DNA of 64,000 bases from contig PKDQ01000011.1 in assembly GCA_002862645.1 (NCBI GenBank), forward strand, positions 1 to 64,000, in the 5' to 3' direction. Within the stretch, counting starts at the first letter, position 1, and each line of letters opens with the position of its first letter. Positions 1-64,000 of the stretch are shown piece by piece. The notes beneath the pieces were generated by a model, which had not been told where the DNA came from, searched no databases, and saw nothing but the letters and a program-made list of their open reading frames with translations. Both the position numbers and the translations under genes were made by a program. Source of the DNA: Flavobacteriaceae bacterium. GTDB taxonomy: Bacteria; Bacteroidota; Bacteroidia; Flavobacteriales; Flavobacteriaceae.

Positions 1-10
1 AAACAAATAA

Positions 11-1084
11 ATGACTACAGTTATTCTTTTTGCGATTTTGGTTTTAGTGGGTATTGCTATTTGGCAAATCACCAAGATTTTTGAATTGTCGCAATTGCGT
101 CAAGACAGAGACGACTCACAAATTGCTAACGATAAGGACAACAACTGGAATGGCCAATTGATGTTTGCCTTTTTGGTGTTTATATATCTGATTACTATTT
201 ATTCGTTTTGGGCGTGGGGCGATGTGCTACTTCCAGAGGCGGCCTCTGAACACGGACAAGACATTGACCGCCTGATGTGGATTTCATTTGCACTGATCTT
301 CTTTGTGCAAACCATAACCCAAGCATTATTGCATTATTTCTCATATCAGTATCGTGGTAAAAAAGACCAAAAGGCTTTTTTCTATGCCGATAACGACAAG
401 CTAGAATTTATATGGACGATTATTCCTGTGATTACTTTGGCTGTACTCATCATGTACGGTCTTTTCACTTGGACCTCCATCATGAATATTGAAGAAAACG
501 ATGAGGCACTGGTAGTGGAACTATATGCACAGCAATTTAACTGGAAAGCCCGTTATGCTGGTCAAGACGGTGTTTTGGGAGATGCCAACGTACGCTTTCT
601 ACAAGACTATGATGGACGTAATTTAGTGGGGATTGATTCGTCAGACCCCAACGGATTGGATGACGTAGTTATACAAGAATTACACTTGCCAAAGGGGCGT
701 CAGATTATTTTTAAAATGCGTTCGCAAGACGTATTACACTCGGCCTATATGCCACACTTTAGGGCACAAATGAATTGTGTACCTGGAATGATTACGGAGT
801 TTTCATTTACACCATCTATGACCACTGAAGAAATGCGTCAAACCCCCGATATGGCAGCCAAAGTGGCCAAGATCAACAAAATTAGATTTGATAATAGCAA
901 GGCTTTAATGGCCAAGGGCGAAGAAGCCCTAGATGCATATCAGTTTGATTATTTGTTACTTTGTAACAAAATTTGTGGTGCATCGCACTACAATATGCAA
1001 ATGAAAATTGTGGTAGAAGAAGAAAAGGATTTTAACAATTGGCTGGCAGCGCAAACTACCTTTGCACAAACCATTCAACAGTAA
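11..1084 (+). CDS. coxB: Cytochrome c oxidase subunit II
   Basis: CuA-bearing subunit of a heme-copper oxidase; it passes electrons from cytochrome c to subunit I at the cytoplasmic membrane. The C-terminal cupredoxin domain carries the CuA motif C318-x3-C322-G-x2-S-H326-x2-M329, and an upstream His sits in 'VLHSAYMPHF'. Four hydrophobic segments are visible (about residues 3-21, 50-68, 88-108, 133-153), two more than in the classical subunit II. This extended N-terminus is common in Bacteroidota (family knowledge). At 357 aa it is long for the family for that reason. It lies 10 nt before coxA, so the two are co-transcribed. The true operon start lies left of the window. Confidence 0.96.
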   Translation: MTTVILFAILVLVGIAIWQITKIFELSQLRQDRDDSQIANDKDNNWNGQLMFAFLVFIYLITIYSFWAWGDVLLPEAASEHGQDIDRLMWISFALIFFVQTITQALLHYFSYQYRGKKDQKAFFYADNDKLEFIWTIIPVITLAVLIMYGLFTWTSIMNIEENDEALVVELYAQQFNWKARYAGQDGVLGDANVRFLQDYDGRNLVGIDSSDPNGLDDVVIQELHLPKGRQIIFKMRSQDVLHSAYMPHFRAQMNCVPGMITEFSFTPSMTTEEMRQTPDMAAKVAKINKIRFDNSKALMAKGEEALDAYQFDYLLLCNKICGASHYNMQMKIVVEEEKDFNNWLAAQTTFAQTIQQ

Positions 1085-1094
1085 AAAGATAGCT

Positions 1095-2858
1095 ATGGGA
1101 GCAGATCACGCACATCATAAAGAAACATTTATCACCAAGTACATCTTTAGTCAAGACCATAAGATGATTGCTAAGCAGTACCTTATTACGGGACTCATTA
1201 TGGGCATCATAGGTATTGCGATGTCTTTGTTATTTCGCCTTCAGTTGGCGTGGCCAGAAAAGTCTTTCTGGGTTTTTGAAACATTTTTAGGCAAATGGGC
1301 ACCAGAAGGCGTTATGGATCCCAATGTATACTTGGCATTGGTTACCATACACGGAACGTTGATGGTATTTTTTGTACTCACCGCTGGTTTAAGTGGTACG
1401 TTTAGTAACCTGCTTATTCCCTTGCAGATTGGCGCACGTGATATGGCTTCTGGTTTACTTAACATGATTTCATATTGGCTGTTCTTCTTGTCTTCAGTAA
1501 TCATGATTGCCTCACTTTTTGTAGAGTCAGGGCCTGCTGCTGCTGGTTGGACCATTTATCCTCCGCTTAGTGCCTTACCACAAGCGCAACCTGGTTCTGG
1601 ATTGGGAATGACGCTTTGGTTGGTATCTATGGCTATCTTTATAGCATCTTCATTATTGGGATCGCTTAATTATATTGTTACGGTTATAAATTTACGTACC
1701 AAGGGAATGTCCATGACCCGACTTCCATTAACGATTTGGGCCTTTTTTGTAACCGCTATTATTGGTGTGGTTTCATTCCCTGTGTTGTTATCAGCAGCTT
1801 TATTGTTGATTATGGATCGAAGTTTTGGCACCTCATTCTTTTTGTCTGATATATTCATTCAAGGAGAAGTGCTGCACTACCAAGGGGGATCACCTGTATT
1901 GTACGAACACCTGTTCTGGTTCTTAGGTCACCCAGAGGTATATATTGTACTGTTACCAGCACTAGGAATTACCTCTGAGGTATTGGCAACCAATGCACGT
2001 AAGCCTATTTTCGGGTATCGTGCCATGGTAGCGTCTATTTTGGCTATTGCCTTTTTGTCTACCATCGTTTGGGGGCACCATATGTTTATCTCAGGAATGA
2101 ATCCATTCCTTGGATCGGTATTTACATTTACAACCTTACTAATTGCGATACCCTCTGCGGTTAAAGCCTTTAATTATATCACCACGCTGTGGAAAGGAAA
2201 TCTCCAGATGAATCCCGGAATGTTGTTTTCCATTGGTTTGGTATCTACTTTTATTACGGGTGGTTTGACAGGAATTATCTTGGGGGATAGTACACTTGAT
2301 ATAAATGTGCACGACACCTATTTTGTGGTAGCTCACTTTCACTTGGTAATGGGTATTTCGGCATTGTATGGACTATTTGCTGGGGTGTATCATTGGTTCC
2401 CAAAAATGTTTGGACGTATGATGAATAAGAACATGGGCTATATTCACTTTTGGGTGACAGCTGTCTGTGCTTATGGTGTCTTTTTCCCCATGCACTTCAT
2501 TGGGATGGCAGGACTACCTAGAAGATATTATTCCAACACCGCATTTCCATATTTTGATGACCTTGCCAACATCAATGTAATCATTACCATTTTTGCGCTT
2601 ATTGCAGGTGCTGCGCAGTTGGTATTCCTTTACAACTTTATCAGCAGTATTTTCTACGGCAAAAAGGCAGTTCAAAATCCTTGGAAATCCAATACGCTAG
2701 AGTGGACAGCTCCAGTGGAACATATTCACGGAAACTGGCCAGGTACTATTCCACACGTACACCGTTGGGCATACGATTATTCCAAGCCTGGACAAAAAGA
2801 GGATTTTGTCCCTCAAAACGTTCCATTAGCAGAAGGCGAAGAAGAACTTCAACACTAA
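1095..2858 (+). CDS. coxA: Cytochrome c oxidase subunit I
   Basis: Catalytic subunit of the terminal oxidase, reducing O2 to water at the heme a3-CuB centre and pumping protons. All signature residues are present: H279-P-E-V-Y283 (CuB ligand and cross-linked Tyr), H328-H329 (CuB) and H414-x-H416 (heme a3 and heme a). A dozen hydrophobic helices span the 587 residues. The ATG at 1095 is preferred over an in-frame ATG at 1062, which would overlap coxB and adds only a non-hydrophobic stub. The gene is followed directly by a strong terminator, so it closes the coxBA operon; subunits III and IV are encoded about 14 kb away. Confidence 0.96.
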   Translation: MGADHAHHKETFITKYIFSQDHKMIAKQYLITGLIMGIIGIAMSLLFRLQLAWPEKSFWVFETFLGKWAPEGVMDPNVYLALVTIHGTLMVFFVLTAGLSGTFSNLLIPLQIGARDMASGLLNMISYWLFFLSSVIMIASLFVESGPAAAGWTIYPPLSALPQAQPGSGLGMTLWLVSMAIFIASSLLGSLNYIVTVINLRTKGMSMTRLPLTIWAFFVTAIIGVVSFPVLLSAALLLIMDRSFGTSFFLSDIFIQGEVLHYQGGSPVLYEHLFWFLGHPEVYIVLLPALGITSEVLATNARKPIFGYRAMVASILAIAFLSTIVWGHHMFISGMNPFLGSVFTFTTLLIAIPSAVKAFNYITTLWKGNLQMNPGMLFSIGLVSTFITGGLTGIILGDSTLDINVHDTYFVVAHFHLVMGISALYGLFAGVYHWFPKMFGRMMNKNMGYIHFWVTAVCAYGVFFPMHFIGMAGLPRRYYSNTAFPYFDDLANINVIITIFALIAGAAQLVFLYNFISSIFYGKKAVQNPWKSNTLEWTAPVEHIHGNWPGTIPHVHRWAYDYSKPGQKEDFVPQNVPLAEGEEELQH

Positions 2859-2861
2859 AAC

Positions 2862-2906
2862 AAAGCCCCGTCACTCGACAAGTTCGAGAACCAACGGGGC
2901 TTTTTT
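2862..2906 (+). terminator. Intrinsic terminator after coxA
   Basis: Stem AAAGCCCCGT (2862-2871) pairs with ACGGGGCTTT (2894-2903) and runs into a T6 tract. The large loop holds its own small stem, CTCGA (2874-2878) with TCGAG (2884-2888), giving a nested double hairpin. It separates the oxidase operon from ruvB. Confidence 0.92.
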
Positions 2907-2914
2907 GTTTTCCG

Positions 2915-2922
2915 TATCTTTG
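2915..2922 (+). promoter_or_regulatory. -7 promoter box of ruvB (leaderless)
   Basis: TATCTTTG matches the Bacteroidota -7 consensus TAnnTTTG exactly. It ends 5 nt before the ATG at 2928 (2 nt before the ATG at 2925), so transcription should begin at or inside the start codon. I see no TTG at the usual -33 spacing. Confidence 0.6.
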
Positions 2923-2927
2923 GAATG

Positions 2928-3950
2928 ATGAATGAAAATCTAGATCCAACAGGAGAGCATTTAAGTCATGAGGAACACGATATCGATCGTGCTTTGCGAC
3001 CGCTTAGCTTTGATGACTTTAGCGGACAACCGCAGGTCCTCGAAAACTTAGAAATTTTTGTAGCAGCCGCGAATCAGCGAGAAGAAGCACTTGATCATAC
3101 CCTTTTGCACGGTCCACCGGGACTGGGCAAAACTACCTTGGCACACATCTTGGCACAAGAATTAGGCGTTAAACTCAAGCTTACTTCAGGCCCTGTACTA
3201 GACAAACCTGGGGATTTGGCAGGCTTGCTTACCAACCTAGAGCCAAGAGATGTGTTATTTATTGACGAAATACACCGGTTAAGTCCCATAGTTGAAGAGT
3301 ATTTATACTCAGCTATGGAAGACTACCGCATTGATATCATGATCGAAACGGGGCCCAACGCGCGTTCGGTTCAAATCGAATTAAGCCCCTTTACTTTGGT
3401 TGGAGCCACCACACGATCGGGTTTGTTGACAGCACCCATGCGGGCACGGTTTGGCATCAACAGCCGATTGGAATACTACTCTACTGAGGTGCTCGCAGGT
3501 ATTGTGACGAGAAGTGCCAATATTTTAAACATTCCTATTGCAGACAAGGCAGCCATTGAGATTGCCAGCAGAAGTCGCGGTACGCCGCGTATTGCGAATG
3601 CACTGCTGCGACGCATTCGGGATTTTGCTCAAATCAAAGGAGATGGAACTATCAACATTGACATAACACGTATTGGGCTCAAAGCCTTGCATGTAGATGC
3701 ACATGGCTTGGATGAAATGGATAATAAAATACTCACTACCCTTATTGATAAATTCAAAGGAGGTCCTGCGGGAATAAACACCTTGGCAACGGCGGTTTCT
3801 GAAAATGGCGAAACCATTGAAGAGGTCTATGAACCTTTTTTAATTCAGGAAGGATTTTTAATGCGTACACCGCGTGGTCGAGAGGTAACTGAAAAGGCGT
3901 ATAAGCACCTCGGAAAAACCCTACCCAACAACCAAAAAGGACTGTTTTGA
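2928..3950 (+). CDS. ruvB: Holliday junction branch migration helicase RuvB
   Basis: AAA+ motor of the RuvAB complex that drives branch migration of Holliday junctions during recombinational repair. Walker [10 protein letters not shown] begins near residue 62, Walker B is 'LFIDEIHRL', and the C-terminal winged helix ends with the usual '[14 protein letters not shown]'. Length (340 aa) is normal. Two consecutive ATGs (2925, 2928) are possible; I chose 2928 because it gives the same 5-nt distance from the -7 box as seen at mutY. The gene heads a run with queG, maeB, ruvA and sprA, so ruvA and ruvB lie in one transcription unit but are not adjacent. Confidence 0.96.
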
Positions 3951-4870
3951 GTAGCGCAGCGCGTCATGCTGCAATGGTCAAAGAAATAGCTCAAAAGTTG
4001 GGCTTTATGGCTTGCGGTATCTCTAAAGCTGTATTTTTAGAAGAAGAAGCACCACGATTGGAATCGTGGTTAAACCAAAACCAACATGGGCAGATGGGCT
4101 ACATGGCCCGCAACTTTGACAAACGCCTGGATCCGACAAAACTAGTGCCCGGCGCAAAGAGTGTTGTGTCCTTACTCTACAATTATTTTCCAGAAAATAC
4201 CCCCGAAGATGCGCACGCACCCAAGATTGCACGCTATGCATATGGCGCCGATTATCATCATGTCATAAAAGACAAGCTCTTTACATTTATGCACCATATT
4301 CAAGACCAAATTGGATCGGTAGGCGGACGTGTGTTTGTAGATTCAGCTCCTGTACTAGAAAAGGCATGGGCAGCTAAAAGTGGCCTTGGCTGGGTAGGTA
4401 AAAACACCAACCTTATTCGCAAACAAAACGGTTCTTACTTTTTTATAGCCGAGCTCATTTTGGATTTAGAACTTGAGACAGATGGTACGGTTACTGATCA
4501 TTGCGGCAGTTGTACAGCTTGCTTGGATGCCTGTCCCACTGATGCCTTTGTCGCCCCCTATAAGTTGGATGCCAGTAAGTGCATTTCTTACTTCACCATT
4601 GAACTAAAAGACGCCATTCCAAAAGAGGTAAAAGGTCAATTTGACAATTGGGCCTTTGGTTGTGATATCTGTCAGGAGGTTTGCCCTTGGAATCGTTTTG
4701 CTAAACCCCATGAAGAGCCTGCTTTTCAACCAAAACCCGAATTAATGAACATGACTAAAGGCGATTGGAACGAAGTTACCGAGGAGGTCTTCAACCGCCT
4801 ATTTGAGGTAAGCGCAGTTCAGCGAACAGGCTTTGATGGATTAAAGCGAAATTTAGAGTTTTTAAAGTAG
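3947..4870 (+). CDS. queG: Epoxyqueuosine reductase QueG
   Basis: Cobalamin-dependent iron-sulfur enzyme that reduces epoxyqueuosine to queuosine in the wobble position of tRNA (Asp, Asn, His, Tyr). Two ferredoxin-like Cys clusters are visible: C-x2-C-x2-C-x3-C in '[12 protein letters not shown]' near residue 186, and C-x2-C-x3-C in 'CDICQEVCP', plus a separate Cys in 'KCISYFT'. Length (307 aa) fits the family. The chosen start is a TTG that overlaps the ruvB stop (TTGA), suggesting translational coupling. An ATG at 3974 is the alternative, but it removes about nine residues that homologues usually have. Confidence 0.94.
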
Positions 4871-4909
4871 ATAGAATTCAATACCTTTCCTGACTAAATT
4901 GCCAAGTAT

Positions 4910-7180
4910 ATGAGCAAAGAAAGTAAACGACGTGAGGCCCTAGTATATCACGCAAAACCTAAGCCCGGAAAACTAGAAGTGAACCCTAGCAAACCCTATG
5001 CAAGTCAACGGGATTTGTCGTTAGCCTACTCGCCTGGAGTAGCTGAACCTTGCTTGGAAATTGAAAAGGAAACAGGGAACGTTTATAAATATACCAACAA
5101 AGCCAACTTAGTTGCTGTAATTTCAAATGGTACTGCCGTATTGGGATTAGGGGATATCGGTCCCGAAGCTTCCAAGCCTGTCATGGAAGGCAAAGGATTG
5201 CTTTTTAAAATATTTGCAGGCATAGACGTTTTTGATATTGAGGTAGACACTAAGGATGTAGATGCTTTTGTGGCAACAGTAAAAAATATTGCGCCTACAT
5301 TTGGCGGCATTAATCTTGAAGACATCAAAGCACCAGAAGCCTTTGAAATAGAGCGTAGGCTGGTTGAAGAACTCAACATACCTGTGATGCACGACGACCA
5401 GCACGGTACCGCCATTATTTCGGCCGCTGCCTTACTCAACGCCGTTGAACTGGCCGAAAAAGAATTGTCAAAAGTAAAAATGGTGATCAGTGGCGCAGGT
5501 GCTGCAGCCATTTCTTGTGCCCGGCTATACCGTGCTTTGGGCGTGTCGCCAGAAAACATGATGATGACCGATAGTAAGGGCATTATCAGATTAGACCAAG
5601 ATAATCTCACGGTTCAAAAAGGAGAATTTGCTACTAAATTAGATGTGCATACATTAGAAGATGCATTGGAAGGCGCCGATGTTTTTATTGGGCTTTCTAA
5701 AGCGGATATCATGACTCCCGCCATGCTAAAATCTATGGCGCCAGATCCGATTGTTTTTGCCATGGCTAATCCAAACCCAGAAATAGACTATAACCTTGCT
5801 GTTGCCACACGCAAAGATGCGATTATGGCTACGGGGCGTTCGGATTTTCCTAATCAGGTTAACAACGTACTTGGTTTCCCATTCATTTTTAGGGGTGCTC
5901 TTGATGTACGCGCAACCAAAATTAATGAAGCTATGAAAATGGCTGCCGTACACGCACTTGCCCATTTGGCAAAAGAAACAGTTCCCGAGCAAGTTAATAT
6001 TGCCTATGGGGCAACCAAACTTGCCTTTGGAAAAGAGTACATCATACCTAAGCCTTTTGACCCCAGACTCATCACAACGGTGCCTATGGCTGTTGCAAAA
6101 GCTGCCATGGAAAGTGGGGTTGCTGCAGCACCAATCAAGGATTGGGACAAATACCAAGAAGAATTACACGCTCGCACCGGCTCGGACAAAAAACTTGTCC
6201 GCTTGATCGTTAGCCAAGCCAAGAGCAATTTACAGCGTGTTGTCTTTGCCGAAGGGGATGAATTGGACGTGCTCAAAGCAGCTCAATTGGTGCATGAGGA
6301 AGGTATTGCTATTCCTATCCTACTTGGCGAAGAGGAGCACATACGCGAAATGATGTCTACCATAGAATTTGAGGGAGATATAACCATTATTGATCCAAAA
6401 AAGGAAAGCGTTAAAGAATCAAGGAATGCCTATGCACATACCTATTGGCAATTGCGTCAACGAAAGGGCATAACGCTTTATGATGCACAAAGACGTATGC
6501 GTGAACGCAACTATTTTGCAGCCATGATGGTGCGTGAGGGTGATGCCGATGCCATGATTTCGGGCTACAGCCGAAGTTATCCAAATGTGTTAAAACCGGT
6601 CTTGCAAGTTATAGATACGCAAGAAGGTGTAAATCGCGTGGCTACTACCAACCTGATGATTACCAACCGAGGGCCTTTGTTTATTTCCGACACTTCGATT
6701 AACATCAATCCCAATGCAAAAGACCTGGCAAAAATTGCACAAATGACATCTTATACAGCGACCTTGTTCGGTATTAACCCCAAGGTAGCTATGCTATCAT
6801 ATTCCAACTTTGGATCATCAAAAAATGAGGATGCCCAAAAGGTGAGTAAAGCCGTAAATATGGTACACCGCTTTTTGCCTGATATTGCTGTTGACGGTCC
6901 TATACAAGCAGACTTTGCATTAAACAAAACTATGCTGACCAACAAGTTTCCGTTTTCAAAAATTGCAGGTGCTGCCGTAAATACCTTGGTATTACCTGAT
7001 TTGAATGCCGCAAACATCGCATACAAACTCATTAAAGAATTAGACGACGCGCTTTCAATCGGCCCCATCATGATGGGACTCAAGCGTCCTGTGCATATAC
7101 TACAGTTGGGGGCTAGTGTTGATGAAATAGTTCACATGACAGCAGTTGCTGCGGTAGACGCACAAAATAAGAAAAAATGA
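4910..7180 (+). CDS. maeB: NADP-dependent malic enzyme with phosphotransacetylase-like domain
   Basis: Oxidatively decarboxylates malate to pyruvate, making NADPH. The N-terminal part (about 1-410) holds the malic enzyme domains, with the 'AYSPGVAEPC' region and the NAD-binding 'VISGAGAAAIS'. The C-terminal part (about 430-756) is a phosphate acetyl/butyryl-transferase-like domain, usually regulatory and without acetyltransferase activity in this class (family knowledge). The 756 aa length is typical of MaeB. Its stop overlaps the ruvA ATG by 4 nt (ATGA), so the two are translationally coupled. Confidence 0.95.
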   Translation: MSKESKRREALVYHAKPKPGKLEVNPSKPYASQRDLSLAYSPGVAEPCLEIEKETGNVYKYTNKANLVAVISNGTAVLGLGDIGPEASKPVMEGKGLLFKIFAGIDVFDIEVDTKDVDAFVATVKNIAPTFGGINLEDIKAPEAFEIERRLVEELNIPVMHDDQHGTAIISAAALLNAVELAEKELSKVKMVISGAGAAAISCARLYRALGVSPENMMMTDSKGIIRLDQDNLTVQKGEFATKLDVHTLEDALEGADVFIGLSKADIMTPAMLKSMAPDPIVFAMANPNPEIDYNLAVATRKDAIMATGRSDFPNQVNNVLGFPFIFRGALDVRATKINEAMKMAAVHALAHLAKETVPEQVNIAYGATKLAFGKEYIIPKPFDPRLITTVPMAVAKAAMESGVAAAPIKDWDKYQEELHARTGSDKKLVRLIVSQAKSNLQRVVFAEGDELDVLKAAQLVHEEGIAIPILLGEEEHIREMMSTIEFEGDITIIDPKKESVKESRNAYAHTYWQLRQRKGITLYDAQRRMRERNYFAAMMVREGDADAMISGYSRSYPNVLKPVLQVIDTQEGVNRVATTNLMITNRGPLFISDTSININPNAKDLAKIAQMTSYTATLFGINPKVAMLSYSNFGSSKNEDAQKVSKAVNMVHRFLPDIAVDGPIQADFALNKTMLTNKFPFSKIAGAAVNTLVLPDLNAANIAYKLIKELDDALSIGPIMMGLKRPVHILQLGASVDEIVHMTAVAAVDAQNKKK

Positions 7181-7758
7181 TTACACAATTAAATGGAAGG
7201 CTTGTAAGTAAAACGCCGACAACCATAGTCGTTGACTGCAGCGGTGTTGGCTATGAAGTACATATTTCACTTAATACTTATGGGCAGTTACCCGAAGACG
7301 AGCTTATACGTATTTATACCCATATGCAGGTCCGTGAAGATGCACAAAACCTCTATGGATTTATGCAAAAAGTTGAGCGGTCAGTATTCCGTTTACTTTT
7401 GAGCGTGAGTGGGATAGGTGCCAATACGGCACGCACGGTACTTTCGTCCATGAACCCCCAAGAAGTGATGCAGGCAATTCAATCCGATAATGTAGCAGCT
7501 ATTCAAGCCGTAAAAGGAATTGGAGCCAAAACAGCCCAGCGCGTTATAGTTGATTTAAGGGATAAGGTTATAGGTCTTATTGACGATGAAGAAATAGCAT
7601 TGGACTCGAACAATACCCAGCGTGATGAAGCGTTATCTGCATTAAGTGTTTTAGGTTATCCTTTCAGGCAAACCCAAAAAGTTGTAGATGCACTTTTACA
7701 AGTAGAACCCGATATGCCTGTAGATCGTTTGATTAAAAACGCGCTGAACAAATTATAA
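7177..7758 (+). CDS. ruvA: Holliday junction DNA-binding subunit RuvA
   Basis: Tetrameric DNA-binding partner of RuvB that holds the four-way junction. The N-terminal OB domain begins 'MITQLNGRLVSKTPTTIVVD'; two helix-hairpin-helix motifs follow ('LSVSGIGANTARTVL' and 'AVKGIGAKTAQRVI'), then a linker and the C-terminal domain III that contacts RuvB. At 193 aa it is full length. It overlaps maeB by 4 nt and shares one base with sprA (TAATG), so the repair gene and the sprA giant gene are expressed together. Confidence 0.96.
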   Translation: MITQLNGRLVSKTPTTIVVDCSGVGYEVHISLNTYGQLPEDELIRIYTHMQVREDAQNLYGFMQKVERSVFRLLLSVSGIGANTARTVLSSMNPQEVMQAIQSDNVAAIQAVKGIGAKTAQRVIVDLRDKVIGLIDDEEIALDSNNTQRDEALSALSVLGYPFRQTQKVVDALLQVEPDMPVDRLIKNALNKL

Positions 7759-10700
7759 TGCACACCATTTTTGACAAGAAATCGGGACTATTATGGACAC
7801 TAATAAGTCTGCTGTTTTCTACTGGTGTATATGCTCAAAACAATACTCCTAGTGCTGTCGATAGCTTAGTTTTAGCTCAAAACCTCAAACAAATTAGCCT
7901 CAAAAACAAACCTAGTAATTTTGCTGCATCCTATACGTTTGACCCAAAACTAAATTTATACTTCTATAACGTTAAAGTTGGCAATATAGATGCAGAAAAG
8001 CCGTTGGCGCTTACCCCAGAGGAATACCGCAGGCGTGTATTTGATGAAAAGTCAAAGGCTTATATTAGAGTCAAACAAGAAGCCATAGCTGGAATTAATG
8101 AGGACGAAGACACCCAAGAAGACCAGCTACCAGATTTCTATGTTAAATCCAAGCTCTTTGAAAGTATTTTTGGAAGTAACGAGATAAATATTCGCCCACA
8201 AGGATCTGCAAGTATTGACTTGGGAATTCGCTACCAAAAGTCTGGTAATCCCAGCCTTTCCCCACGTAATCAAAGCAGCCTTGCTTTTGATTTTAACCAA
8301 CGTATCAATCTGGCGCTTACAGGAACAATTGGGACCCGATTAAAAGTCAATGCAAACTACGATACCCAATCTACTTTTGATTTTCAGCGCGTTGTCAAGT
8401 TGGAGTTTTTTCCTGAAGACTTGGTGCCGAGTAGTGTGCAAAATACTATTAATAAGGGTAACGATTTAATCAATAAAGGCAATCAACTTGCAGAGAATGT
8501 CACAAACAAGTTTAACAATATTCAAAATCTTAAAGATCAAGGAATAAGTGGGAATGAGGACGGGATTCTTCAAAAACTTGAAGTAGGTAATGTCAGCATG
8601 CCCATTAACAGTTCGTTGATTACAGGTGCGCAAAGTCTTTTTGGAGTCAAAGCAGAACTCAAGTTTGGTAACACAAACATAGCTACAGTAATTTCAGAAC
8701 AGCGATCACAAAGTCAAACCATACAAACCAACGGTGAGGGTACGCTTGAGGAATTTTCCTTATTCGCCTTAGATTATGAGGACAATCGACACTTTTTCTT
8801 AGCACAATACTTTAGAGACAATTTTGATAAATCGGTTAAAACTTACCCTTATGTTAACTCTCCTATTGACATTACCCGATTAGAAGTTTGGGTCACCAAC
8901 CGCTCGGCACGCGTAACTAATGTACGAAACCTTATTGCCCTTCAAGATTTGGGAGAATCTAATCCAGATGCTACCATTCTCGATGATATAACGAGTAGTT
9001 TTTTTAATACTGCACCCAATGCTTTTCCTGATAACGAAGTAAATAAGGCAGATCCGCTAGCCATTGGCGGAGGGGGAATTCTTACGGATGATATTCGTGA
9101 TATTGCCACAGCAAAAGACGGCTTTGGAAGCCTTTCGCCCCAAGTGAATGAGGGACGTGATTACGCCATTTTGGAAAGCGCACGCAAATTAAACCATACC
9201 GAATATACCTTACACAAGCAGTTGGGGTATATCTCATTAAATCAACCTTTAAACAATGATGAAGTATTGGCTGTTGCTTTTCAATATACGGCTAATGGTC
9301 AAGTTTATCAGGTAGGTGAATTTGCCGGAGATGGTGTCGCAGCAACAACCGTTTCTGGATTGCCAGCCGCTCCAATTGTAAGCAACAACAGCTTGGTGGT
9401 TAAAATGCTTAAAAGCTCTGTGCTTGATGTAGCACAACCCGTTTTTGACCTAATGATGAAAAACGTCTATAATATCGGCGCATTTCAATTAGATCAAGAA
9501 GATTTTGTTTTCAATATTGTTTATACAGACCCTTCACCAACAAACTTCATTACCCCCGAAGAAGGGGCAGAGGGAGTGTGGCCTGAAGGAACAGAAGAGC
9601 GTATTTTGCTTAACCTTTTTGGTTTAGACAGACTCAATATCTATCAAGATGCCCAAGCCGAAGGAGATGGATTTTTTGATTTCATCAGTGGGATTACGGT
9701 GCTTCCAGAACAAGGACAAATTATTTTTCCAAGCGTAGAACCTTTTGGAGCCTACTTGTTTAAGTTGTTAAAGTCTAACGATCCACAGGAAGAATATGGC
9801 AACAGAAACTTTTACAACGAAAACCAAAAGAAGTATGTGTTTAAGGAGATGTATGACATCACAAAAGCTGATGCGGCAGACTATCAAAGATACAATAAAT
9901 TCGAGCTAAAAGGCCGTTATAAATCAATGGGTGGCGGACAAGGAATAGCCCTTGGTGCTTTTAATGTGCCACGCGGTTCTGTTCGTGTTACTGCAGGCGG
10001 TAGATTGCTTCAAGAAGGTTTAGACTATACCGTAAATTATCAGTTGGGACGTGTAACCATACTCAACGAGGGGATTAAAAACTCAAACATACCTATTGAG
10101 GTTTCTACTGAAAGCAACACCCTTTTTGGTCAACAGAACAAGCGTTTTATGGGGTTCACTGCTGAACATAAAGTGAATGACGACCTCTTGATAGGCGGAA
10201 TATATATGCGTCTAAGCGAAAGACCACTGACCCAAAAAGCCAACTATGGCACAGAACCGGTAAACAATACCATGCTGGGATTGAGTGGAAATTTCTCAAA
10301 GGAGATTCCTTTCCTCACAAGAATGGTAAATAAGCTTCCCAATATTGATACCCGAGTTGCATCAAACCTTTCCATTCGGGCAGAGGCAGCTTATTTGAAA
10401 GTGGGGCAGCCAAGAGGTACTCAGCTCAATAATGCTCCAACCACTTATATAGACGATTTTGAAGGAACCCAAACCAACCTTGATATACGAGATACCTATT
10501 CTTGGTTTCTCTCCAGTGTGCCCGCTCCTTCACAACAATTGCCAATTGCCGGGTCAAGTGTAAATGTAGATGACATAAGCGCAGGTTATCATCGCGCCAA
10601 ACTTTCATGGTACAATATTGACCCTTTGTTTTACTCCAATAGAAGACCAAGCGGTATTTCTGACAATGACCTCTCGACAAATGCAGCGAGACGTATTTTT

Positions 10701-13700
10701 ATAGAAGAAATATTCCCTCAACAAGATGTTTTACAGGGGCAGTCTTTGGTCCAGTATACCTTTGACTTGGCCTATTATCCACAAGAGCGCGGCCCTTATA
10801 ACAATGCTCCTGCCTTTGGATCAGCTCCTGAAGACAGCTGGGCTGGAATTACACGTGCCATGTCTACTACCGATTTTGCTCAATCCAATGTGGAGTATAT
10901 CGAATTTTGGCTGTTGGATACTTTTTCAGATCAAACGTTAGCATCTGATGATTTGGGCGAATTGGTATTTCATTTAGGTAACATTTCTGAAGACGTATTA
11001 AAAGACGGTCGCAAAGTTTATGAAAACGGACTTCCAGCTTCAGGGCAAAACACAGCTACCTACAATACGGCTTGGGGGATAACACCAGCCACACAGTCGC
11101 TTGTATATGCTTTTGACGCTGACGGACAAAATCGCAGCTTGCAAGACGTAGGCTTAGATGGACTCAACGATGATGAAGAACGCATCATTTATACGAATGG
11201 ACCTACGGACGACCCAGCAGGTGATAACTACAGCTATTTCGGTCAAGGCAGTGGTTCTGTTTTGGATCGTTATAAAAATTACAACGGTACACAAGGCAAC
11301 TCCCCTATTGAAGTTACAGAACAATTTAGAGGATCATACACCACCCCTGATGCCGAGGATTTAAATCAGGATAATACCATGAATACCATTGACAGGTATT
11401 TTCAATATCGTATCCCGATTCAAAAAAATATGCAGGTTGGGAGTCACCCGTTCTTGGTTGATGTTCGTGAAAAAGACAACATTCAATTACTAAATGGGCA
11501 GGTTACTTCTTCACGCTGGCTACAATTCCGTGTTCCAGTAGTTCCAAAATATTATGACGCTCCCCAAAAGAGAAATTATTTTGAAACTATAAACGGCATG
11601 AGTGACCTCAGGTCAATTCGCTTTATGCGGATAATGTTAATGGGTTTTAGCCAACCTACTGTTTTCCGTTTCGGTACATTGGATATTGTACGTGCCGATT
11701 GGACACGTGCGCCCACACCACTTAATACCAAACAAATATCCTACCCGAACACCCAGCTTGAAGTGAGTGCAGTTAATGTACTGGAGAACGAAACAAGAAC
11801 CCCCATACGCTACAAATTACCCCCAGGAATTGTGCGTGAAACTTTGAACAGCTACAACAATTTGATTCGTGAAAACGAACAATCGTTGTCTATACGAGTT
11901 AGGGATTTAGCTCCCGAAGATGGGCAAGGAGTTTATAAGCATATCGATTTGGATATGCGCCAATACAAGCGGTTGCGAATGTTCCTGCATGCTGAATCGC
12001 TGCCCGACGAAAACCCATTGCCAGGCGAGGGTGCCAACGACGATATGGACGAACGCATAGTAGGTTTCATTCGTATGGGAACTGATCTGGATGAAAACTA
12101 TTATCAAATAGAAATTCCGCTTAAGCCAACGGCCTATACCCGCGGGGTGTCAAATAATTTAACAGCCGAAGAAGTGTGGCAAGTGGCATCAAACGAAATA
12201 GATATTCCTGTAGAATGGCTCACAAAAATTAAGGCTAAATCCATTGCAAGTCGAGAAATGTTAGGCGCTACTTATTTTGATGAGAATCTTGAACGGATCA
12301 ATGAATTTACACCAAACTCCAGTTTGCCAGGGGATAAAAAATACAAATTATCCATTCGAGGTAATCCAACGCTTGGCGCCATAAGAACCTTGGTGGTCGG
12401 CGTCAAAAACCCAAGTACTACTGTGGGGAGCAACCTTGACGGCGAAGTGTGGTTTAACGAACTTCGACTGTCAGAAATTGACTCAAGTGGTGGCTGGGCT
12501 GCTGTTGGTACACTGGATGCTAACCTAGCCGATTTTGCAAATGTTACCTTAAACGGGGCCATCTCTACTGTCGGATTTGGTGCTATCGATCAGTCGCCAA
12601 ACATGCGAAGCCAGGACGACATCCGTTCTTACGGCATAGCCACAAGCATCAATGCAGGGATGTTATTTCCTAAAAAATGGGGATTAGTACTGCCCCTAAG
12701 TTATAGCTATAATCAAGAGGTCATTATGCCAAAATACGATCCTTTTTACAGGGATTTTGAGTTACAGGACAGACTGGATACCGCTGCAAGCCAAGACGAA
12801 CGGGAGGCCATTCGCGATCAAGCCATTAATGTTACCAAACTCAAAAGCATCAATTTGATTGGTGTGCGAAAGCAGCGCAGTGCAGATGCCAAGGAAAACT
12901 TTTATGATCTTGAAAATTTAGACCTTTTCTATTCGTATAACGAAGAAAAGAGAAATGATTTTGAAATTGAGAACTTCGCCTTTCAGAATGTGCGTTTGGG
13001 TGCAGGATATAATTATTCGTTCAAGCCACTCTCATTAAAACCCCTAGGTAATGTGCAGGCCATATCCACTAAGAAGTATTTACGATGGTTGTCTGAACTA
13101 AATTTGAATTTGATGCCCAGTTCGGTTTCGCTTTCAGCGAACATCAACAGAACCTTTCAAAGTCAGCGTTTCCGACAGGTCTTTTTGGAGGGCATGGATG
13201 CTTCAAGCCAATTGCCCTTGCCCGACCTACAACAGCGCAACTACCTGTTTGATTGGTTGTTCACGGTCAATCATAATCTGACTAATTCATTCCGTCTGGA
13301 TTTCTCTGCATCTAGCCGAAATATCGTTCGTAACTATTTGAAGAATGGTACTGCGGGCAGCACACAAATCGACACTTCATTGGACATCTGGGATGGTATC
13401 TGGGATACAGGACAAATGGACCGTTTTGATCAGTCCATTGGCGCTACCTATCAGTTGCCATTTAAATATATCCCACTACTGTCTTTTTTAGATGGAACCT
13501 ATTCTTATACAGGTAATTTTAATTGGCAGCGGGGCTCCTCTGCATTGGCCAATGTGGTTGACGAAAACAATAATGCCCTTGGTATTGTACATACGCTGCA
13601 GAACGCCAATACCATTCAATGGAACGGAAGTGCCAATATGCAGGCCCTGTACAACAGTTTGGGCTTGCGTAAAAACAACAAAAAAAGCGATAAAAAGAAA

Positions 13701-15041
13701 GCGGGAGTTAAGGTTAAGAACACTTTGATAGGGGCAGTTACTGCATTGAGAAGGGTGCAGGTTTCTCATAGTGAAAATAACGGAACGGTGTTGCCCGGGT
13801 ATACCCAAAATATCGGCTTTTTAGGTATGGCTAGTCCTGGTTTAGCCTTTGCCTTGGGTCGTCAAGAAGACATTCGTTTTGAAGCAGCCAAAAGAGGATG
13901 GCTCACGGAATTTCCAAATTTTAATCAAGCTTATACAACCGTACACAACAGCGAAATATCATACAGTGCCGAAATCGGACTGTTACAGGGACTCCAACTT
14001 GATCTGACGGGGAACCGTAGTTATTCAGAAAACAACTCAGAGAACTTTAGTGTTGTCAATGGGGTTTATAATGCATTATCGCCACGCTTATTTGGTAATT
14101 TTGAAATTTCAACCATCATGTTGCGCACTTCATTTAGCGGTGATGGCCTGGCGTCAACGGCCTTTGAAGATCTAAAAACAAATCGTTTGATTATTGCAGG
14201 GCGATTGGCTGCTGCACGAGGCATACCAACAGGAAATGTTGATGCAGATGGCTTCCCAACCGGCTATGGAAAAACAAATCAAGCAGTGCTTATTCCTGCC
14301 TTTTTAGCTGCCTATACTGGAGCGGATCCCAGTTCGGTTAGCATTGAGGCAAAACGTAGCTTCCCACTTCCCAACTGGAACATGCAGTATACTGGATTTA
14401 TGCGGTTGAAATCATTTAAAAAACGATTTAATCGATTTGCAATTTCGCACGGTTACCGCGCCAGCCATACGCTCAATGCCTTTGCCACCAACCTTGATTA
14501 TCAAGCCAATGGCACCGATCAGTCGGGTAATTTTATGAATAAAATTCTCTACACCAACGTAAACCTGGTGGAGCAATTTAACCCCTTGCTCAAGCTCGAT
14601 TTTGAACTTAAAAATAGCCTTCAAGTTTCTGCTGAAGTACGAAAAGATCGCGCTTTGTCCTTATCTCTTGACAACAACTTACTCACCGAAACATCTGGTG
14701 ACGAATGGATTGTTGGTATGGGCTACCGCATCAAGAATGTAAAATTTAAGACCAATATTGGCGGCAAATCCACCAAGCTAAAAGGAGACATCAACATCAA
14801 AGCAGATTTATCTGTTCGTGATAACATTACTCTTATTCGAAACCTAGATCTTTTAAGTGATCAGGTTACTGCAGGGCAACGCTTGTGGTCCCTTAAGATT
14901 TCTGCAGATTATGGCCTCTCTCGTAATTTCAATGCCTTGTTTTTCTACGATCACGCATTTTCGAAATTTGCCATTTCCACGGCTTTCCCGCAAACCAACA
15001 TACGCGCTGGAATAACACTGCGATACAATTTTGGAAATTAG
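7758..15041 (+). CDS. sprA: SprA, outer-membrane translocon of the type IX secretion system / gliding motility
   Basis: SprA (Sov in Porphyromonas) is the giant 36-strand outer-membrane barrel through which type IX cargo leaves the periplasm; it is needed for secretion and gliding in Flavobacterium (established for the family). The 2427-residue product starts with a signal peptide ending 'VYAQ' near residue 27. It contains long periplasmic and extracellular insertions rich in Asp/Asn and ends in 'ITLRYNFGN', an aromatic terminal beta-strand typical of outer-membrane barrels. The ruvA-sprA-gcvH order is also seen in other flavobacteria as I recall. It starts on the last base of the ruvA stop. 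No other T9SS core gene is in the window. Confidence 0.95.
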   Translation: MHTIFDKKSGLLWTLISLLFSTGVYAQNNTPSAVDSLVLAQNLKQISLKNKPSNFAASYTFDPKLNLYFYNVKVGNIDAEKPLALTPEEYRRRVFDEKSKAYIRVKQEAIAGINEDEDTQEDQLPDFYVKSKLFESIFGSNEINIRPQGSASIDLGIRYQKSGNPSLSPRNQSSLAFDFNQRINLALTGTIGTRLKVNANYDTQSTFDFQRVVKLEFFPEDLVPSSVQNTINKGNDLINKGNQLAENVTNKFNNIQNLKDQGISGNEDGILQKLEVGNVSMPINSSLITGAQSLFGVKAELKFGNTNIATVISEQRSQSQTIQTNGEGTLEEFSLFALDYEDNRHFFLAQYFRDNFDKSVKTYPYVNSPIDITRLEVWVTNRSARVTNVRNLIALQDLGESNPDATILDDITSSFFNTAPNAFPDNEVNKADPLAIGGGGILTDDIRDIATAKDGFGSLSPQVNEGRDYAILESARKLNHTEYTLHKQLGYISLNQPLNNDEVLAVAFQYTANGQVYQVGEFAGDGVAATTVSGLPAAPIVSNNSLVVKMLKSSVLDVAQPVFDLMMKNVYNIGAFQLDQEDFVFNIVYTDPSPTNFITPEEGAEGVWPEGTEERILLNLFGLDRLNIYQDAQAEGDGFFDFISGITVLPEQGQIIFPSVEPFGAYLFKLLKSNDPQEEYGNRNFYNENQKKYVFKEMYDITKADAADYQRYNKFELKGRYKSMGGGQGIALGAFNVPRGSVRVTAGGRLLQEGLDYTVNYQLGRVTILNEGIKNSNIPIEVSTESNTLFGQQNKRFMGFTAEHKVNDDLLIGGIYMRLSERPLTQKANYGTEPVNNTMLGLSGNFSKEIPFLTRMVNKLPNIDTRVASNLSIRAEAAYLKVGQPRGTQLNNAPTTYIDDFEGTQTNLDIRDTYSWFLSSVPAPSQQLPIAGSSVNVDDISAGYHRAKLSWYNIDPLFYSNRRPSGISDNDLSTNAARRIFIEEIFPQQDVLQGQSLVQYTFDLAYYPQERGPYNNAPAFGSAPEDSWAGITRAMSTTDFAQSNVEYIEFWLLDTFSDQTLASDDLGELVFHLGNISEDVLKDGRKVYENGLPASGQNTATYNTAWGITPATQSLVYAFDADGQNRSLQDVGLDGLNDDEERIIYTNGPTDDPAGDNYSYFGQGSGSVLDRYKNYNGTQGNSPIEVTEQFRGSYTTPDAEDLNQDNTMNTIDRYFQYRIPIQKNMQVGSHPFLVDVREKDNIQLLNGQVTSSRWLQFRVPVVPKYYDAPQKRNYFETINGMSDLRSIRFMRIMLMGFSQPTVFRFGTLDIVRADWTRAPTPLNTKQISYPNTQLEVSAVNVLENETRTPIRYKLPPGIVRETLNSYNNLIRENEQSLSIRVRDLAPEDGQGVYKHIDLDMRQYKRLRMFLHAESLPDENPLPGEGANDDMDERIVGFIRMGTDLDENYYQIEIPLKPTAYTRGVSNNLTAEEVWQVASNEIDIPVEWLTKIKAKSIASREMLGATYFDENLERINEFTPNSSLPGDKKYKLSIRGNPTLGAIRTLVVGVKNPSTTVGSNLDGEVWFNELRLSEIDSSGGWAAVGTLDANLADFANVTLNGAISTVGFGAIDQSPNMRSQDDIRSYGIATSINAGMLFPKKWGLVLPLSYSYNQEVIMPKYDPFYRDFELQDRLDTAASQDEREAIRDQAINVTKLKSINLIGVRKQRSADAKENFYDLENLDLFYSYNEEKRNDFEIENFAFQNVRLGAGYNYSFKPLSLKPLGNVQAISTKKYLRWLSELNLNLMPSSVSLSANINRTFQSQRFRQVFLEGMDASSQLPLPDLQQRNYLFDWLFTVNHNLTNSFRLDFSASSRNIVRNYLKNGTAGSTQIDTSLDIWDGIWDTGQMDRFDQSIGATYQLPFKYIPLLSFLDGTYSYTGNFNWQRGSSALANVVDENNNALGIVHTLQNANTIQWNGSANMQALYNSLGLRKNNKKSDKKKAGVKVKNTLIGAVTALRRVQVSHSENNGTVLPGYTQNIGFLGMASPGLAFALGRQEDIRFEAAKRGWLTEFPNFNQAYTTVHNSEISYSAEIGLLQGLQLDLTGNRSYSENNSENFSVVNGVYNALSPRLFGNFEISTIMLRTSFSGDGLASTAFEDLKTNRLIIAGRLAAARGIPTGNVDADGFPTGYGKTNQAVLIPAFLAAYTGADPSSVSIEAKRSFPLPNWNMQYTGFMRLKSFKKRFNRFAISHGYRASHTLNAFATNLDYQANGTDQSGNFMNKILYTNVNLVEQFNPLLKLDFELKNSLQVSAEVRKDRALSLSLDNNLLTETSGDEWIVGMGYRIKNVKFKTNIGGKSTKLKGDINIKADLSVRDNITLIRNLDLLSDQVTAGQRLWSLKISADYGLSRNFNALFFYDHAFSKFAISTAFPQTNIRAGITLRYNFGN

Positions 15042-15074
15042 CGCGTTTGCATTACATTTAAACAAAATTGAAAG

Positions 15075-15452
15075 ATGAATATTCCACAGGATTTAAAATA
15101 CACCCAAGACCATGAATGGGTTCGTATCCAAGGGGACCAAGCAACTGTTGGCATTACCGATTTTGCGCAAGGCGAGTTAGGCGATATTGTTTATGTTGAG
15201 GTTGAGACTGTTGGCGAATCGCTAGATAAAGAAGCGGTTTTTGGAACGGTCGAAGCAGTTAAAACAGTATCTGATTTGTTTTTACCTCTTGCTGGAGAAA
15301 TCATGGCCTTTAACGAAGACCTGGAACACACTCCTGAACTTGTAAACGAAGACCCTTATGATCAAGGGTGGATTATAAAAATGAAAATCAATGACTTGTC
15401 TCAAATTGAAGCCTTGCTCACTCACGAGGGATATCAAGCCGTGATTTCGTAA
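15075..15452 (+). CDS. gcvH: Glycine cleavage system H protein
   Basis: Lipoyl carrier of the glycine cleavage complex, shuttling the aminomethyl group between the P, T and L proteins. The lipoyl-accepting Lys is K63 in 'GTVEAVKTVSDL', the canonical site. Full length at 125 aa. No gcvP, gcvT or lipoate ligase lies in the window. It sits 33 nt downstream of sprA and may be read from the same transcript. Confidence 0.96.
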   Translation: MNIPQDLKYTQDHEWVRIQGDQATVGITDFAQGELGDIVYVEVETVGESLDKEAVFGTVEAVKTVSDLFLPLAGEIMAFNEDLEHTPELVNEDPYDQGWIIKMKINDLSQIEALLTHEGYQAVIS

Positions 15453-15527
15453 TTTCACCAACCTTCAATTTTTATTTACTATACTAGTATTAAAATTATT
15501 ACATTAGCTCTTCAATAAATTTTTCAA

Positions 15528-16229
15528 ATGCAACCGAAAAAAAACCCTAACGCTGATTTAAGAAAGAACGGTAGGTTATACTTTGCCATTGGTCTTTGCT
15601 CAGTACTCTTTATTTCTTGGCAAGCAATCGAATGGAAAACCTACGACAAATCCCTGTATGGTTATGAAGCACTTAATGTGGATGATGACGATGATGAACT
15701 AGTTCCCCTTACAGAGCAAATCAAAACACCACCGCCACCACCACCGCCACCTGCACCAGAAATCATTGAGGTAGTTGAAGATGAGGAAGAAATTGAAGAA
15801 ACGATTATTGAATCCACAGAAACTACTCAAGAGGAAATTATTGAGGAAGTTGAAGTGATGGAAGAGGATTTGGACGTGGATGTTCCCTTTGCCATTATTG
15901 AAGATGTTCCTTTGTTTCCAGGTTGTGAGCGGGTTAAAAAATCAGAACGCAGAAAATGTTTTCAAGAAAAGATACAGCGTCATATTGCCAAAAATTTCCG
16001 CTACCCTGAAATTGCCCAAGAAATGGGTATTCAAGGCCGAGTATATGTCCAATTTATTATTGATAAAGACGGTACTATCACAGGCATCAGAACACGTGGT
16101 CCAGATAAGAATTTGGAGAAAGAAGCCAACCGTATTATTGGTAAGCTCCCTACTATGACACCAGGAAAACAACGCGGGCGACCTGTTCGAGTTCCTTTCA
16201 GTATTCCCATTACGTTTAGGTTGCAATAA
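15528..16229 (+). CDS. TonB-family energy transducer
   Basis: Links the ExbB/ExbD motor in the inner membrane to outer-membrane receptors. One N-terminal membrane helix (about residues 16-32), a proline run just after residue 67, a long acidic Glu/Asp-rich stretch (about 80-120) in place of the usual Pro-Lys repeats, and a C-terminal TonB domain (about 150-233, 'FRYPEIAQEMGIQGRVYVQF') are visible. Two Cys flank residue 138 (C133, C144), as in many Bacteroidota TonBs. The gene is followed by a terminator and a damaged duplicate. It is a plausible partner for the three TonB receptors and the exbBD genes in this window. Confidence 0.9.
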   Translation: MQPKKNPNADLRKNGRLYFAIGLCSVLFISWQAIEWKTYDKSLYGYEALNVDDDDDELVPLTEQIKTPPPPPPPPAPEIIEVVEDEEEIEETIIESTETTQEEIIEEVEVMEEDLDVDVPFAIIEDVPLFPGCERVKKSERRKCFQEKIQRHIAKNFRYPEIAQEMGIQGRVYVQFIIDKDGTITGIRTRGPDKNLEKEANRIIGKLPTMTPGKQRGRPVRVPFSIPITFRLQ

Positions 16230-16233
16230 CAAC

Positions 16234-16258
16234 AACCCGGCAATAGCCAGGTTTTTTT
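16234..16258 (+). terminator. Intrinsic terminator after the tonB gene
   Basis: AACCcGGC (16234-16241), loop AATA, GCCaGGTT (16246-16253) with one mismatch, continuing into T7. It ends the gcvH-tonB unit, upstream of the broken tonB copy. Confidence 0.8.
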
Positions 16259-16303
16259 GGCAAAATTTTTGTAGATTTAAATACCCATTTTAAAACCTAC
16301 GTT

Positions 16304-16731
16304 ATGGAACCAAAAAAAATCCAAAAGTTTATTTAGCTAGAAACAGCGGCCTATACTTTGCTATAGGCCTGTGCCTTGTTTTGTTTTTGTCTTGGAAATT
16401 AGTTGAGTATAAAAGCTATGACAAGTCATCTGTTTATATTGGAATGTTAAATGTTGCAGATGATGAAATTGAAGGCGTTCCACTAACGGAACAATTAAAG
16501 ACAACCCCACCACCACCGCCACCAGCTGTAGTGACACAAGTCTTAGAAGTTGTAAAAGACGAGGAAGACTTAGAAGAAACGGGTATTAGGGCTCGCGGTC
16601 CTGACAAAAATCTAGAAAAAGAAGCACTGCGTATTACGGGCAAGCTTCCCACCATGACGCCTGGCAAACAACGTGGCCGTGCAGTTCGAGTGCCGTTTAG
16701 CTACCCTATAAATTTCCGGCTACAGCAATAA
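16304..16731 (+). pseudogene. Broken duplicate of the upstream tonB gene
   Basis: From the ATG at 16304 the sequence parallels the preceding tonB gene (MEPKK ... LYFAIGLCLVLF), but the A-run at 16312-16319 has eight A where nine are needed, so the frame is lost and a TAG follows. Restoring one A would give a 142-codon frame to 16731. That frame also lacks the counterpart of residues 93-185 of the intact gene: 'EDLEET' joins straight to 'GIRARGPDKNLEKEA', and after the join the last 47 residues are nearly identical to the intact copy. The deletion removes the acidic region and most of the TonB domain. A shortened product could start at a TTG at 16381, but it would lack the N-terminal cytoplasmic residues. 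Either a decayed duplicate or a slippage-controlled gene; decay is more likely. Confidence 0.8.
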
Positions 16732-16763
16732 AAAAACAAGAGCCTTCTTTTGTGCATATTGCG

Positions 16764-16794
16764 TTGCGTAACCTTCTTTTCTACAGTATCTTTG
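16764..16794 (+). promoter_or_regulatory. Promoter of the oxidase accessory operon
   Basis: TTG (16764-16766), a 20-nt spacer and TATCTTTG (16787-16794) form a full Bacteroidota -33/-7 promoter. Transcription should begin near 16800, leaving a short leader before the ATG at 16817. Confidence 0.75.
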
Positions 16795-16816
16795 CCAACG
16801 CATTTGCACACATTAT

Positions 16817-17710
16817 ATGTTAGTTAACACCCAAATACCCCCGGCGTTTTCTCTTTTTATGAGCGACTTCTTGTTGCTCACCAAATCGAGACTCACCCTT
16901 ACGGTTGTTTTTTCCTCAATAGCGGGTTACTTACTTGCAGCTCCATTCCCTTCGGCTTGGCATATTCTTTTGCTTTCTTTGGGAGGGTATGGCTTAGCAG
17001 GTGCTTCCAATGCATTTAACCAAATCATTGAAAAAGACATTGACGCTAAAATGAAGCGGACACAAAACCGCCCCATTCCCAAAGACCAAATGTCAACTCA
17101 AACTGCATTTGCTATTGCCGCCACATTACTTATCATAGGCTTGGTGATTCTTTATGGCTTTAATCCAAAAACAGCCATGTTCGGAGCTATTTCTGTTTTT
17201 CTTTACTGCTGCGCCTATACGCCGCTTAAGACGATTACTCCGCTTTCTGTATTTGTGGGGGCCATTCCAGGTGCAATTCCTTTTATGTTGGGCTGGGTTT
17301 CGGTTACAGGAAGTTTTGGTATTGAACCAGGAATCTTGTTTATGATTCAATTCTTTTGGCAGTTTCCCCACTTTTGGGCCATAGGTTGGTTGATGCATGA
17401 AGATTATCAGCGCGCAGGCATCAACATGCTGCCTACCGGAAAGCGCGATCGTGCAACCGCTCTACAAGTTATTTTATACACGCTTTGGACCCTGGTCATT
17501 TCGGTTTTTCCAGTCTTGGGATTGTGTGGCACATTGACCCTGACAATTCCCGCTGCTACAGTGGTTGGGATTATGGGCTTGATATTTTTGTGGTATGGTA
17601 TCTTGTTGTATAAAAACCAATCTGAATCAAGTGCCAAAAAACTAATGATCGTTAGCATAATATACATTATGTCAATACAATGGATTTACGTAATCGATAA
17701 ATTTTTATAA
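16817..17710 (+). CDS. cyoE: Protoheme IX farnesyltransferase (heme O synthase)
   Basis: UbiA-family membrane prenyltransferase that adds a farnesyl group to heme B, making heme O, the precursor of the heme A used by CoxA. The first Asp-rich motif is in 'NAFNQIIEKDIDAKMKRTQNRP', with N and D residues that bind Mg-diphosphate. Eight or nine hydrophobic segments span the 297 residues. The stop codon touches the ATG of the next gene (TAAATG), so this opens an operon of oxidase subunits and assembly factors. Also known as ctaB. Confidence 0.94.
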   Translation: MLVNTQIPPAFSLFMSDFLLLTKSRLTLTVVFSSIAGYLLAAPFPSAWHILLLSLGGYGLAGASNAFNQIIEKDIDAKMKRTQNRPIPKDQMSTQTAFAIAATLLIIGLVILYGFNPKTAMFGAISVFLYCCAYTPLKTITPLSVFVGAIPGAIPFMLGWVSVTGSFGIEPGILFMIQFFWQFPHFWAIGWLMHEDYQRAGINMLPTGKRDRATALQVILYTLWTLVISVFPVLGLCGTLTLTIPAATVVGIMGLIFLWYGILLYKNQSESSAKKLMIVSIIYIMSIQWIYVIDKFL

Positions 17711-18286
17711 ATGAGTTTTCATCCTTCTTTAGCAACCCCCCAGTCCAAAGCAAAAAAAATGATGTTGTGGTTTGCCATGATCAGCATGACCATGATGTTT
17801 GCTGGCCTCACAAGTGCCTATGTCGTCAGCAAGGCACGTCCCGATTGGCTTGTAAATTTCAACCTTCCAGCTGCATTTCACATAAGCACACTAGTGATTT
17901 TAATAAGTGGCCTTAGTTTCTGGATAGCGTTTAAAAACCTTAAGGCAGGTCATTCACAAGGGGTTACACGCTACACGCTTATTACACTTTTATTAGCCGT
18001 TATTTTTGCTTTTAGCCAATGGGTTGGATTTAGCGAAGTTGTAGAAGATGGATACTATTTTACAGGTTCTGAAAGTACGGTTACTACCTCATTCTTATAT
18101 GTATTGGTTTTAACACACTTTGCTCACCTTATTGGTGGAATTGTCGTTTTAATCATTGTACTCCTTCGCCATCTCAAAGGTATTTATTTTGATGCACCAC
18201 TTGGTTTTGTGCTTGCACATACCTTCTGGCATTTCCTGGGATTTTTATGGCTATATTTATTTGTATTCTTATACTTTTTAAGATAA
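17711..18286 (+). CDS. Heme-copper oxidase subunit III, short form
   Basis: Five-helix membrane protein of the cytochrome c oxidase subunit III family (191 aa), resembling the short subunits III of quinol-type oxidases. Typical signatures are the N-terminal 'MMLWFAMISMTMMFAGLTSAYVV' helix, 'SQWVGFSEV' and the C-terminal 'HTFWHFLGFLWLYLFVFLYFL' helix. It directly abuts cyoE and is followed 44 nt later by a second, longer subunit III, so the locus encodes two. Tandem subunit III genes are usual in flavobacterial cox loci. Confidence 0.9.
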   Translation: MSFHPSLATPQSKAKKMMLWFAMISMTMMFAGLTSAYVVSKARPDWLVNFNLPAAFHISTLVILISGLSFWIAFKNLKAGHSQGVTRYTLITLLLAVIFAFSQWVGFSEVVEDGYYFTGSESTVTTSFLYVLVLTHFAHLIGGIVVLIIVLLRHLKGIYFDAPLGFVLAHTFWHFLGFLWLYLFVFLYFLR

Positions 18287-18297
18287 ACTTTAATGCG

Positions 18298-18305
18298 TAA
18301 TTTTG
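18298..18305 (+). promoter_or_regulatory. Possible internal -7 box before the second subunit III gene
   Basis: TAATTTTG fits TAnnTTTG and lies 25 nt before the next start codon. No TTG is present at the 20-nt spacing, so this is a weak candidate for an internal promoter. Confidence 0.35.
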
Positions 18306-18330
18306 TAATCAAATTAACCAACCACCACTC

Positions 18331-19311
18331 ATGGAAGCAACAACAGAAATAGTAGAAAACGAAGGTGTTTGGGGCGGTGGCAATAAACCCTTAAACGCAT
18401 CATATGGTAAAATGATGATGTGGTTTTTCATCGTTTCTGATGCCCTTACCTTTTCAGGATTTTTGGTCGCTTATGGCTTTTCACGTTTCAAAAATATTGA
18501 CTCATGGCCCATTGCAGATGAGGTGTTTTATCACTTCCCATTCTTACATGGCATAGACGCTCCTATGTATTATGTAGCCTTGATGACCTTTATACTTATC
18601 TTCTCTTCTGTAACCATGGTGCTCGCTGTAGATGCGGGGCACAAGATGCAGAAAACTAAGGTGGCCGTATATATGTTACTGACCATTGTTGGTGGCGCCG
18701 TTTTTGTTGGCTCTCAAGCATGGGAGTGGAAAAATTTTATTCAGGGGGAGTATGGCGCTGTTGAAACAAAAGGCGGTCAAATATTACAGTTTGTAACTGC
18801 TGAATCTGGCGAACGGATAACGCTAGAATCATTTGTCAGTACGCTACCAACCGATCGTTCACAGCATACTGGAGACGAGGGTCTTTGGTTTGTCAGTGAA
18901 TCTGCATTGCCCACCTACAGTGTTGCTGAAGTTCAAGAAGGCTTTTTGGCCAATCCAGACTTGCTAATCAAAACAGAAATAATTGACCCTGAAACAGGGC
19001 ACAAAATTGTTTTAGATCGTGCGGCATCTGAAGCAAAAATTGCACAAGCCGTGTATGTTGTTGAAGGTGCTAATCTTGTTCGTAATGAATATGGAAATCG
19101 TCTATTTGCTGATTTCTTTTTCTTTATCACAGGTTTCCACGGCTTTCACGTATTTTCGGGTGTGGTTATAAACTGTATTATATTTTTCAATGTATTGCTA
19201 GGCACCTATGAGCGCAGAGGACATTATGAAATGGTTGAAAAAGTAGGCTTGTATTGGCACTTTGTTGATCTCGTTTGGGTATTTGTATTCACATTCTTTT
19301 ATTTGGTATAA
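18331..19311 (+). CDS. Heme-copper oxidase subunit III, long form with internal insertion
   Basis: Second subunit III (326 aa). The family core is clear: 'MMMWFFIVSDALTFSGFLVAYGF' at residues 28-50, a helix near 112-130, then 'FFFFITGFHGFHVFSGV' at about 262-278 and the final 'YWHFVDLVWVFVFTFFYLV' helix. Between the third helix and the 'TGFHGFHV' helix sits a hydrophilic insertion of about 120 residues (roughly 136-255) with no membrane segment and no Cys. By topology it should form a soluble domain next to the oxidase, perhaps contacting cytochrome c or the quinol:cytochrome c reductase (inference). Confidence 0.9.
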   Translation: MEATTEIVENEGVWGGGNKPLNASYGKMMMWFFIVSDALTFSGFLVAYGFSRFKNIDSWPIADEVFYHFPFLHGIDAPMYYVALMTFILIFSSVTMVLAVDAGHKMQKTKVAVYMLLTIVGGAVFVGSQAWEWKNFIQGEYGAVETKGGQILQFVTAESGERITLESFVSTLPTDRSQHTGDEGLWFVSESALPTYSVAEVQEGFLANPDLLIKTEIIDPETGHKIVLDRAASEAKIAQAVYVVEGANLVRNEYGNRLFADFFFFITGFHGFHVFSGVVINCIIFFNVLLGTYERRGHYEMVEKVGLYWHFVDLVWVFVFTFFYLV

Positions 19312-19312
19312 C

Positions 19313-19687
19313 ATGGCACATAAACTTTCTATTTTTCGTGGACTTGTAACATTTAAGTCCAACATTCAAAAAATTTGGGGTGTACTAGTTTTCCTCTCTA
19401 TCGTAACAGCAGTAGAAGTTGCGCTGGGGATCATCAAACCTTCAGTTTTACTAACGCCTGTGTTGGGTATGAAAGGATTGAACTGGATTTTTATTGTACT
19501 CACCCTGGTAAAGGCTTACTATATTGCTTGGGACTTTATGCACTTAAGAGATGAAAAACGTAGTTTTACTTCATCCATTGTTTTGCCGTTGTTAATTCTT
19601 ATTCCTTACCTAATGTTTATCCTACTTGTTGAGGCCGACTATATTTATAACGTCATGTTAGACGGTTTTGTAAGTTGGAATTTCTAA
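19313..19687 (+). CDS. Cytochrome c oxidase subunit IV (caa3/bo3-type small subunit)
   Basis: Small three-helix membrane protein (124 aa) of the prokaryotic cytochrome c oxidase subunit IV family, thought to stabilise the complex. The ATG at 19313, one base after the preceding stop, is preferred over an upstream start that would overlap subunit III by 50 nt. Visible segments: 'IWGVLVFLSIVTAVEVALGI', 'LNWIFIVLTLVKAYYIAWDF' with a following 'MHLRDEK', and 'IVLPLLILIPYLMFILLVEADY'. Confidence 0.88.
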   Translation: MAHKLSIFRGLVTFKSNIQKIWGVLVFLSIVTAVEVALGIIKPSVLLTPVLGMKGLNWIFIVLTLVKAYYIAWDFMHLRDEKRSFTSSIVLPLLILIPYLMFILLVEADYIYNVMLDGFVSWNF

Positions 19688-19694
19688 ACAAATC

Positions 19695-20318
19695 ATGAAA
19701 AAATATATCGTTCTTGCCATCCTGTTTGTTTTTCCGCTGGCGGTATATTTATTTTTTGCATCAGGAGTCAATCACTTTGCCAAACTCCCAGTACTTACCC
19801 AAGATGTTGATGAAGTAGCGCAGTATTCTGAATTTCAATTCGAGGATCGTATCAGCATATTGGCTTTTTTTGGTAATAACCTTGAAAATAAAAAGACCTT
19901 AGCGCTGAACCTTAATCAGATGATTTATAAGCGGTTCTATCAGTTTGCAGACTTTCAATTTTTGATTGCATTGCCCGCAGGTTCTGAGGCAGCCGCCGAA
20001 CAGCTCAGATCTGAAATTGCGGGTGTTACTGGAACGGATATGTCGCGGTGGAATGTGGTGTTTTTGCCAGAAGATCAGTTAAAAGGTCTCTTTGGAAGTT
20101 TGTACTTACCGCTAAATCTAGATCAAAATCTTTCTAGCCCATATGTGTTTATCGTGGACAGGGGTGGCAATTTACGAGGCCGTGACGACGACGAATTTGT
20201 TGGCTATGATGCCCGATCTGCAGCAGATATCAATAACAATATGGTAGATGATGTTAAGGTCATACTTGCAGAATATAGACTGGCATTAAAAAAATACAAT
20301 CAAACGCGAAAACGCTAG
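19695..20318 (+). CDS. SCO-like membrane-anchored thioredoxin-fold protein without the Cys pair
   Basis: 207 aa with one N-terminal membrane anchor (about 4-22) and a periplasmic domain. The C-terminal half ('PYVFIVDRGGNLRGRDD') parallels the 'YFALVDKNGYLRSRTD' region of the SCO1 gene that follows, so I read it as a SCO/thioredoxin relative. There is no Cys at all, so copper binding by the SCO mechanism is excluded. Its place between subunit IV and SCO1 points to a role in oxidase assembly. The family assignment is an inference from this local likeness and order. Confidence 0.65.
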   Translation: MKKYIVLAILFVFPLAVYLFFASGVNHFAKLPVLTQDVDEVAQYSEFQFEDRISILAFFGNNLENKKTLALNLNQMIYKRFYQFADFQFLIALPAGSEAAAEQLRSEIAGVTGTDMSRWNVVFLPEDQLKGLFGSLYLPLNLDQNLSSPYVFIVDRGGNLRGRDDDEFVGYDARSAADINNNMVDDVKVILAEYRLALKKYNQTRKR

Positions 20319-20321
20319 CTC

Positions 20322-21020
20322 ATGCGTCGTTACTCTTACATAGTTGTTACTTTTATTATTTTAATTTTTGGGATTATTGTGGTGCCTAATATTGTTACTC
20401 GTATTCAAGAATCTGATCGAGTAGATACAACAAGACTTAGCGCTCAAATGCCTCTTGCATTTATTGAACTCAATGGAGAAGCAAAACGCGTTCCAGACTT
20501 TGTGTTTACCAATCAAGATAACCGGCTTATTTCAAACGAAGACTACCTTGGGAAGGTTTATGTGGTTGAGTTTTTCTTTACTTCCTGTCCAACCATTTGC
20601 CCTATCATGAATACCAATATGAAGCGTTTGGAAAATGCCTTTGGTGACCGTGATGATTTTGGCATTGCCTCTTTTACCATAGATCCAGAAAAAGACACGC
20701 CGGCACAACTTAAACGATATGCCGAAAACCTAGCGGTTTTTAGTCAAAACTGGCATTTTCTTACGGGCAATATTGATAATATTTACGATTTAGCGAACAA
20801 AGGATTTAATATTTTTGCTGGAATTAATCCTGCTGTTGCAGGGGGGTTTGAACACCAAGGCTACTTTGCCCTTGTGGATAAAAATGGCTACCTTCGTTCG
20901 AGAACAGATCAGTTTGGCAATCCTATTGTCTATTACTTGGGTGTCCCTGAGGATGAGATTGAAGTACAAGGCACAGATATGTTGCTTGAAGATGTTCGAA
21001 AATTGCTAGAAAATGAATAA
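20322..21020 (+). CDS. SCO1/SenC copper chaperone for cytochrome oxidase
   Basis: Membrane-anchored thioredoxin-fold protein that delivers or reduces copper for the CuA site of CoxB. The N-terminal anchor spans residues 7-24. Metal ligands are present: C89-P-T-I-C93 and the distal His178 in 'FEHQGYF'. 232 aa, normal length. It follows the Cys-less paralogue by three bases and overlaps the DUF420 gene by 8 nt, so it lies in a tight operon. Confidence 0.93.
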   Translation: MRRYSYIVVTFIILIFGIIVVPNIVTRIQESDRVDTTRLSAQMPLAFIELNGEAKRVPDFVFTNQDNRLISNEDYLGKVYVVEFFFTSCPTICPIMNTNMKRLENAFGDRDDFGIASFTIDPEKDTPAQLKRYAENLAVFSQNWHFLTGNIDNIYDLANKGFNIFAGINPAVAGGFEHQGYFALVDKNGYLRSRTDQFGNPIVYYLGVPEDEIEVQGTDMLLEDVRKLLENE

Positions 21021-21534
21021 GAAGATAAACAAAGCGTATAACGCGATTATTATCGTTGTATCCATTTTGATCCCAGTAGTTGTTGCTGTTTTGTCAAGGG
21101 TACGTATACCAAATATAGCCCCGCTAGACATGCTACCTCCCATCTATGCTATTATTAATGGCGCCACCGCCATATTATTAGTTGTTGCTGTCATACAAAT
21201 CAAGCGTGGGAATAAGGGGAAACACCAAGTATTGATGAAAATCAACATCTTATTGTCGCTCCTTTTTCTGATTATGTATATCGCCTATCATGTTACTTCA
21301 GAAATGGCCATTTATGGAGGTGAGGGCATAATTCGATATGTCTATTACTTTATTTTGGCATCTCATATTATACTTTCAGGCATACTGGTTCCCTTGGTTC
21401 TGCTCACTTATAAACACGCTGCTTTTGGTGAATACCTTAAGCATCGTAAGTTGGCAAAAATAACCTTTCCAATATGGTTCTATGTAGCGGTTACGGGTGT
21501 TGTTGTCTACTTGATGATTTCTCCTTATTACTAG
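21013..21534 (+). CDS. DUF420 membrane protein
   Basis: 173 aa with five hydrophobic segments and conserved His residues in 'YHVTSEM' and 'ASHIILSGILVPL'. Matches the DUF420 family, whose members (for example CtaM/YozB in Firmicutes) are linked to cytochrome oxidase maturation. It overlaps SCO1 by 8 nt, which supports an assembly role here. Confidence 0.85.
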   Translation: MNKKINKAYNAIIIVVSILIPVVVAVLSRVRIPNIAPLDMLPPIYAIINGATAILLVVAVIQIKRGNKGKHQVLMKINILLSLLFLIMYIAYHVTSEMAIYGGEGIIRYVYYFILASHIILSGILVPLVLLTYKHAAFGEYLKHRKLAKITFPIWFYVAVTGVVVYLMISPYY

Positions 21535-21535
21535 T

Positions 21536-21733
21536 ATGATGGACGTGCTGTTAAGCCTTTATTCAAACTTGACATATGTGCAATGCGCCATGTGTAGAGC
21601 AGTCTTGGAGACTGGCGCAGATGCGGAAACCGCAAAAAGCCTCAATGATGGAATTGTATACCTTATGGTCGTGCCATATATATTGGTGGGTATAGTGGGT
21701 TACTTTGTATATCAGCAGCTTAATAAAAAGTAA
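21536..21733 (+). CDS. Small membrane protein with a CxxC motif, oxidase operon
   Basis: 65 aa, starting at one of two adjacent ATGs right after the DUF420 stop. It has a Cys pair in 'VQCAMCRAVL' (C17 and C20, counting the first Met) and one C-terminal membrane helix ('GIVYLMVVPYILVGIVGYFVY'). I recognise no named family. Its position as the last gene of the oxidase accessory operon and its Cys pair suggest a small metal or redox partner of the oxidase, which is an inference. Confidence 0.75.
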   Translation: MMDVLLSLYSNLTYVQCAMCRAVLETGADAETAKSLNDGIVYLMVVPYILVGIVGYFVYQQLNKK

Positions 21734-21741
21734 TATGTTTG
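21734..21741 (+). promoter_or_regulatory. Candidate -7 box upstream of the ABC exporter operon
   Basis: TATGTTTG fits TAnnTTTG and starts just after the stop of the 65-aa gene, 64 nt before the ATP-binding protein. No TTG at the 20-nt spacing. The 72-nt gap also holds the palindrome GTCTTAAGAC near 21780. Confidence 0.4.
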
Positions 21742-21805
21742 TAACATAAATCTCTTTTCCTCGTTATATGAAACATGGAGTCTTAAGACGTTACCTAATT
21801 TTACT

Positions 21806-22510
21806 ATGATAGAAATTAAAGATTTGCACAAGTCCTATACCATGGGCAAAAGCACCTTACACGTTTTAAAGGGTATAAATTTCAGCGTCGCTGAGGGGGA
21901 GATGGTCGCCATTATGGGCTCTTCGGGCTCTGGGAAGTCTACATTGCTTAATATTTTAGGCATGCTCGACGTTGCAAACGAAGGCACTTACAATCTTGAT
22001 GGAAAAATCATCAAAGACCTAGACGAAACCAAGGCAGCTGTATACAGAAACAAGTTTCTGGGGTTTGTGTTCCAATCGTTTAACTTGATATCATATAAAA
22101 CAGCATTAGAAAATGTCATGCTGCCCTTGTATTACCAAAAAATAGCTAGGAAAGAACGTCAAAAAAGCGCCCAAAAATATTTGGAACATGTTGGTCTTGG
22201 CCCTTGGGCAACCCATCAGCCCAACGAATTATCTGGAGGTCAAAAACAACGTGTGGCCATTGCCCGTGCTTTGGTTTCAGAGCCCAAAGTCTTGTTGGCC
22301 GACGAGCCTACAGGTGCACTTGATACCAAGACGTCTTATGAACTCATGGACTTGCTTCAAAAAATCAACGATGCAGGAAAAACGTTGCTGATTGTAACTC
22401 ACGAATTAGACATTGCTAATATGTGTAAGCGTATTGTGCATTTACGTGATGGCATCATTGTTGAGAATAAGAAAGTCGACCAAGTCAAAGCAAGTCAATA
22501 TGTGGAGTAG
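21806..22510 (+). CDS. ABC transporter ATP-binding protein, MacB/LolD type
   Basis: ATPase of a type VII (MacB-like) ABC system. Walker A GSSGSGKST starts at residue 38, the signature LSGGQ at about 142, Walker B 'VLLADEPTGALD' follows, and the switch His is in 'LLIVTHE'. 234 aa. It overlaps the first permease gene by 11 nt. Together with two MacB-like permeases, an HlyD-like adaptor and a TolC-like channel it forms a complete tripartite export or mechanotransmission system. The substrate cannot be told from sequence. Confidence 0.93.
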   Translation: MIEIKDLHKSYTMGKSTLHVLKGINFSVAEGEMVAIMGSSGSGKSTLLNILGMLDVANEGTYNLDGKIIKDLDETKAAVYRNKFLGFVFQSFNLISYKTALENVMLPLYYQKIARKERQKSAQKYLEHVGLGPWATHQPNELSGGQKQRVAIARALVSEPKVLLADEPTGALDTKTSYELMDLLQKINDAGKTLLIVTHELDIANMCKRIVHLRDGIIVENKKVDQVKASQYVE

Positions 22511-23729
22511 GGACCGTTGGCAAGAAATGTTTTATACGCTGCGTAAGAACAAATTGCGCACAACACTATCGGGTTTTACCGTAGCCTTGGGTATATTCAT
22601 TTTTGTTGTCCTTTTTGGTTTTGGCAATGGGCTTAAAAACGCATTCGAACAATTTTTTGTGGATGACTCAACCAATACAATATGGTTATATCCCGGTAGA
22701 ACAGAAAAACCGTATCGGGGATATAAGGCTAAACGACGGATTATTTTTAAAAATGATGATTTGACCGATATCAAACAAAACTTCTCTTTTTTTATTGATT
22801 ATATCACGCCAAGAATTTCAAGAGGTGCATTGGTAAAATACGCTGGTGAAAGTAACAATTACACGATTAGGGCGGTAGCACCAGGGCACCAATATGCAGA
22901 AAAAACCATGGTCACCCATGGGCGGTATATCAATGCCCTTGATGTAAAAAATAAAACCAAGTATGCTACCATTGGCAGATTAGTAGCACAAGACCTATTT
23001 GGGAACAAGCCAGCGCTTGGAAAAAACATCAATGTTGGTGGTATTTCATTTAAGGTCATAGGAGTGTTTAAAGATGCAGGCGGAGATAACGAAGAGCGCT
23101 TAATTTATATCCCATATACCACGCGGCAACAAATGGAAAAAAGCAATGATAGGGTTGATCAAATTATGGTTGCTTTTAGGCCAGAGCTCGGGTATGCAGG
23201 TGCTATGGCTTTTGAAAAAAAACTCAATACGTTTATACGCAAAAAACACAATATTGCCCCATCCGACAGGGGCGGCATTTACGTTCGAAATGTTGCTGAA
23301 GATTTTAGACAAACCCAAAACATAGGCTCGGTATTGCAATATGTTGTCTTGTTTATTGGGATAGGCACCTTATTGGCAGGTATTATTGGCATTTCAAACA
23401 TCATGGTTTTTGTGGTAAAAGAACGCACCAAGGAGTTAGGTATTCGCAAGGCCATAGGCGCAACACCCAAGTCTATTGTTGGGATGATACTACAAGAGTC
23501 TGTTTTTATTACAGCAATCGCTGGTTATGCTGGATTGCTTGCTGGAGTTGGGACCTTATCACTTATCGGCGATTCATTAGAAGATTATTTTATTACCAAT
23601 CCTTACATTGACACCAGCGAGGCTGTTGGCGCAACTGTTATATTGGTTGTTTTTGGTGCTATTGCGGGATATATTCCAGCTCGGCGCGCGGCTAAAATTA
23701 AACCCATAATTGCTTTAAGAGACGAATAA
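22500..23729 (+). CDS. ABC transporter permease, MacB/FtsX family (first copy)
   Basis: 409 aa with the MacB architecture: an N-terminal helix ('LRTTLSGFTVALGIFIFVVLFGF'), a large periplasmic domain (about 45-280), and three C-terminal helices. The FtsX signature 'ERTKELGIRKAIGATPKSI' is present. The ATG at 22500 is chosen because it begins 'MWSRDRWQEMF', which matches the start of the second permease; the longer frame upstream is only the overlap with the ATPase gene. The pair probably forms a heterodimer. Confidence 0.92.
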   Translation: MWSRDRWQEMFYTLRKNKLRTTLSGFTVALGIFIFVVLFGFGNGLKNAFEQFFVDDSTNTIWLYPGRTEKPYRGYKAKRRIIFKNDDLTDIKQNFSFFIDYITPRISRGALVKYAGESNNYTIRAVAPGHQYAEKTMVTHGRYINALDVKNKTKYATIGRLVAQDLFGNKPALGKNINVGGISFKVIGVFKDAGGDNEERLIYIPYTTRQQMEKSNDRVDQIMVAFRPELGYAGAMAFEKKLNTFIRKKHNIAPSDRGGIYVRNVAEDFRQTQNIGSVLQYVVLFIGIGTLLAGIIGISNIMVFVVKERTKELGIRKAIGATPKSIVGMILQESVFITAIAGYAGLLAGVGTLSLIGDSLEDYFITNPYIDTSEAVGATVILVVFGAIAGYIPARRAAKIKPIIALRDE

Positions 23730-24994
23730 TGTTAACAACCCTATTTGATCGCGATACATGGCAAGAAATTTTTGGCTCAATCCAAAAAAACAAATTACGC
23801 ACGATGGTAACCGTAATAGGCGTGTTGTGGGGGATTTTTATTTATATCTCCCTGTCAGGTGCTTCAAAGGGGTTGGACAACGGTTTTGAGCGTGAATTTG
23901 AAGAGGTTGCAATCAATAGCTTATTTGTCTGGGCACAAAATACCAGCATTCCCTATGACGGCTTTCGAACAGGAAGAAGAATGCAGTTAAAACTTGATGA
24001 TAAGGCATTTTTACAAAAGCGTATTCCAGAACTCCAATATATAGCTCCACGTGTTGCTCGAGGTGCTTTTGGTGGTTCGGGTTCCGATGTTAAACACAAA
24101 GGGAAAAGCGGCTCTTATGCCATTTTCGGTGACTTTCCTATTTTAGTAAAAATTGCCACTAAAGACATATATAACGGAGGCCGTTTCATCAATCAGTCCG
24201 ATATTGATAATCAACGTAAGGTATGCGTAATTGGCGAGCGAACGCAAGAAGAGCTTTTCGAAGCGAAGGAAAATCCAATAGGCGCATTTATAGAAATTGA
24301 CGGCATGTATTTTAAAGTTGTCGGGGTGCATAAGTTTACACCTGGTGGGGGATTTGAAAGCGATAGCGACATCTTTATTCCATTTACAACGTTTAAGGTA
24401 TTGTATAATACTGGAGATAGAGTCAACTGGTTTGCCATGGCAGCTTATGACGATGCCGATGTGGTTGCTGTTGAGGCCGATATTAAAGCTGCCTTACGTG
24501 TAAAACACCGTGTGCACCCTGATGATGAGCGGGCTTTTGGAAGCTTTAATTTAGGTGAGGTCTTCAACAAAGTAAAAGGATTCTCAAACGGCATGTATAT
24601 CCTCTCATTGATTGTGGGGATTGCTACTATTTTAGCTGGCGTTGTAGGCATTGGAAATATCTTATTAATCTCTGTTCGTGAACGCACCAAGGAGTTGGGT
24701 ATTCGCCGCGCATTGGGTGCCACACCTATCGAAGTACGGGCACAGATCATCATTGAGTCTGTATTCCTGACACTTATTGCAGGGATTGTGGGGATTATCT
24801 TAGGCGCTTTTGTTTTAGCGCTTCTTGGCTATGTATTCAAAGACCCCTTGATTCCTTTTGTTAACCCAACAGTACCCATTAAATTTATTTTAGGCGCACT
24901 TGTGCTGATGGTCGGATTAGGCACCCTAATTGGACTTATTCCAGCACAACGAGCCGTTAGTATCAAACCCATAGACGCACTAAGAGAAGAATAA
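23729..24994 (+). CDS. ABC transporter permease, MacB/FtsX family (second copy)
   Basis: 421 aa, a paralogue of the gene before it: same N-terminal 'RDTWQEIFGSIQKNKLRT', same periplasmic domain and 'ERTKELGIRRALGATPIEV' signature before the last helices. Its ATG shares a base with the previous stop (TAATG). Two tandem permeases with one ATPase suggest a heterodimeric transporter. Confidence 0.92.
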   Translation: MLTTLFDRDTWQEIFGSIQKNKLRTMVTVIGVLWGIFIYISLSGASKGLDNGFEREFEEVAINSLFVWAQNTSIPYDGFRTGRRMQLKLDDKAFLQKRIPELQYIAPRVARGAFGGSGSDVKHKGKSGSYAIFGDFPILVKIATKDIYNGGRFINQSDIDNQRKVCVIGERTQEELFEAKENPIGAFIEIDGMYFKVVGVHKFTPGGGFESDSDIFIPFTTFKVLYNTGDRVNWFAMAAYDDADVVAVEADIKAALRVKHRVHPDDERAFGSFNLGEVFNKVKGFSNGMYILSLIVGIATILAGVVGIGNILLISVRERTKELGIRRALGATPIEVRAQIIIESVFLTLIAGIVGIILGAFVLALLGYVFKDPLIPFVNPTVPIKFILGALVLMVGLGTLIGLIPAQRAVSIKPIDALREE

Positions 24995-25008
24995 TAAACC
25001 CTATTATC

Positions 25009-26145
25009 ATGAAAATAATCAAATATCTTATCATCGCATTTCTTGTTTTTGGAGTGCTTTTTTCTGCAGCATATTTTGCGAAAACCAATAGCAAATCTTC
25101 TATAACCTATCAAACAGAAAAGCTGTTCAAAACCACTATTGAAAAAGAAACGGTTATTACAGGAAAAATTATACCCGAAGATGAGGTAGAAGTAAAGCCT
25201 CAAATAGGAGGGATTATTGACCGAATTTTTGTTAAAGAAGGGGATAAGGTTACTACGGGTGACCTGATTGCTCGAATTAAAGTAGTACCGAACGAACAAA
25301 ATTTAAATGCGGCTAGAGGCCGTCTTAAAAAGGCACAAATTGCCTTGGAAACACGTACTAAAGATTTTGCGCGTAATAAAAAACTATATGATAAGGGAAT
25401 TATTGCCAATGCAGAATTTATAGGAATTGAACTGCAATACAATCAAGCCAAGCAGGACGTGCTTAATGCAAAGAGCGATTTGCAAATTATTCGCGAAGGT
25501 TCTATAGGCGGCTCAAGCGCAGCTAACACAGATATAAGGGCAACCGTTCCAGGAACAGTTCTTGAAATACCTGTTAAAGCAGGTGATCAAGTAATTGAGT
25601 CTAACAGCTTTAATTCAGGTACGACCATAGCTGCTATTGCAGACTTGTCAAAAATGATTTTTGAGGGGAAAGTAGATGAAGCAGAGGTTGCCTCCCTTCA
25701 ATTGGGCATTACGCTCAAGGTAAGTCTTGGTGCAGTTGAAGACCAAGAGTTGGACGCGAAATTAAAATTCATTGCACCAAAAGGCACGGAAGAACAAGGA
25801 GCCGTACAATTTAAAATTGAAGCCGACATGTTGCTTAATGACAGCATAGTAGTGCGTGCAGGTTACAGTGCAAACGCTTCCATTGTTTTAGAGCGTAAAG
25901 TAGATGTGCTCGCACTACGTGAGGCACTCTTGCAGTTTGACCGCAAGACACAAGAGCCTTATGTCCAAATCATGACAGGGGATCAAAAGTTCGAGCGTAA
26001 AGACGTGAAGCTTGGCATATCTGACGGTGAAAATGTGGAAATACTTGAAGGGGTTGAAGAAGCAGATGATGTCAAAGTATGGAACCGCACTGAGGAATTA
26101 AAGGATGACAATCAAAATACAGATACCGATGAAGAAGATGCCTAA
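25009..26145 (+). CDS. HlyD/MacA-type periplasmic adaptor
   Basis: Membrane fusion protein joining the MacB-like permeases to the outer-membrane channel. An N-terminal anchor (about 5-22), a biotinyl-lipoyl half ('EVEVKPQIGGIIDRIFVKEGD'), a coiled-coil hairpin (about 100-155), the second lipoyl half ('IRATVPGTVLEIPVKAGD') and beta-barrel domains follow in order. The C-terminus is very acidic. 378 aa. It overlaps the TolC-like gene. Confidence 0.92.
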   Translation: MKIIKYLIIAFLVFGVLFSAAYFAKTNSKSSITYQTEKLFKTTIEKETVITGKIIPEDEVEVKPQIGGIIDRIFVKEGDKVTTGDLIARIKVVPNEQNLNAARGRLKKAQIALETRTKDFARNKKLYDKGIIANAEFIGIELQYNQAKQDVLNAKSDLQIIREGSIGGSSAANTDIRATVPGTVLEIPVKAGDQVIESNSFNSGTTIAAIADLSKMIFEGKVDEAEVASLQLGITLKVSLGAVEDQELDAKLKFIAPKGTEEQGAVQFKIEADMLLNDSIVVRAGYSANASIVLERKVDVLALREALLQFDRKTQEPYVQIMTGDQKFERKDVKLGISDGENVEILEGVEEADDVKVWNRTEELKDDNQNTDTDEEDA

Positions 26146-27559
26146 ATACGTATCCATAGTAGTGTGCTTTACATGTTTTGCATATAGCTATGGGCAGCAA
26201 TCCGCGCCTTGGACATTGGAAGCAGCAGTAGAACACGCCGTTAAAAATAACCTACAAATCCGAGCAGCTTTTCTAGATGTAATGGATGCAGAAACCTATA
26301 AAAGCCAAGCCGTTGGCAATTTTTTACCTTCGTTGAATATGTCTGCCGGCCATTCGTGGAATATTGGGTTAAACCGAAACCTAACAACAAACTTGTTGGA
26401 AGATTTGACCAATCAATTCTCTAGTGGCGGTTTGGATATGAGTTTAGTTATTTACAATGGACGTCGGAATGTGTATCAACTTATGAGCGCAAATTTGGGT
26501 GTTTTGGCCCGGAAATATCAGCTTGAAGACATGAAGGAAGACGTGATGCTTTTGGTGGTAAATAGCTTTTTACAAGTAGTATTCAGTAAGGAAAATTTAG
26601 CCGTGCAAAATAACCTACTTGAAGTTGCCAAGACAGAACTCGAACAAACCGAAACTCTCGTGGATGCAGGTGTACTACCCAAAGGGGAACTGTTTGAGTT
26701 GCAAGCGACTTTGGCCTCTCAAGAGCAGCAAGCCGTAGCGGCATCTAATAATTATGAGATCGCACGTATTTCTCTAGCCCAGTTGTTGTTGATTGATGAT
26801 TATAAAAACTTTTCCATTGCTGATACCAATTATGACATGGTTGCAGTTACAATTTTAGATAAATCTCCAAAAGAGTTGTTTCAAAAAGCCTTGGAATCTA
26901 GGAACGATATTATGTTGGCGAAAACCAATGTTGAAATCGCTCAGACAAATCTCAAAACCGCCAAATCGGCCTATCAGCCTACTTTGACAGGATATTATGG
27001 ATATAGCTCTCGTATTTCTTATGCGGATAGACTGGTCGCTACAGGCACTTACTCGGCATATCCAATTGGGGTTGTTTATGGAACAGGACAACAGGTGCTC
27101 GCAGCGAGCCCAGATACCGAAGTAGCCAAGCATTTGCCACTTGGCGATCAATGGAGACAAAACGATGGTCATAATTTTGGTTTCAATTTGAGAATCCCCA
27201 TTCTAAATGGATTGGCAGTAAAGAACAATGTGCGTCGTAACAAGGTGAGTGTGGAACGCTCAAATACCCTGTTGTCTCAGCAAAAACAAGACTTAGAACG
27301 TACCATTCAACAGTCTTATGCAGATGCCAAAGGAGCCATTATTGCCTATGAAGCAGCACAAAAAACCACCCTTGCTAGAAAGCAAGCCTATGAATATGCC
27401 CAAAACCGTTTCAGCAATGGGGCAGCTACATCTCTAAATTTTTCTCAAGCAAAACAGCGTTATGACGCTGCAATTTCTGCCGAACTTCAGGGAAAATTTG
27501 ATGCCATTTTTAAGATTAAAGTTTTAGAATTCTACTTCGGCATACCCCTAACGCTCTAA
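26129..27559 (+). CDS. TolC-family outer-membrane channel
   Basis: Outer-membrane efflux channel of the OEP family (476 aa) with a signal peptide ending 'SYGQQ' near residue 23 and two long coiled-coil repeats typical of TolC. The ATG at 26129 gives a clean signal peptide ('MKKMPKYVSIVVCFTCFAYSYG'); the earlier ATG at 26105 adds eight residues and is less likely. It overlaps the adaptor gene by 17 nt and completes the tripartite export system. Confidence 0.9.
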   Translation: MKKMPKYVSIVVCFTCFAYSYGQQSAPWTLEAAVEHAVKNNLQIRAAFLDVMDAETYKSQAVGNFLPSLNMSAGHSWNIGLNRNLTTNLLEDLTNQFSSGGLDMSLVIYNGRRNVYQLMSANLGVLARKYQLEDMKEDVMLLVVNSFLQVVFSKENLAVQNNLLEVAKTELEQTETLVDAGVLPKGELFELQATLASQEQQAVAASNNYEIARISLAQLLLIDDYKNFSIADTNYDMVAVTILDKSPKELFQKALESRNDIMLAKTNVEIAQTNLKTAKSAYQPTLTGYYGYSSRISYADRLVATGTYSAYPIGVVYGTGQQVLAASPDTEVAKHLPLGDQWRQNDGHNFGFNLRIPILNGLAVKNNVRRNKVSVERSNTLLSQQKQDLERTIQQSYADAKGAIIAYEAAQKTTLARKQAYEYAQNRFSNGAATSLNFSQAKQRYDAAISAELQGKFDAIFKIKVLEFYFGIPLTL

Positions 27560-27564
27560 AGTAG

Positions 27565-27572
27565 TATTTTTG
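27565..27572 (+). promoter_or_regulatory. -7 promoter box of tsaB (leaderless)
   Basis: TATTTTTG fits TAnnTTTG and ends 4 nt before the GTG start of tsaB, so the mRNA should begin at the start codon. No TTG is found 20 nt upstream. Confidence 0.55.
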
Positions 27573-27576
27573 CCTC

Positions 27577-28263
27577 GTGGCAAATATCCTAAATATCGAA
27601 ACATCTTCAGAGCAGTGTGGCGTAGCCCTTGCTCATAATACTAATGTTGTTGGGAAAAGAGAGGTATTGGAAAGCGGTTTCACACACGCCAAGCAATTAC
27701 ACATATTAATTGATGAAGTCTTGGATGAATGTGCCGTTTCTCCAGATCAATTAGACGCTGTTGCTGTTAGTTCTGGCCCAGGCTCTTTCACTGGATTGCG
27801 TATCGGATGTGTTGCTGCCAAAGGGCTCTGTTTTGCCCTTGATATTCCGCTTATCGTACTCCCTACGCTTCAAATTTTAGCCGCACCTCACATAAAAAAT
27901 AGCAAGGTGGTCTCATTGCTTGATGCGCGCAGAGATGAGGTATATACCGCTGTTTATGAAAAAGGAGGTGAAATAAAAATACAAATGCATGCACATGTTT
28001 TAACTCCAAACTCATTTGCTGATTTGGCAGCTGACCAAGTTTGTTTTGTGGGCACAGGGGCTGAAAAAACCAAAGACATACTGCCTTCTAACGTTAATTG
28101 GGAGTTTGTTTCAAGCCACCCTTCTGCTGTTGTCATGCCTGCATTGGCATTTGAGGCTTTTGAAAAAAAGCAATTCGCAAACATGCACAGCTTTGCCCCA
28201 GCGTATTTAAAACCCGTTAGGATCACAGCATCTAAAAAAGATGCCTTGGGAAGATCGGCTTAG
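27577..28263 (+). CDS. tsaB: tRNA threonylcarbamoyladenosine biosynthesis protein TsaB
   Basis: Scaffold subunit that works with TsaD and TsaE to make t6A37 in ANN-decoding tRNAs. It has the ASKHA-fold start 'ILNIETSSEQCGVAL' and the signature 'VSSGPGSFTGLRIG'. 228 aa. The start is a GTG at 27577: translation from here gives the expected N-terminus, and the promoter box leaves no room for an earlier start. The stop touches the stop of the convergent retropepsin-like gene. Confidence 0.93.
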   Translation: MANILNIETSSEQCGVALAHNTNVVGKREVLESGFTHAKQLHILIDEVLDECAVSPDQLDAVAVSSGPGSFTGLRIGCVAAKGLCFALDIPLIVLPTLQILAAPHIKNSKVVSLLDARRDEVYTAVYEKGGEIKIQMHAHVLTPNSFADLAADQVCFVGTGAEKTKDILPSNVNWEFVSSHPSAVVMPALAFEAFEKKQFANMHSFAPAYLKPVRITASKKDALGRSA

Positions 28264-28713
28264 CTATCTTTTGACTTTTAGGTAAAGTCCATTTCTGTTA
28301 TAATCAAGAACGGCTTTAGTTGCTTCAAATACATCAGCTCCCAAAATGCCATCAACAGCGTTTACGGCCAGTTGTTCCAAGGCGCTATTTACACTTGTCA
28401 TATCAAATAAGACGATTTCAAGTTGTTGACCTGTCCACTTACCTATTTTAAGCACATTCTCATTGCTATGGCGCGTTTCCATTTTGGTGCTACTGGCCGA
28501 TGCAGCTTGTTGTTCGGTATCTTGGGCATTGAGTTTAAAATAAGCTTCTTTATCCCATGCCACACAGGTATGTGAGGCACCTGTATCTACAATAAAGTCT
28601 CCTGAAATTCCGTTGAGGACTACCGTACATATATAATGTCCAGAAGCTACTTTTTTTAGTGGTATACGCACATAGCCTTTGCGCTTTAATAAAGTAGATA
28701 AGCTGTAATTCAT
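28264..28713 (-). CDS. Retropepsin-like aspartic protease domain protein
   Basis: 149 aa consisting of one clan AA domain. The catalytic motif is D43-T-G-A-S ('FIVDTGASHTC'), and the 'DGILGADVF' psi-loop/flap partner follows near residue 122. As in retroviral proteases, activity would need a homodimer. No signal peptide is evident, so it is probably cytoplasmic. Bacterial single-domain retropepsins are widespread and mostly uncharacterised. It is convergent with tsaB and divergent from tatD. Confidence 0.85.
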   Translation of the reverse strand: MNYSLSTLLKRKGYVRIPLKKVASGHYICTVVLNGISGDFIVDTGASHTCVAWDKEAYFKLNAQDTEQQAASASSTKMETRHSNENVLKIGKWTGQQLEIVLFDMTSVNSALEQLAVNAVDGILGADVFEATKAVLDYNRNGLYLKVKR

Positions 28714-28737
28714 GCTGTAAAGATACAGGCATTGATG

Positions 28738-28745
28738 TATTTTTG
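28738..28745 (+). promoter_or_regulatory. -7 promoter box of tatD (leaderless)
   Basis: TATTTTTG fits TAnnTTTG and ends 4 nt before the ATG at 28750. It lies inside a longer open frame that starts at 28732, which argues that the upstream codons are not translated. Confidence 0.55.
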
Positions 28746-28749
28746 CTTC

Positions 28750-29514
28750 ATGTTAATAGATACGCATACACATCTTTACGTTTCTGAATTTGATGCTGAC
28801 CGTTCCGATATGATAAAACGGGCCATGGACGCAGGCGTTGAGCAGTTTGTGTTACCCGCAATTGATTCTCAAACCACGGCTATAATGCACAGTCTAAAGC
28901 GTGATTATCCACAAAGCATACATCTTATGATGGGACTGCACCCCACACATGTAGGTGAAAATCTTGTAGAAGAGTTGGCGCATGTGCAACAACAATTGGC
29001 AACGCATTCGTTTGTTGCAGTTGGAGAAATAGGGATGGATTTGTATTGGGATAAAAGTTTTCAAAAAGAACAACAGCAGGCATTTGCTAAGCAAATAGCT
29101 TGGGCGTTGGATTACAATTTGCCAATTGTAATACACTGCCGTGAAGCATTTGACGAAATATTTGAAGTGCTGGAAGGCGTTCAGGACAATCGCCTTCGTG
29201 GAATTTTTCATTGTTTTACGGGGGATCTCTCACAAGCACATCGTGCTCTAGACTTCAACATGCTATTGGGCATTGGCGGCGTGATTACGTTTAAAAATAG
29301 TGGTCTTGCACAAACAGTTGCTGAGATTCCATTGGAGCACATTGTGCTCGAAACCGATGCTCCTTATTTGGCACCCATGCCCTTTCGTGGAAAGCGAAAC
29401 GAATCGGCTTATATTAGTCATGTGGCACAAAAAGTGGCATTAACTCATAATGTTAGCTTGGAACAAGTATCCAAACAGACCACCGAAAACGCTAAAAACT
29501 TGTTTGGGATATAA
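28750..29514 (+). CDS. tatD: TatD-family metal-dependent hydrolase
   Basis: TIM-barrel amidohydrolase-type deoxyribonuclease. Metal ligands: D4-T-H-T-H near the N-terminus, the Glu in 'VGEIGMDLYW', His in 'VIHCREA' and 'IFHCFTG', and Asp in 'LETDAPYL'. 254 aa from the ATG at 28750, which puts the DTHTH motif at the usual distance from the start. TatD proteins act on damaged DNA or during quality control; the substrate here is unknown. Confidence 0.93.
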   Translation: MLIDTHTHLYVSEFDADRSDMIKRAMDAGVEQFVLPAIDSQTTAIMHSLKRDYPQSIHLMMGLHPTHVGENLVEELAHVQQQLATHSFVAVGEIGMDLYWDKSFQKEQQQAFAKQIAWALDYNLPIVIHCREAFDEIFEVLEGVQDNRLRGIFHCFTGDLSQAHRALDFNMLLGIGGVITFKNSGLAQTVAEIPLEHIVLETDAPYLAPMPFRGKRNESAYISHVAQKVALTHNVSLEQVSKQTTENAKNLFGI

Positions 29515-29556
29515 ATTTTTTTAAGGAAGTTTTTTTTCGATATTTATACCCAACTT

Positions 29557-29645
29557 AGAGAGGTGGCCGAGTGGTCGAAGGCGCACGCCTGGAAAGTGTG
29601 TATTCCGTTATCGCGGAATCGAGGGTTCGAATCCCTTCCTCTCTG
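29557..29645 (+). tRNA. tRNA-Ser (GGA anticodon)
   Basis: The acceptor stem AGAGAGG (29557-29563) pairs with CCTCTCT (29638-29644), with G as discriminator at 29645. The D arm, the anticodon stem-loop CACGC-CTGGAAA-GTGTG with anticodon GGA, a long class II variable arm (TTCCG...CGGAA) and the T arm GAGGG-TTCGAAT-CCCTT are all visible. CCA is not encoded. Confidence 0.97.
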
Positions 29646-29722
29646 CTGCCTATGTATATGTTTTTTTATATATTTAGCGAACATTAAAAATAATCTAATT
29701 TAAATTTCGAAATACTCTTTAA

Positions 29723-30517
29723 ATGAAACGTTTTTTTTCCCTTACCGTCTTATTGCTTTGCTTAATGGCATCTGCAACAACAGCTACTGCGCAGGAAACT
29801 GATTCACTGGCTGTTCAAGAAACAGAAGTTGCCAGCGAAACTCCTGCTGAAATGGCTCAAGAACAACCCCAAGATGCTCCTCAAAAAGCGGGTTTTACTC
29901 AAGAACTCAAGAAGAGATTTATTGAAGGTGGCCCAGGATTTATGGGCATCGTTCTTTTATGTTTAATTCTTGGTCTCGCCATTGCTATAGAGCGCATTAT
30001 ATTTTTAAACTTATCAACCACCAATATCGCACAATTGACTGCTTCTGTTGAAGAAGCACTTGGCTCAGGTGGTGTTGAGGCTGCAAAAGAGGTTTGCCGT
30101 AATACCAAAGGACCTGTAGCTTCTATTTTCTACCAAGGTCTTGACCGTTCAAGCGAAGGGGTAGAGAATGCCGAAAAAGCAGTTGTCGCTTATGGCGGTG
30201 TGCAAATGGGTCAGCTTGAAAAGAACGTATCTTGGATTTCACTCTTTATTGCACTTGCTCCCATGCTTGGATTTATGGGTACTGTAATTGGTATGATTCA
30301 AGCATTTGATAAAATTGAAGCTGCTGGAGACATGCAGCCTTCACTAGTGGCAGGTGGTATTAAAGTAGCACTACTTACAACGGTATTTGGTTTGATAGTT
30401 GCTATTATTTTACAAATATTTTACAACTACATCATTGCAAAAATTGACAGTATTGTAAATAATATGGAAGATGCATCTATTACTTTGATAGACCTTCTTG
30501 CAGCGAACCAAAAATAA
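29723..30517 (+). CDS. exbB: ExbB/TolQ/MotA proton-channel family protein
   Basis: Inner-membrane stator of the TonB energising complex. It carries an N-terminal signal-like helix ending 'TATAQE', a Gln/Glu-rich periplasmic segment (about 25-65), then the three ExbB membrane segments: 'FMGIVLLCLILGLAIAIERI', 'WISLFIALAPMLGFMGTVIGM' and 'VALLTTVFGLIVAIILQIFY'. 264 aa. Followed by a small membrane protein and two exbD genes. Confidence 0.92.
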   Translation: MKRFFSLTVLLLCLMASATTATAQETDSLAVQETEVASETPAEMAQEQPQDAPQKAGFTQELKKRFIEGGPGFMGIVLLCLILGLAIAIERIIFLNLSTTNIAQLTASVEEALGSGGVEAAKEVCRNTKGPVASIFYQGLDRSSEGVENAEKAVVAYGGVQMGQLEKNVSWISLFIALAPMLGFMGTVIGMIQAFDKIEAAGDMQPSLVAGGIKVALLTTVFGLIVAIILQIFYNYIIAKIDSIVNNMEDASITLIDLLAANQK

Positions 30518-30536
30518 TTCATAAAACAACCCTATT

Positions 30537-30983
30537 ATGGATATTCAAAAAATTACCAAATATGTAGTGTTGGTACTAGGTGTGATTGGCTTGGTTTTAC
30601 AAATTATCATATTACGTAAAGGTGATGATGCTATTGAAATGGCTGGATTATCTGGAGATTTTTCTTCGGTGTCTCCGATGATTAGCTTGGCCTTGGTTAT
30701 ACTAATCGTAACGGTTCTTATTACACTAGTCTCATCCTTTGCTAGCTTAACTTCAAACGCTTCTAAACTTAAAAAAGCGGGTATTTCCGTAGTTGCTATT
30801 GCAGCAGTTGTATTGCTTTCTTTTTTACTTTCTGAAGGCGTCGAAACCCCTATGAAGGATGGAGAAGTATTGTCTGCCGCTGGCTCGCGTTGGGTGGGAG
30901 CTGGACTGCGCACCTTTTATATGTTATCAGTAGTTGCTATTGGTGCGATGCTCTATTCTGGCGTTAAGCGATTTTTTAAATAA
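30537..30983 (+). CDS. Uncharacterised four-helix membrane protein between exbB and exbD
   Basis: 148 aa with four hydrophobic segments (about 7-25, 45-68, 80-98, 124-143) and no motif that I recognise. Its fixed position 20 nt after exbB and 6 nt before exbD suggests that it belongs to the same proton-driven complex. Function unknown. Confidence 0.8.
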   Translation: MDIQKITKYVVLVLGVIGLVLQIIILRKGDDAIEMAGLSGDFSSVSPMISLALVILIVTVLITLVSSFASLTSNASKLKKAGISVVAIAAVVLLSFLLSEGVETPMKDGEVLSAAGSRWVGAGLRTFYMLSVVAIGAMLYSGVKRFFK

Positions 30984-30989
30984 TACGTT

Positions 30990-31613
30990 ATGGCAAAAAG
31001 ATCTGCACCCGAAGTGAATGCAGGGTCCATGGCCGATATCGCATTCTTGTTATTGATTTTCTTTCTGGTAACTACTACGATTGAAACAGATTCTGGTTTG
31101 AATCGGAAGTTACCTCCAATGGAAGACGTTGTAGATCCACCAATTATTAAAGAACGCAACATCTTTACGGTGGTAGTAAACAAAAACAACGACTTGCTTG
31201 TCGAAGAAAAACCTATGGATATCAGCGAATTACGTGAAGCTGCTGTTGCTTTTTTAGACAATGGCGGAGGCAAAGGCGAAGACGCCTGTGATTTTTGTCA
31301 AGGCGCTCGTAATAAAGCCTCCTCTGACAACCCTGAGAAAGCTGTTATTTCATTGAAAAACGATCGTGAAACAGATTATAAGGTCTACATCGCAGTACAA
31401 AATGAGCTCGTAGCTGCTTATAATGTGCTTCGTAACCGCGAGTTCGCCCGATTAAATCCTAATTTAGGATTAAGCTTTGTTGAAGCCGATCGAAGATACT
31501 CTGACCCAAGGACCTCAACTTCTGAAAAAGAAGTATTAAAGCCCAAGTTGGCTGAAGTTAAATTGCTATTTCCTCAGAAGCTATCTGAAGCTGAACCCTC
31601 TAAAACAAATTAA
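30990..31613 (+). CDS. exbD: ExbD/TolR-family protein with a CxxC insertion
   Basis: Proton-channel partner of ExbB: a short cytoplasmic tail, one membrane helix carrying the essential Asp ('SMADIAFLLLIFFLVTTTI'), and a periplasmic domain. 207 aa, longer than the usual 130-150. The extra length includes 'GEDACDFCQGARN' (a CxxC pair near residues 95-98) and a C-terminal extension. The second exbD gene starts two bases after this one stops. Confidence 0.9.
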   Translation: MAKRSAPEVNAGSMADIAFLLLIFFLVTTTIETDSGLNRKLPPMEDVVDPPIIKERNIFTVVVNKNNDLLVEEKPMDISELREAAVAFLDNGGGKGEDACDFCQGARNKASSDNPEKAVISLKNDRETDYKVYIAVQNELVAAYNVLRNREFARLNPNLGLSFVEADRRYSDPRTSTSEKEVLKPKLAEVKLLFPQKLSEAEPSKTN

Positions 31614-31614
31614 T

Positions 31615-32097
31615 ATGTCTAAGTTCAAAAAGAAGAAAGGCGGCGAATTGCCTGCAATTTCTACAGCATCTTTGCCAGATATTGTTTTTATGTTATTATT
31701 CTTTTTTATGGTTGCTACTGTCATGCGCGACAGTACCTTGATGGTTACCAATACGCTTCCAGCTGCAGATCAAGTACAAAAGTTAGATAAGAAAGATCGT
31801 GTAATGTATATTTATGCTGGAAAGCCTAGTGACCGTTATCAAGATAAGTTTGGTACCCAACCTAAAATTCAGTTGAATGATAAGTTTGCCACCGTAGCAG
31901 ATGTAGGTGCTTTTATCCTAGCAGAGCGTGCTTCAAAACGCCAAGAGCTTCAGAACGTACTTACTACTGCGCTCAAAGTAGATGGAGAAACCAATATGGG
32001 ACTAATCACAGATATCAAACAAGAACTAAGAAAGGTTAATGCATTAAAAATAAACTACACCACCCGTAATGGTGATTATATGCAAAACCTAAAGTAG
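31615..32097 (+). CDS. exbD: ExbD/TolR-family protein (second copy)
   Basis: 160 aa, one membrane helix with the conserved Asp in 'ASLPDIVFMLLFFFMVATV' and a periplasmic domain without Cys. It follows the first exbD by one base. Tandem unequal ExbD proteins are common in Bacteroidota and probably form a heterodimer in the ExbB pore (inference). Confidence 0.9.
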   Translation: MSKFKKKKGGELPAISTASLPDIVFMLLFFFMVATVMRDSTLMVTNTLPAADQVQKLDKKDRVMYIYAGKPSDRYQDKFGTQPKIQLNDKFATVADVGAFILAERASKRQELQNVLTTALKVDGETNMGLITDIKQELRKVNALKINYTTRNGDYMQNLK

Positions 32098-32117
32098 TTT
32101 TAAAATTCTCAAACAGA

Positions 32118-32162
32118 ACACCCTTAGTTGCGCAGCCTTGTTGTGTAAAGGGTGTTTTTTTT
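32118..32162 (+). terminator. Intrinsic terminator after the exbB-exbD operon
   Basis: ACACCCTT (32118-32125) pairs with AAGGGTGT (32148-32155) and continues into T8. The loop of 22 nt can form a further small stem (TTGCGCAGCC). Confidence 0.85.
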
Positions 32163-32178
32163 GATTTATATTTAAGCA

Positions 32179-32835
32179 ATGAAAGACACTTACAGCATAT
32201 TGTTTCTGATGGCTTCTGGCTTTCTATTTGCACAGGAAAAGACGCCTACATTTAGGGAAGACCAGATTTACTTAAGTATTGCATACCCCTACTTTTCGGA
32301 TGCGCCAAACACCCTTATTCAAAACAAGCTTTCTTATACATTTTCAATTGGTTTTATTCGCGATATCCCTATAAACAGCCAACGCACTTTGGCCGTTGGC
32401 GTCGGTTTAGGCTTTGACCAAGCTACCCTTTATAACAATACTTTGTTCACTCAAACTGGAAATAAGATTGATGCATCGGTAATTGAGGAGGGGTATAAGC
32501 AAAATTACTTGCGCATGCAGTCTTTGGCAGTCCCCTTGGAGTTGCGTTGGCGCAATGCCACAGAAACAAAGCATGCTTTTTGGCGTATTCATACAGGGGT
32601 AAGCGTTCACTTTCCCATGCAGCTTAAGTCACATGCCAAAACCCGAATAGGTCAAGTCAATACAACAATACTTCCTTATAAAGGTAGTGTTTTACGTTGG
32701 AATGTTCATTTTGGCTTCAATACTTGGAATATCAGTATCGCACATGATATGCAGCCTTGGGCTACTTTTAACGCTTCAAACAAGGAATTTAATATGAAAT
32801 TCACAAAAATAGGATTGATTTTTTATATTTTATAA
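32179..32835 (+). CDS. PorT-like outer-membrane beta-barrel protein
   Basis: 218 aa with a signal peptide ending 'FLFAQE' near residue 19, followed by alternating hydrophobic strands and a final aromatic strand 'MKFTKIGLIFYIL'. This is the pattern of the small eight-to-ten-strand barrels grouped as PorT family in Bacteroidota. I do not equate it with the T9SS protein PorT itself. It sits behind the exbBD terminator with a short gap, so it may have its own promoter. Confidence 0.75.
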   Translation: MKDTYSILFLMASGFLFAQEKTPTFREDQIYLSIAYPYFSDAPNTLIQNKLSYTFSIGFIRDIPINSQRTLAVGVGLGFDQATLYNNTLFTQTGNKIDASVIEEGYKQNYLRMQSLAVPLELRWRNATETKHAFWRIHTGVSVHFPMQLKSHAKTRIGQVNTTILPYKGSVLRWNVHFGFNTWNISIAHDMQPWATFNASNKEFNMKFTKIGLIFYIL

Positions 32836-32918
32836 TAAAATATTCAGTCAAAATTTCTTTTCCGTCAATAATTAAAAAAAACGATATCTTTACCGATATA
32901 ACATTTAAAACTATAACT

Positions 32919-35795
32919 ATGAAATTTTTACTTCAAGTTATGCTGCTTTGTTTTTCAACAGCAGTTGTAGCCCAAACACAAATATCAGGTACAGTTTCTG
33001 ACAACAACGGTCAACCAGTTCCTGGAGCAAGTGTTGTCATAGACAGTAAAACCGGCACGGTAACTGACTTTGACGGTAATTTTACGTTAAATACTTCCCA
33101 AACACCTCCTTTTACTATTACAATTTCGAGTATTGGTTTGGAAACAAAATCAATAACATTATCATCTGCTGCCCAAGCCCTAAACATTACGCTTGGCGCG
33201 TCTTCAACGCAATTGGATGAGATTGTTGTTTCTGCATCTCGTTTTGCCCAAAGGCTTTTCGAATCACCTGTTACTGTGGAGAAATTCAGTTTACAACAAA
33301 TTCAATCTACTCCTTCCGCCGATCATTTCAATGGTTTAGCTAACTTGAAACAAGTTAATATTCTTGAAGCAGGCCTTGTGTTTAGTCAAGTAAGCCTCAG
33401 GGGATTTAACGATATATACAACGAAGGCCTTGTAACATTGGTAGATGGCATGAATAATCAAGCTCCTGTTTTTGGATTTGCCGTAGGAAATATTATTGGA
33501 CTACACGACATTGATCTTCAAAGTGTTGAAATCTTGCCTGGAGCCGCATCTGCTTTATATGGCGCTGATGCTTACAAAGGAATTATTTTTATGAATAGTA
33601 AAAATCCTTTTGATCACGAGGGACTTGATATTTCCTACAGGTTTGGAAATACTGAACAAGTTGCAGCTGGCACAAATACGTTTGAAGATATTGCTATTAG
33701 GATGGGTGGTAAGCTTTCAGAAAAATTAGCTGTAAAGGCTACAATTTCTCACAAATGGGGTAGTGATTGGCTAGCAGCTGATTATAGACACGCCGATAAT
33801 AGAACAATAATCGATGGTTACAATTCAAGTAACCCAGATTACAATGCTGTAAATATGGAAGGGGAGGTTGAATTTTCATCTCCAACTATATTTGGAGCGA
33901 TTGCTGGGTTAGCTCAAATGCCTCAGTTAATGCAATTATCAGCGCTATCACCAAACTATTTTAAAACTGTATTATCAACTGGTTATAACTTGGTTGATTT
34001 AATGGGTAATAATACTAACAATACTAAAGGTAATTTTGCTATTCATTATCGTCCTGATAGTAAAACTGAATTATCTGTTCAATCTTTAATTGGCACAGGG
34101 AAAGCACCGCTATATACTGGTGGAACTGTATATGGAATGGACCAAGTTGTTGTTCAGCAACATAAACTCAATTTGAAAAGAGGTGGTTTAAATGCTAAAT
34201 TCTTCTACACTCATGAAGATGCTGGAAATACTTCCGTAGCTCAGTTGGATGCTGTTAATGTTGCAAATGCGCAACCAGGTGGTATTCAAAATGGCTGGGG
34301 TGCAGCATACATACAAACTCTTTTAGGAGGTATAGCAGCCGCTAATGGAATCCCTGCTCAGTCTGCACTACCTTGGATGCTTAACGAAATATCAAATCAT
34401 ATTGGTGGAACAGCAGCTTCTGGATTAGACCCTACAGGTCTAACGTTAAGTGATAGATTTGGTAGTACAATCCCTTTTCACAGTATAGCAAGACAAGCTG
34501 CAGATGCCAACTTGCTTACACCTGGATCTGCTGAGTTTAATGCAGCCCTTGCAGCATCTAGAGACAATCCTGTAGAGATTGGTGTTGGTTCAAGGATCCA
34601 AGACGTTTCCAAAATTTTAAACTATGAAGTAGATTACGATTTCGGAGATAAATTTGGAATTGGAAACTTAATTGTGGGTGCTAACTATAGAAGTTTTGAA
34701 ATGAGTACTGGAGGTACTTTATACACAGATTATAACGCACCAATTGAATATAGTGAAGCTGGTGCATATGCTCAGATGAAATCAAGTTTGCTGGATGATA
34801 AAGTATCTATGACTGCCTCTATCAGGTATGACAAACAAGATGTTATGGAAGACGGAAATTTTACTCCTAGAATAGGCTTTTTGGTTAACATTTCAGAAAA
34901 TCAAAATTTTAGGATTACCGCGCAAACTGGATTTAGAAACCCTACTAACCAGGACAAATTTATCGGATTCCTTAATGGTAACTACTTCATTCTCGGGAAC
35001 GAAAAAGGTAGTGTAGCTAGGTTTGACCGCTCGGCCACAATGGTAAATAATAATCGTGGTAATTTCAATGGAGAATATGTCATGAACAATTCATATCACC
35101 AGAGTGACAATTCTAAAGCAAATTTAAATTACGCTAAAGCAGAAACTGTATCAACAGTAGAACTTGGATATAGATTTAATTCCCCAGGGTTTACATTTGA
35201 TATAAGTGGATATTATAATTCATACAAAGATAAGATTGCAGGTATATTTGTTAATACGCCATTGTTAGAGGGAGTAAATGCCGATGGTGTTACTATTACT
35301 TTTCCTAATAATGCGGAGGCATTAATTAATGGAAATTTCCATAGATTTCAGGTAGATTCTAATATGGACAACGATTTTACTTCTTATGGATTAAGTTTTG
35401 AAGCAACTAAATCACTTACAAGAGGTTTAACTGCAAACTTTATATATGAGTATAATGATATTGATTATACCGCAGACCCAGTTATTGATCAAAATGTTTC
35501 TTGGAACACTCCTGAACATAGAATCAAAGCCGGTATGAATTACATGATAGGCAGTAGAATGACTATAAATGCAAATGCTAGATACAACTCTGAATATCTT
35601 TATGAATCATCTTTCTTTAACACGATGGTTCCTGAAAATGTTGTTCTAGATGCTAAAGCTTCTATCATGCTTAAGGAATTAAGTTCAAGACTTGAAATAG
35701 GCGGTAATAATATCGGAGGAGAAAATTATATCGGAATCCCCGGCGCTGGTTTAATAGGCTCTACTTATTATGTAGCCCTTAAGGTTAGTCTATAA
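32919..35795 (+). CDS. TonB-dependent outer-membrane receptor with carboxypeptidase-D-like N-terminal domain
   Basis: 958 aa. A signal peptide ending 'VVAQ' (about 19) is followed by a carboxypeptidase-regulatory-like domain (about 20-95, 'ISGTVSDNNGQPVPGASV'), a plug domain (about 105-225, 'LRGFNDIYNEGLVTLVDGM') and a 22-strand barrel ending 'STYYVALKVSL'. No SusD partner lies nearby, so it is not a polysaccharide-utilisation system as such. Arg codons are unlike the neighbours: 24 of 28 are AGA or AGG, while adjacent atpD uses almost only CGT. The ligand is unknown. Confidence 0.92.
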   Translation: MKFLLQVMLLCFSTAVVAQTQISGTVSDNNGQPVPGASVVIDSKTGTVTDFDGNFTLNTSQTPPFTITISSIGLETKSITLSSAAQALNITLGASSTQLDEIVVSASRFAQRLFESPVTVEKFSLQQIQSTPSADHFNGLANLKQVNILEAGLVFSQVSLRGFNDIYNEGLVTLVDGMNNQAPVFGFAVGNIIGLHDIDLQSVEILPGAASALYGADAYKGIIFMNSKNPFDHEGLDISYRFGNTEQVAAGTNTFEDIAIRMGGKLSEKLAVKATISHKWGSDWLAADYRHADNRTIIDGYNSSNPDYNAVNMEGEVEFSSPTIFGAIAGLAQMPQLMQLSALSPNYFKTVLSTGYNLVDLMGNNTNNTKGNFAIHYRPDSKTELSVQSLIGTGKAPLYTGGTVYGMDQVVVQQHKLNLKRGGLNAKFFYTHEDAGNTSVAQLDAVNVANAQPGGIQNGWGAAYIQTLLGGIAAANGIPAQSALPWMLNEISNHIGGTAASGLDPTGLTLSDRFGSTIPFHSIARQAADANLLTPGSAEFNAALAASRDNPVEIGVGSRIQDVSKILNYEVDYDFGDKFGIGNLIVGANYRSFEMSTGGTLYTDYNAPIEYSEAGAYAQMKSSLLDDKVSMTASIRYDKQDVMEDGNFTPRIGFLVNISENQNFRITAQTGFRNPTNQDKFIGFLNGNYFILGNEKGSVARFDRSATMVNNNRGNFNGEYVMNNSYHQSDNSKANLNYAKAETVSTVELGYRFNSPGFTFDISGYYNSYKDKIAGIFVNTPLLEGVNADGVTITFPNNAEALINGNFHRFQVDSNMDNDFTSYGLSFEATKSLTRGLTANFIYEYNDIDYTADPVIDQNVSWNTPEHRIKAGMNYMIGSRMTINANARYNSEYLYESSFFNTMVPENVVLDAKASIMLKELSSRLEIGGNNIGGENYIGIPGAGLIGSTYYVALKVSL

Positions 35796-35814
35796 CCGAT
35801 TATAAATGTTAACA

Positions 35815-35842
35815 AAAGCACCTCTAGCAGGTGCTTTTTTTT
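35815..35842 (+). terminator. Intrinsic terminator after the TonB receptor
   Basis: AAAGCACCT (35815-35823), loop CTAGC, AGGTGCTTT (35829-35837), with the T-run continuing to 35842. Confidence 0.93.
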
Positions 35843-35877
35843 TGGATTTAATTCATGAATTCTTGTTTTAATTCGCC

Positions 35878-35885
35878 TATATTTG
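35878..35885 (+). promoter_or_regulatory. -7 promoter box of atpD-atpC
   Basis: TATATTTG fits TAnnTTTG, 49 nt before the atpD start. At the 20-nt spacing there is ATG rather than TTG, so the -33 element is weak. Confidence 0.55.
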
Positions 35886-35931
35886 CACTCGAAATATATG
35901 GCAATTTATGCCCGTTGAAAACAATTCTTAA

Positions 35932-37452
<1,521 letters not shown>

Positions 37453-37460
37453 AAACAGCT

Positions 37461-37739
37461 ATGTATTTAGAAATTGTCAGTCCTGAAGCCACATTATTCC
37501 AAGGAGAGGTTAACGCCGTTTCCGTTCCTGGCGTACAAGGATCTTTTCAAGTATTAAACAACCATGCTGCCATAGTTTCTTCCCTTACTGTTGGTGAGGC
37601 CAAAATTGAAGGAAATATTGATGTGGCAGATGCATTTAAATCCCTTTTTACAAAAAAGGGGAACGATACCATTGTAGCCCTATCCAATGGAGGTACATTT
37701 GAAATGAGTAATAACAAAGCCATTTTGTTTTTGGATTGA
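37461..37739 (+). CDS. atpC: ATP synthase F1 subunit epsilon
   Basis: 92 aa matching only the N-terminal beta-sandwich domain of subunit epsilon ('MYLEIVSPEATLFQGEVNAVSVPGVQG'). The C-terminal two-helix inhibitory domain of the 130-140 aa enterobacterial protein is absent, as is usual in Bacteroidota. It starts 8 nt after atpD stops. Confidence 0.95.
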   Translation: MYLEIVSPEATLFQGEVNAVSVPGVQGSFQVLNNHAAIVSSLTVGEAKIEGNIDVADAFKSLFTKKGNDTIVALSNGGTFEMSNNKAILFLD

Positions 37740-37784
37740 TTCGTAAGTTTTCGTTACGCGTCAACTAACTTTTAAAACCAAACT

Positions 37785-39575
37785 ATGAATCGGATCTATT
37801 TTAGTGCTTTAGTAGCAACAGTCGTAGTATTTTCGTCTTTAGCCCAAACTCCACTAGACGAGGTTGTTGTTTCTTCACCACGTCTTGATGTACTTTTTTA
37901 TGATGATTCAAAATCTGTTACCGTTATTACAGCAGACCAAATTGCTGACACACCTGTTTCCAATCTTGTAGATTTACTTCGTTTTCAAGCCGGGATTGAC
38001 ATTCGCAGACAGGGTATTGAGGGTGCGCAAGCCGATGTATACCTTCGGGGTGGTACTTTTGATCAAGTTTTATTGCTGATTGACGGTATCCGTGTTGACG
38101 ACTCCCAAACAGGGCATCACACGCTGAATAGCGCTTTACCGCTGGAAGTAATTGAAAGAGTTGAAATAGTTAAAGGTCCAGCTGCTCGAATTTATGGGCA
38201 GAACGCATTGACTGGAGCCATCAATATTGTTACCAAAAAAGAAGGTAAAAAAGGGGCGACCCTCAGCGCACGCCAAGGCAGTTTTCATACTACTCATCTA
38301 GGCGCTACTGCCCAAGATTACAGTGAGAACCAACAGCATGTTATTCATTTTTCTAGATTAAGCAGCGAAGGCTATCGTCACAATACCGATTTGGATAACC
38401 TTCATTTTTTTACTCACAGTGCTTTTGGCGCTTCAAAAAACCTAAAGTTGATTACCATGTTCAACGAACGCAAATTTGGAGCAAATGGATTTTATGGGTA
38501 TGCTAGCTATGAAGATCAATATGAAGAGACTCAAAGCAGTTTGGTTGCTCTAACAACTACATTTGCATCTGAAAATGCTGTTTGGACACCTAGAATTTTT
38601 TGGAAACGAGGGCAGGATGAATATATTTTAATTCGAAATAACCCAAGTGCATACCGAAACATGCACATCAATACTAAAATTGGGTTTTCTGTAGACACCA
38701 AATTGACACATAACAACGGCAACTTCAGTGGGTTTGGCGTCGAATTATCAAGTGTTTCTCTGCAATCCAACAATCTAGGCGCACACAGCCGTACTATTGC
38801 TCATTTCTTTTTTGAGCACCGTATCAAGTTTGATAATTTTAGCATAACGCCTGGTTTTGCCTTAAGCCATTTTTCAGACGTAGACACCTTTTTCTATCCT
38901 GGGCTAGACCTTGGGTTCAAATTAAATCAGAAAGCTAAACTTATTTTCAACACGGGATATACCTATCGCGTTCCCACCTACACAGATTTGTATTACAACG
39001 GGCCAACTGCCTTGGGTAATGCAGATTTGAAGCCAGAAAAGGCCCTAAGTCATGAATTGAGCTTTAGATACAACACATCTAGTTGGGAGCTTGAGGCCGC
39101 TTTGTTTCAACGCAATAGCGAGAATTTGATTGATTATGTAGAAGTAACCGTTGGAGATTCACAGTGGTTGGCTTCCAACATACACGAAGTTACTACAACT
39201 GGAGGAGAGCTTAACAGTTCCTATCACTACACTATTGGCTTGCAGCGCCAAACGCTTGTTGTTTCATATGGCTATATCCATGACGATTATACAAAAACGG
39301 TAAATTCAAGGTATGCGCTCAATTCTTTGAAGCACAACATTAATTTACAATTTCTAAATAGATTATCGTCCAAATGGTCAAGCTCGTTTTCTTACCGCTA
39401 TGCCACAAGGCCTTTAGGCGGTCATGTTAAAGTGCTTAACGCACAATTGGAATACGTTATGGATAAACTTACTATTCAGTTGCAGGGGCGCAATCTGTTT
39501 GATGCCAATTACTATGAGAATCTTATTCCAATGCCGGGCGCTCATGGGATGCTTTCTCTTCGTTATGCGCTTTAA
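37785..39575 (+). CDS. TonB-dependent receptor, BtuB-like (short)
   Basis: 596 aa, no N-terminal accessory domain. A signal peptide ending 'SLAQ' (about 22) is followed directly by the TonB box region 'LDEVVVSS', the plug (about 30-150, 'DVYLRGGTFDQVLLLIDGIRVD') and a barrel ending 'GMLSLRYAL'. This compact layout resembles BtuB-type vitamin or metal-chelate receptors, but no ligand-specific residue can be identified. Its end overlaps the convergent recX gene by 4 nt. A 45-nt gap without a terminator separates it from atpC, so read-through is possible. Confidence 0.9.
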   Translation: MNRIYFSALVATVVVFSSLAQTPLDEVVVSSPRLDVLFYDDSKSVTVITADQIADTPVSNLVDLLRFQAGIDIRRQGIEGAQADVYLRGGTFDQVLLLIDGIRVDDSQTGHHTLNSALPLEVIERVEIVKGPAARIYGQNALTGAINIVTKKEGKKGATLSARQGSFHTTHLGATAQDYSENQQHVIHFSRLSSEGYRHNTDLDNLHFFTHSAFGASKNLKLITMFNERKFGANGFYGYASYEDQYEETQSSLVALTTTFASENAVWTPRIFWKRGQDEYILIRNNPSAYRNMHINTKIGFSVDTKLTHNNGNFSGFGVELSSVSLQSNNLGAHSRTIAHFFFEHRIKFDNFSITPGFALSHFSDVDTFFYPGLDLGFKLNQKAKLIFNTGYTYRVPTYTDLYYNGPTALGNADLKPEKALSHELSFRYNTSSWELEAALFQRNSENLIDYVEVTVGDSQWLASNIHEVTTTGGELNSSYHYTIGLQRQTLVVSYGYIHDDYTKTVNSRYALNSLKHNINLQFLNRLSSKWSSSFSYRYATRPLGGHVKVLNAQLEYVMDKLTIQLQGRNLFDANYYENLIPMPGAHGMLSLRYAL

Positions 39576-40042
39576 TTCTCATGGCTAAGTCGATTGATTT
39601 GCTGGTAGATTAAGTCCATCTCCCATCCTCGGTAGGCGAGGTATTGAAAAAGCTTTTGTTTTTTAATTTGGGCACTGTACCTTTCCAGTTGCTGCCACTT
39701 TTTGTCGCTTATGGCATGTATTTTATCGAGATATGCGCCTGCTTCAATAGTTTTTATAGCGTTATTGATATCGTAATCAGACACCCCTCTGATGTTAAGT
39801 TCTCTCTTAATACGCAATTTTCCCCAGTGCTTAATGGAGAATTTCCCACTAGCAAACTGTAGTGCAAAGCGTGTTTCATTTAAGTAATTTTCAGAAACTA
39901 AGGTGCCAATAATTTGGTCGCTAGCTTGGGCTATCATTCCCATTGTATACAACTTATCTTTTACGTCCTTATGGCAGCGCTCTTGATAGGCACAGTAGTT
40001 ACGCAGTTTATCCAATGCTTCGGCAACCGTATATATTTTCAT
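39572..40042 (-). CDS. recX: Regulatory protein RecX
   Basis: Modulates RecA filaments and usually inhibits RecA. 156 aa, made of the three-helix repeats of the RecX fold ('KLRNYCAYQERCHKDVKDKL', 'IIGTLVSENYLNETRFALQF' and 'GKLRIKRELNIRGVSDYDI'). RecA is not in the window. Downstream of the RNase gene on the same strand, but a terminator lies between the two. Confidence 0.9.
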   Translation of the reverse strand: MKIYTVAEALDKLRNYCAYQERCHKDVKDKLYTMGMIAQASDQIIGTLVSENYLNETRFALQFASGKFSIKHWGKLRIKRELNIRGVSDYDINNAIKTIEAGAYLDKIHAISDKKWQQLERYSAQIKKQKLFQYLAYRGWEMDLIYQQINRLSHEN

Positions 40043-40056
40043 ATTGGCTAAAATAA

Positions 40057-40082
40057 AAAAAGCGGCACTAAGGCCGCTTTTT
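40057..40082 (-). terminator. Intrinsic terminator between the RNase E/G gene and recX
   Basis: Ten-base-pair stem AAAAAGCGGC (40057-40066) with GCCGCTTTTT (40073-40082), loop of six. T-runs exist on both strands, so it can work in either direction; it directly follows the RNase E/G stop. Confidence 0.9.
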
Positions 40083-40085
40083 GTT

Positions 40086-41636
40086 TTATACGTGAATCAC
40101 TTTTCCTTTTCCATCAAAGAAACGGTAGTGTAAATAAGTGTACGCATCGCGTGGAATAACTTTTATCCACTTGTTGTACTCAAAGTACCATTTCATGCGT
40201 TCAGACTTAACACCTTTGGCAACATAGGCTGCGATAAAGGGGTGTAAGTGTAACACTACTTTTTTCTTTTTGTGTTTCGGATTAGCTAAAATCTTTTCAA
40301 GGTCAGCTTTTATTTTATCCATCAAAACAATTGGTGCTTCTACCTCTCCATTGATATTTGGATTGGGCTCGCTTGTTTTAATATCCATTTCTGGTCGGAC
40401 GCGCTGGCGTGTCATTTGTATCAGTCCAATTCTGCTTGGGGGCAAAATTTTGTGTTTGGCACGGTCGCTTTCCATTTCCTTACGGAAATGTTCAAAAAGC
40501 TTTTTTCTGTTTTCTTGTCTTATCATGTCAATGAAATCAATGACAATAATCCCTCCCATGTCACGCAAGCGTAACTGTCGAGCTATTTCTGTAGCAGCAA
40601 TCATATTAACTTCAAAGGCAGTATCTTCTTGATTCTTAGCCTTATTGGATCGATTACCACTGTTTACATCAATAACGTGAAGGGCTTCGGTATGTTCGAC
40701 AATTAAATAAGCTCCTCTGTTCATGGAAACTGTTCTTCCGAACGAGGACTTAATTTGACGTTCAATACCAAAGTGCTCAAAAACAGGCACTTGACTTTTG
40801 AAAAGTTTTGCAATGCTGGCTCTTTCGGGAGCAATTTGTTGCAAATATTCTTGTACTTCTGCTAATAGTACGGGATCATCAACGTGTATTCCAGTAAATT
40901 CATCATCAAATATATCTCTCAGAATAGAAGAAGCTCTGTTGAGCTCACTCAATACTCTTGAGGGATAATCTGCTTTTTGGATTTTACTACACATTTGAAC
41001 CCAACGTTCATAAAGATCTTCAAGATCTTTATCGAGTTCAGCTACTTTCTTGCCTTCAGCCACGGTTCGGATAATGACACCAAAACCCTTTGGCTTAATA
41101 CTCATAACTAACTTTTTTAAGCGGTTCTTTTCTTCACTGGTCGATATTTTTTGTGACATCGACACACGACTTGAAAAAGGAACCAAAACCAAATACCTAC
41201 CTGCCAAGGACAACTCCGAACTGATACGGGGTCCTTTAGTAGAAATAGGTTCTTTAATAATTTGCACAAGTAGAGATTGATTGGACTGAACAGCGTCTGT
41301 AATGACACCATCTTTACTAATTTCAGGCTCTAATGGATAGTTCTTTAGAGAAAAGTCTTTCACTTTTCCTGAACTAGCACGCTTGATAAATTTTAGCAGC
41401 GTTGACACTTTTGGACCGAGGTCGTGATAGTGTAAAAACGCATCTTTTTCATACCCTACGTTTACAAATGCGGCATTTAGGCCGGATAGGGTTTTTTTAA
41501 CTTTTGCTAAGAAAATATCACCTACGTGAAACTTATTATCTTCAATTTCTTTGTGAAACTCAACGAGTTTTCCGTCTTTAAGTAAGGCAAAATCAACTGC
41601 AGAGAATCGCGAACGAATAATTAGTTCTTTACTCAC
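40086..41636 (-). CDS. rng: Ribonuclease E/G family endoribonuclease
   Basis: Endonuclease of rRNA processing and mRNA decay. An N-terminal S1 domain (about 35-125) is followed by the catalytic domain with 'HVIDVNSGNRS' and 'GIIVIDFIDM', which carry the two Mg-binding Asp. 516 aa, like RNase G, without the long C-terminal scaffold of RNase E. The Zn-link motif CPxC of the E. coli enzymes is not present: the region between 'IKTSEPNPNINGEVEA' and the C-terminus holds no Cys. Its leader contains two perfect hairpins. Confidence 0.93.
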   Translation of the reverse strand: MSKELIIRSRFSAVDFALLKDGKLVEFHKEIEDNKFHVGDIFLAKVKKTLSGLNAAFVNVGYEKDAFLHYHDLGPKVSTLLKFIKRASSGKVKDFSLKNYPLEPEISKDGVITDAVQSNQSLLVQIIKEPISTKGPRISSELSLAGRYLVLVPFSSRVSMSQKISTSEEKNRLKKLVMSIKPKGFGVIIRTVAEGKKVAELDKDLEDLYERWVQMCSKIQKADYPSRVLSELNRASSILRDIFDDEFTGIHVDDPVLLAEVQEYLQQIAPERASIAKLFKSQVPVFEHFGIERQIKSSFGRTVSMNRGAYLIVEHTEALHVIDVNSGNRSNKAKNQEDTAFEVNMIAATEIARQLRLRDMGGIIVIDFIDMIRQENRKKLFEHFRKEMESDRAKHKILPPSRIGLIQMTRQRVRPEMDIKTSEPNPNINGEVEAPIVLMDKIKADLEKILANPKHKKKKVVLHLHPFIAAYVAKGVKSERMKWYFEYNKWIKVIPRDAYTYLHYRFFDGKGKVIHV

Positions 41637-41651
41637 AATAATGATTTTTTA

Positions 41652-41721
41652 GATTCACAGTCTGTGTGAATCAATTGAACAATGTTATCGGAGGAATTTA
41701 ATCAAAGCGAACTACTTTGAT
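41652..41721 (-). promoter_or_regulatory. Two perfect hairpins in the leader of the RNase E/G gene
   Basis: Hairpin 1: GATTCACA (41652-41659) with TGTGAATC (41665-41672), loop of five, ending about 15 nt before the start codon. Hairpin 2: ATCAAAG (41701-41707) with CTTTGAT (41715-41721), loop of seven. Neither is followed by a T-run on the sense strand, so they are not terminators. They may be cleavage or binding sites for the encoded RNase (inference by analogy with rne autoregulation in E. coli). Confidence 0.45.
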
Positions 41722-41768
41722 ATTATTCCATGTCAAAGAACTTAAAATGTTCAAAGATTTAAAGAAGT

Positions 41769-41858
41769 TTACTTTTTCTTATGTCTGTTAGCACGACTTC
41801 TTTTTTTACGCTTGTGCGTGGCTACCTTGTGTCTTTTTCTCTTTTTACCACTTGGCAT
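41769..41858 (-). CDS. Very small basic ribosomal-type protein (AURKAIP1/COX24, mS38-like)
   Basis: A 29-codon gene: it starts 'MPSGKKRKRHKVATHKRKK' and ends in 'ANRHKKK', with 19 of 29 residues Lys, Arg or His. It matches the short bacterial members of the AURKAIP1/COX24 family, whose mitochondrial member is small-subunit ribosomal protein mS38. In flavobacteria it is annotated as an AURKAIP1/COX24 domain protein. It lies 35 nt downstream of the HU gene on the same strand, with the RNase E/G gene next. Too short for ordinary gene finders; I rely on the recognisable sequence. Confidence 0.85.
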   Translation of the reverse strand: MPSGKKRKRHKVATHKRKKRSRANRHKKK

Positions 41859-41893
41859 ATTTTATATTCTAAATAATTAATAAAGTGTAGCCG

Positions 41894-42184
41894 TTACTTA
41901 ACGACTACTTTTGTTTTAACCTCTTCTAAAAATTCCTTTGCAGGCTTAAATGAGGGTATATTGTGTGCTGGAATGTCAATGGTAACATTTTTTGAAATAT
42001 TACGTCCTTTTTTGGCTTTGCGTGTTTTAACCACAAAACTTCCAAATCCGCGTAAATAAACGTTCTCACCAGATTCTAATGCACCTCTTACTTCTTTCAT
42101 AAAGTGGTTCAAAATCTCTTGAGTATCACTTTTTTCAACTCCCAATTTATCTGAAATATTTGTTACAATTTCGGCTTTTGTCAT
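41894..42184 (-). CDS. HU/IHF-family DNA-binding protein
   Basis: Histone-like DNA-bending protein, 96 aa. It has the HU start 'MTKAEIVTNISDKLGVEKSD', the conserved 'GSFVVKTRKAKKGRN' arm region and the 'IPSFKPAKEF' C-terminal motif. It heads a minus-strand unit with the mS38-like gene and perhaps the RNase E/G gene. Confidence 0.94.
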   Translation of the reverse strand: MTKAEIVTNISDKLGVEKSDTQEILNHFMKEVRGALESGENVYLRGFGSFVVKTRKAKKGRNISKNVTIDIPAHNIPSFKPAKEFLEEVKTKVVVK

Positions 42185-42220
42185 CCTTAAATTCTTTTGT
42201 GGTTGTAAATTTTAGGTGAG

Positions 42221-42228
42221 CAAATATA
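42221..42228 (-). promoter_or_regulatory. -7 promoter box of the HU gene
   Basis: On the minus strand this reads TATATTTG, 36 nt before the HU start codon. No clear TTG lies at the 20-nt spacing. Confidence 0.55.
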
Positions 42229-42283
42229 AAAATTTAATTCAACGTTTATGTGATTTTAAACATCTAAACTCATTCTTTGCATG

Positions 42284-42291
42284 TATTTTTG
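42284..42291 (+). promoter_or_regulatory. -7 promoter box of mutY (leaderless)
   Basis: TATTTTTG fits TAnnTTTG and ends 5 nt before the ATG at 42297. It sits within a longer open frame that begins at 42216, which supports the later start. Confidence 0.55.
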
Positions 42292-42296
42292 AATGC

Positions 42297-43331
42297 ATGA
42301 AACGATTCAGTATTAAATTGTTAGGTTGGTATTCACTTCACAAGCGTGCTTTACCTTGGCGACAAACCAAAGACCCTTATGTGGTTTGGCTTTCTGAAAT
42401 CATCTTACAGCAAACACGTGTTGCACAAGGATTGCCCTATTTTGAGCGATTCTGGCATGACTTCCCAACCGTCCACGATCTGGCACAAGCTAGTGAAGAT
42501 ACGGTTTTAAAATATTGGCAAGGCCTTGGATATTATAGTCGTGCTATAAATCTACACAAAGCCGCAAAACAGCTAAGTGAACAATATGAAGGCAAATTTC
42601 CAAGTAATTATCAAGATCTCTTAAAGTTAACAGGTGTAGGGCCTTACACCGCAAGTGCTATAGCATCTATTTGTTTTGATAAAGTTTGTGCCGTTGTTGA
42701 TGGTAACGTATATCGTGTATTGGCACGCCATTTCGATAATGACAGTCCCATAAATCAACCAAAAGGTATTAAGGCTTTTCAAGAGCTGGCACAATCCCTT
42801 ATCGACCCAAAATCACCAGGAACGTATAATCAGGCTATTATGGAATTTGGCGCTCTGCATTGCACACCAAAAAAACCGAAATGTACAACTTGTCCATTGT
42901 CGGATAGTTGCTTGGCATTAGCTTATAATCGTGTAGCTGATCGGCCTGTAAAAGTAAAAGTCAAGCCTATCAAGAAGCGATACTTCCATTACTTAATTCC
43001 AATAGATCAAAATAACAATACCCTTCTAATTAAACGCGTTAAAAAAGATATCTGGCAAGGGCTATATGAATTTCCACTTATCGAAGCGCAAAAAATGTTA
43101 TCCGTTGATGCACTTCAAGTACACGATGATGCACCTCAATGGGTCAAAGCGGCTAATTGGACTAAATTTCAAGAGGAAGCAGTGATTCACAAACTCAGCC
43201 ATCAAGCATTACACACCTATTTTTATGTACTAGAAAACGTTGATGAAGCCCTGCCAATTTCCTGGTCTAATGTTACTGATTATGCAGTTCCCCGTTTAAT
43301 AGAACGTTTTTTGGACAAGTTCATCCGATAA
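42297..43331 (+). CDS. mutY: A/G-specific adenine DNA glycosylase MutY
   Basis: Removes adenine mispaired with 8-oxoguanine. Helix-hairpin-helix 'LTGVGPYTASAI' with catalytic Asp in 'AVVDGNVYRVL', catalytic Glu in 'LSEIILQQTRV', and the 4Fe-4S loop C-x6-C-x2-C-x5-C in 'CTPKKPKCTTCPLSDSC'. A C-terminal NUDIX-like domain for 8-oxoG recognition follows (about 225-344). 344 aa from the ATG at 42297, which begins 'MKRFSIKLLGWYS'; the open frame continues upstream to 42216, but those codons overlap the divergent HU promoter. First gene of the mutY-ssb-gldE-gldD block. Confidence 0.95.
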   Translation: MKRFSIKLLGWYSLHKRALPWRQTKDPYVVWLSEIILQQTRVAQGLPYFERFWHDFPTVHDLAQASEDTVLKYWQGLGYYSRAINLHKAAKQLSEQYEGKFPSNYQDLLKLTGVGPYTASAIASICFDKVCAVVDGNVYRVLARHFDNDSPINQPKGIKAFQELAQSLIDPKSPGTYNQAIMEFGALHCTPKKPKCTTCPLSDSCLALAYNRVADRPVKVKVKPIKKRYFHYLIPIDQNNNTLLIKRVKKDIWQGLYEFPLIEAQKMLSVDALQVHDDAPQWVKAANWTKFQEEAVIHKLSHQALHTYFYVLENVDEALPISWSNVTDYAVPRLIERFLDKFIR

Positions 43332-43341
43332 TGTACATTTG
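43311..43341 (+). promoter_or_regulatory. Promoter of ssb-gldE-gldD
   Basis: TTG (43311-43313), a 20-nt spacer and TACATTTG (43334-43341). The -33 element lies in the end of mutY. Transcription should start near 43346, about 10 nt before the ssb ATG. Confidence 0.75.
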
Positions 43342-43355
43342 ATATAAAATCTATT

Positions 43356-43802
43356 ATGAGCGGAACACTAAATAAAGCCATGTTAATTGGGCATTTGGGT
43401 GACAATGTCAAAGTTACCTATTTCGAAGGCGGAAACTGCATTGGCAGATTCCCCATAGCAACTAATGAAACCTACACAAGTAAACAAACAGGTGAGAAAG
43501 TCACCAATACTGAATGGCATAATGCTGTTGTGCGCAACAAAGCTGCAGAAATTTGCGAAAAATATCTCAAAAAGGGAGACCGTGTTTATGTTGAAGGCCG
43601 CATAAAGAACCGAAAGTGGCAAGGAGATGATGGTAAAGATCGTTATTCAACAGAAATTCATGTTGATGACTTTACCTTTTTGACTCAACGCCTTAGCGAT
43701 GGAAACACCGCGCAAGCCCAAGCGGTTCAACAACAGCCATCACAACCCACCCAGCCAACTCAGGTAAACCAAACTACAAGTGACGATGACTTGCCATTCT
43801 AA
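43356..43802 (+). CDS. ssb: Single-stranded DNA-binding protein
   Basis: Binds ssDNA in replication and repair. An OB-fold domain (1-110, 'NKAMLIGHLGDNVKVTYFEGG') is followed by a Gln/Pro-rich linker (about 112-138) and the acidic tip DDDLPF, which recruits partner proteins. 148 aa. It has its own promoter and is followed 10 nt later by gldE. Confidence 0.96.
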   Translation: MSGTLNKAMLIGHLGDNVKVTYFEGGNCIGRFPIATNETYTSKQTGEKVTNTEWHNAVVRNKAAEICEKYLKKGDRVYVEGRIKNRKWQGDDGKDRYSTEIHVDDFTFLTQRLSDGNTAQAQAVQQQPSQPTQPTQVNQTTSDDDLPF

Positions 43803-43812
43803 ATCCTAATAG

Positions 43813-45105
43813 TTGGATATTCCTTCGTTGGTTATTGGATTTGAAACACTGGAGACAGTAAAAGCATTCCTATTGTTATTGCTTTTACTGAGCTCTGCAT
43901 TGGTTTCAGGCTCAGAGGTGGCCTTTTTTTCTCTTTCGCCCTCCTATATCAAAGAAGCGGCAGATGCAACCACTAGGCCTTTGCGTATACTTGTTCACTT
44001 ACGAAAAAATCCAAGACGTTTATTAGCTATTATTTTGTTATTGAACAACCTGATAAATATTGCTACCGTATTGCTTTTTGCGTCCATGACCTCCTTGTTT
44101 TTTGAAACTATTTCTCAGCCGGGTATACGTTTTTTTGCTGAAGTAGGATTAATAACTTCAGTGGTGTTATTATTTGGTGAAATATTACCAAAAATTTATG
44201 CAAACAAAAACCCCGAAGGCTTTGCAAAACGGATGTCTGTACCTATCTATTTGCTAGATAAATACGTGTTCTTTGCACTGACGTATTCCATGAGTTACCT
44301 CACCTTTATTCTACAAAAACGACTAGGTAAAACAAGCTCAAATATATCTGTTGATCATCTGTCTCAAGCCCTTGAAATGACCGATGATTCTGAAACTACT
44401 AAAGACGAGCAAAAAATTTTAAAAGGAATTGTCACATTTGGCAATACAGACACCAAACAGGTTATGTGTCCGCGAATAGATGTTTTTTCGCTTGATGAAG
44501 AAACATCATTTACTCAAGTCGTAACCCAAATTGTTAGTAAGGGATTCTCCCGAGTTCCTGTCTATCGTGAAACCATAGATACAGTTATTGGGGTTTTATA
44601 TGTAAAGGATTTGTTGCCCCATTTTGATAAAATCAATTACGAATGGACTCAATTGATGCGCGAACCTTATTTTGTGCCGGAAAATAAAAAACTTGACGAT
44701 CTGTTGCAAGAATTTCAAGTCAAGCGCATTCATCTTGCTGTTGTGGTTGATGAATACGGCGGTACTTCGGGTGTTATTTCTTTAGAAGATGTTATTGAAC
44801 AAATTGTAGGGGATATCACTGATGAATTTGACGAAACAGATATCAGTTATTCAAAACTTAACGACACTACTTTTGTTTTTGATGGCAAAACCTCTTTGCA
44901 AGATTTTTATGCAGTAACTAAGCTTTCCAATAACGATGATTTTGAGCACAACAAAGGGGAGTCTGAGACCGTTGCTGGATTTTTATTAGAACAATTGGGA
45001 TCCTTTCCTAAAATCAATACCGTATTTCGTTTCAAAAATATTGTTTTTACCATTGAGGCTGTTGATCGCAAACGTATCAAACAAATAAAAGTACAGCTCG
45101 CATGA
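43813..45105 (+). CDS. gldE: Gliding motility-associated protein GldE
   Basis: Membrane protein of the CNNM/CorC (DUF21 plus CBS pair plus CorC_HlyC) family. The DUF21 membrane region covers about 15-170, two CBS domains about 205-340 ('VMCPRIDVFSLDEE', 'VVVDEYGGTSGVISLEDV'), and the CorC domain the C-terminus. 430 aa. The gene must start at TTG 43813: no ATG occurs in frame for about 95 codons, and the DUF21 helices begin within 20 residues. In Flavobacterium johnsoniae, gldE lies before gldD and supports GldD function. Confidence 0.93.
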   Translation: MDIPSLVIGFETLETVKAFLLLLLLLSSALVSGSEVAFFSLSPSYIKEAADATTRPLRILVHLRKNPRRLLAIILLLNNLINIATVLLFASMTSLFFETISQPGIRFFAEVGLITSVVLLFGEILPKIYANKNPEGFAKRMSVPIYLLDKYVFFALTYSMSYLTFILQKRLGKTSSNISVDHLSQALEMTDDSETTKDEQKILKGIVTFGNTDTKQVMCPRIDVFSLDEETSFTQVVTQIVSKGFSRVPVYRETIDTVIGVLYVKDLLPHFDKINYEWTQLMREPYFVPENKKLDDLLQEFQVKRIHLAVVVDEYGGTSGVISLEDVIEQIVGDITDEFDETDISYSKLNDTTFVFDGKTSLQDFYAVTKLSNNDDFEHNKGESETVAGFLLEQLGSFPKINTVFRFKNIVFTIEAVDRKRIKQIKVQLA

Positions 45106-45647
45106 TGCGACTTTTCTTCTTTGTGTTTTTGTTTTTGGGATGTCAGCATCAGGCACCTAAGCCCAATGCGTCCTTGGCCTTGGACTACCCAGAAGCACAA
45201 TACCATGATTTTGATCCCGATGCTTGCGCATACCGCTTTATGTACAATGACGTCTCGACGTTAGTGCAACTGTCTTCCTGTGGTACAACGCTAGACTATC
45301 CTTTGCTAAAAGCAAAAATTTATGTAACCTATTTTGATTTACGTAAGAGTTCTTTGGATACCCTTTTTATGGACTTTCAAAACCGGCTTACGATTTTTGG
45401 CAAGGAGACGCAACGCATCAATGAAAGCACTTATGAGGACAAGGAAAAAGAAGTTTTAGGTAGCTGCGTTACCTTGATTGGGGATTCACCATCGAACCTC
45501 CATTTTTTCGCTACAGACACTAAAAGACATTTTATTTCCGGCTCATTGCTTTTTTCTGTTGCACCCAACTACGATTCCTTGGCACCAGCCATTGTATACA
45601 TTAGGAATGATGTGCAAAAAATGTTAGAAAGCTTACGTTGGCAATAG
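45102..45647 (+). CDS. gldD: Gliding motility lipoprotein GldD
   Basis: Lipoprotein required for gliding and type IX secretion in Flavobacterium (established there); its biochemical role is not known. The signal peptide with lipobox 'LFLGC' puts the lipidated Cys at residue 14. 181 aa. It overlaps gldE by 4 nt (ATGA), so the two are coupled. Confidence 0.92.
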   Translation: MMRLFFFVFLFLGCQHQAPKPNASLALDYPEAQYHDFDPDACAYRFMYNDVSTLVQLSSCGTTLDYPLLKAKIYVTYFDLRKSSLDTLFMDFQNRLTIFGKETQRINESTYEDKEKEVLGSCVTLIGDSPSNLHFFATDTKRHFISGSLLFSVAPNYDSLAPAIVYIRNDVQKMLESLRWQ

Positions 45648-45704
45648 CTACGCTTTTTCTTTAGCGCAACAAGGTTTTTCACAATCTGGATCACATTTTT
45701 TGCC

Positions 45705-46076
45705 TTAATGATCAAACGTAAAAGCAGGCATTGAGGTTGCTTCACCTACCTTGTAATCATCTCCAAGGGATTCTATAGCAACCTTGACGTTATCAAATGA
45801 GGTAGTAGCTGGGTCAAAAGATATATAGGCTGTTTTGGCCTCAAAGTCAACCTTAGACAGTGCAACTCCTTGTATGGTTGCGACTTTCTTTTCAATACGC
45901 GCAGCACATCCAACTTCACATGTCATCCCATCAACTTGAAAAGATATGTTTGAAAGATTTTCGTTAGCCATTACCACCTTTGTTTCATTGGAGTAGCTAA
46001 CTGTTTTTTTTGCTGGGTTTTTAGAAGTACAACTCGCAAGTAGCAGCATTAAAATATAAAAAATAGGGAGTCTCAT
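45705..46076 (-). CDS. Heavy-metal-associated (HMA) domain lipoprotein, apparently truncated
   Basis: 123 aa. A lipoprotein signal ('LLLASC', lipidated C16) is followed by an HMA ferredoxin-fold domain with metal motif M51-T-C53-E-V-G-C57. This is a CxxxC spacing, not the usual CxxC, as in many flavobacterial members. The frame stops at TAA (45705-45707), but the next 18 codons encode a Cys-rich tail (GKKCDPDCEKPCCAKEKA) before a TAG at 45648-45650 that abuts the gldD stop. Similar Cys-rich ends occur in relatives as I recall, so the TAA may be a recent nonsense mutation. Likely binds Cu or Zn in the periplasm. Confidence 0.82.
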   Translation of the reverse strand: MRLPIFYILMLLLASCTSKNPAKKTVSYSNETKVVMANENLSNISFQVDGMTCEVGCAARIEKKVATIQGVALSKVDFEAKTAYISFDPATTSFDNVKVAIESLGDDYKVGEATSMPAFTFDH

Positions 46077-46141
46077 AATATTAAGCTTTTATCAAATTTA
46101 GTAAAAAAAGCCATTTTTTCAACCTTTTTTCCCAGCTTTGC

Positions 46142-47029
46142 ATGCTTATGATAAAAATCTCTGAAAACAAATGGTTGTACCTTTTTTTACTTTCATTAAT
46201 TTGGGGAAGTTCATACATCCTTATTAAGCGTGGGCTCGTTGGACTTTCGCCCATTGAATTGGGAAGTGTACGCATTGTTATCAGTACTATTTTCTTGCTT
46301 ATTTTAGGCTTTAATTCATTGTCAGGGTTAAGCCGATATCATTGGAAATGGTTGATTATAACAGGGTTTTTAGGTACTTTTTTTCCTTCTTTCTTTTTTG
46401 CTTTTGCTCAGTTGCACATCGACTCGTCTGTTGCGGCTATTTTGAATTCGTTAACACCAATATTTACTGTACTGGTGGGAATTACTCTTTTTGCTACTCG
46501 TATGCTTGCACGTCAGTATTTTGGAGTTGTACTCGGATTTGTAGGTTCTTTAGGTTTAGTTTGGGGAGGAGCACAAATCAACCCTAATCAACCCATTGGC
46601 TATGTATTACTTATCATAAGCGCATCGATGTGCTATGCAATCAATATTCATTTCCTCAAACATAAGTTGTCAGCCGTATCTCCAATGGCCATGACCTTAG
46701 GAAATTTTATTGCTATTCTCCCTCCAGCATTGATCATGCTGTTCTTTTCAGATTTCTTTTCATTTCAAAAGCTGCAAAAACCTGAAGTAATTACGAGCTT
46801 GGGTTATGTGGTTACGCTTGCATTTTTTGGTACGGCAATAGCTAAAGTGATGTTCAACCGATTTGTAAAAATGGCATCTACTGTTTTTGTGTCATCGGTA
46901 ACATACACCCTTCCTATAGTTGCCCTTTTTTGGGGCACCTTGGATGGAGAGAAAATAAGCGGTTACCAGTTATTATCCACCGTGGTAATACTTGTAGGCG
47001 TTTCTTTAGCACACAAGAAAAACAAGTAG
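46142..47029 (+). CDS. EamA-family (drug/metabolite) transporter
   Basis: 295 aa with ten hydrophobic helices in two EamA repeats ('LFLLSLIWGSSYILIKRG' starts the first, 'GYVLLIISASMCYAINIHF' the second). Members export amino acids, nucleosides or drugs; the substrate cannot be told. ATGs at 46142 and 46148 are both possible. Convergent with the M16 peptidase gene, 7 nt apart. Confidence 0.88.
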   Translation: MLMIKISENKWLYLFLLSLIWGSSYILIKRGLVGLSPIELGSVRIVISTIFLLILGFNSLSGLSRYHWKWLIITGFLGTFFPSFFFAFAQLHIDSSVAAILNSLTPIFTVLVGITLFATRMLARQYFGVVLGFVGSLGLVWGGAQINPNQPIGYVLLIISASMCYAINIHFLKHKLSAVSPMAMTLGNFIAILPPALIMLFFSDFFSFQKLQKPEVITSLGYVVTLAFFGTAIAKVMFNRFVKMASTVFVSSVTYTLPIVALFWGTLDGEKISGYQLLSTVVILVGVSLAHKKNK

Positions 47030-47036
47030 CTTACTG

Positions 47037-49085
47037 CTAGTTTGGATTAACGACAGCTTCTTTTAGAGTTAGAGAAATTTCCTGTCCTCCTAAATTAAAG
47101 CTTTTCTCACTGGGCAATACTAAGCCTGAAATTTCTTTATAATTAGGATAATCTGTGTTGTTTGTTTGCATCTGTCCATTGAAGTTTACCATTGTAGATT
47201 CTTTGATCTTCAAGCCTGTTTCTTTGCTGTAGTAGTTTGTGTAACTAACCCCAACTCCAGGCACTTTAACCACATAAACTTCAGTATCATTCACGTTTTC
47301 TATTCCCTCTAAAACAGCCTCACCACTTGCAAGTAAGCCGATTTCTGGCACAACTCCTAAAGATTTTTTAAGATCGTCATAAATCAGTTTGGGTAAATCC
47401 ATTTTATTTGGCCCCTGCTTCATAAAGGCACCTTGATCTCCTACAACACTCGTCATCATGGCGTTTCCACCAACTGAAATGACTTGTTTTTGGTTGTTTG
47501 TTGAATAGGTTTCTTCAACCTTAATGTCCATTTGCATAAAAGTTCCTTTGTATATTAGCTTAATCTCTTTCAGGTCACTCAACGTATAGACACCTGTCTT
47601 ATCGATATGATTAGCTAAAATACTTGCCGCCGTAACACCATCTGCAACAGCAATTTTTCTTGGGCGTTCAATAGACATGCCATATTTGTCGTAATAGTTA
47701 ACGGGAAGTCGCTTTCCGTTAAAATCTACCTTCTCAAGATTGTCAAGAATATCAACACCCTTGCCTGTTACAACTACTCTTGCTTGGTCTACATTAAAGT
47801 ATTGTTGTGCTACTTTTCTAACATCTTCAGCAGTAACGGCATTAATTTTATCTAAATAGGTTTTATAAAAGTCTTGGTCAAGGTCTTCAGTTGCAATATC
47901 TAGTGCAAATTGTGCAATAGTCGAAGGTCTTTCTAAAGAACGAACAAAACTACCCACATACTTAGCCTTTGCCTTTTTTAATTCATTATCCGTAACCAAG
48001 TCAGTGCGTATGCGCTTCACTTCATTCAATAGTTCAACGACAGCGCTATCTGTGACCTCGTTTCTTACGCTTGCAGATGCGCGAAAACGTGCTGCGGTCC
48101 GCTTGTTGTTTCCAATGCTTGAGTATGCACCATAGGTATATCCTTTGTCTTCGCGTAGATTTAGAAATAAACGCGCTTCACCTCCACCACCAAGTATGGA
48201 GTTTGCCATCAATACCGCAAAATATGCTGGATCTTTTTTAGCTAGGTTTAAAGTACTTTGAATTACAACTTCTGATTGAACAGCATTAGGCATATTCACA
48301 AAATCTATTTGTGTGCTGTAAGCATTATTTACTTCCGGGATTGGACTTGAAGCAACAGGATTAGGCTTCCATTTTCCAAAATACTTTTTAACAAGTGGAC
48401 GAACGGATTCCATATCAATATCACCAACAATAACCAAATAAGCATTATTGGGTCTAAACCTGAAGTCGTAAAACCGCTGAATATCTGCTAACTTGATATT
48501 ATTGATGGTACCAGGTATTGTGTATTCTCCGTAAGGGTGATTTCCTCCGTATGCCAATAGTCTTTCAACACGTCTAGCTGCAGTGGTAACATCCTTTTCA
48601 GATGACTTTAATGCATCAATGATTAAGTCACGCTCTTTTGTAAATTCTTCTTCTGTAAAGTTAGGATTTATGGCTGCTTCGGCCATCATCTGGAAAGTTC
48701 TTTCAAAATAACGTGTCAAGGATTGGGCAAATGCACCAGACGAGCTGATGTTGATGTTGGCCCCCATGAAATCTACTTCATCATAGAAATCATCCTTAGC
48801 TATTTTTTTAGAACCTTTTCCTAGCAAGCTACCAGTTAGGTCGCTTAAACCTGCTTTAATTCCCTCTAAGATGGGTGGATTGTCCAAAGTTAAGCTTGCG
48901 CTTACTTGCGGGAGTTTTTTGTTTTCAACCAACATCACGGTTAAGCCATTTTTTAGTGTGTATTGTTGTGGCTCTTTAACTTGAATGGTAGGGGCTGGAC
49001 CAGGAACGGGCTGCTTGCTTCGGTCAATTTGACCAACTGCAGAGAACGCCAGTAATAATGTAAATAATACGAGTAATTTTTTCAT
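47037..49085 (-). CDS. M16-family peptidase, non-catalytic partner
   Basis: 682 aa: a signal peptide ending 'FSAVGQ' (about 19) and two M16 domains, plus a C-terminal extension (about 480-682). The zinc motif HxxEH is missing: its place reads 'GLSDLTGSLLGKGSKK'. The R/Y pair region 'DKGYTYGAYSSIG' is kept. This is the pattern of the non-catalytic subunit of a heterodimeric M16 protease. I chose the ATG at 49085, which starts the signal peptide; the longer frame only overlaps the preceding gene. Confidence 0.9.
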   Translation of the reverse strand: MKKLLVLFTLLLAFSAVGQIDRSKQPVPGPAPTIQVKEPQQYTLKNGLTVMLVENKKLPQVSASLTLDNPPILEGIKAGLSDLTGSLLGKGSKKIAKDDFYDEVDFMGANINISSSGAFAQSLTRYFERTFQMMAEAAINPNFTEEEFTKERDLIIDALKSSEKDVTTAARRVERLLAYGGNHPYGEYTIPGTINNIKLADIQRFYDFRFRPNNAYLVIVGDIDMESVRPLVKKYFGKWKPNPVASSPIPEVNNAYSTQIDFVNMPNAVQSEVVIQSTLNLAKKDPAYFAVLMANSILGGGGEARLFLNLREDKGYTYGAYSSIGNNKRTAARFRASASVRNEVTDSAVVELLNEVKRIRTDLVTDNELKKAKAKYVGSFVRSLERPSTIAQFALDIATEDLDQDFYKTYLDKINAVTAEDVRKVAQQYFNVDQARVVVTGKGVDILDNLEKVDFNGKRLPVNYYDKYGMSIERPRKIAVADGVTAASILANHIDKTGVYTLSDLKEIKLIYKGTFMQMDIKVEETYSTNNQKQVISVGGNAMMTSVVGDQGAFMKQGPNKMDLPKLIYDDLKKSLGVVPEIGLLASGEAVLEGIENVNDTEVYVVKVPGVGVSYTNYYSKETGLKIKESTMVNFNGQMQTNNTDYPNYKEISGLVLPSEKSFNLGGQEISLTLKEAVVNPN

Positions 49086-49095
49086 GACAATGGGT

Positions 49096-50412
49096 TTAGT
49101 TAGCGGCTTCTTCTTCTGGTAAGTATTCAAGTACCAAGCGTTGATTTTTATTCAAATATTTGTTGGCTACTTCTCTGATTTCTTCGCGAGTAATGGAGCG
49201 GTATATGTCAATTTCGCTATTGATTAAATTGGTGTTTCCAAATAACATATAGTATCGGGCAAGTGAATTGGCAATTCCCTCTACGGAAGCATTTGAGCTT
49301 ACAAATCCGTTTTCAAATTTGTTGAGTAGTTTTTGGTAATCACGCTGTGAAATAAGCTTCTCTTTTAATGTAGCGATTTCATCGTCCATTTCTGTTATAA
49401 GGTCCGTTAGCTTAAAGTCTCCTTGCGGTAAGCCGAAAATTACATACATGCCATAATCTTCTTGGGCAATGTTTATTGCTCCCGACTGGAGCGCCATTTT
49501 CTTTTCATCGACCAAACGTTTGTAGAGTTTGGAACTTGGGCCGTCGCTCAAATATGTAGAAATCATGTCTAAAACACGTGATTCTCTACTTTTAAAAGAG
49601 GGCGTGCGATAGGCCGTAATAATGGCAGGAATTTGAATGTTGCTATCAAAAGCCTCCGCTTTTAAGGCTTCTTGAATTGGATCTTCCTTTATCGAAACTC
49701 TTTCAATGTCTTTTCCTCTAGGAATGGTTCCAAAATAGTTTTGAACCATTTCTTTGGTTTTATCCATGTCAATATCTCCAGCTACAACCAAAACGGCATT
49801 GTTGGGTACGTAGAATTTTTTATTAAATGCTAAAAATTCGTCAAGTGTAGCGGAATCTAGGTGTTCCATCTCGCCAATAGTGGTCCAGCGATAGGGATGT
49901 TTGGAAAACAGGTGCTTCTTTACGTTTTCTAAAAATTTGCCGTAAGGCTGATTGTCAACACGTAATCGTTTTTCTTCTTTTACCACTTCGTTTTGAGTAT
50001 CAACACCGTCTTGTTCGATAATGGGGTGTAGCATACGTTCAGATTCCATCCAAAGGCCAAGCTCTAGGTTGTTTGAAGGAAAGACTTCGTAATAATAGGT
50101 ACGATCGTCTGTGGTATTGGCGTTATTTGACCCCCCATTTTCGGTTACTATAGAGAACCATGCGCCGTTTTCAATATTTTTTGTGCCTTCAAAAAGCAGG
50201 TGCTCAAAAAAATGCGCAAACCCTGTGCGGTCAGGTTGTTCGTCTTTCGCACCAACATGGTACATAACAGAAGTGGTTACAACAGGGGCAGTGTTGTCTT
50301 GGTGCAGTATCACATGTAGGCCATTTGATAAATCGTATTCTTCAAAAGAAACGGATTGGGCACCTGCAAAGCCCATAACAAATAGTATAATTAAGGATAA
50401 TCTATGTTTCAT
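49096..50412 (-). CDS. M16-family zinc peptidase, catalytic partner
   Basis: 438 aa with a signal peptide ending 'GFAGAQ' (about 19) and two M16 domains. The inverted zinc motif HxxEH is intact in 'FAHFFEHLLFEGT', with the distal Glu about 75 residues on in 'EVVKEEKRL'. Periplasmic or surface-exposed. It precedes the non-catalytic subunit by 10 nt, so the two probably assemble as a clam-shell heterodimer. Confidence 0.92.
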   Translation of the reverse strand: MKHRLSLIILFVMGFAGAQSVSFEEYDLSNGLHVILHQDNTAPVVTTSVMYHVGAKDEQPDRTGFAHFFEHLLFEGTKNIENGAWFSIVTENGGSNNANTTDDRTYYYEVFPSNNLELGLWMESERMLHPIIEQDGVDTQNEVVKEEKRLRVDNQPYGKFLENVKKHLFSKHPYRWTTIGEMEHLDSATLDEFLAFNKKFYVPNNAVLVVAGDIDMDKTKEMVQNYFGTIPRGKDIERVSIKEDPIQEALKAEAFDSNIQIPAIITAYRTPSFKSRESRVLDMISTYLSDGPSSKLYKRLVDEKKMALQSGAINIAQEDYGMYVIFGLPQGDFKLTDLITEMDDEIATLKEKLISQRDYQKLLNKFENGFVSSNASVEGIANSLARYYMLFGNTNLINSEIDIYRSITREEIREVANKYLNKNQRLVLEYLPEEEAAN

Positions 50413-50499
50413 GATTGAAAAGATATTAGCCTATAAAGGTAATTAATTTGAAAGAATTATTTTATAATCAGCTAAAAGTAATGATACCGCATAAAAATA

Positions 50500-50530
50500 T
50501 TGCCTGATACAATACAAGATTGTATATTTG
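50500..50530 (+). promoter_or_regulatory. Promoter of rplU-rpmA
   Basis: TTG (50500-50502), a 20-nt spacer and TATATTTG (50523-50530). Transcription should start near 50536, about 30 nt before rplU. Confidence 0.78.
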
Positions 50531-50566
50531 GCCCCGCTTTAATAAGAAGCGTTTAAAATAAAAGAT

Positions 50567-51094
50567 ATGTTTGCAATCGTAGATATAGCAGGGCAGCAAT
50601 TTAAAGTTGCAAAAGACCAGAAGGTATTTGTACACCGTTTGGACGCCAAAACAGGAGACAAGGTTTCTTTTGACCAAGTCTTTATGTTGGCTGACGGAGA
50701 CAAGGTTACCGTAGGCGCCCCGGCTGTAACCAATGCATCAGTAGAAGCAAAAGTGGTTCGTCACCTAAAGGATGACAAAGTAATAGTATTCAAAAAGAAA
50801 CGCCGCAAAGGATACCGTGTTAAAAACGGTCACCGCCAATCGTTGACAGAAATTGTTATCGAGTCTGTTGGAGTTGGTAAAGCCAAAAAGGCTGCACCAA
50901 AGACCAAAACGGAAGCACCAAAAGCCAAAGCAGAAGCACCAAAGGCTGTAAAAAAAGATGCCCCTAAAGCAGCTGCTGATTTTTCTTCAAAAACAGTAGC
51001 TGAGTTAAAGGAGCTAGCCAAAGCAGCAGGCGTTGCGGGAATTTCATCTATGAAAAAAGCCGAATTGATTGCGGCACTTGAAACAAAAAAATAA
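50567..51094 (+). CDS. rplU: 50S ribosomal protein L21 with C-terminal extension
   Basis: The L21 core is residues 1-103, complete with 'KKKRRKGYRVKNGHRQSLTEI'. It continues through an Ala/Pro/Lys linker (about 104-140) into a 35-residue helical module ('TVAELKELAKAAGVAGIS', then 'MKKAELIAAL') that resembles SAP/Rho-N/HeH nucleic-acid-binding helices. Total 175 aa against about 103 in E. coli. Such extensions are known in Bacteroidota L21. Linked to rpmA by 11 nt. Confidence 0.95.
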   Translation: MFAIVDIAGQQFKVAKDQKVFVHRLDAKTGDKVSFDQVFMLADGDKVTVGAPAVTNASVEAKVVRHLKDDKVIVFKKKRRKGYRVKNGHRQSLTEIVIESVGVGKAKKAAPKTKTEAPKAKAEAPKAVKKDAPKAAADFSSKTVAELKELAKAAGVAGISSMKKAELIAALETKK

Positions 51095-51105
51095 AAGATT
51101 AAGCC

Positions 51106-51363
51106 ATGGCACACAAAAAAGGAGTAGGTAGTTCCAAGAACGGTAGAGAATCGGAATCGAAACGTTTAGGCGTTAAGATATTTGGTGGACAACATGCCAT
51201 CGCTGGGAATATTATTGTTCGTCAACGCGGTACGGCACATCACCCAGGAGACAACGTATATTTAGGCAAAGACCACACACTTCACGCTAGAGTGGACGGC
51301 GTTGTGCGTTTTACTAAAAAGAAAAACAATCGCTCGTACGTTTCTATTGATCCTGTACAGTAA
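51106..51363 (+). CDS. rpmA: 50S ribosomal protein L27
   Basis: 85 aa, starting '[24 protein letters not shown]'. It lies near the peptidyl-transferase centre. There is no N-terminal cleavable extension of the Firmicutes type. Standard partner of rplU. Confidence 0.97.
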
Positions 51364-51390
51364 TAAACAGTAAACAACAACAAAAAAACA

Positions 51391-51416
51391 AAACCCTGCC
51401 ATTGGCGGGGTTTTTT
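51391..51416 (+). terminator. Intrinsic terminator after rpmA
   Basis: AAACCCTGCC (51391-51400), loop ATT, GGCGGGGTTT (51404-51413), ten pairs with one G-T wobble, then T6 to 51416. Confidence 0.93.
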
Positions 51417-51432
51417 GTTAGCCACCACATCT

Positions 51433-51456
51433 AAATCGCTTTAAGCCAAGCGATTT
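51433..51456. other. Orphan perfect hairpin between two terminators
   Basis: AAATCGCTT (51433-51441), loop TAAGCC, AAGCGATTT (51448-51456): nine perfect pairs. No T-run follows on either strand. It lies in the 170-nt gap between the rpmA and ahcY terminators. The function is unknown. Confidence 0.4.
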
Positions 51457-51485
51457 GACAATAAGCGTTCTTGAAAACGACAAAT

Positions 51486-51514
51486 AAAAAAACCGAGACA
51501 TTAGCCTCGGTTTT
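51486..51514 (-). terminator. Intrinsic terminator after ahcY
   Basis: On the minus strand AAAACCGAG (51514-51506) pairs with CTCGGTTTT (51497-51489), loop of eight, followed by further T. The stem also has a short T-run on the plus strand. Confidence 0.88.
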
Positions 51515-51537
51515 AGATACATTACTTGATTGCTGTT

Positions 51538-52854
51538 TTAGTAGCGGTAGTACTCGGGTTTATAAGGTCCTTGTACAGGAACACTGATATAATCCGCTTG
51601 GTCCTTGTCTAACTCTTCAAGTTCAACGCCTAACTTATCTAGGTGTAAACGCGCTACTTTTTCGTCCAAGTGTTTTGGTAACATATATACCTTGTTTTCG
51701 TAACTATCCGCATTTTTCCAAAGCTCTATTTGTGCCAAAGTTTGGTTGGTAAACGAGTTGCTCATTACAAAACTAGGGTGGCCCGTAGCACATCCTAGGT
51801 TTACTAACCTTCCCTCAGCTAGTACAATAATATCTTTACCTTCGACAGTGTATTTGTCCACTTGTGGTTTAATTTCTACTTTGCTTTCGCCGTAGTTTCC
51901 GTTTAACCAAGCCATGTCAATTTCGTTATCAAAGTGACCAATGTTACATACAATGGCTTTGTCTTTCATGGCACGGAAATGACGCTCAGCAACAATGTCT
52001 TTGTTACCTGTAGCGGTAACGATAATATCGGCATGGCCGATGACAGTATCTAATTTTTTTACTTCAAAACCGTCCATAGACGCTTGAAGTGCACAAATCG
52101 GATCAATTTCAGTAACGGTAACGATAGCACCAGCACCCTGGAAAGAAGCAACGGTACCCTTGCCTACATCGCCATAACCTGCAACAACCACGCGTTTTCC
52201 AGCCAACATGATATCAGTTGCTCTGCGTACTGCATCCACAGCTGATTCTTTACAACCGTATTTGTTGTCAAACTTAGATTTGGTTACCGAATCATTTACG
52301 TTAATGGCAGGTAATGGTAGCGTGCCGTTTTGCATACGCTCATACAAGCGGTGAACACCCGTAGTGGTTTCTTCTGAAAGCCCTTTAATACCTATGGCAA
52401 GTTCTGGAAATTCATCAAGAATCATATTGGTTAGATCACCACCATCATCCAAAATTAGGTTTAAGGGTTTGCGATCTTCACCAAAAAATATCGTTTGTTC
52501 AATACACCAATTAAATTCTTCTTCACTCATGCCTTTCCACGCATAGACGGGAATACCAGCCGCAGCAATAGCCGCAGCAGCGTGGTCTTGAGTAGAAAAT
52601 ATATTACACGAACTCCATGTTACTTCGGCACCTAGTGCCGTAAGCGTTTCAATTAGCACAGCTGTTTGAATGGTCATGTGCAAACATCCTGCGATGCGGG
52701 CACCCTTGAGTGGTTGCTCAGCTCCGTATTCTTCACGTAATGCCATGAGGCCAGGCATTTCTGCCTCGGCAAGTTCAATTTCTTTTCTTCCCCAGTCGGC
52801 CAAAGAAATATCTTTGACTTTGTAAGGCACGTAAGTAGTCGTTTTCGTGTCCAT
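51538..52854 (-). CDS. ahcY: Adenosylhomocysteinase
   Basis: Hydrolyses S-adenosylhomocysteine to adenosine and homocysteine, removing product inhibition of methyltransferases. NAD-binding '[16 protein letters not shown]', '[13 protein letters not shown]', '[20 protein letters not shown]' and the C-terminal '[18 protein letters not shown]' and 'YKPEYYRY' are canonical. 438 aa from the ATG at 52854; the upstream ATG at 52878 lies within a base or two of the predicted transcription start, so it cannot be used. Confidence 0.96.
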
Positions 52855-52859
52855 AGTTG

Positions 52860-52867
52860 TATATTTG
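52860..52867 (+). promoter_or_regulatory. -7 promoter box of the PPTase-pnuC operon
   Basis: TATATTTG fits TAnnTTTG on the plus strand, 36 nt before the phosphopantetheinyl transferase gene. It overlaps the transcribed leader of divergent ahcY. No TTG at the 20-nt spacing. Confidence 0.5.
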
Positions 52868-52886
52868 ATTTCTAGCAATTAGCGAG

Positions 52887-52917
52887 CAAATTTACAACAT
52901 ATCATGCCCATTTACAA
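52887..52917 (-). promoter_or_regulatory. Promoter of ahcY
   Basis: On the minus strand TTG (52917-52915), a 20-nt spacer and TAAATTTG (52894-52887). Transcription should start near 52880, leaving a leader of about 26 nt. Confidence 0.75.
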
Positions 52918-53518
52918 AAAGGACAAGATTTCTTATAATACCCGTTTTTTGGTGTGGCAAATAGACGAAACAGAAAATTGGTTACGCCAAGATATTGTAC
53001 TTACTGACATGTGTATCAACAGGTTAGAGGCTATGAAATCCAGCGTACACCGAAAAGGGTTTTTAAGCATTAGGCACTTATTAAAGGCACTAGGATACAC
53101 CCCTGTCGCATTGCATTATGATGTTTTTGGAAAACCGCATTTAGTTGATGGGAAGTTTATATCCATTACCCATTCTCACAATTTTGCTGCAATAGCTGTG
53201 GGTGACAATCCTCTTGGTGTTGATATTGAAAAAGAGCGACCCAAAGTACAGCGTATAGCACCTAAGTTCTTGCATAGTTCTGAGCGTATGTTAAACGAAT
53301 CAGACCGTTTTAGGACCACACAATGGTGCATAAAAGAAGCCGCCTACAAGGCATTTGGCAAAAAAGGACTGAGCTTTCTGCATCATATTAGAACTACCAA
53401 AATGGATTGTGAACATCCTGTTGCAGCAGTACAGACAGAAGAAGGAGTAATAGAATTAAAAAACTGGATTTATCATTGGCACCAATTTTCTTGTGCAGTA
53501 GTCCTTAAAACAAGCTGA
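52904..53518 (+). CDS. 4'-phosphopantetheinyl transferase superfamily protein
   Basis: Transfers phosphopantetheine from CoA to carrier proteins. Mg-binding D107-I-E109 in 'LGVDIEKERP' and the W141-C-I-K144-E145-A motif are present, in the two-half Sfp-type layout (204 aa). No carrier protein or synthase lies nearby, so the target is unknown. One base separates it from pnuC, and it opens an operon that ends in the DUF4301 gene. Confidence 0.88.
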   Translation: MPIYKKDKISYNTRFLVWQIDETENWLRQDIVLTDMCINRLEAMKSSVHRKGFLSIRHLLKALGYTPVALHYDVFGKPHLVDGKFISITHSHNFAAIAVGDNPLGVDIEKERPKVQRIAPKFLHSSERMLNESDRFRTTQWCIKEAAYKAFGKKGLSFLHHIRTTKMDCEHPVAAVQTEEGVIELKNWIYHWHQFSCAVVLKTS

Positions 53519-53519
53519 T

Positions 53520-54149
53520 ATGCAAGAGTTTATAGATATTCTTTTTGCCCAGTATACCACATATGCGCCCCTAGATATTACGTTAGAAATTATTGCATTA
53601 ATATTTGGGTTTCTAAGTGTTTGGTTTGCCAAACAGAATAACATTTGGGTGTTTCCAACAGGCCTTATTTCCACAGGAATATTTGTTTATTTGTTATACA
53701 ACTGGGCACTACTAGGAGATATGCTGATTAACGCCTACTATTTTGTCATGAGTATTTATGGTTGGTACATATGGACCCGAAAAACAGATGACGATTTTAC
53801 CCCTATATCACGCACCACAGCATTAGAAAAAAAGACTTCAGCCCTGATTTTTTTAACCACTCTCTTATTTGTTTATGCAGTATATCAGTCGGCTGATAAG
53901 TGGACCTCTTGGACGGCCGTTGTAGATACATGCACCACAGCTATATTTTTTGTAGGGATGTGGTTAATGGCGCGCAGAAAAATTGAAAATTGGCTTTTTT
54001 GGATTGTTGGTGATGTCATATCAGTCCCCTTATACTTTTATAAAGGACTTACTCTTACCTCCATTCAATACCTTATATTTACAGTCATTGCCATTTATGG
54101 ATATTTAGCATGGAAGAAAGCCTTAAGCAACACTCAAGCAGCTGTATAA
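53520..54149 (+). CDS. pnuC: PnuC-family vitamin transporter
   Basis: Membrane transporter of the PnuC/SWEET-like fold, moving nicotinamide riboside, thiamine or riboflavin by facilitated diffusion. Seven or eight hydrophobic segments in 209 aa; the signature W158-x2-W161-x3-D165 is in 'ENWLFWIVGDVIS'. Given the kinase that follows and the TPP riboswitch two genes on, a thiamine role (PnuT) is likely, but nicotinamide riboside cannot be excluded. The kinase gene overlaps by 40 nt. Confidence 0.88.
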   Translation: MQEFIDILFAQYTTYAPLDITLEIIALIFGFLSVWFAKQNNIWVFPTGLISTGIFVYLLYNWALLGDMLINAYYFVMSIYGWYIWTRKTDDDFTPISRTTALEKKTSALIFLTTLLFVYAVYQSADKWTSWTAVVDTCTTAIFFVGMWLMARRKIENWLFWIVGDVISVPLYFYKGLTLTSIQYLIFTVIAIYGYLAWKKALSNTQAAV

Positions 54150-54667
54150 GAGTTGTTTTTTTTGGACCTGAATCTACTGGGAAGACTACACTGGCTAAGG
54201 GGCTAGCTGAAATATATCAAACGAGATGGGTGCCCGAATTTGCACGTGAATACCTTGAAGAAAAACTAGAGCGAACTGGAGAAATATGTGCACCAGAAGA
54301 CATTTGGCCCATAGCTGTAGGGCAAATGAAATTAGAAAATAAAGCAGCCCAACATGGCAATACATTTTTGTTTTGTGACACAAACGTACTTACTACAGAA
54401 GTATATGCAAAAGCTTATTTTGATGGTTGGTGTGACACACGTCTTTTGGAAGCAAACAAAGTAAATCACTACGACATATACTTTTTAACCGATATTAACG
54501 TTCCTTTTGAAGAAGACTTGTTACGCGATCGTCCCCATCAACGCCAAGAGATGTTAGCCGCGTTTAAAAATGCGCTAAACGAATACAAAATTACCTACGT
54601 CATTTTAAAAGGTTCTTATGAGGCACGCATTTTGCAAGTCACGGACTATTTAAAACAATATGTATGA
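54110..54667 (+). CDS. NadR-like P-loop kinase
   Basis: 185 aa with a P-loop G19-P-E-S-T-G-K-T and 'LFCDTNVLTTEVYAKAYF', as in the ribosylnicotinamide kinase domain of NadR. It would phosphorylate and trap the vitamin brought in by PnuC. The N-terminal adenylyltransferase and repressor domains of NadR are absent. The substrate is uncertain: nicotinamide riboside by homology, thiamine by context. It overlaps pnuC by 40 nt and DUF4301 by 4 nt. Confidence 0.82.
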   Translation: MEESLKQHSSSCIRVVFFGPESTGKTTLAKGLAEIYQTRWVPEFAREYLEEKLERTGEICAPEDIWPIAVGQMKLENKAAQHGNTFLFCDTNVLTTEVYAKAYFDGWCDTRLLEANKVNHYDIYFLTDINVPFEEDLLRDRPHQRQEMLAAFKNALNEYKITYVILKGSYEARILQVTDYLKQYV

Positions 54668-56184
54668 AACATCGTTTTACGAAACAAGATTTAGCGCTCT
54701 TTGAAGATATTGGCATCTCACCGAATGATGTAGCAGTACAACTTGCCCTACTTGAAAAAGAAGCCAATGCTACCAACCTAGTTAGGCCAGCCACTGATGG
54801 AGACGGTATTCGAGTGTTAACCCAACAACAAATGCTTAACTATGCAAAGCTATTTGATCAAGAAAAGGCTTCGTTTTCAATGGTTCGCTTTATACCAGCG
54901 TCTGGATTAGCAACTCGCATGTTTAAATTCCTTCATTATTTCATAAAACGTTATGACGTTGAAAAGGAAACCTTACGTAGCTATCTCAACAGAAAAAAAA
55001 CATACAAACTTGCCATCTTTTTGGGGGGGCTTGAAAAATTCCCTTTTTATCAAAGCTTAAAAGCGCAAATAAAAGAACTTCAGAATGGTGCTTTTCAACA
55101 AGACTACAGGAACTTGTTCATTCAAAAAACGGTAACACTTTTAAGTAAATTACCCAAAGCACTTATTCCCTTTCATAATTACAGTGGAAATACGAGAACT
55201 GCAGCAGCTGAACAATTGTTTTTTTCAAAAGAATTCATGGTTTCGGAAGAGGCTATGAATATTCATTTTACGATACCGCCAAAATCAAATAAAGCATTTG
55301 AGGAGTCGCTTTCAGATAGTATTGAAGAAATAAGCAAATCCGAAGCGATTCAATCGCATGTGTCCTATTCCAATCAAAAAAGAAGTACAGACTCCATTGC
55401 TGTTAATATGGACAACAGTCTATATCGCAATCAACATGGAAACCTCTTTTTTAGGGCAGCAGGCCATGGGGCGCTAATTGACAACCTGAACGACTTAGAC
55501 GAGGCTGTTGTTTTTTTAAGCAATATTGACAATGTTGCTGTTGCATCTTTTCACAAAAAAGCAGGTTTTTATAAAAAGATATTGGCTGGTGTACTGCTAT
55601 CTACACTTAAGCAAATCTACAAGTTCAGTAAGGCACTGGAGCGTCGTGATTTTACAGATTTGAATACGATTAAAATATTCGTTCAAAACCATCTTAATGT
55701 AAACGTTCCAAAAAATGTTTCTGATGATGCATTGCAGGAATTCTTACAACATAAACTCAACCGACCATTGCGTGTGTGTGGTATGGTTAAAAATGAAGGC
55801 GAACCTGGCGGAGGTCCTTTTTGGGTTGAAAAATCAGGTCAGACTAGCCTTCAAATTGTCGAGAGCGCACAAGTCAATATGTCAAACCCTGATCAAAAAG
55901 ATGTTTTTAAGTCAGGGACGCACTTTAACCCAGTAGATATTGTGTGTGCTATCTATGGCCATAACGGCAACAAATACGATTTGAAAAATTTCGTGGACAA
56001 TGACAGTTACTTTGTGGTTGAAAAATCCTTGGGTGAGGCAGCTATTAAAGCCATAGAACGTCCTGGATTGTGGAACGGCGGTATGGCTGATTGGAACACT
56101 ATTTTTGTGGAGGTACCTGTCCGTACGTTTAACCCTGTAAAAACGGTAAATGATTTGTTGCGACCCATGCATCAATTGATTTAA
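54664..56184 (+). CDS. DUF4301 family protein
   Basis: 506 aa, a Bacteroidota-specific family of unknown function. Motifs visible: 'VRFIPASGLATRMFK' near residue 80, 'FHNYSGNTRTAAAEQL', 'FFRAAGHGALIDNLNDLD' and 'THFNPVDIVC'. The glycine-rich first motif and 'GHGALIDNLND' recall nucleotidyl-transferase-like folds, but I would not name an activity. It starts on the ATGA overlap with the kinase and ends just before the TPP riboswitch promoter. Confidence 0.8.
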   Translation: MKHRFTKQDLALFEDIGISPNDVAVQLALLEKEANATNLVRPATDGDGIRVLTQQQMLNYAKLFDQEKASFSMVRFIPASGLATRMFKFLHYFIKRYDVEKETLRSYLNRKKTYKLAIFLGGLEKFPFYQSLKAQIKELQNGAFQQDYRNLFIQKTVTLLSKLPKALIPFHNYSGNTRTAAAEQLFFSKEFMVSEEAMNIHFTIPPKSNKAFEESLSDSIEEISKSEAIQSHVSYSNQKRSTDSIAVNMDNSLYRNQHGNLFFRAAGHGALIDNLNDLDEAVVFLSNIDNVAVASFHKKAGFYKKILAGVLLSTLKQIYKFSKALERRDFTDLNTIKIFVQNHLNVNVPKNVSDDALQEFLQHKLNRPLRVCGMVKNEGEPGGGPFWVEKSGQTSLQIVESAQVNMSNPDQKDVFKSGTHFNPVDIVCAIYGHNGNKYDLKNFVDNDSYFVVEKSLGEAAIKAIERPGLWNGGMADWNTIFVEVPVRTFNPVKTVNDLLRPMHQLI

Positions 56185-56190
56185 TTGCCC

Positions 56191-56198
56191 TATATTTG
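56191..56198 (+). promoter_or_regulatory. -7 promoter box of the riboswitch-TonB receptor unit
   Basis: TATATTTG fits TAnnTTTG; transcription would start near 56203, at the first base of the riboswitch P1 stem. No TTG at the 20-nt spacing. Confidence 0.6.
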
Positions 56199-56201
56199 TA
56201 C

Positions 56202-56325
56202 TATCTCTAGGGGTGCTTAACGGCTGAGATTATACCCATTGAACCTGGGCAGGTAATGCTGCAAAGGAATATGTTTCACTTTAAAACCATCGTAAATAAT
56301 ACCCCTTTATTTGCTTCACGCAAAT
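56202..56325 (+). promoter_or_regulatory. TPP riboswitch (THI element) with a start-codon hairpin
   Basis: The aptamer covers 56202-56271. P1 TATCTCT (56202-56208) pairs with AGGAATA (56265-56271, one mismatch). The conserved GGGGTGC (56210-56216), CTGAGA (56224-56229), ACCC (56234-56237), GAACCTGG (56241-56248) and GGTAATGC (56252-56259) are all present, with a minimal P3. Downstream, ATTTGC (56309-56314) pairs with GCAAAT (56320-56325), which includes the first two bases of the ATG. There is no T-run, so control is probably at translation. ACCCCT (56301-56306) is also complementary to aptamer AGGGGT (56209-56214), giving a possible alternative pairing. Confidence 0.93.
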
Positions 56326-58531
56326 GAAATACATTATTACACTTATGTTTGGTTGCAGCCTGCTGGCGCAACAAACAAACACCACACAAGACACACTCAC
56401 CTTAAGTACTGTAACCCTATCAACGGTTACAGTTAGCGCCCTTCGGGCTAGTGAAGCCACGCCTATGGCGTTTACTAATATCTCTGCAAAGGAGCTGAAC
56501 AAACAAAACTTAGGAAAAGACCTTCCTTTTTTGATCCGCTTTTTACCCAGTGTAGTAACTACTAGCGACGCAGGTGCTGGAGTTGGATATACTGGTATTA
56601 GAGTTCGAGGTAGCGACGCTACCAGAGTTAACGTTACCATTAACGGTATTGCTTATAACGATGCCGAATCCCACGGAACCTTTTGGGTAAATCTTTCTGA
56701 TTTCGCCTCTTCTGTTTCCGACTTGCAACTCCAACGTGGCGTAGGTACATCCACCAATGGTGCTGCTGCTTTTGGCGCCAGTATTAATATCAACACCACC
56801 GAGCCATCAGAGGATGTGTATGCTTTGTTGTCTTCTAGCGCTGGTAGCTTTAATACCTTTAAGAACACAATTAAATTCTCAACGGGATTATCTGAAAGTG
56901 GCTTTGAGTTAAGCGGACGCCTATCGCGCATAACTTCCGATGGCTATATTGATCGCGCATTATCTAACCTTAAAGGCTATTTCTTACAAGGAACTTATAA
57001 CAGTGTCAATACTAAAATCAAAGCCTTGACCTTTGGCGGTCATGAGCGCACTTACCAAGCGTGGTATGGGATTGATCAGGATGTTTTGAAAGAGAACAGA
57101 ACGTATAACCCAGCTGGAGAACAGTATGACGAATCAGGCGTATTAGAAGGCTATTACAATGATCAAGTTGATAATTACAATCAAGATCACACCCAATTGT
57201 ATATCGAACAGCGTCTAAGCAACTCCAGTAGGTTGTCACTTGGGCTGAACTATACCCATGGCTATGGTTATTACCAAGAGTTTTACGATTTGTGGTATGA
57301 TCAAAACGTAAGTTTTGGAGGAGATACAGCTTACGACTATTTAAAATTACAGCCACGTATAATCAATGGACAAAGTATTACAGCCACTGAAAATGCAGTG
57401 CGCAAATGGTTAGACAACGATTTTTATGCAGCCAATCTGCAGTATCATTATAAAAAAGGCAAGCACAACATAAGCGCAGGTGCTTATTATAGTTCTTATG
57501 TAGGATTACACTTTGGCGCACTTATGTGGGCCAATAATGCTGATGTGAATCCAGGTCATCGTTTTTATGAAAATACAGGAAAGAAAAAAGACGGCAATAT
57601 TTTTTACAAGTGGGATGTATCCCTTGATGAAAAATGGCATTTATATGCCGATGCACAACTTCGTTGGATAGACTACAAGGTTAGTGGTGAAGTCTCAGGA
57701 CCTGAACGTTTTGCCGTAAACGACATCCATACGTTTTTTAACCCTAAAGCAGGCCTGTTGTACAAGCCCAATACCAACAACCAGTTTTATATCTCTTTTG
57801 CCAAGGCACATAAAGAGGCAAACCGCACTGATTTTGAAAATGGAAGCCCTGTTCCTGAGGTATTAGACGATTTAGAATTGGGATGGCGCTGGAAAACAGA
57901 CGATGCCTTTTTAAACACAAATATTTATTTTATGAGTTACAAGAACCAGTTGGTCCTTACGGGAGCCATTGACCAAGTGGGCGCATCTATACGTGCCAAT
58001 TCTGGAGACAGCTACCGACGCGGCATTGAGCTAGAGGGCGGATGGCATATTACCTCCAATTTAAATTGGCAAGCCAATGTGACATGGAGTAAAAACAGAA
58101 ATAAGGACAAGTACTTTAAACGGGATGGCGTTTTACAGTCATTGGGGGATACGCATTTGGCATTTTCTCCTTCGATGGTTGCTTCACAGCAATTGACATA
58201 CACAGCAAACAATTGGTCTGTTTCGTTTGTGAGTAAGTATGTGGGAGAACAGTACATGGGAAATATAGATGCAGAACTCTCTAATTTGGAAAGTTATTTG
58301 ATAAATGACATTCAACTTCAGGCTCGGCTGCTACATAATGAAGGAGGACCTAGCCTAAATCTAAACGTGCATTTGCACAATATTTTTGATGAATTGATAA
58401 GCTCAAACGGGTATTTCTATACCTACGACGATGATTATTCTGTGCCAAATGTTGTGACTACTATTGAAGGGGTAGGGTATTATCCACAGGCAGGCCGCCA
58501 TTTTATGGCAGGACTTACATTACAGTTCTAA
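56324..58531 (+). CDS. TonB-dependent receptor under TPP riboswitch control (probable thiamine receptor)
   Basis: 735 aa with a short signal peptide ('MKYIITLMFGCSLLAQQ'), a TonB box region ('TVTVSALRASEATP'), a plug (about 45-165, 'VRVRGSDATRVNVTINGI'-like segment) and a barrel ending 'MAGLTLQF'. The riboswitch in its leader means expression falls when thiamine diphosphate is plentiful, so the ligand is most likely thiamine or a thiamine compound; receptors with this leader are known in Bacteroidota (Omr1). The ATG forms part of the leader hairpin. It overlaps the convergent lipoprotein gene by 4 nt. Confidence 0.92.
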   Translation: MKYIITLMFGCSLLAQQTNTTQDTLTLSTVTLSTVTVSALRASEATPMAFTNISAKELNKQNLGKDLPFLIRFLPSVVTTSDAGAGVGYTGIRVRGSDATRVNVTINGIAYNDAESHGTFWVNLSDFASSVSDLQLQRGVGTSTNGAAAFGASININTTEPSEDVYALLSSSAGSFNTFKNTIKFSTGLSESGFELSGRLSRITSDGYIDRALSNLKGYFLQGTYNSVNTKIKALTFGGHERTYQAWYGIDQDVLKENRTYNPAGEQYDESGVLEGYYNDQVDNYNQDHTQLYIEQRLSNSSRLSLGLNYTHGYGYYQEFYDLWYDQNVSFGGDTAYDYLKLQPRIINGQSITATENAVRKWLDNDFYAANLQYHYKKGKHNISAGAYYSSYVGLHFGALMWANNADVNPGHRFYENTGKKKDGNIFYKWDVSLDEKWHLYADAQLRWIDYKVSGEVSGPERFAVNDIHTFFNPKAGLLYKPNTNNQFYISFAKAHKEANRTDFENGSPVPEVLDDLELGWRWKTDDAFLNTNIYFMSYKNQLVLTGAIDQVGASIRANSGDSYRRGIELEGGWHITSNLNWQANVTWSKNRNKDKYFKRDGVLQSLGDTHLAFSPSMVASQQLTYTANNWSVSFVSKYVGEQYMGNIDAELSNLESYLINDIQLQARLLHNEGGPSLNLNVHLHNIFDELISSNGYFYTYDDDYSVPNVVTTIEGVGYYPQAGRHFMAGLTLQF

Positions 58532-58953
58532 TTGTATATGCGCACAGCAGCACCACTCTGCTGCACTTTATAAAATAGTAAGCTATAGGTAGCCCCTTCT
58601 GTAAGGGGTTGGCCTGTAGCCAAACTATACTGATAGTCTTCGCAGGCACAAGAAGCAGTTGGACTAACTAAATCATCAGTTTGTAAGGTAGAACAGCTTT
58701 TAAGTTCGTGATTGGGGCAGCTGGCTTCCCAAGCCATAATGGTATTCCCGTTTAAGTTATAAAGCAGTAGTCCTCTAATACCGCCATTAGGCCAATACAT
58801 GCTACCTCCCGCATAACTTAGATTGTTAAAAGCTGGTAATGCCAAATTGATATTTTGATCAAAACGTGTTTCGTACAAATACGGATTACGTTCTACAGCT
58901 GTTTTTGAGCAGCTGGAAAACACCAAAAAAGCAATAAGTACTAGGTGTTTCAT
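58528..58953 (-). CDS. Rieske-fold-like lipoprotein with altered cluster ligands
   Basis: 141 aa. A lipoprotein signal with lipobox 'VFSSC' (C15) is followed by a domain whose C-terminal half follows the Rieske pattern: 'CACEDYQYSLATGQPLTEGA' where Rieske proteins have CxCHG-x-x-F-x-L-x-TG-x-P. The usual C-x-H...C-x-x-H ligands are changed: C79-P-N-H82, C87, C102, C104 and Glu105 where the second His should be. The upstream ATG at 58968 adds five residues; 58953 gives a cleaner signal. The function is unknown. Convergent with the thiamine receptor gene. Confidence 0.75.
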   Translation of the reverse strand: MKHLVLIAFLVFSSCSKTAVERNPYLYETRFDQNINLALPAFNNLSYAGGSMYWPNGGIRGLLLYNLNGNTIMAWEASCPNHELKSCSTLQTDDLVSPTASCACEDYQYSLATGQPLTEGATYSLLFYKVQQSGAAVRIYN

Positions 58954-58983
58954 TCGAAGATTATTCAAAATTGAGGAAAATTG

Positions 58984-59019
58984 TATATTTGTCCAAATCC
59001 CTTACGAATAAAGGGATTT
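58984..59019 (+). promoter_or_regulatory. greA -7 box and 5' hairpin with T-run
   Basis: TATATTTG (58984-58991) is followed, right at the expected transcription start, by AAATCCCTT (58995-59003), loop of seven, AAGGGATTT (59011-59019) and a run of six T ending at 59022. The structure looks like an intrinsic terminator placed at the very 5' end of the greA transcript. The start codon is 15 nt further on. Confidence 0.6.
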
Positions 59020-59036
59020 TTTAACTTTACCCCAAA

Positions 59037-59510
59037 ATGAGTACAGTTTCATATTATACTGCCGAAGGGCTAAAAAAATTGCGAGAGGAGTTAAATCACC
59101 TCAAGGACGTAGAACGTCCTCGCGCTTCACAAGCAATTGGTGAGGCTCGAGACAAGGGTGACTTGAGTGAAAACGCCGAATATGATGCTGCAAAGGAGGC
59201 ACAGGGCATGTTGGAGATGAAAATTGCCAAGATGGAAGAAACGCTTGCTAACGCTCGTGTTATTGATGAGTCCCAGTTGGATGTATCTAAAGTATTGGTA
59301 CTTTCAAAAGTGCGCATAAAGAATCTTGCCAACAACATGGAGATGAACTATACCCTTGTTGCTGAAAGCGAAGCCGATCTTAATTCTGGCAAAATATCTG
59401 TAAGCTCTCCAATTGGTAGAGGTCTGTTGGGTAAAGAAGTGGGCGATATCGCAGAGGTCTCAGTACCTAACGGTAAAATCCAATTTGAGATTTTATTTAT
59501 AACCCGCTAA
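59037..59510 (+). CDS. greA: Transcription elongation factor GreA
   Basis: Stimulates transcript cleavage by backtracked RNA polymerase. The N-terminal coiled coil (about 1-75, 'LKKLREELNHLKDVERP') carries the acidic tip 'GDLSENAEYDAAKE', and the C-terminal FKBP-like domain follows. 157 aa. Shares a base with the HIT gene (TAATG). Confidence 0.96.
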   Translation: MSTVSYYTAEGLKKLREELNHLKDVERPRASQAIGEARDKGDLSENAEYDAAKEAQGMLEMKIAKMEETLANARVIDESQLDVSKVLVLSKVRIKNLANNMEMNYTLVAESEADLNSGKISVSSPIGRGLLGKEVGDIAEVSVPNGKIQFEILFITR

Positions 59511-59905
59511 TGCCGTCTTTATTCAGTCGTATAATTGATCGTGAACTTCCTGCCTACATAGTAGCTGAGGATGAACAACACATTGCCTTTTTAGACATTA
59601 ACCCAAATGCCTTGGGGCACACGCTTTGTGTGCCAAAAAAAGAGGTTGATAAGCTTTTCGATTTAAGCGCTACTGCGTACCAAGACCTGATGATGTTTAG
59701 CCGTGGTGTGGCTGCTGCACTCAAGCAAGTGGTTTCATGTAAACGCATAGGGCTAACGGTAATTGGCCTAGAAGTCCCCCATGTTCACGTGCATTTGATT
59801 CCTTTAAATGCTATGGAAGATGCCACATTTAAAAAGAAGGTTACACTTTCAAAAGAAGAGATGCAGAATTTAACCCAACAAATTAGCGCTGCTTTTAAGC
59901 AATAG
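59510..59905 (+). CDS. HIT-family nucleotide hydrolase/transferase
   Basis: 131 aa of the Hint branch of the HIT superfamily; catalytic HVHVHLIP triad near residue 87, and the usual 'FLDINPNALGHTLCVPKK'. Hydrolyses adenosine phosphoramidate-like nucleotides in characterised members. Coupled to greA by TAATG. Its end overlaps the convergent histidine kinase gene by 11 nt. Confidence 0.92.
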   Translation: MPSLFSRIIDRELPAYIVAEDEQHIAFLDINPNALGHTLCVPKKEVDKLFDLSATAYQDLMMFSRGVAAALKQVVSCKRIGLTVIGLEVPHVHVHLIPLNAMEDATFKKKVTLSKEEMQNLTQQISAAFKQ

Positions 59906-61055
59906 GTAATTGTATCTCAAAGCAAGTGCCTGATGTTGAACTGCTAATCAGCCTTAATTTTCCAACGTGGTATTGTGTTATAATACGTGTTGCTAGAGCA
60001 AGACCAAGACCCCACCCGCGTTTTTTTGTTGTTACGCCAGCTTCAAACACTTTACCCTGTAACTTCTTAGGAATGCCACTACCACTATCTCGAACGGATA
60101 TAAGCGCTGTCTTGTCCCACGACAATTCAATTGTTATTTCTCCTTTTCCACGTATGGCATCTATGCTGTTTTTAATAAGGTTTTCCAAGACCCAACTCAT
60201 AAGATCAGTATTGATGCTCACTTCTTTTTCTTCGCCAACCAATACCACCTCTAATAAGATATCTTTGGGCATTCGTATCTGCATATACTGTATAATGTCA
60301 TGAATAACAGCACTTATTTTTGTTTTATTCCTGTTTGGGAGTGATCCAATTTTGGAAAAGCGCGCACTGATGGTTTCCAAGCGTGTTACGTCGCTTTTTA
60401 TTTGGGTTAATATTTTTGGGTCTACATCTTCCTCTAAAATGGCTAGCCAGCCCAACAAAGACGATATGGGCGTTCCCAATTGGTGTGCAGTCTCTTTGGC
60501 CATACCGGTCCATAGCTTGTTCTCAACAGCTTGCCGATTGGTTTTATAGTAGGCATAAACCATGCCTCCTATAAATGCAACAATCAATAAAAAAGCAAAG
60601 GGATAATATTTCAATTGATAAATAAGGTTGGAACTCCCGTAATACATTCTTTGATACAAGCTGTCTTTGTATGTGATTTCTATAGGCGTATGCACTGCGC
60701 TAAATTCTTCTTTAAGTTTTTGCACATAGCCCAATGAGTCTTGGGTGAGTTTTCGTTGGTTGATATTGTTGGAAAACAACAACCTGTTTTGGTTGTCAAC
60801 AACAATCATAGGTATGCTATTTTCTGAAGTTAGTATCTGAAAAGTGAGGGGTTCAATAGGATCGTTAAGATCTTTGTTGGAAGCCAGTTTTTGTTGTGCT
60901 AAACCCCATAGCTCCATCTGTTGTTTTTCATCCTGCTCGATACGCTTTATCAACTTATAGGTATTCCAAAGTGTTATGCCCGCAAAGCCAAGAGCCATTA
61001 AAAATCCTGCTAATCGGATAAGTCTTGGATAAGCCGTTAATATATTAGCACTCAT
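59895..61055 (-). CDS. Sensor histidine kinase (orphan)
   Basis: 386 aa: a first membrane helix (about 13-31), a periplasmic sensor region (about 35-150), a second helix (about 152-170), then a HisKA-like dimerisation domain with the phosphorylated H191 in 'AKETAHQLGTPISSL' and an HATPase domain ('LENLIKNSIDAI', 'DSGSGIPKKL', 'GWGLGLALATRI'). No response regulator is adjacent. The ATG at 61055 is preferred over GTG 61061; a near-match to the -7 consensus (TATATTCG, 61068-61061) ends 5 nt before it. The signal is unknown. Confidence 0.9.
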   Translation of the reverse strand: MSANILTAYPRLIRLAGFLMALGFAGITLWNTYKLIKRIEQDEKQQMELWGLAQQKLASNKDLNDPIEPLTFQILTSENSIPMIVVDNQNRLLFSNNINQRKLTQDSLGYVQKLKEEFSAVHTPIEITYKDSLYQRMYYGSSNLIYQLKYYPFAFLLIVAFIGGMVYAYYKTNRQAVENKLWTGMAKETAHQLGTPISSLLGWLAILEEDVDPKILTQIKSDVTRLETISARFSKIGSLPNRNKTKISAVIHDIIQYMQIRMPKDILLEVVLVGEEKEVSINTDLMSWVLENLIKNSIDAIRGKGEITIELSWDKTALISVRDSGSGIPKKLQGKVFEAGVTTKKRGWGLGLALATRIITQYHVGKLRLISSSTSGTCFEIQLPIA

Positions 61056-61104
61056 GTGCACGAATATAGTGTAATTTCAACATTTAGATTAGCATCAAAT
61101 TGAG

Positions 61105-61112
61105 TAGATTTG
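61105..61112 (+). promoter_or_regulatory. -7 promoter box of the DUF3127-aat unit
   Basis: TAGATTTG fits TAnnTTTG, 22 nt before the DUF3127 start codon. No TTG at the 20-nt spacing. Confidence 0.45.
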
Positions 61113-61134
61113 TAACAACAATATTAACCGAAGC

Positions 61135-61497
61135 ATGGAAATTACTGGAAAAATCAAACAAATTGACGAGACAAAAGAATATGGATCTAATGGATTTCAA
61201 AAACGCGAACTGGTTATAACAACTGAAGAGCAATATCCACAGCATATTTTGATTGAATTTGTGCAAGATAAGTGTAGCATACTCAATGCATATAATGTAG
61301 GTCAGCGCATAAAAGTAGGTATTAATATTCGTGGCCGCGAGTGGCAAAGTCCACAGGGCGAAGTCAAATATTTTAATTCTATTCAAGGGTGGCGTATAGA
61401 TGCTATTGATGAGGTTCCGGCACCACCACCAGCTGCACCACCATTTGAAACCATGCCTGAAACAGATAACGAGACGCCAGACGATCTGCCTTTCTAA
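61135..61497 (+). CDS. DUF3127 protein with SSB-like acidic C-terminal tip
   Basis: 120 aa. Residues 1-90 match DUF3127 ('MEITGKIKQIDETKEYGSNG', 'GREWQSPQGEVKYFNSIQGW'), a small beta-rich domain with an OB-fold-like appearance. A Pro/Ala linker follows, and the protein ends TPDDLPF, nearly the same as the SDDDLPF tip of SSB in this window. This suggests a single-strand-binding role or recruitment of SSB partners; it is an inference. Followed 7 nt later by aat. Confidence 0.85.
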   Translation: MEITGKIKQIDETKEYGSNGFQKRELVITTEEQYPQHILIEFVQDKCSILNAYNVGQRIKVGINIRGREWQSPQGEVKYFNSIQGWRIDAIDEVPAPPPAAPPFETMPETDNETPDDLPF

Positions 61498-61504
61498 CTG
61501 GGAC

Positions 61505-62137
61505 ATGTACCATCTTTCTGAAGCGTTGCGTTTTCCTTCACCTCATTTGGCAACGGAAGAGGGGATAGTCGCTGTTGGTGGCGACTTACGCCCAGAACGT
61601 GTGTTATTGGCCTATCAAAAAGGTATTTTCCCTTGGTTTGAAAAGGATGATTTTTTGATTTGGTGGAGTCCTGACCCAAGAATGGTGCTCTTTCCTGACC
61701 AATTGAAAATTTCGAAAAGCATGCGCACGTTTATGCGCAAAAATACCTATGAAATTACTTTTGACAAGGCTTTTAATGAGGTCGTAAAGGCTTGTGCCCG
61801 TGTTAAGCGCTTTGGACAAACAGGTACGTGGATTACAACAGGACTTATGGAAGTTTATGAAACATTACACGAGCAAGGTCACGCACATTCTGTTGAAGTT
61901 TGGGACGGTCCAGAGCTTGTTGGCGGGCTCTATGGCATTGATATTGGACAGGTATTTTGTGGTGAAAGTATGTTTTCCAAATCCAGTAATTCTAGCAAGC
62001 TGGCCTTGATTTATCTCGTACGAGAGCTTAAAAAAAACAACTATAAGCTTATTGATTGTCAGGTGCCTACGGCACATTTGGCTAGTATGGGTGCGTCTCC
62101 TATTTCTCGAAAAGAATTCCTCAGATACTTAGATTAG
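61505..62137 (+). CDS. aat: Leucyl/phenylalanyl-tRNA--protein transferase
   Basis: Attaches Leu or Phe to proteins with N-terminal Arg or Lys, marking them for ClpAP by the N-degron route. Family motifs: 'VAVGGDLRPERVLLAYQKGIFPWF', 'WWSPDPRMVL', and 'GGLYGIDIGQVFCGESMFS'. 210 aa from the ATG at 61505; the longer frame upstream overlaps the DUF3127 gene and lacks homology. The last 17 nt overlap the end of the tag pseudogene on the other strand. Confidence 0.95.
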   Translation: MYHLSEALRFPSPHLATEEGIVAVGGDLRPERVLLAYQKGIFPWFEKDDFLIWWSPDPRMVLFPDQLKISKSMRTFMRKNTYEITFDKAFNEVVKACARVKRFGQTGTWITTGLMEVYETLHEQGHAHSVEVWDGPELVGGLYGIDIGQVFCGESMFSKSSNSSKLALIYLVRELKKNNYKLIDCQVPTAHLASMGASPISRKEFLRYLD

Positions 62138-62699
62138 ACACCTCATTGTGTCTAAAGCAATCTACTACTTGATCGTTATCCATACCATCAGCTTGCATAT
62201 GGGCTTACATGGTAATCTTTCCTATATATTTAAATCCCCGCTTTTTTAAATCATGGCTCATTTGTGTAGCAAGCAAGGTGGTCTGGGGCAGTTCTTATGT
62301 TTTGGTGGAGGAGTTTTAAATTTGCACACTGTTTCTGTAGCTCCAAATGAAATCACTAAAACAACCTACATCCTTTTGAATTTGAATAAATGATCTTACA
62401 TTTGAAATGGCTGAATTGATCTTTTCTCTGTTACGGATGATGCCCTTATCGTGCATTAGCTCGTCTATGTCTTAGGCTGTCATTTGGGCAATGCGCGTCA
62501 CGTCAAATTCATAAAAAACTTTGCGAAAGTTATCTCGTTTCTTTAAGACTGCCCACCAAGATAAGCCCGCTTGAAAGGTTTCAAGTAGCAGGGCTTTAAA
62601 CAATGTTATATCATCATATATCGGAACACCTCATTCGGTGTCATGATAGTCAATGTATGTTGGGTTTGCCAAACACCAGTCACAGCGATACGCTTCCAT
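62121..62699 (-). pseudogene. tag: Pseudogene of DNA-3-methyladenine glycosylase I (tag)
   Basis: This 560-nt gap holds a complete, frame-conserved tag gene inactivated by five in-frame stops. From ATG 62699 it reads 'MEAYRCDWCLANPTYIDYHD', then stops at codon 23 (TGA at 62631-62633, in place of W in the conserved EWGVP), codon 76 (TAA), codon 128 (TAA), codon 135 (TAA) and codon 165 (TAA, at the conserved Y/C of 'T-x-Y-AHMQA'). Recognisable Tag segments persist: 'GVPIYDD', 'LLLETFQAGLSWWAVLKKRDNFR', 'GIIRNREKI', 'DLKKRGFKYIG' and 'AHMQADGM'. The zinc ligand His of 'VNDHVVGC' is Gln. No frameshift is seen over 192 codons. It begins 2 nt after the truB stop, so it was the last gene of the uppP-truB operon. 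Confidence 0.9.
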
Positions 62700-62701
62700 G
62701 G

Positions 62702-63409
62702 TCAGGATTTTGCATCTAGGCTATGTAAAAATGCATCAAGTGTCAAGGCATCTGACAGTTGGTAGCTGCTTATGGCAGTTCTTTTTAATGAGGTAAGATG
62801 TGCTCCACAGCCAAGTTTTTGTCCAAAATCATGAGCTAGTGAGCGAATATAAGTTCCCTTACTACAGCTTACATAAAAGCTGAGATCTGGCAGATTGATT
62901 TCGGATAATTTAAAATCGATTATCTGCACTTCTCTAGAGGGAATTTCAGTTGTTATTCCAGCTCTGGCCAACGTATATAATCGTTCTCCGTTTTTTTTAA
63001 TGGCCGAGTGTAAAGGTGGCTTTTGTTCAATATTCCCCAAAAAACCAGCACGCACCTCTTCTAGTATTTCAGCAGTGATATGGTTTGTTGGTTTAGGTTC
63101 ACTAATGCTAGTTTCCAAATCATACGATGGTGTTGTAGCCCCCAAACGGAAGCTCCCTGTATAGGTTTTGTGCATCCCCATGTATTGCCCAATTTGTTTG
63201 GTCATACGACCTGTGCATATCAGCATTAGTCCTGTAGCTAACGGATCTAGGGTTCCAGCATGTCCAACCTTGATTTTTTTAATGTCAAATTCTTTGCGAA
63301 TGGCCCATCGAATTTTGTTTACCACTTGAAATGAAGTCCACCCAAGGGGCTTGTCAATGAGCAAAAGCTGGCCTTCTAAAAATCCTTCTTTTGTGCGTAT
63401 TATATCCAT
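62702..63409 (-). CDS. truB: tRNA pseudouridine-55 synthase TruB
   Basis: Makes pseudouridine 55 in the T loop of tRNAs. Catalytic Asp in 'HAGTLDPLATGLMLICTG', with 'KPLGWTSFQVVNKIR' and 'CSKGTYIRSLAHDFG' also present. 235 aa, without the C-terminal PUA domain of the E. coli protein, as is usual in Bacteroidota. It overlaps uppP by 10 nt. Confidence 0.95.
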   Translation of the reverse strand: MDIIRTKEGFLEGQLLLIDKPLGWTSFQVVNKIRWAIRKEFDIKKIKVGHAGTLDPLATGLMLICTGRMTKQIGQYMGMHKTYTGSFRLGATTPSYDLETSISEPKPTNHITAEILEEVRAGFLGNIEQKPPLHSAIKKNGERLYTLARAGITTEIPSREVQIIDFKLSEINLPDLSFYVSCSKGTYIRSLAHDFGQKLGCGAHLTSLKRTAISSYQLSDALTLDAFLHSLDAKS

Positions 63410-64000
63410 GCAACTAGAGATGCGGTTAAGCCAACTACGAGACAGTATATAGCAAAATAACGCAGCTTACTGCGCTTAACAAGTGCAATCATCCACGTAC
63501 AAGCCAAAATACCTGAGGCTAAAGCAGCAAAAAACCCTGCACTCATGGGCAGAAGGTCAAAAGCAATGGTTGCAGTTGCACATTGATCCAAAATCGATTT
63601 GGCCATGCTACCTAAAATAAGTGGGATTACCATTAAAAACGAAAAGCGTGCTGCTTCAGTTCTGCTGATTCCTAGCAGTAATGCAAGGGCAATTGTGGTA
63701 CCACTTCTTGAGATACCAGGGAGAATGGCAATTGCTTGCGCAACCCCAATAAGTAATGCGACTTTATAGCTGATGGGTTGCTTTTTATTGGAGGCCTTAT
63801 CCGTAAAAAACAGCAAAGCCGCTGTCAAACACAGCATGACGCCCACCAAAGCCAAGTTCGTACCAAAAAGGGCTGTAATTTGATATTCAAAGAACAAGCC
63901 TATCACCACTGCGGGAATCATAGATACCACTATGTATCCAACAAAGGCGCGGGTTTCAGGTTGCTCTTTTTTAAATATGCCCCTAATTATAGCTACAATA
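63400..64000 (-). CDS. uppP: Undecaprenyl-diphosphatase UppP (5' part outside window)
   Basis: Membrane phosphatase that recycles undecaprenyl phosphate for peptidoglycan synthesis. The frame continues to the window edge, so the gene is cut; about 200 codons are present. Signature 'LPGISRSGTTIALALLLG' contains the catalytic Ser/Arg region, with 'SMIPAVVIGLFFE' in the preceding helix. The uppP-truB order is typical of flavobacteria, often after ftsX and a DUF3098 gene. Confidence 0.94.
   Translation of the reverse strand, partial: IVAIIRGIFKKEQPETRAFVGYIVVSMIPAVVIGLFFEYQITALFGTNLALVGVMLCLTAALLFFTDKASNKKQPISYKVALLIGVAQAIAILPGISRSGTTIALALLLGISRTEAARFSFLMVIPLILGSMAKSILDQCATATIAFDLLPMSAGFFAALASGILACTWMIALVKRSKLRYFAIYCLVVGLTASLVAWI

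Follow-up and report, generated by a model that had tools for sequence, protein, structure and literature searches.

The leader and its genomic setting

The window, the whole 64,000-nucleotide stretch of DNA that was analysed, lies in an incomplete genome of 1.4 Mb (80.5% completeness) and contains a gene for a TonB-dependent receptor preceded by a TPP-type aptamer (Table 1). The receptor finds its best named matches, at no more than 58% identity, in MAGs and single cells labelled 'Flavobacteriaceae' or 'Bacteroidetes'; very close records may be missing from this comparison, which would place the window near Flavobacteriaceae. On the 5' side of the leader and on the same strand, a cluster at 53520-56184 also encodes a NadR-like AAA kinase and a DUF4301 protein (Pfam/NCBIfam). 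Across 89 receptor loci, examined with flanks of up to 4 kb (1.5 kb for nine loci), a PnuT-like gene was found in 53, the kinase in 51 and the DUF4301 gene in 54. Since the transporter, kinase and DUF4301 genes lie upstream and recur beside the receptor, the riboswitch appears to sit inside a cluster while acting on the receptor alone. A small convergent gene at 58528-58968 matches nothing in Pfam or NCBIfam, and homologues of it lie beside the receptor in 74 of the 89 loci. ThiC was not found in any of the 17 genus genomes searched, the window's own included and all of them incomplete, which fits a reliance on uptake. Thiamine would be the substrate of the receptor. One record titled Klebsiella pneumoniae (a MAG, L088) carries a receptor and leader that are Flavobacterium-like and is probably a mislabelled bin.

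Table 1. Positions of the receptor, its leader elements and the upstream transporter gene in the window
Feature	Position	Strand	Basis or remark
PnuC/PnuT-family transporter	53520..54149	+	PF04973, TIGR01528; upstream neighbour, not behind the leader
Probable -7 promoter box TATATTTG (TAnnTTTG)	56191..56198	+	Bacteroidota box; position conserved before GGGG
TPP aptamer match (RF00059)	56199..56286	+	40.0 bits, cut-off 54.3; P1 columns unpaired
AGGGGUG, 5' strand of P2, proposed switching strand	56209..56215	+	7-nt complement of loop 56300-56306
ACCC, 3' strand of P2	56234..56237	+	P2 position from Rfam alignment
Strand A GUAAAUAA, left arm of relay hairpin	56292..56299	+	A:B -3.8 kcal/mol; partner-swap test
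Loop UACCCCU, complementary to 5' P2 strand	56300..56306	+	Sits in A:B hairpin loop
Strand B UUAUUUGC, common to A:B and B:C	56307..56314	+	Pairing energies
Strand C GCAAAUGAA, holds start codon	56320..56328	+	Pairs with 56306-56314, -6.8 kcal/mol; partner-swap test
TonB-dependent receptor, 735 aa	56324..58531	+	ORF; PF07715 (plug) and PF00593 (barrel); start codon 56324-56326

The aptamer match spans the RF00059 model end to end, with an E-value of 9.5e-7 in a scan of 251 nt and of 1.3e-6 genome-wide, where it is the sole match at E ≤ 0.001. It stays below the gathering score, a threshold set by the curators, and at gathering scores Rfam returns only one tRNA in the window. The core elements P2, J3/2 (CUGAGA) and P4/P5 (GAACCUG..UAAUGC) are nevertheless present in the Rfam alignment, and with the plug and barrel domains downstream they bear out the earlier note, which had placed a TPP aptamer before an outer-membrane receptor. 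Among relatives, 54 of 60 have an RF00059 match at E ≤ 0.1 and 16 of 60 one above the cut-off. When these matches were joined by position to those of receptors, 45 of the 48 receptor-adjacent copies fell under the cut-off (30.8-50.9 bits) and the remaining three exceeded it (57.8, 58.9 and 60.5 bits). All 80 named receptor loci have a TPP-like motif upstream, and five leaders (L110, L112, L121, L129 and L145) carry long aptamer insertions between GGGG and CUGAGA. By core sequence and context the element is a TPP riboswitch, the RNA of which would itself bind TPP.

The place of P1 and the predicted start of the transcript

Reviews describe TPP riboswitches as regulated through the P1 helix (PMC11477058, in the portion available), with the 3' strand of P1 entering an alternative structure. 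In the window, the P1 columns of the Rfam alignment form no pairs, and the aptamer strand with a complement in the platform is the 5' strand of P2. In a set of 117 distinct receptor leaders from Flavobacteriales, the helices at the P1 position scored -0.62 with their own partners and -0.51 with swapped ones (p = 0.11). Four base pairs and -2 kcal/mol at this place are reached by 13 of these 117 leaders, by 7 of 25 from other Bacteroidia (p = 0.09) and by 6 of 12 from other classes of the phylum, as assigned from leaders and proteins (p = 0.049). The thiS-type set comprises the high-scoring leaders L002-L013 (12, of which nine were parsed; the three that were checked all precede thiS), and all nine have 5-6 bp at the place of P1, which are weaker than -2 because they are A-U rich; their strands are invariant, so that the swap test is uninformative there. 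Among 139 Flavobacteriales receptor leaders, UCUC stands just before P2 in 121 (56203-56208 in the window) and GGGA at the 3' end of the aptamer in 99, and the two could form a short P1 remnant of 3-4 bp. Since the Rfam cut-off is not reached, P1 is not detected and the switching feature of P1 was not found, we call the element a TPP riboswitch variant.

Positions 56191-56198, which open the stretch described in the earlier note, fit the -7 box of Bacteroidota, a match that the note does not list, and are probably promoter and not RNA. TAnnTTTG occurs within 45 nt upstream of GGGG in 129 of the 139 Flavobacteriales receptor leaders, at 11-16 nt in 125 of these, and in 27 of 966 control windows farther upstream. 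The motif is common anyway (102 in the window against 83 expected), so the evidence lies in its conserved place. The F. psychrophilum box spans -12 to -5 (PMC9723704, as given in the part of that paper available), so a box at 56191-56198 predicts an RNA start at about 56203, 7 nt before GGGG; judged by their promoter boxes, transcripts of this kind would begin 7-12 nt before P2.

Pairings of the expression platform and their conservation

Downstream of the aptamer, three pairings can be read from the sequence and its comparison with other leaders, as can their mutual exclusion and the position of the start codon within strand C. A and B form a hairpin of 8 bp that presents the 7-nt loop UACCCCU, B and C form a stem of 9 bp when 56306 is counted, and the loop pairs with AGGGGUG of P2 at -10.1 kcal/mol as a plain duplex. 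B can thus be held by A or by C, and the 5' strand of P2 by its own 3' strand or by the loop. The letters and coordinates on which the earlier note had built its model are correct, both for AGGGGTG (56209-56215), ACCC (56234-56237) and ACCCCT (56301-56306) and for ATTTGC (56309-56314), GCAAAT (56320-56325) and ATG (56324-56326), and the sequence supports its proposal that ACCCCU competes with ACCC for the 5' strand of P2. A form common in Flavobacteriaceae reads GAAUAA-loop-UUAUUCG..CGAAUGAA, where AAAGGGGU stands opposite ACCCCUUU or AAAAAGGGGU opposite ACCUCUUUUU.

We compared 193 distinct leaders; by HMM, 182 of them stand before a receptor and 11 do not, and some loci were left unparsed. 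A full relay was defined as a loop-bearing hairpin together with a loop pairing of -6 or lower and a start stem of -2 or lower that overlaps B. Of the 139 Flavobacteriales receptor leaders, 102 have it (0.2 expected from shuffles) and 37 do not; by group, it is found in 13/13 leaders of the window's own genus (0.01 expected), 89/126 of other Flavobacteriales (0.19), 1/26 of other Bacteroidia (0.21) and 0/17 of other classes (0.12). Against dinucleotide shuffles at p ≤ 0.05, the anti-P2 match alone stands out in 4 of the 13 own-genus leaders, and its carrier hairpin and the start-codon stem in all 13, in line with the earlier note's placement of the start codon within a hairpin; in the 126 other Flavobacteriales leaders the corresponding counts are 100, 116 and 89, and since the best of up to four in-frame ATGs was taken for real leaders and that same ATG for their shuffles, the real data are somewhat favoured. 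The first ATG was retained in 12 of 13 own-genus and 113 of 126 other Flavobacteriales leaders. Homologous leaders therefore keep the two pairings of the earlier note, the loss of which would have spoken against it.

Covariation, which that note had named as a further check, supports the pairings in one form and is mixed in the other. In a MAFFT alignment of 130 of the 139 leaders, A:B pairs are formed in 90-98% of leaders in six of seven fixed columns and in 28% in the seventh, and B:C pairs in 68-96%; when the partner is deliberately slid along, the share is 31-63%. Changes along the tree comprise 9 compensatory and 29 breaking ones for A:B and 22 and 102 for B:C; four columns lie clearly above column shuffles and most are no better than these, since the core is nearly invariant. 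Given this mixed outcome, we turned to partner swaps, with one representative per cluster: the anti-P2 4-mer is present in 162 of 165 Bacteroidia leaders, which gave 48 representatives. A:B scored -2.74 with own partners against -0.36 with swapped ones (p ≤ 0.0002, n = 48) and is formed in 26 of the 48, compared with 6.1 for permuted partners and 8.5 for shuffled flanks; the counts are 15/26 against 4.2 permuted in Flavobacteriales and 11/22 against 3.8 in other Bacteroidia. For B:C, the 33 representatives with suitable spacing gave -4.04 against -2.45 (p ≤ 0.0001), a signal that holds for Flavobacteriales taken separately (n = 23, p ≤ 0.0001) but finds no support among the ten representatives from other Bacteroidia (p = 0.12). 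The P2:loop pairing gave -6.67 against -5.94 (p = 0.0007, n = 48), a modest difference attributable to the invariance of its core.

Of 100 family genomes, 39 carry the exact motif, each as a single copy and with no match to the reversed pattern, and it lies directly 5' of the receptor in all six genomes where the position of the receptor is known (G017, G023, G027, G028, G034 and G191). Separately, strand A is also complementary to the coding start (56327-56357) in many leaders. Pairing of strand A with codons 3-8 gave p = 0.002 in Flavobacteriales representatives (n = 23) and p = 0.015 in all representatives (n = 33), and synonymous recoding picked out only 13 of 134 leaders, so that the complementarity may be regarded as a weakly supported lead.

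A proposed kinetic switch and its alternatives

The predicted structure of the leader informs on how these pairings could be used. The 151-nt leader does not fold with unusual stability (z = -0.74; 48 of 200 shuffles equal or better), and its minimum-energy fold holds P2:ACCCCU and the start-codon hairpin simultaneously, so neither excludes the other. In an equilibrium model of 103 relay leaders, which contains neither coaxial stacking nor loop geometry, the median is -8.4 for B:C and -1.4 for A:B. Imposing the P2:loop contact raises the probability of an open AUG more than fivefold in 94 of the 103 leaders, but the median still reaches only 0.001-0.006 (0.009 in the window). Since B:C wins at equilibrium even with the contact in place, a switch would need co-transcriptional kinetics or stacking that the model leaves out; provided that the model is not far off, the open state has to be a kinetic one. 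Strands A and B and the loop emerge from the polymerase ahead of C, and A:B with its P2 contact could therefore form first.

We consider it probable that the leader senses TPP and acts as a translational OFF switch on the gene of a thiamine receptor, through the strand A relay and the 5' strand of P2. With TPP bound, the aptamer would shut P2 (GGGU:ACCC) and leave the ACCCCU loop without a partner; the weak A:B hairpin would then yield, B would join C and the start codon would be buried. With no TPP, the 5' strand of P2 would bind the ACCCCU loop of the A:B hairpin and hold B off C during transcription, which would make ribosome loading possible. Bacteroidota do without Shine-Dalgarno (SD) sequences, the usual target hidden by translational switches. 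In F. johnsoniae, which lacks them, translation is tuned by RNA structure near the start codon (PMC6847099, according to the section of that paper available).

The scheme has partial counterparts among known riboswitches. It shares with the THI element of the E. coli thiM/thiC type (RF00059) the core motifs, the aptamer fold, the site before a vitamin B1-type gene and the logic of sequestor and antisequestor at translation; it differs in that P1 is undetectable in the window leader and the platform pairs with the 5' strand of P2. The cobalamin riboswitch with its L5-L13 kissing loop likewise governs translation through base pairing between the aptamer and the loop of a platform hairpin (PMC10907184). 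There the ligand promotes this contact, which hides the ribosome site, whereas in the window leader the ligand should break it, and an open start should be favoured as long as the contact lasts. In kissing-loop platforms two hairpin loops are joined by 5-7 Watson-Crick pairs; in the window leader the loop meets one strand of an aptamer helix, so the P2:loop contact acts like a loop-loop contact without being one. The TPP riboswitch before the outer-membrane thiamine receptor of B. thetaiotaomicron, OMthi (BT2390), resembles the window locus in that position, by its published description in the part of PMC5613172 available.

Start-codon burial might also act at the RNA level, through Rho-dependent termination or decay after translation has been blocked. 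Dual-type TPP riboswitches are known (quoted in PMC10907184), but in B. thetaiotaomicron, a distant relative, receptor-operon RNA shows no significant thiamine response in the available part of a 2017 study that calls the mode of action uncertain (PMC5613172), and we regard this route as unlikely. An RNA-seq survey reports, in its available part, transcriptional activity in only 6 of 57 TPP riboswitches and in none from Bacteroides (PMC12121620), which, like the B. thetaiotaomicron result, speaks for the translational reading given above. Quite unlikely, in our assessment, is the simpler switch of the earlier note, in which ACCCCU opens the aptamer without TPP, the start-codon hairpin prevails with TPP and strand A is idle. 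Both of its pairings are present and conserved, and to that extent the model stands; yet the two form together in the minimum-energy fold, so that one does not govern the other, the equilibrium model keeps the AUG paired in the P2:loop state, and A:B carries a partner-swap signal of its own. Since P2:ACCCCU alone fails to free the start codon, exclusion requires strand A, which the earlier note did not include.

It is highly improbable that the aptamer has decayed or is too weak to switch and that the start hairpin merely sets a low basal rate: the score under the cut-off, the undetectable P1 and the closed state at equilibrium point that way, but sub-cut-off scores are usual for receptor-adjacent copies and the core motifs and platform are retained across the order. 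We find it scarcely credible that the inverted repeat GAATAA..TTATTC serves a transcription factor as a DNA operator: it does lie close to the gene start but also downstream of the predicted RNA start, occurs once per genome where the exact motif is found, has arms that differ in sequence in other families while staying self-complementary, and has a loop that matches the aptamer.

Returning to the TPP-sensing relay, its features could extend to a distinct P1-less architecture of receptor-type TPP riboswitches in Flavobacteriales, a generalisation that we hold as open to doubt as to belief. In such an architecture the mRNA would start almost at P2, and the 5'-terminal P2 strand would serve both as part of the sensor helix and as switching strand by kissing the relay-hairpin loop, the relay hairpin being in turn a competitor of the start-codon hairpin; this would be a non-equilibrium switch for bacteria without SD sequences. 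Where classes of the phylum do use the SD, this aptamer strand would be opposed by a CCUCC-like anti-SD, which would point to a single logic applied to two targets. Among receptor leaders from other classes (L196-L213), 9 of 17 have an SD-like GGAGG or AGGAG before an in-frame ATG together with CCTCC, CTCCT or CCTCT within 60 nt upstream, a strand that could pair with the SD or with GGGG of the aptamer.

The scheme can be tested by mutation, fits much of a large order and proposes P2 in place of P1 as the switching helix in a very common riboswitch class. It also hints at why the Rfam cut-off misses most receptor-adjacent copies in relatives, and it bears on the action of TPP riboswitches in Bacteroidetes, which was called uncertain in 2017. 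Bacteroides TPP riboswitches reportedly regulate transcription or translation, to go by the title of a 2019 preprint. Whole TPP riboswitches were analysed for covariation in a 2026 study, whose TPP model was built from 48 terminator-bearing sequences reaching 40-45 nt past the aptamer, and neither 'Bacteroid' nor 'Flavobacter' appears in its main text. We found no description of such a platform among openly licensed papers, a scope that does not show its absence from the literature.

A different arrangement is seen in thiS-type leaders. A 12-nt match within the start hairpin is found in only two of nine (L002 and L011), and it was thus rejected as a general form; the other seven have weaker matches in which the arrangement is not recognised, save for a partial one in L008. 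In L002 and L011, where the downstream gene encodes ThiS by Pfam, the start codon lies in a hairpin whose 5' arm CAUUCCUAAAGU is complementary to ACUUUAGGGGUG of the aptamer (5' strand of P1/P2) over 12 positions, G-U included, and these two leaders may possibly represent a simpler start-codon switch.
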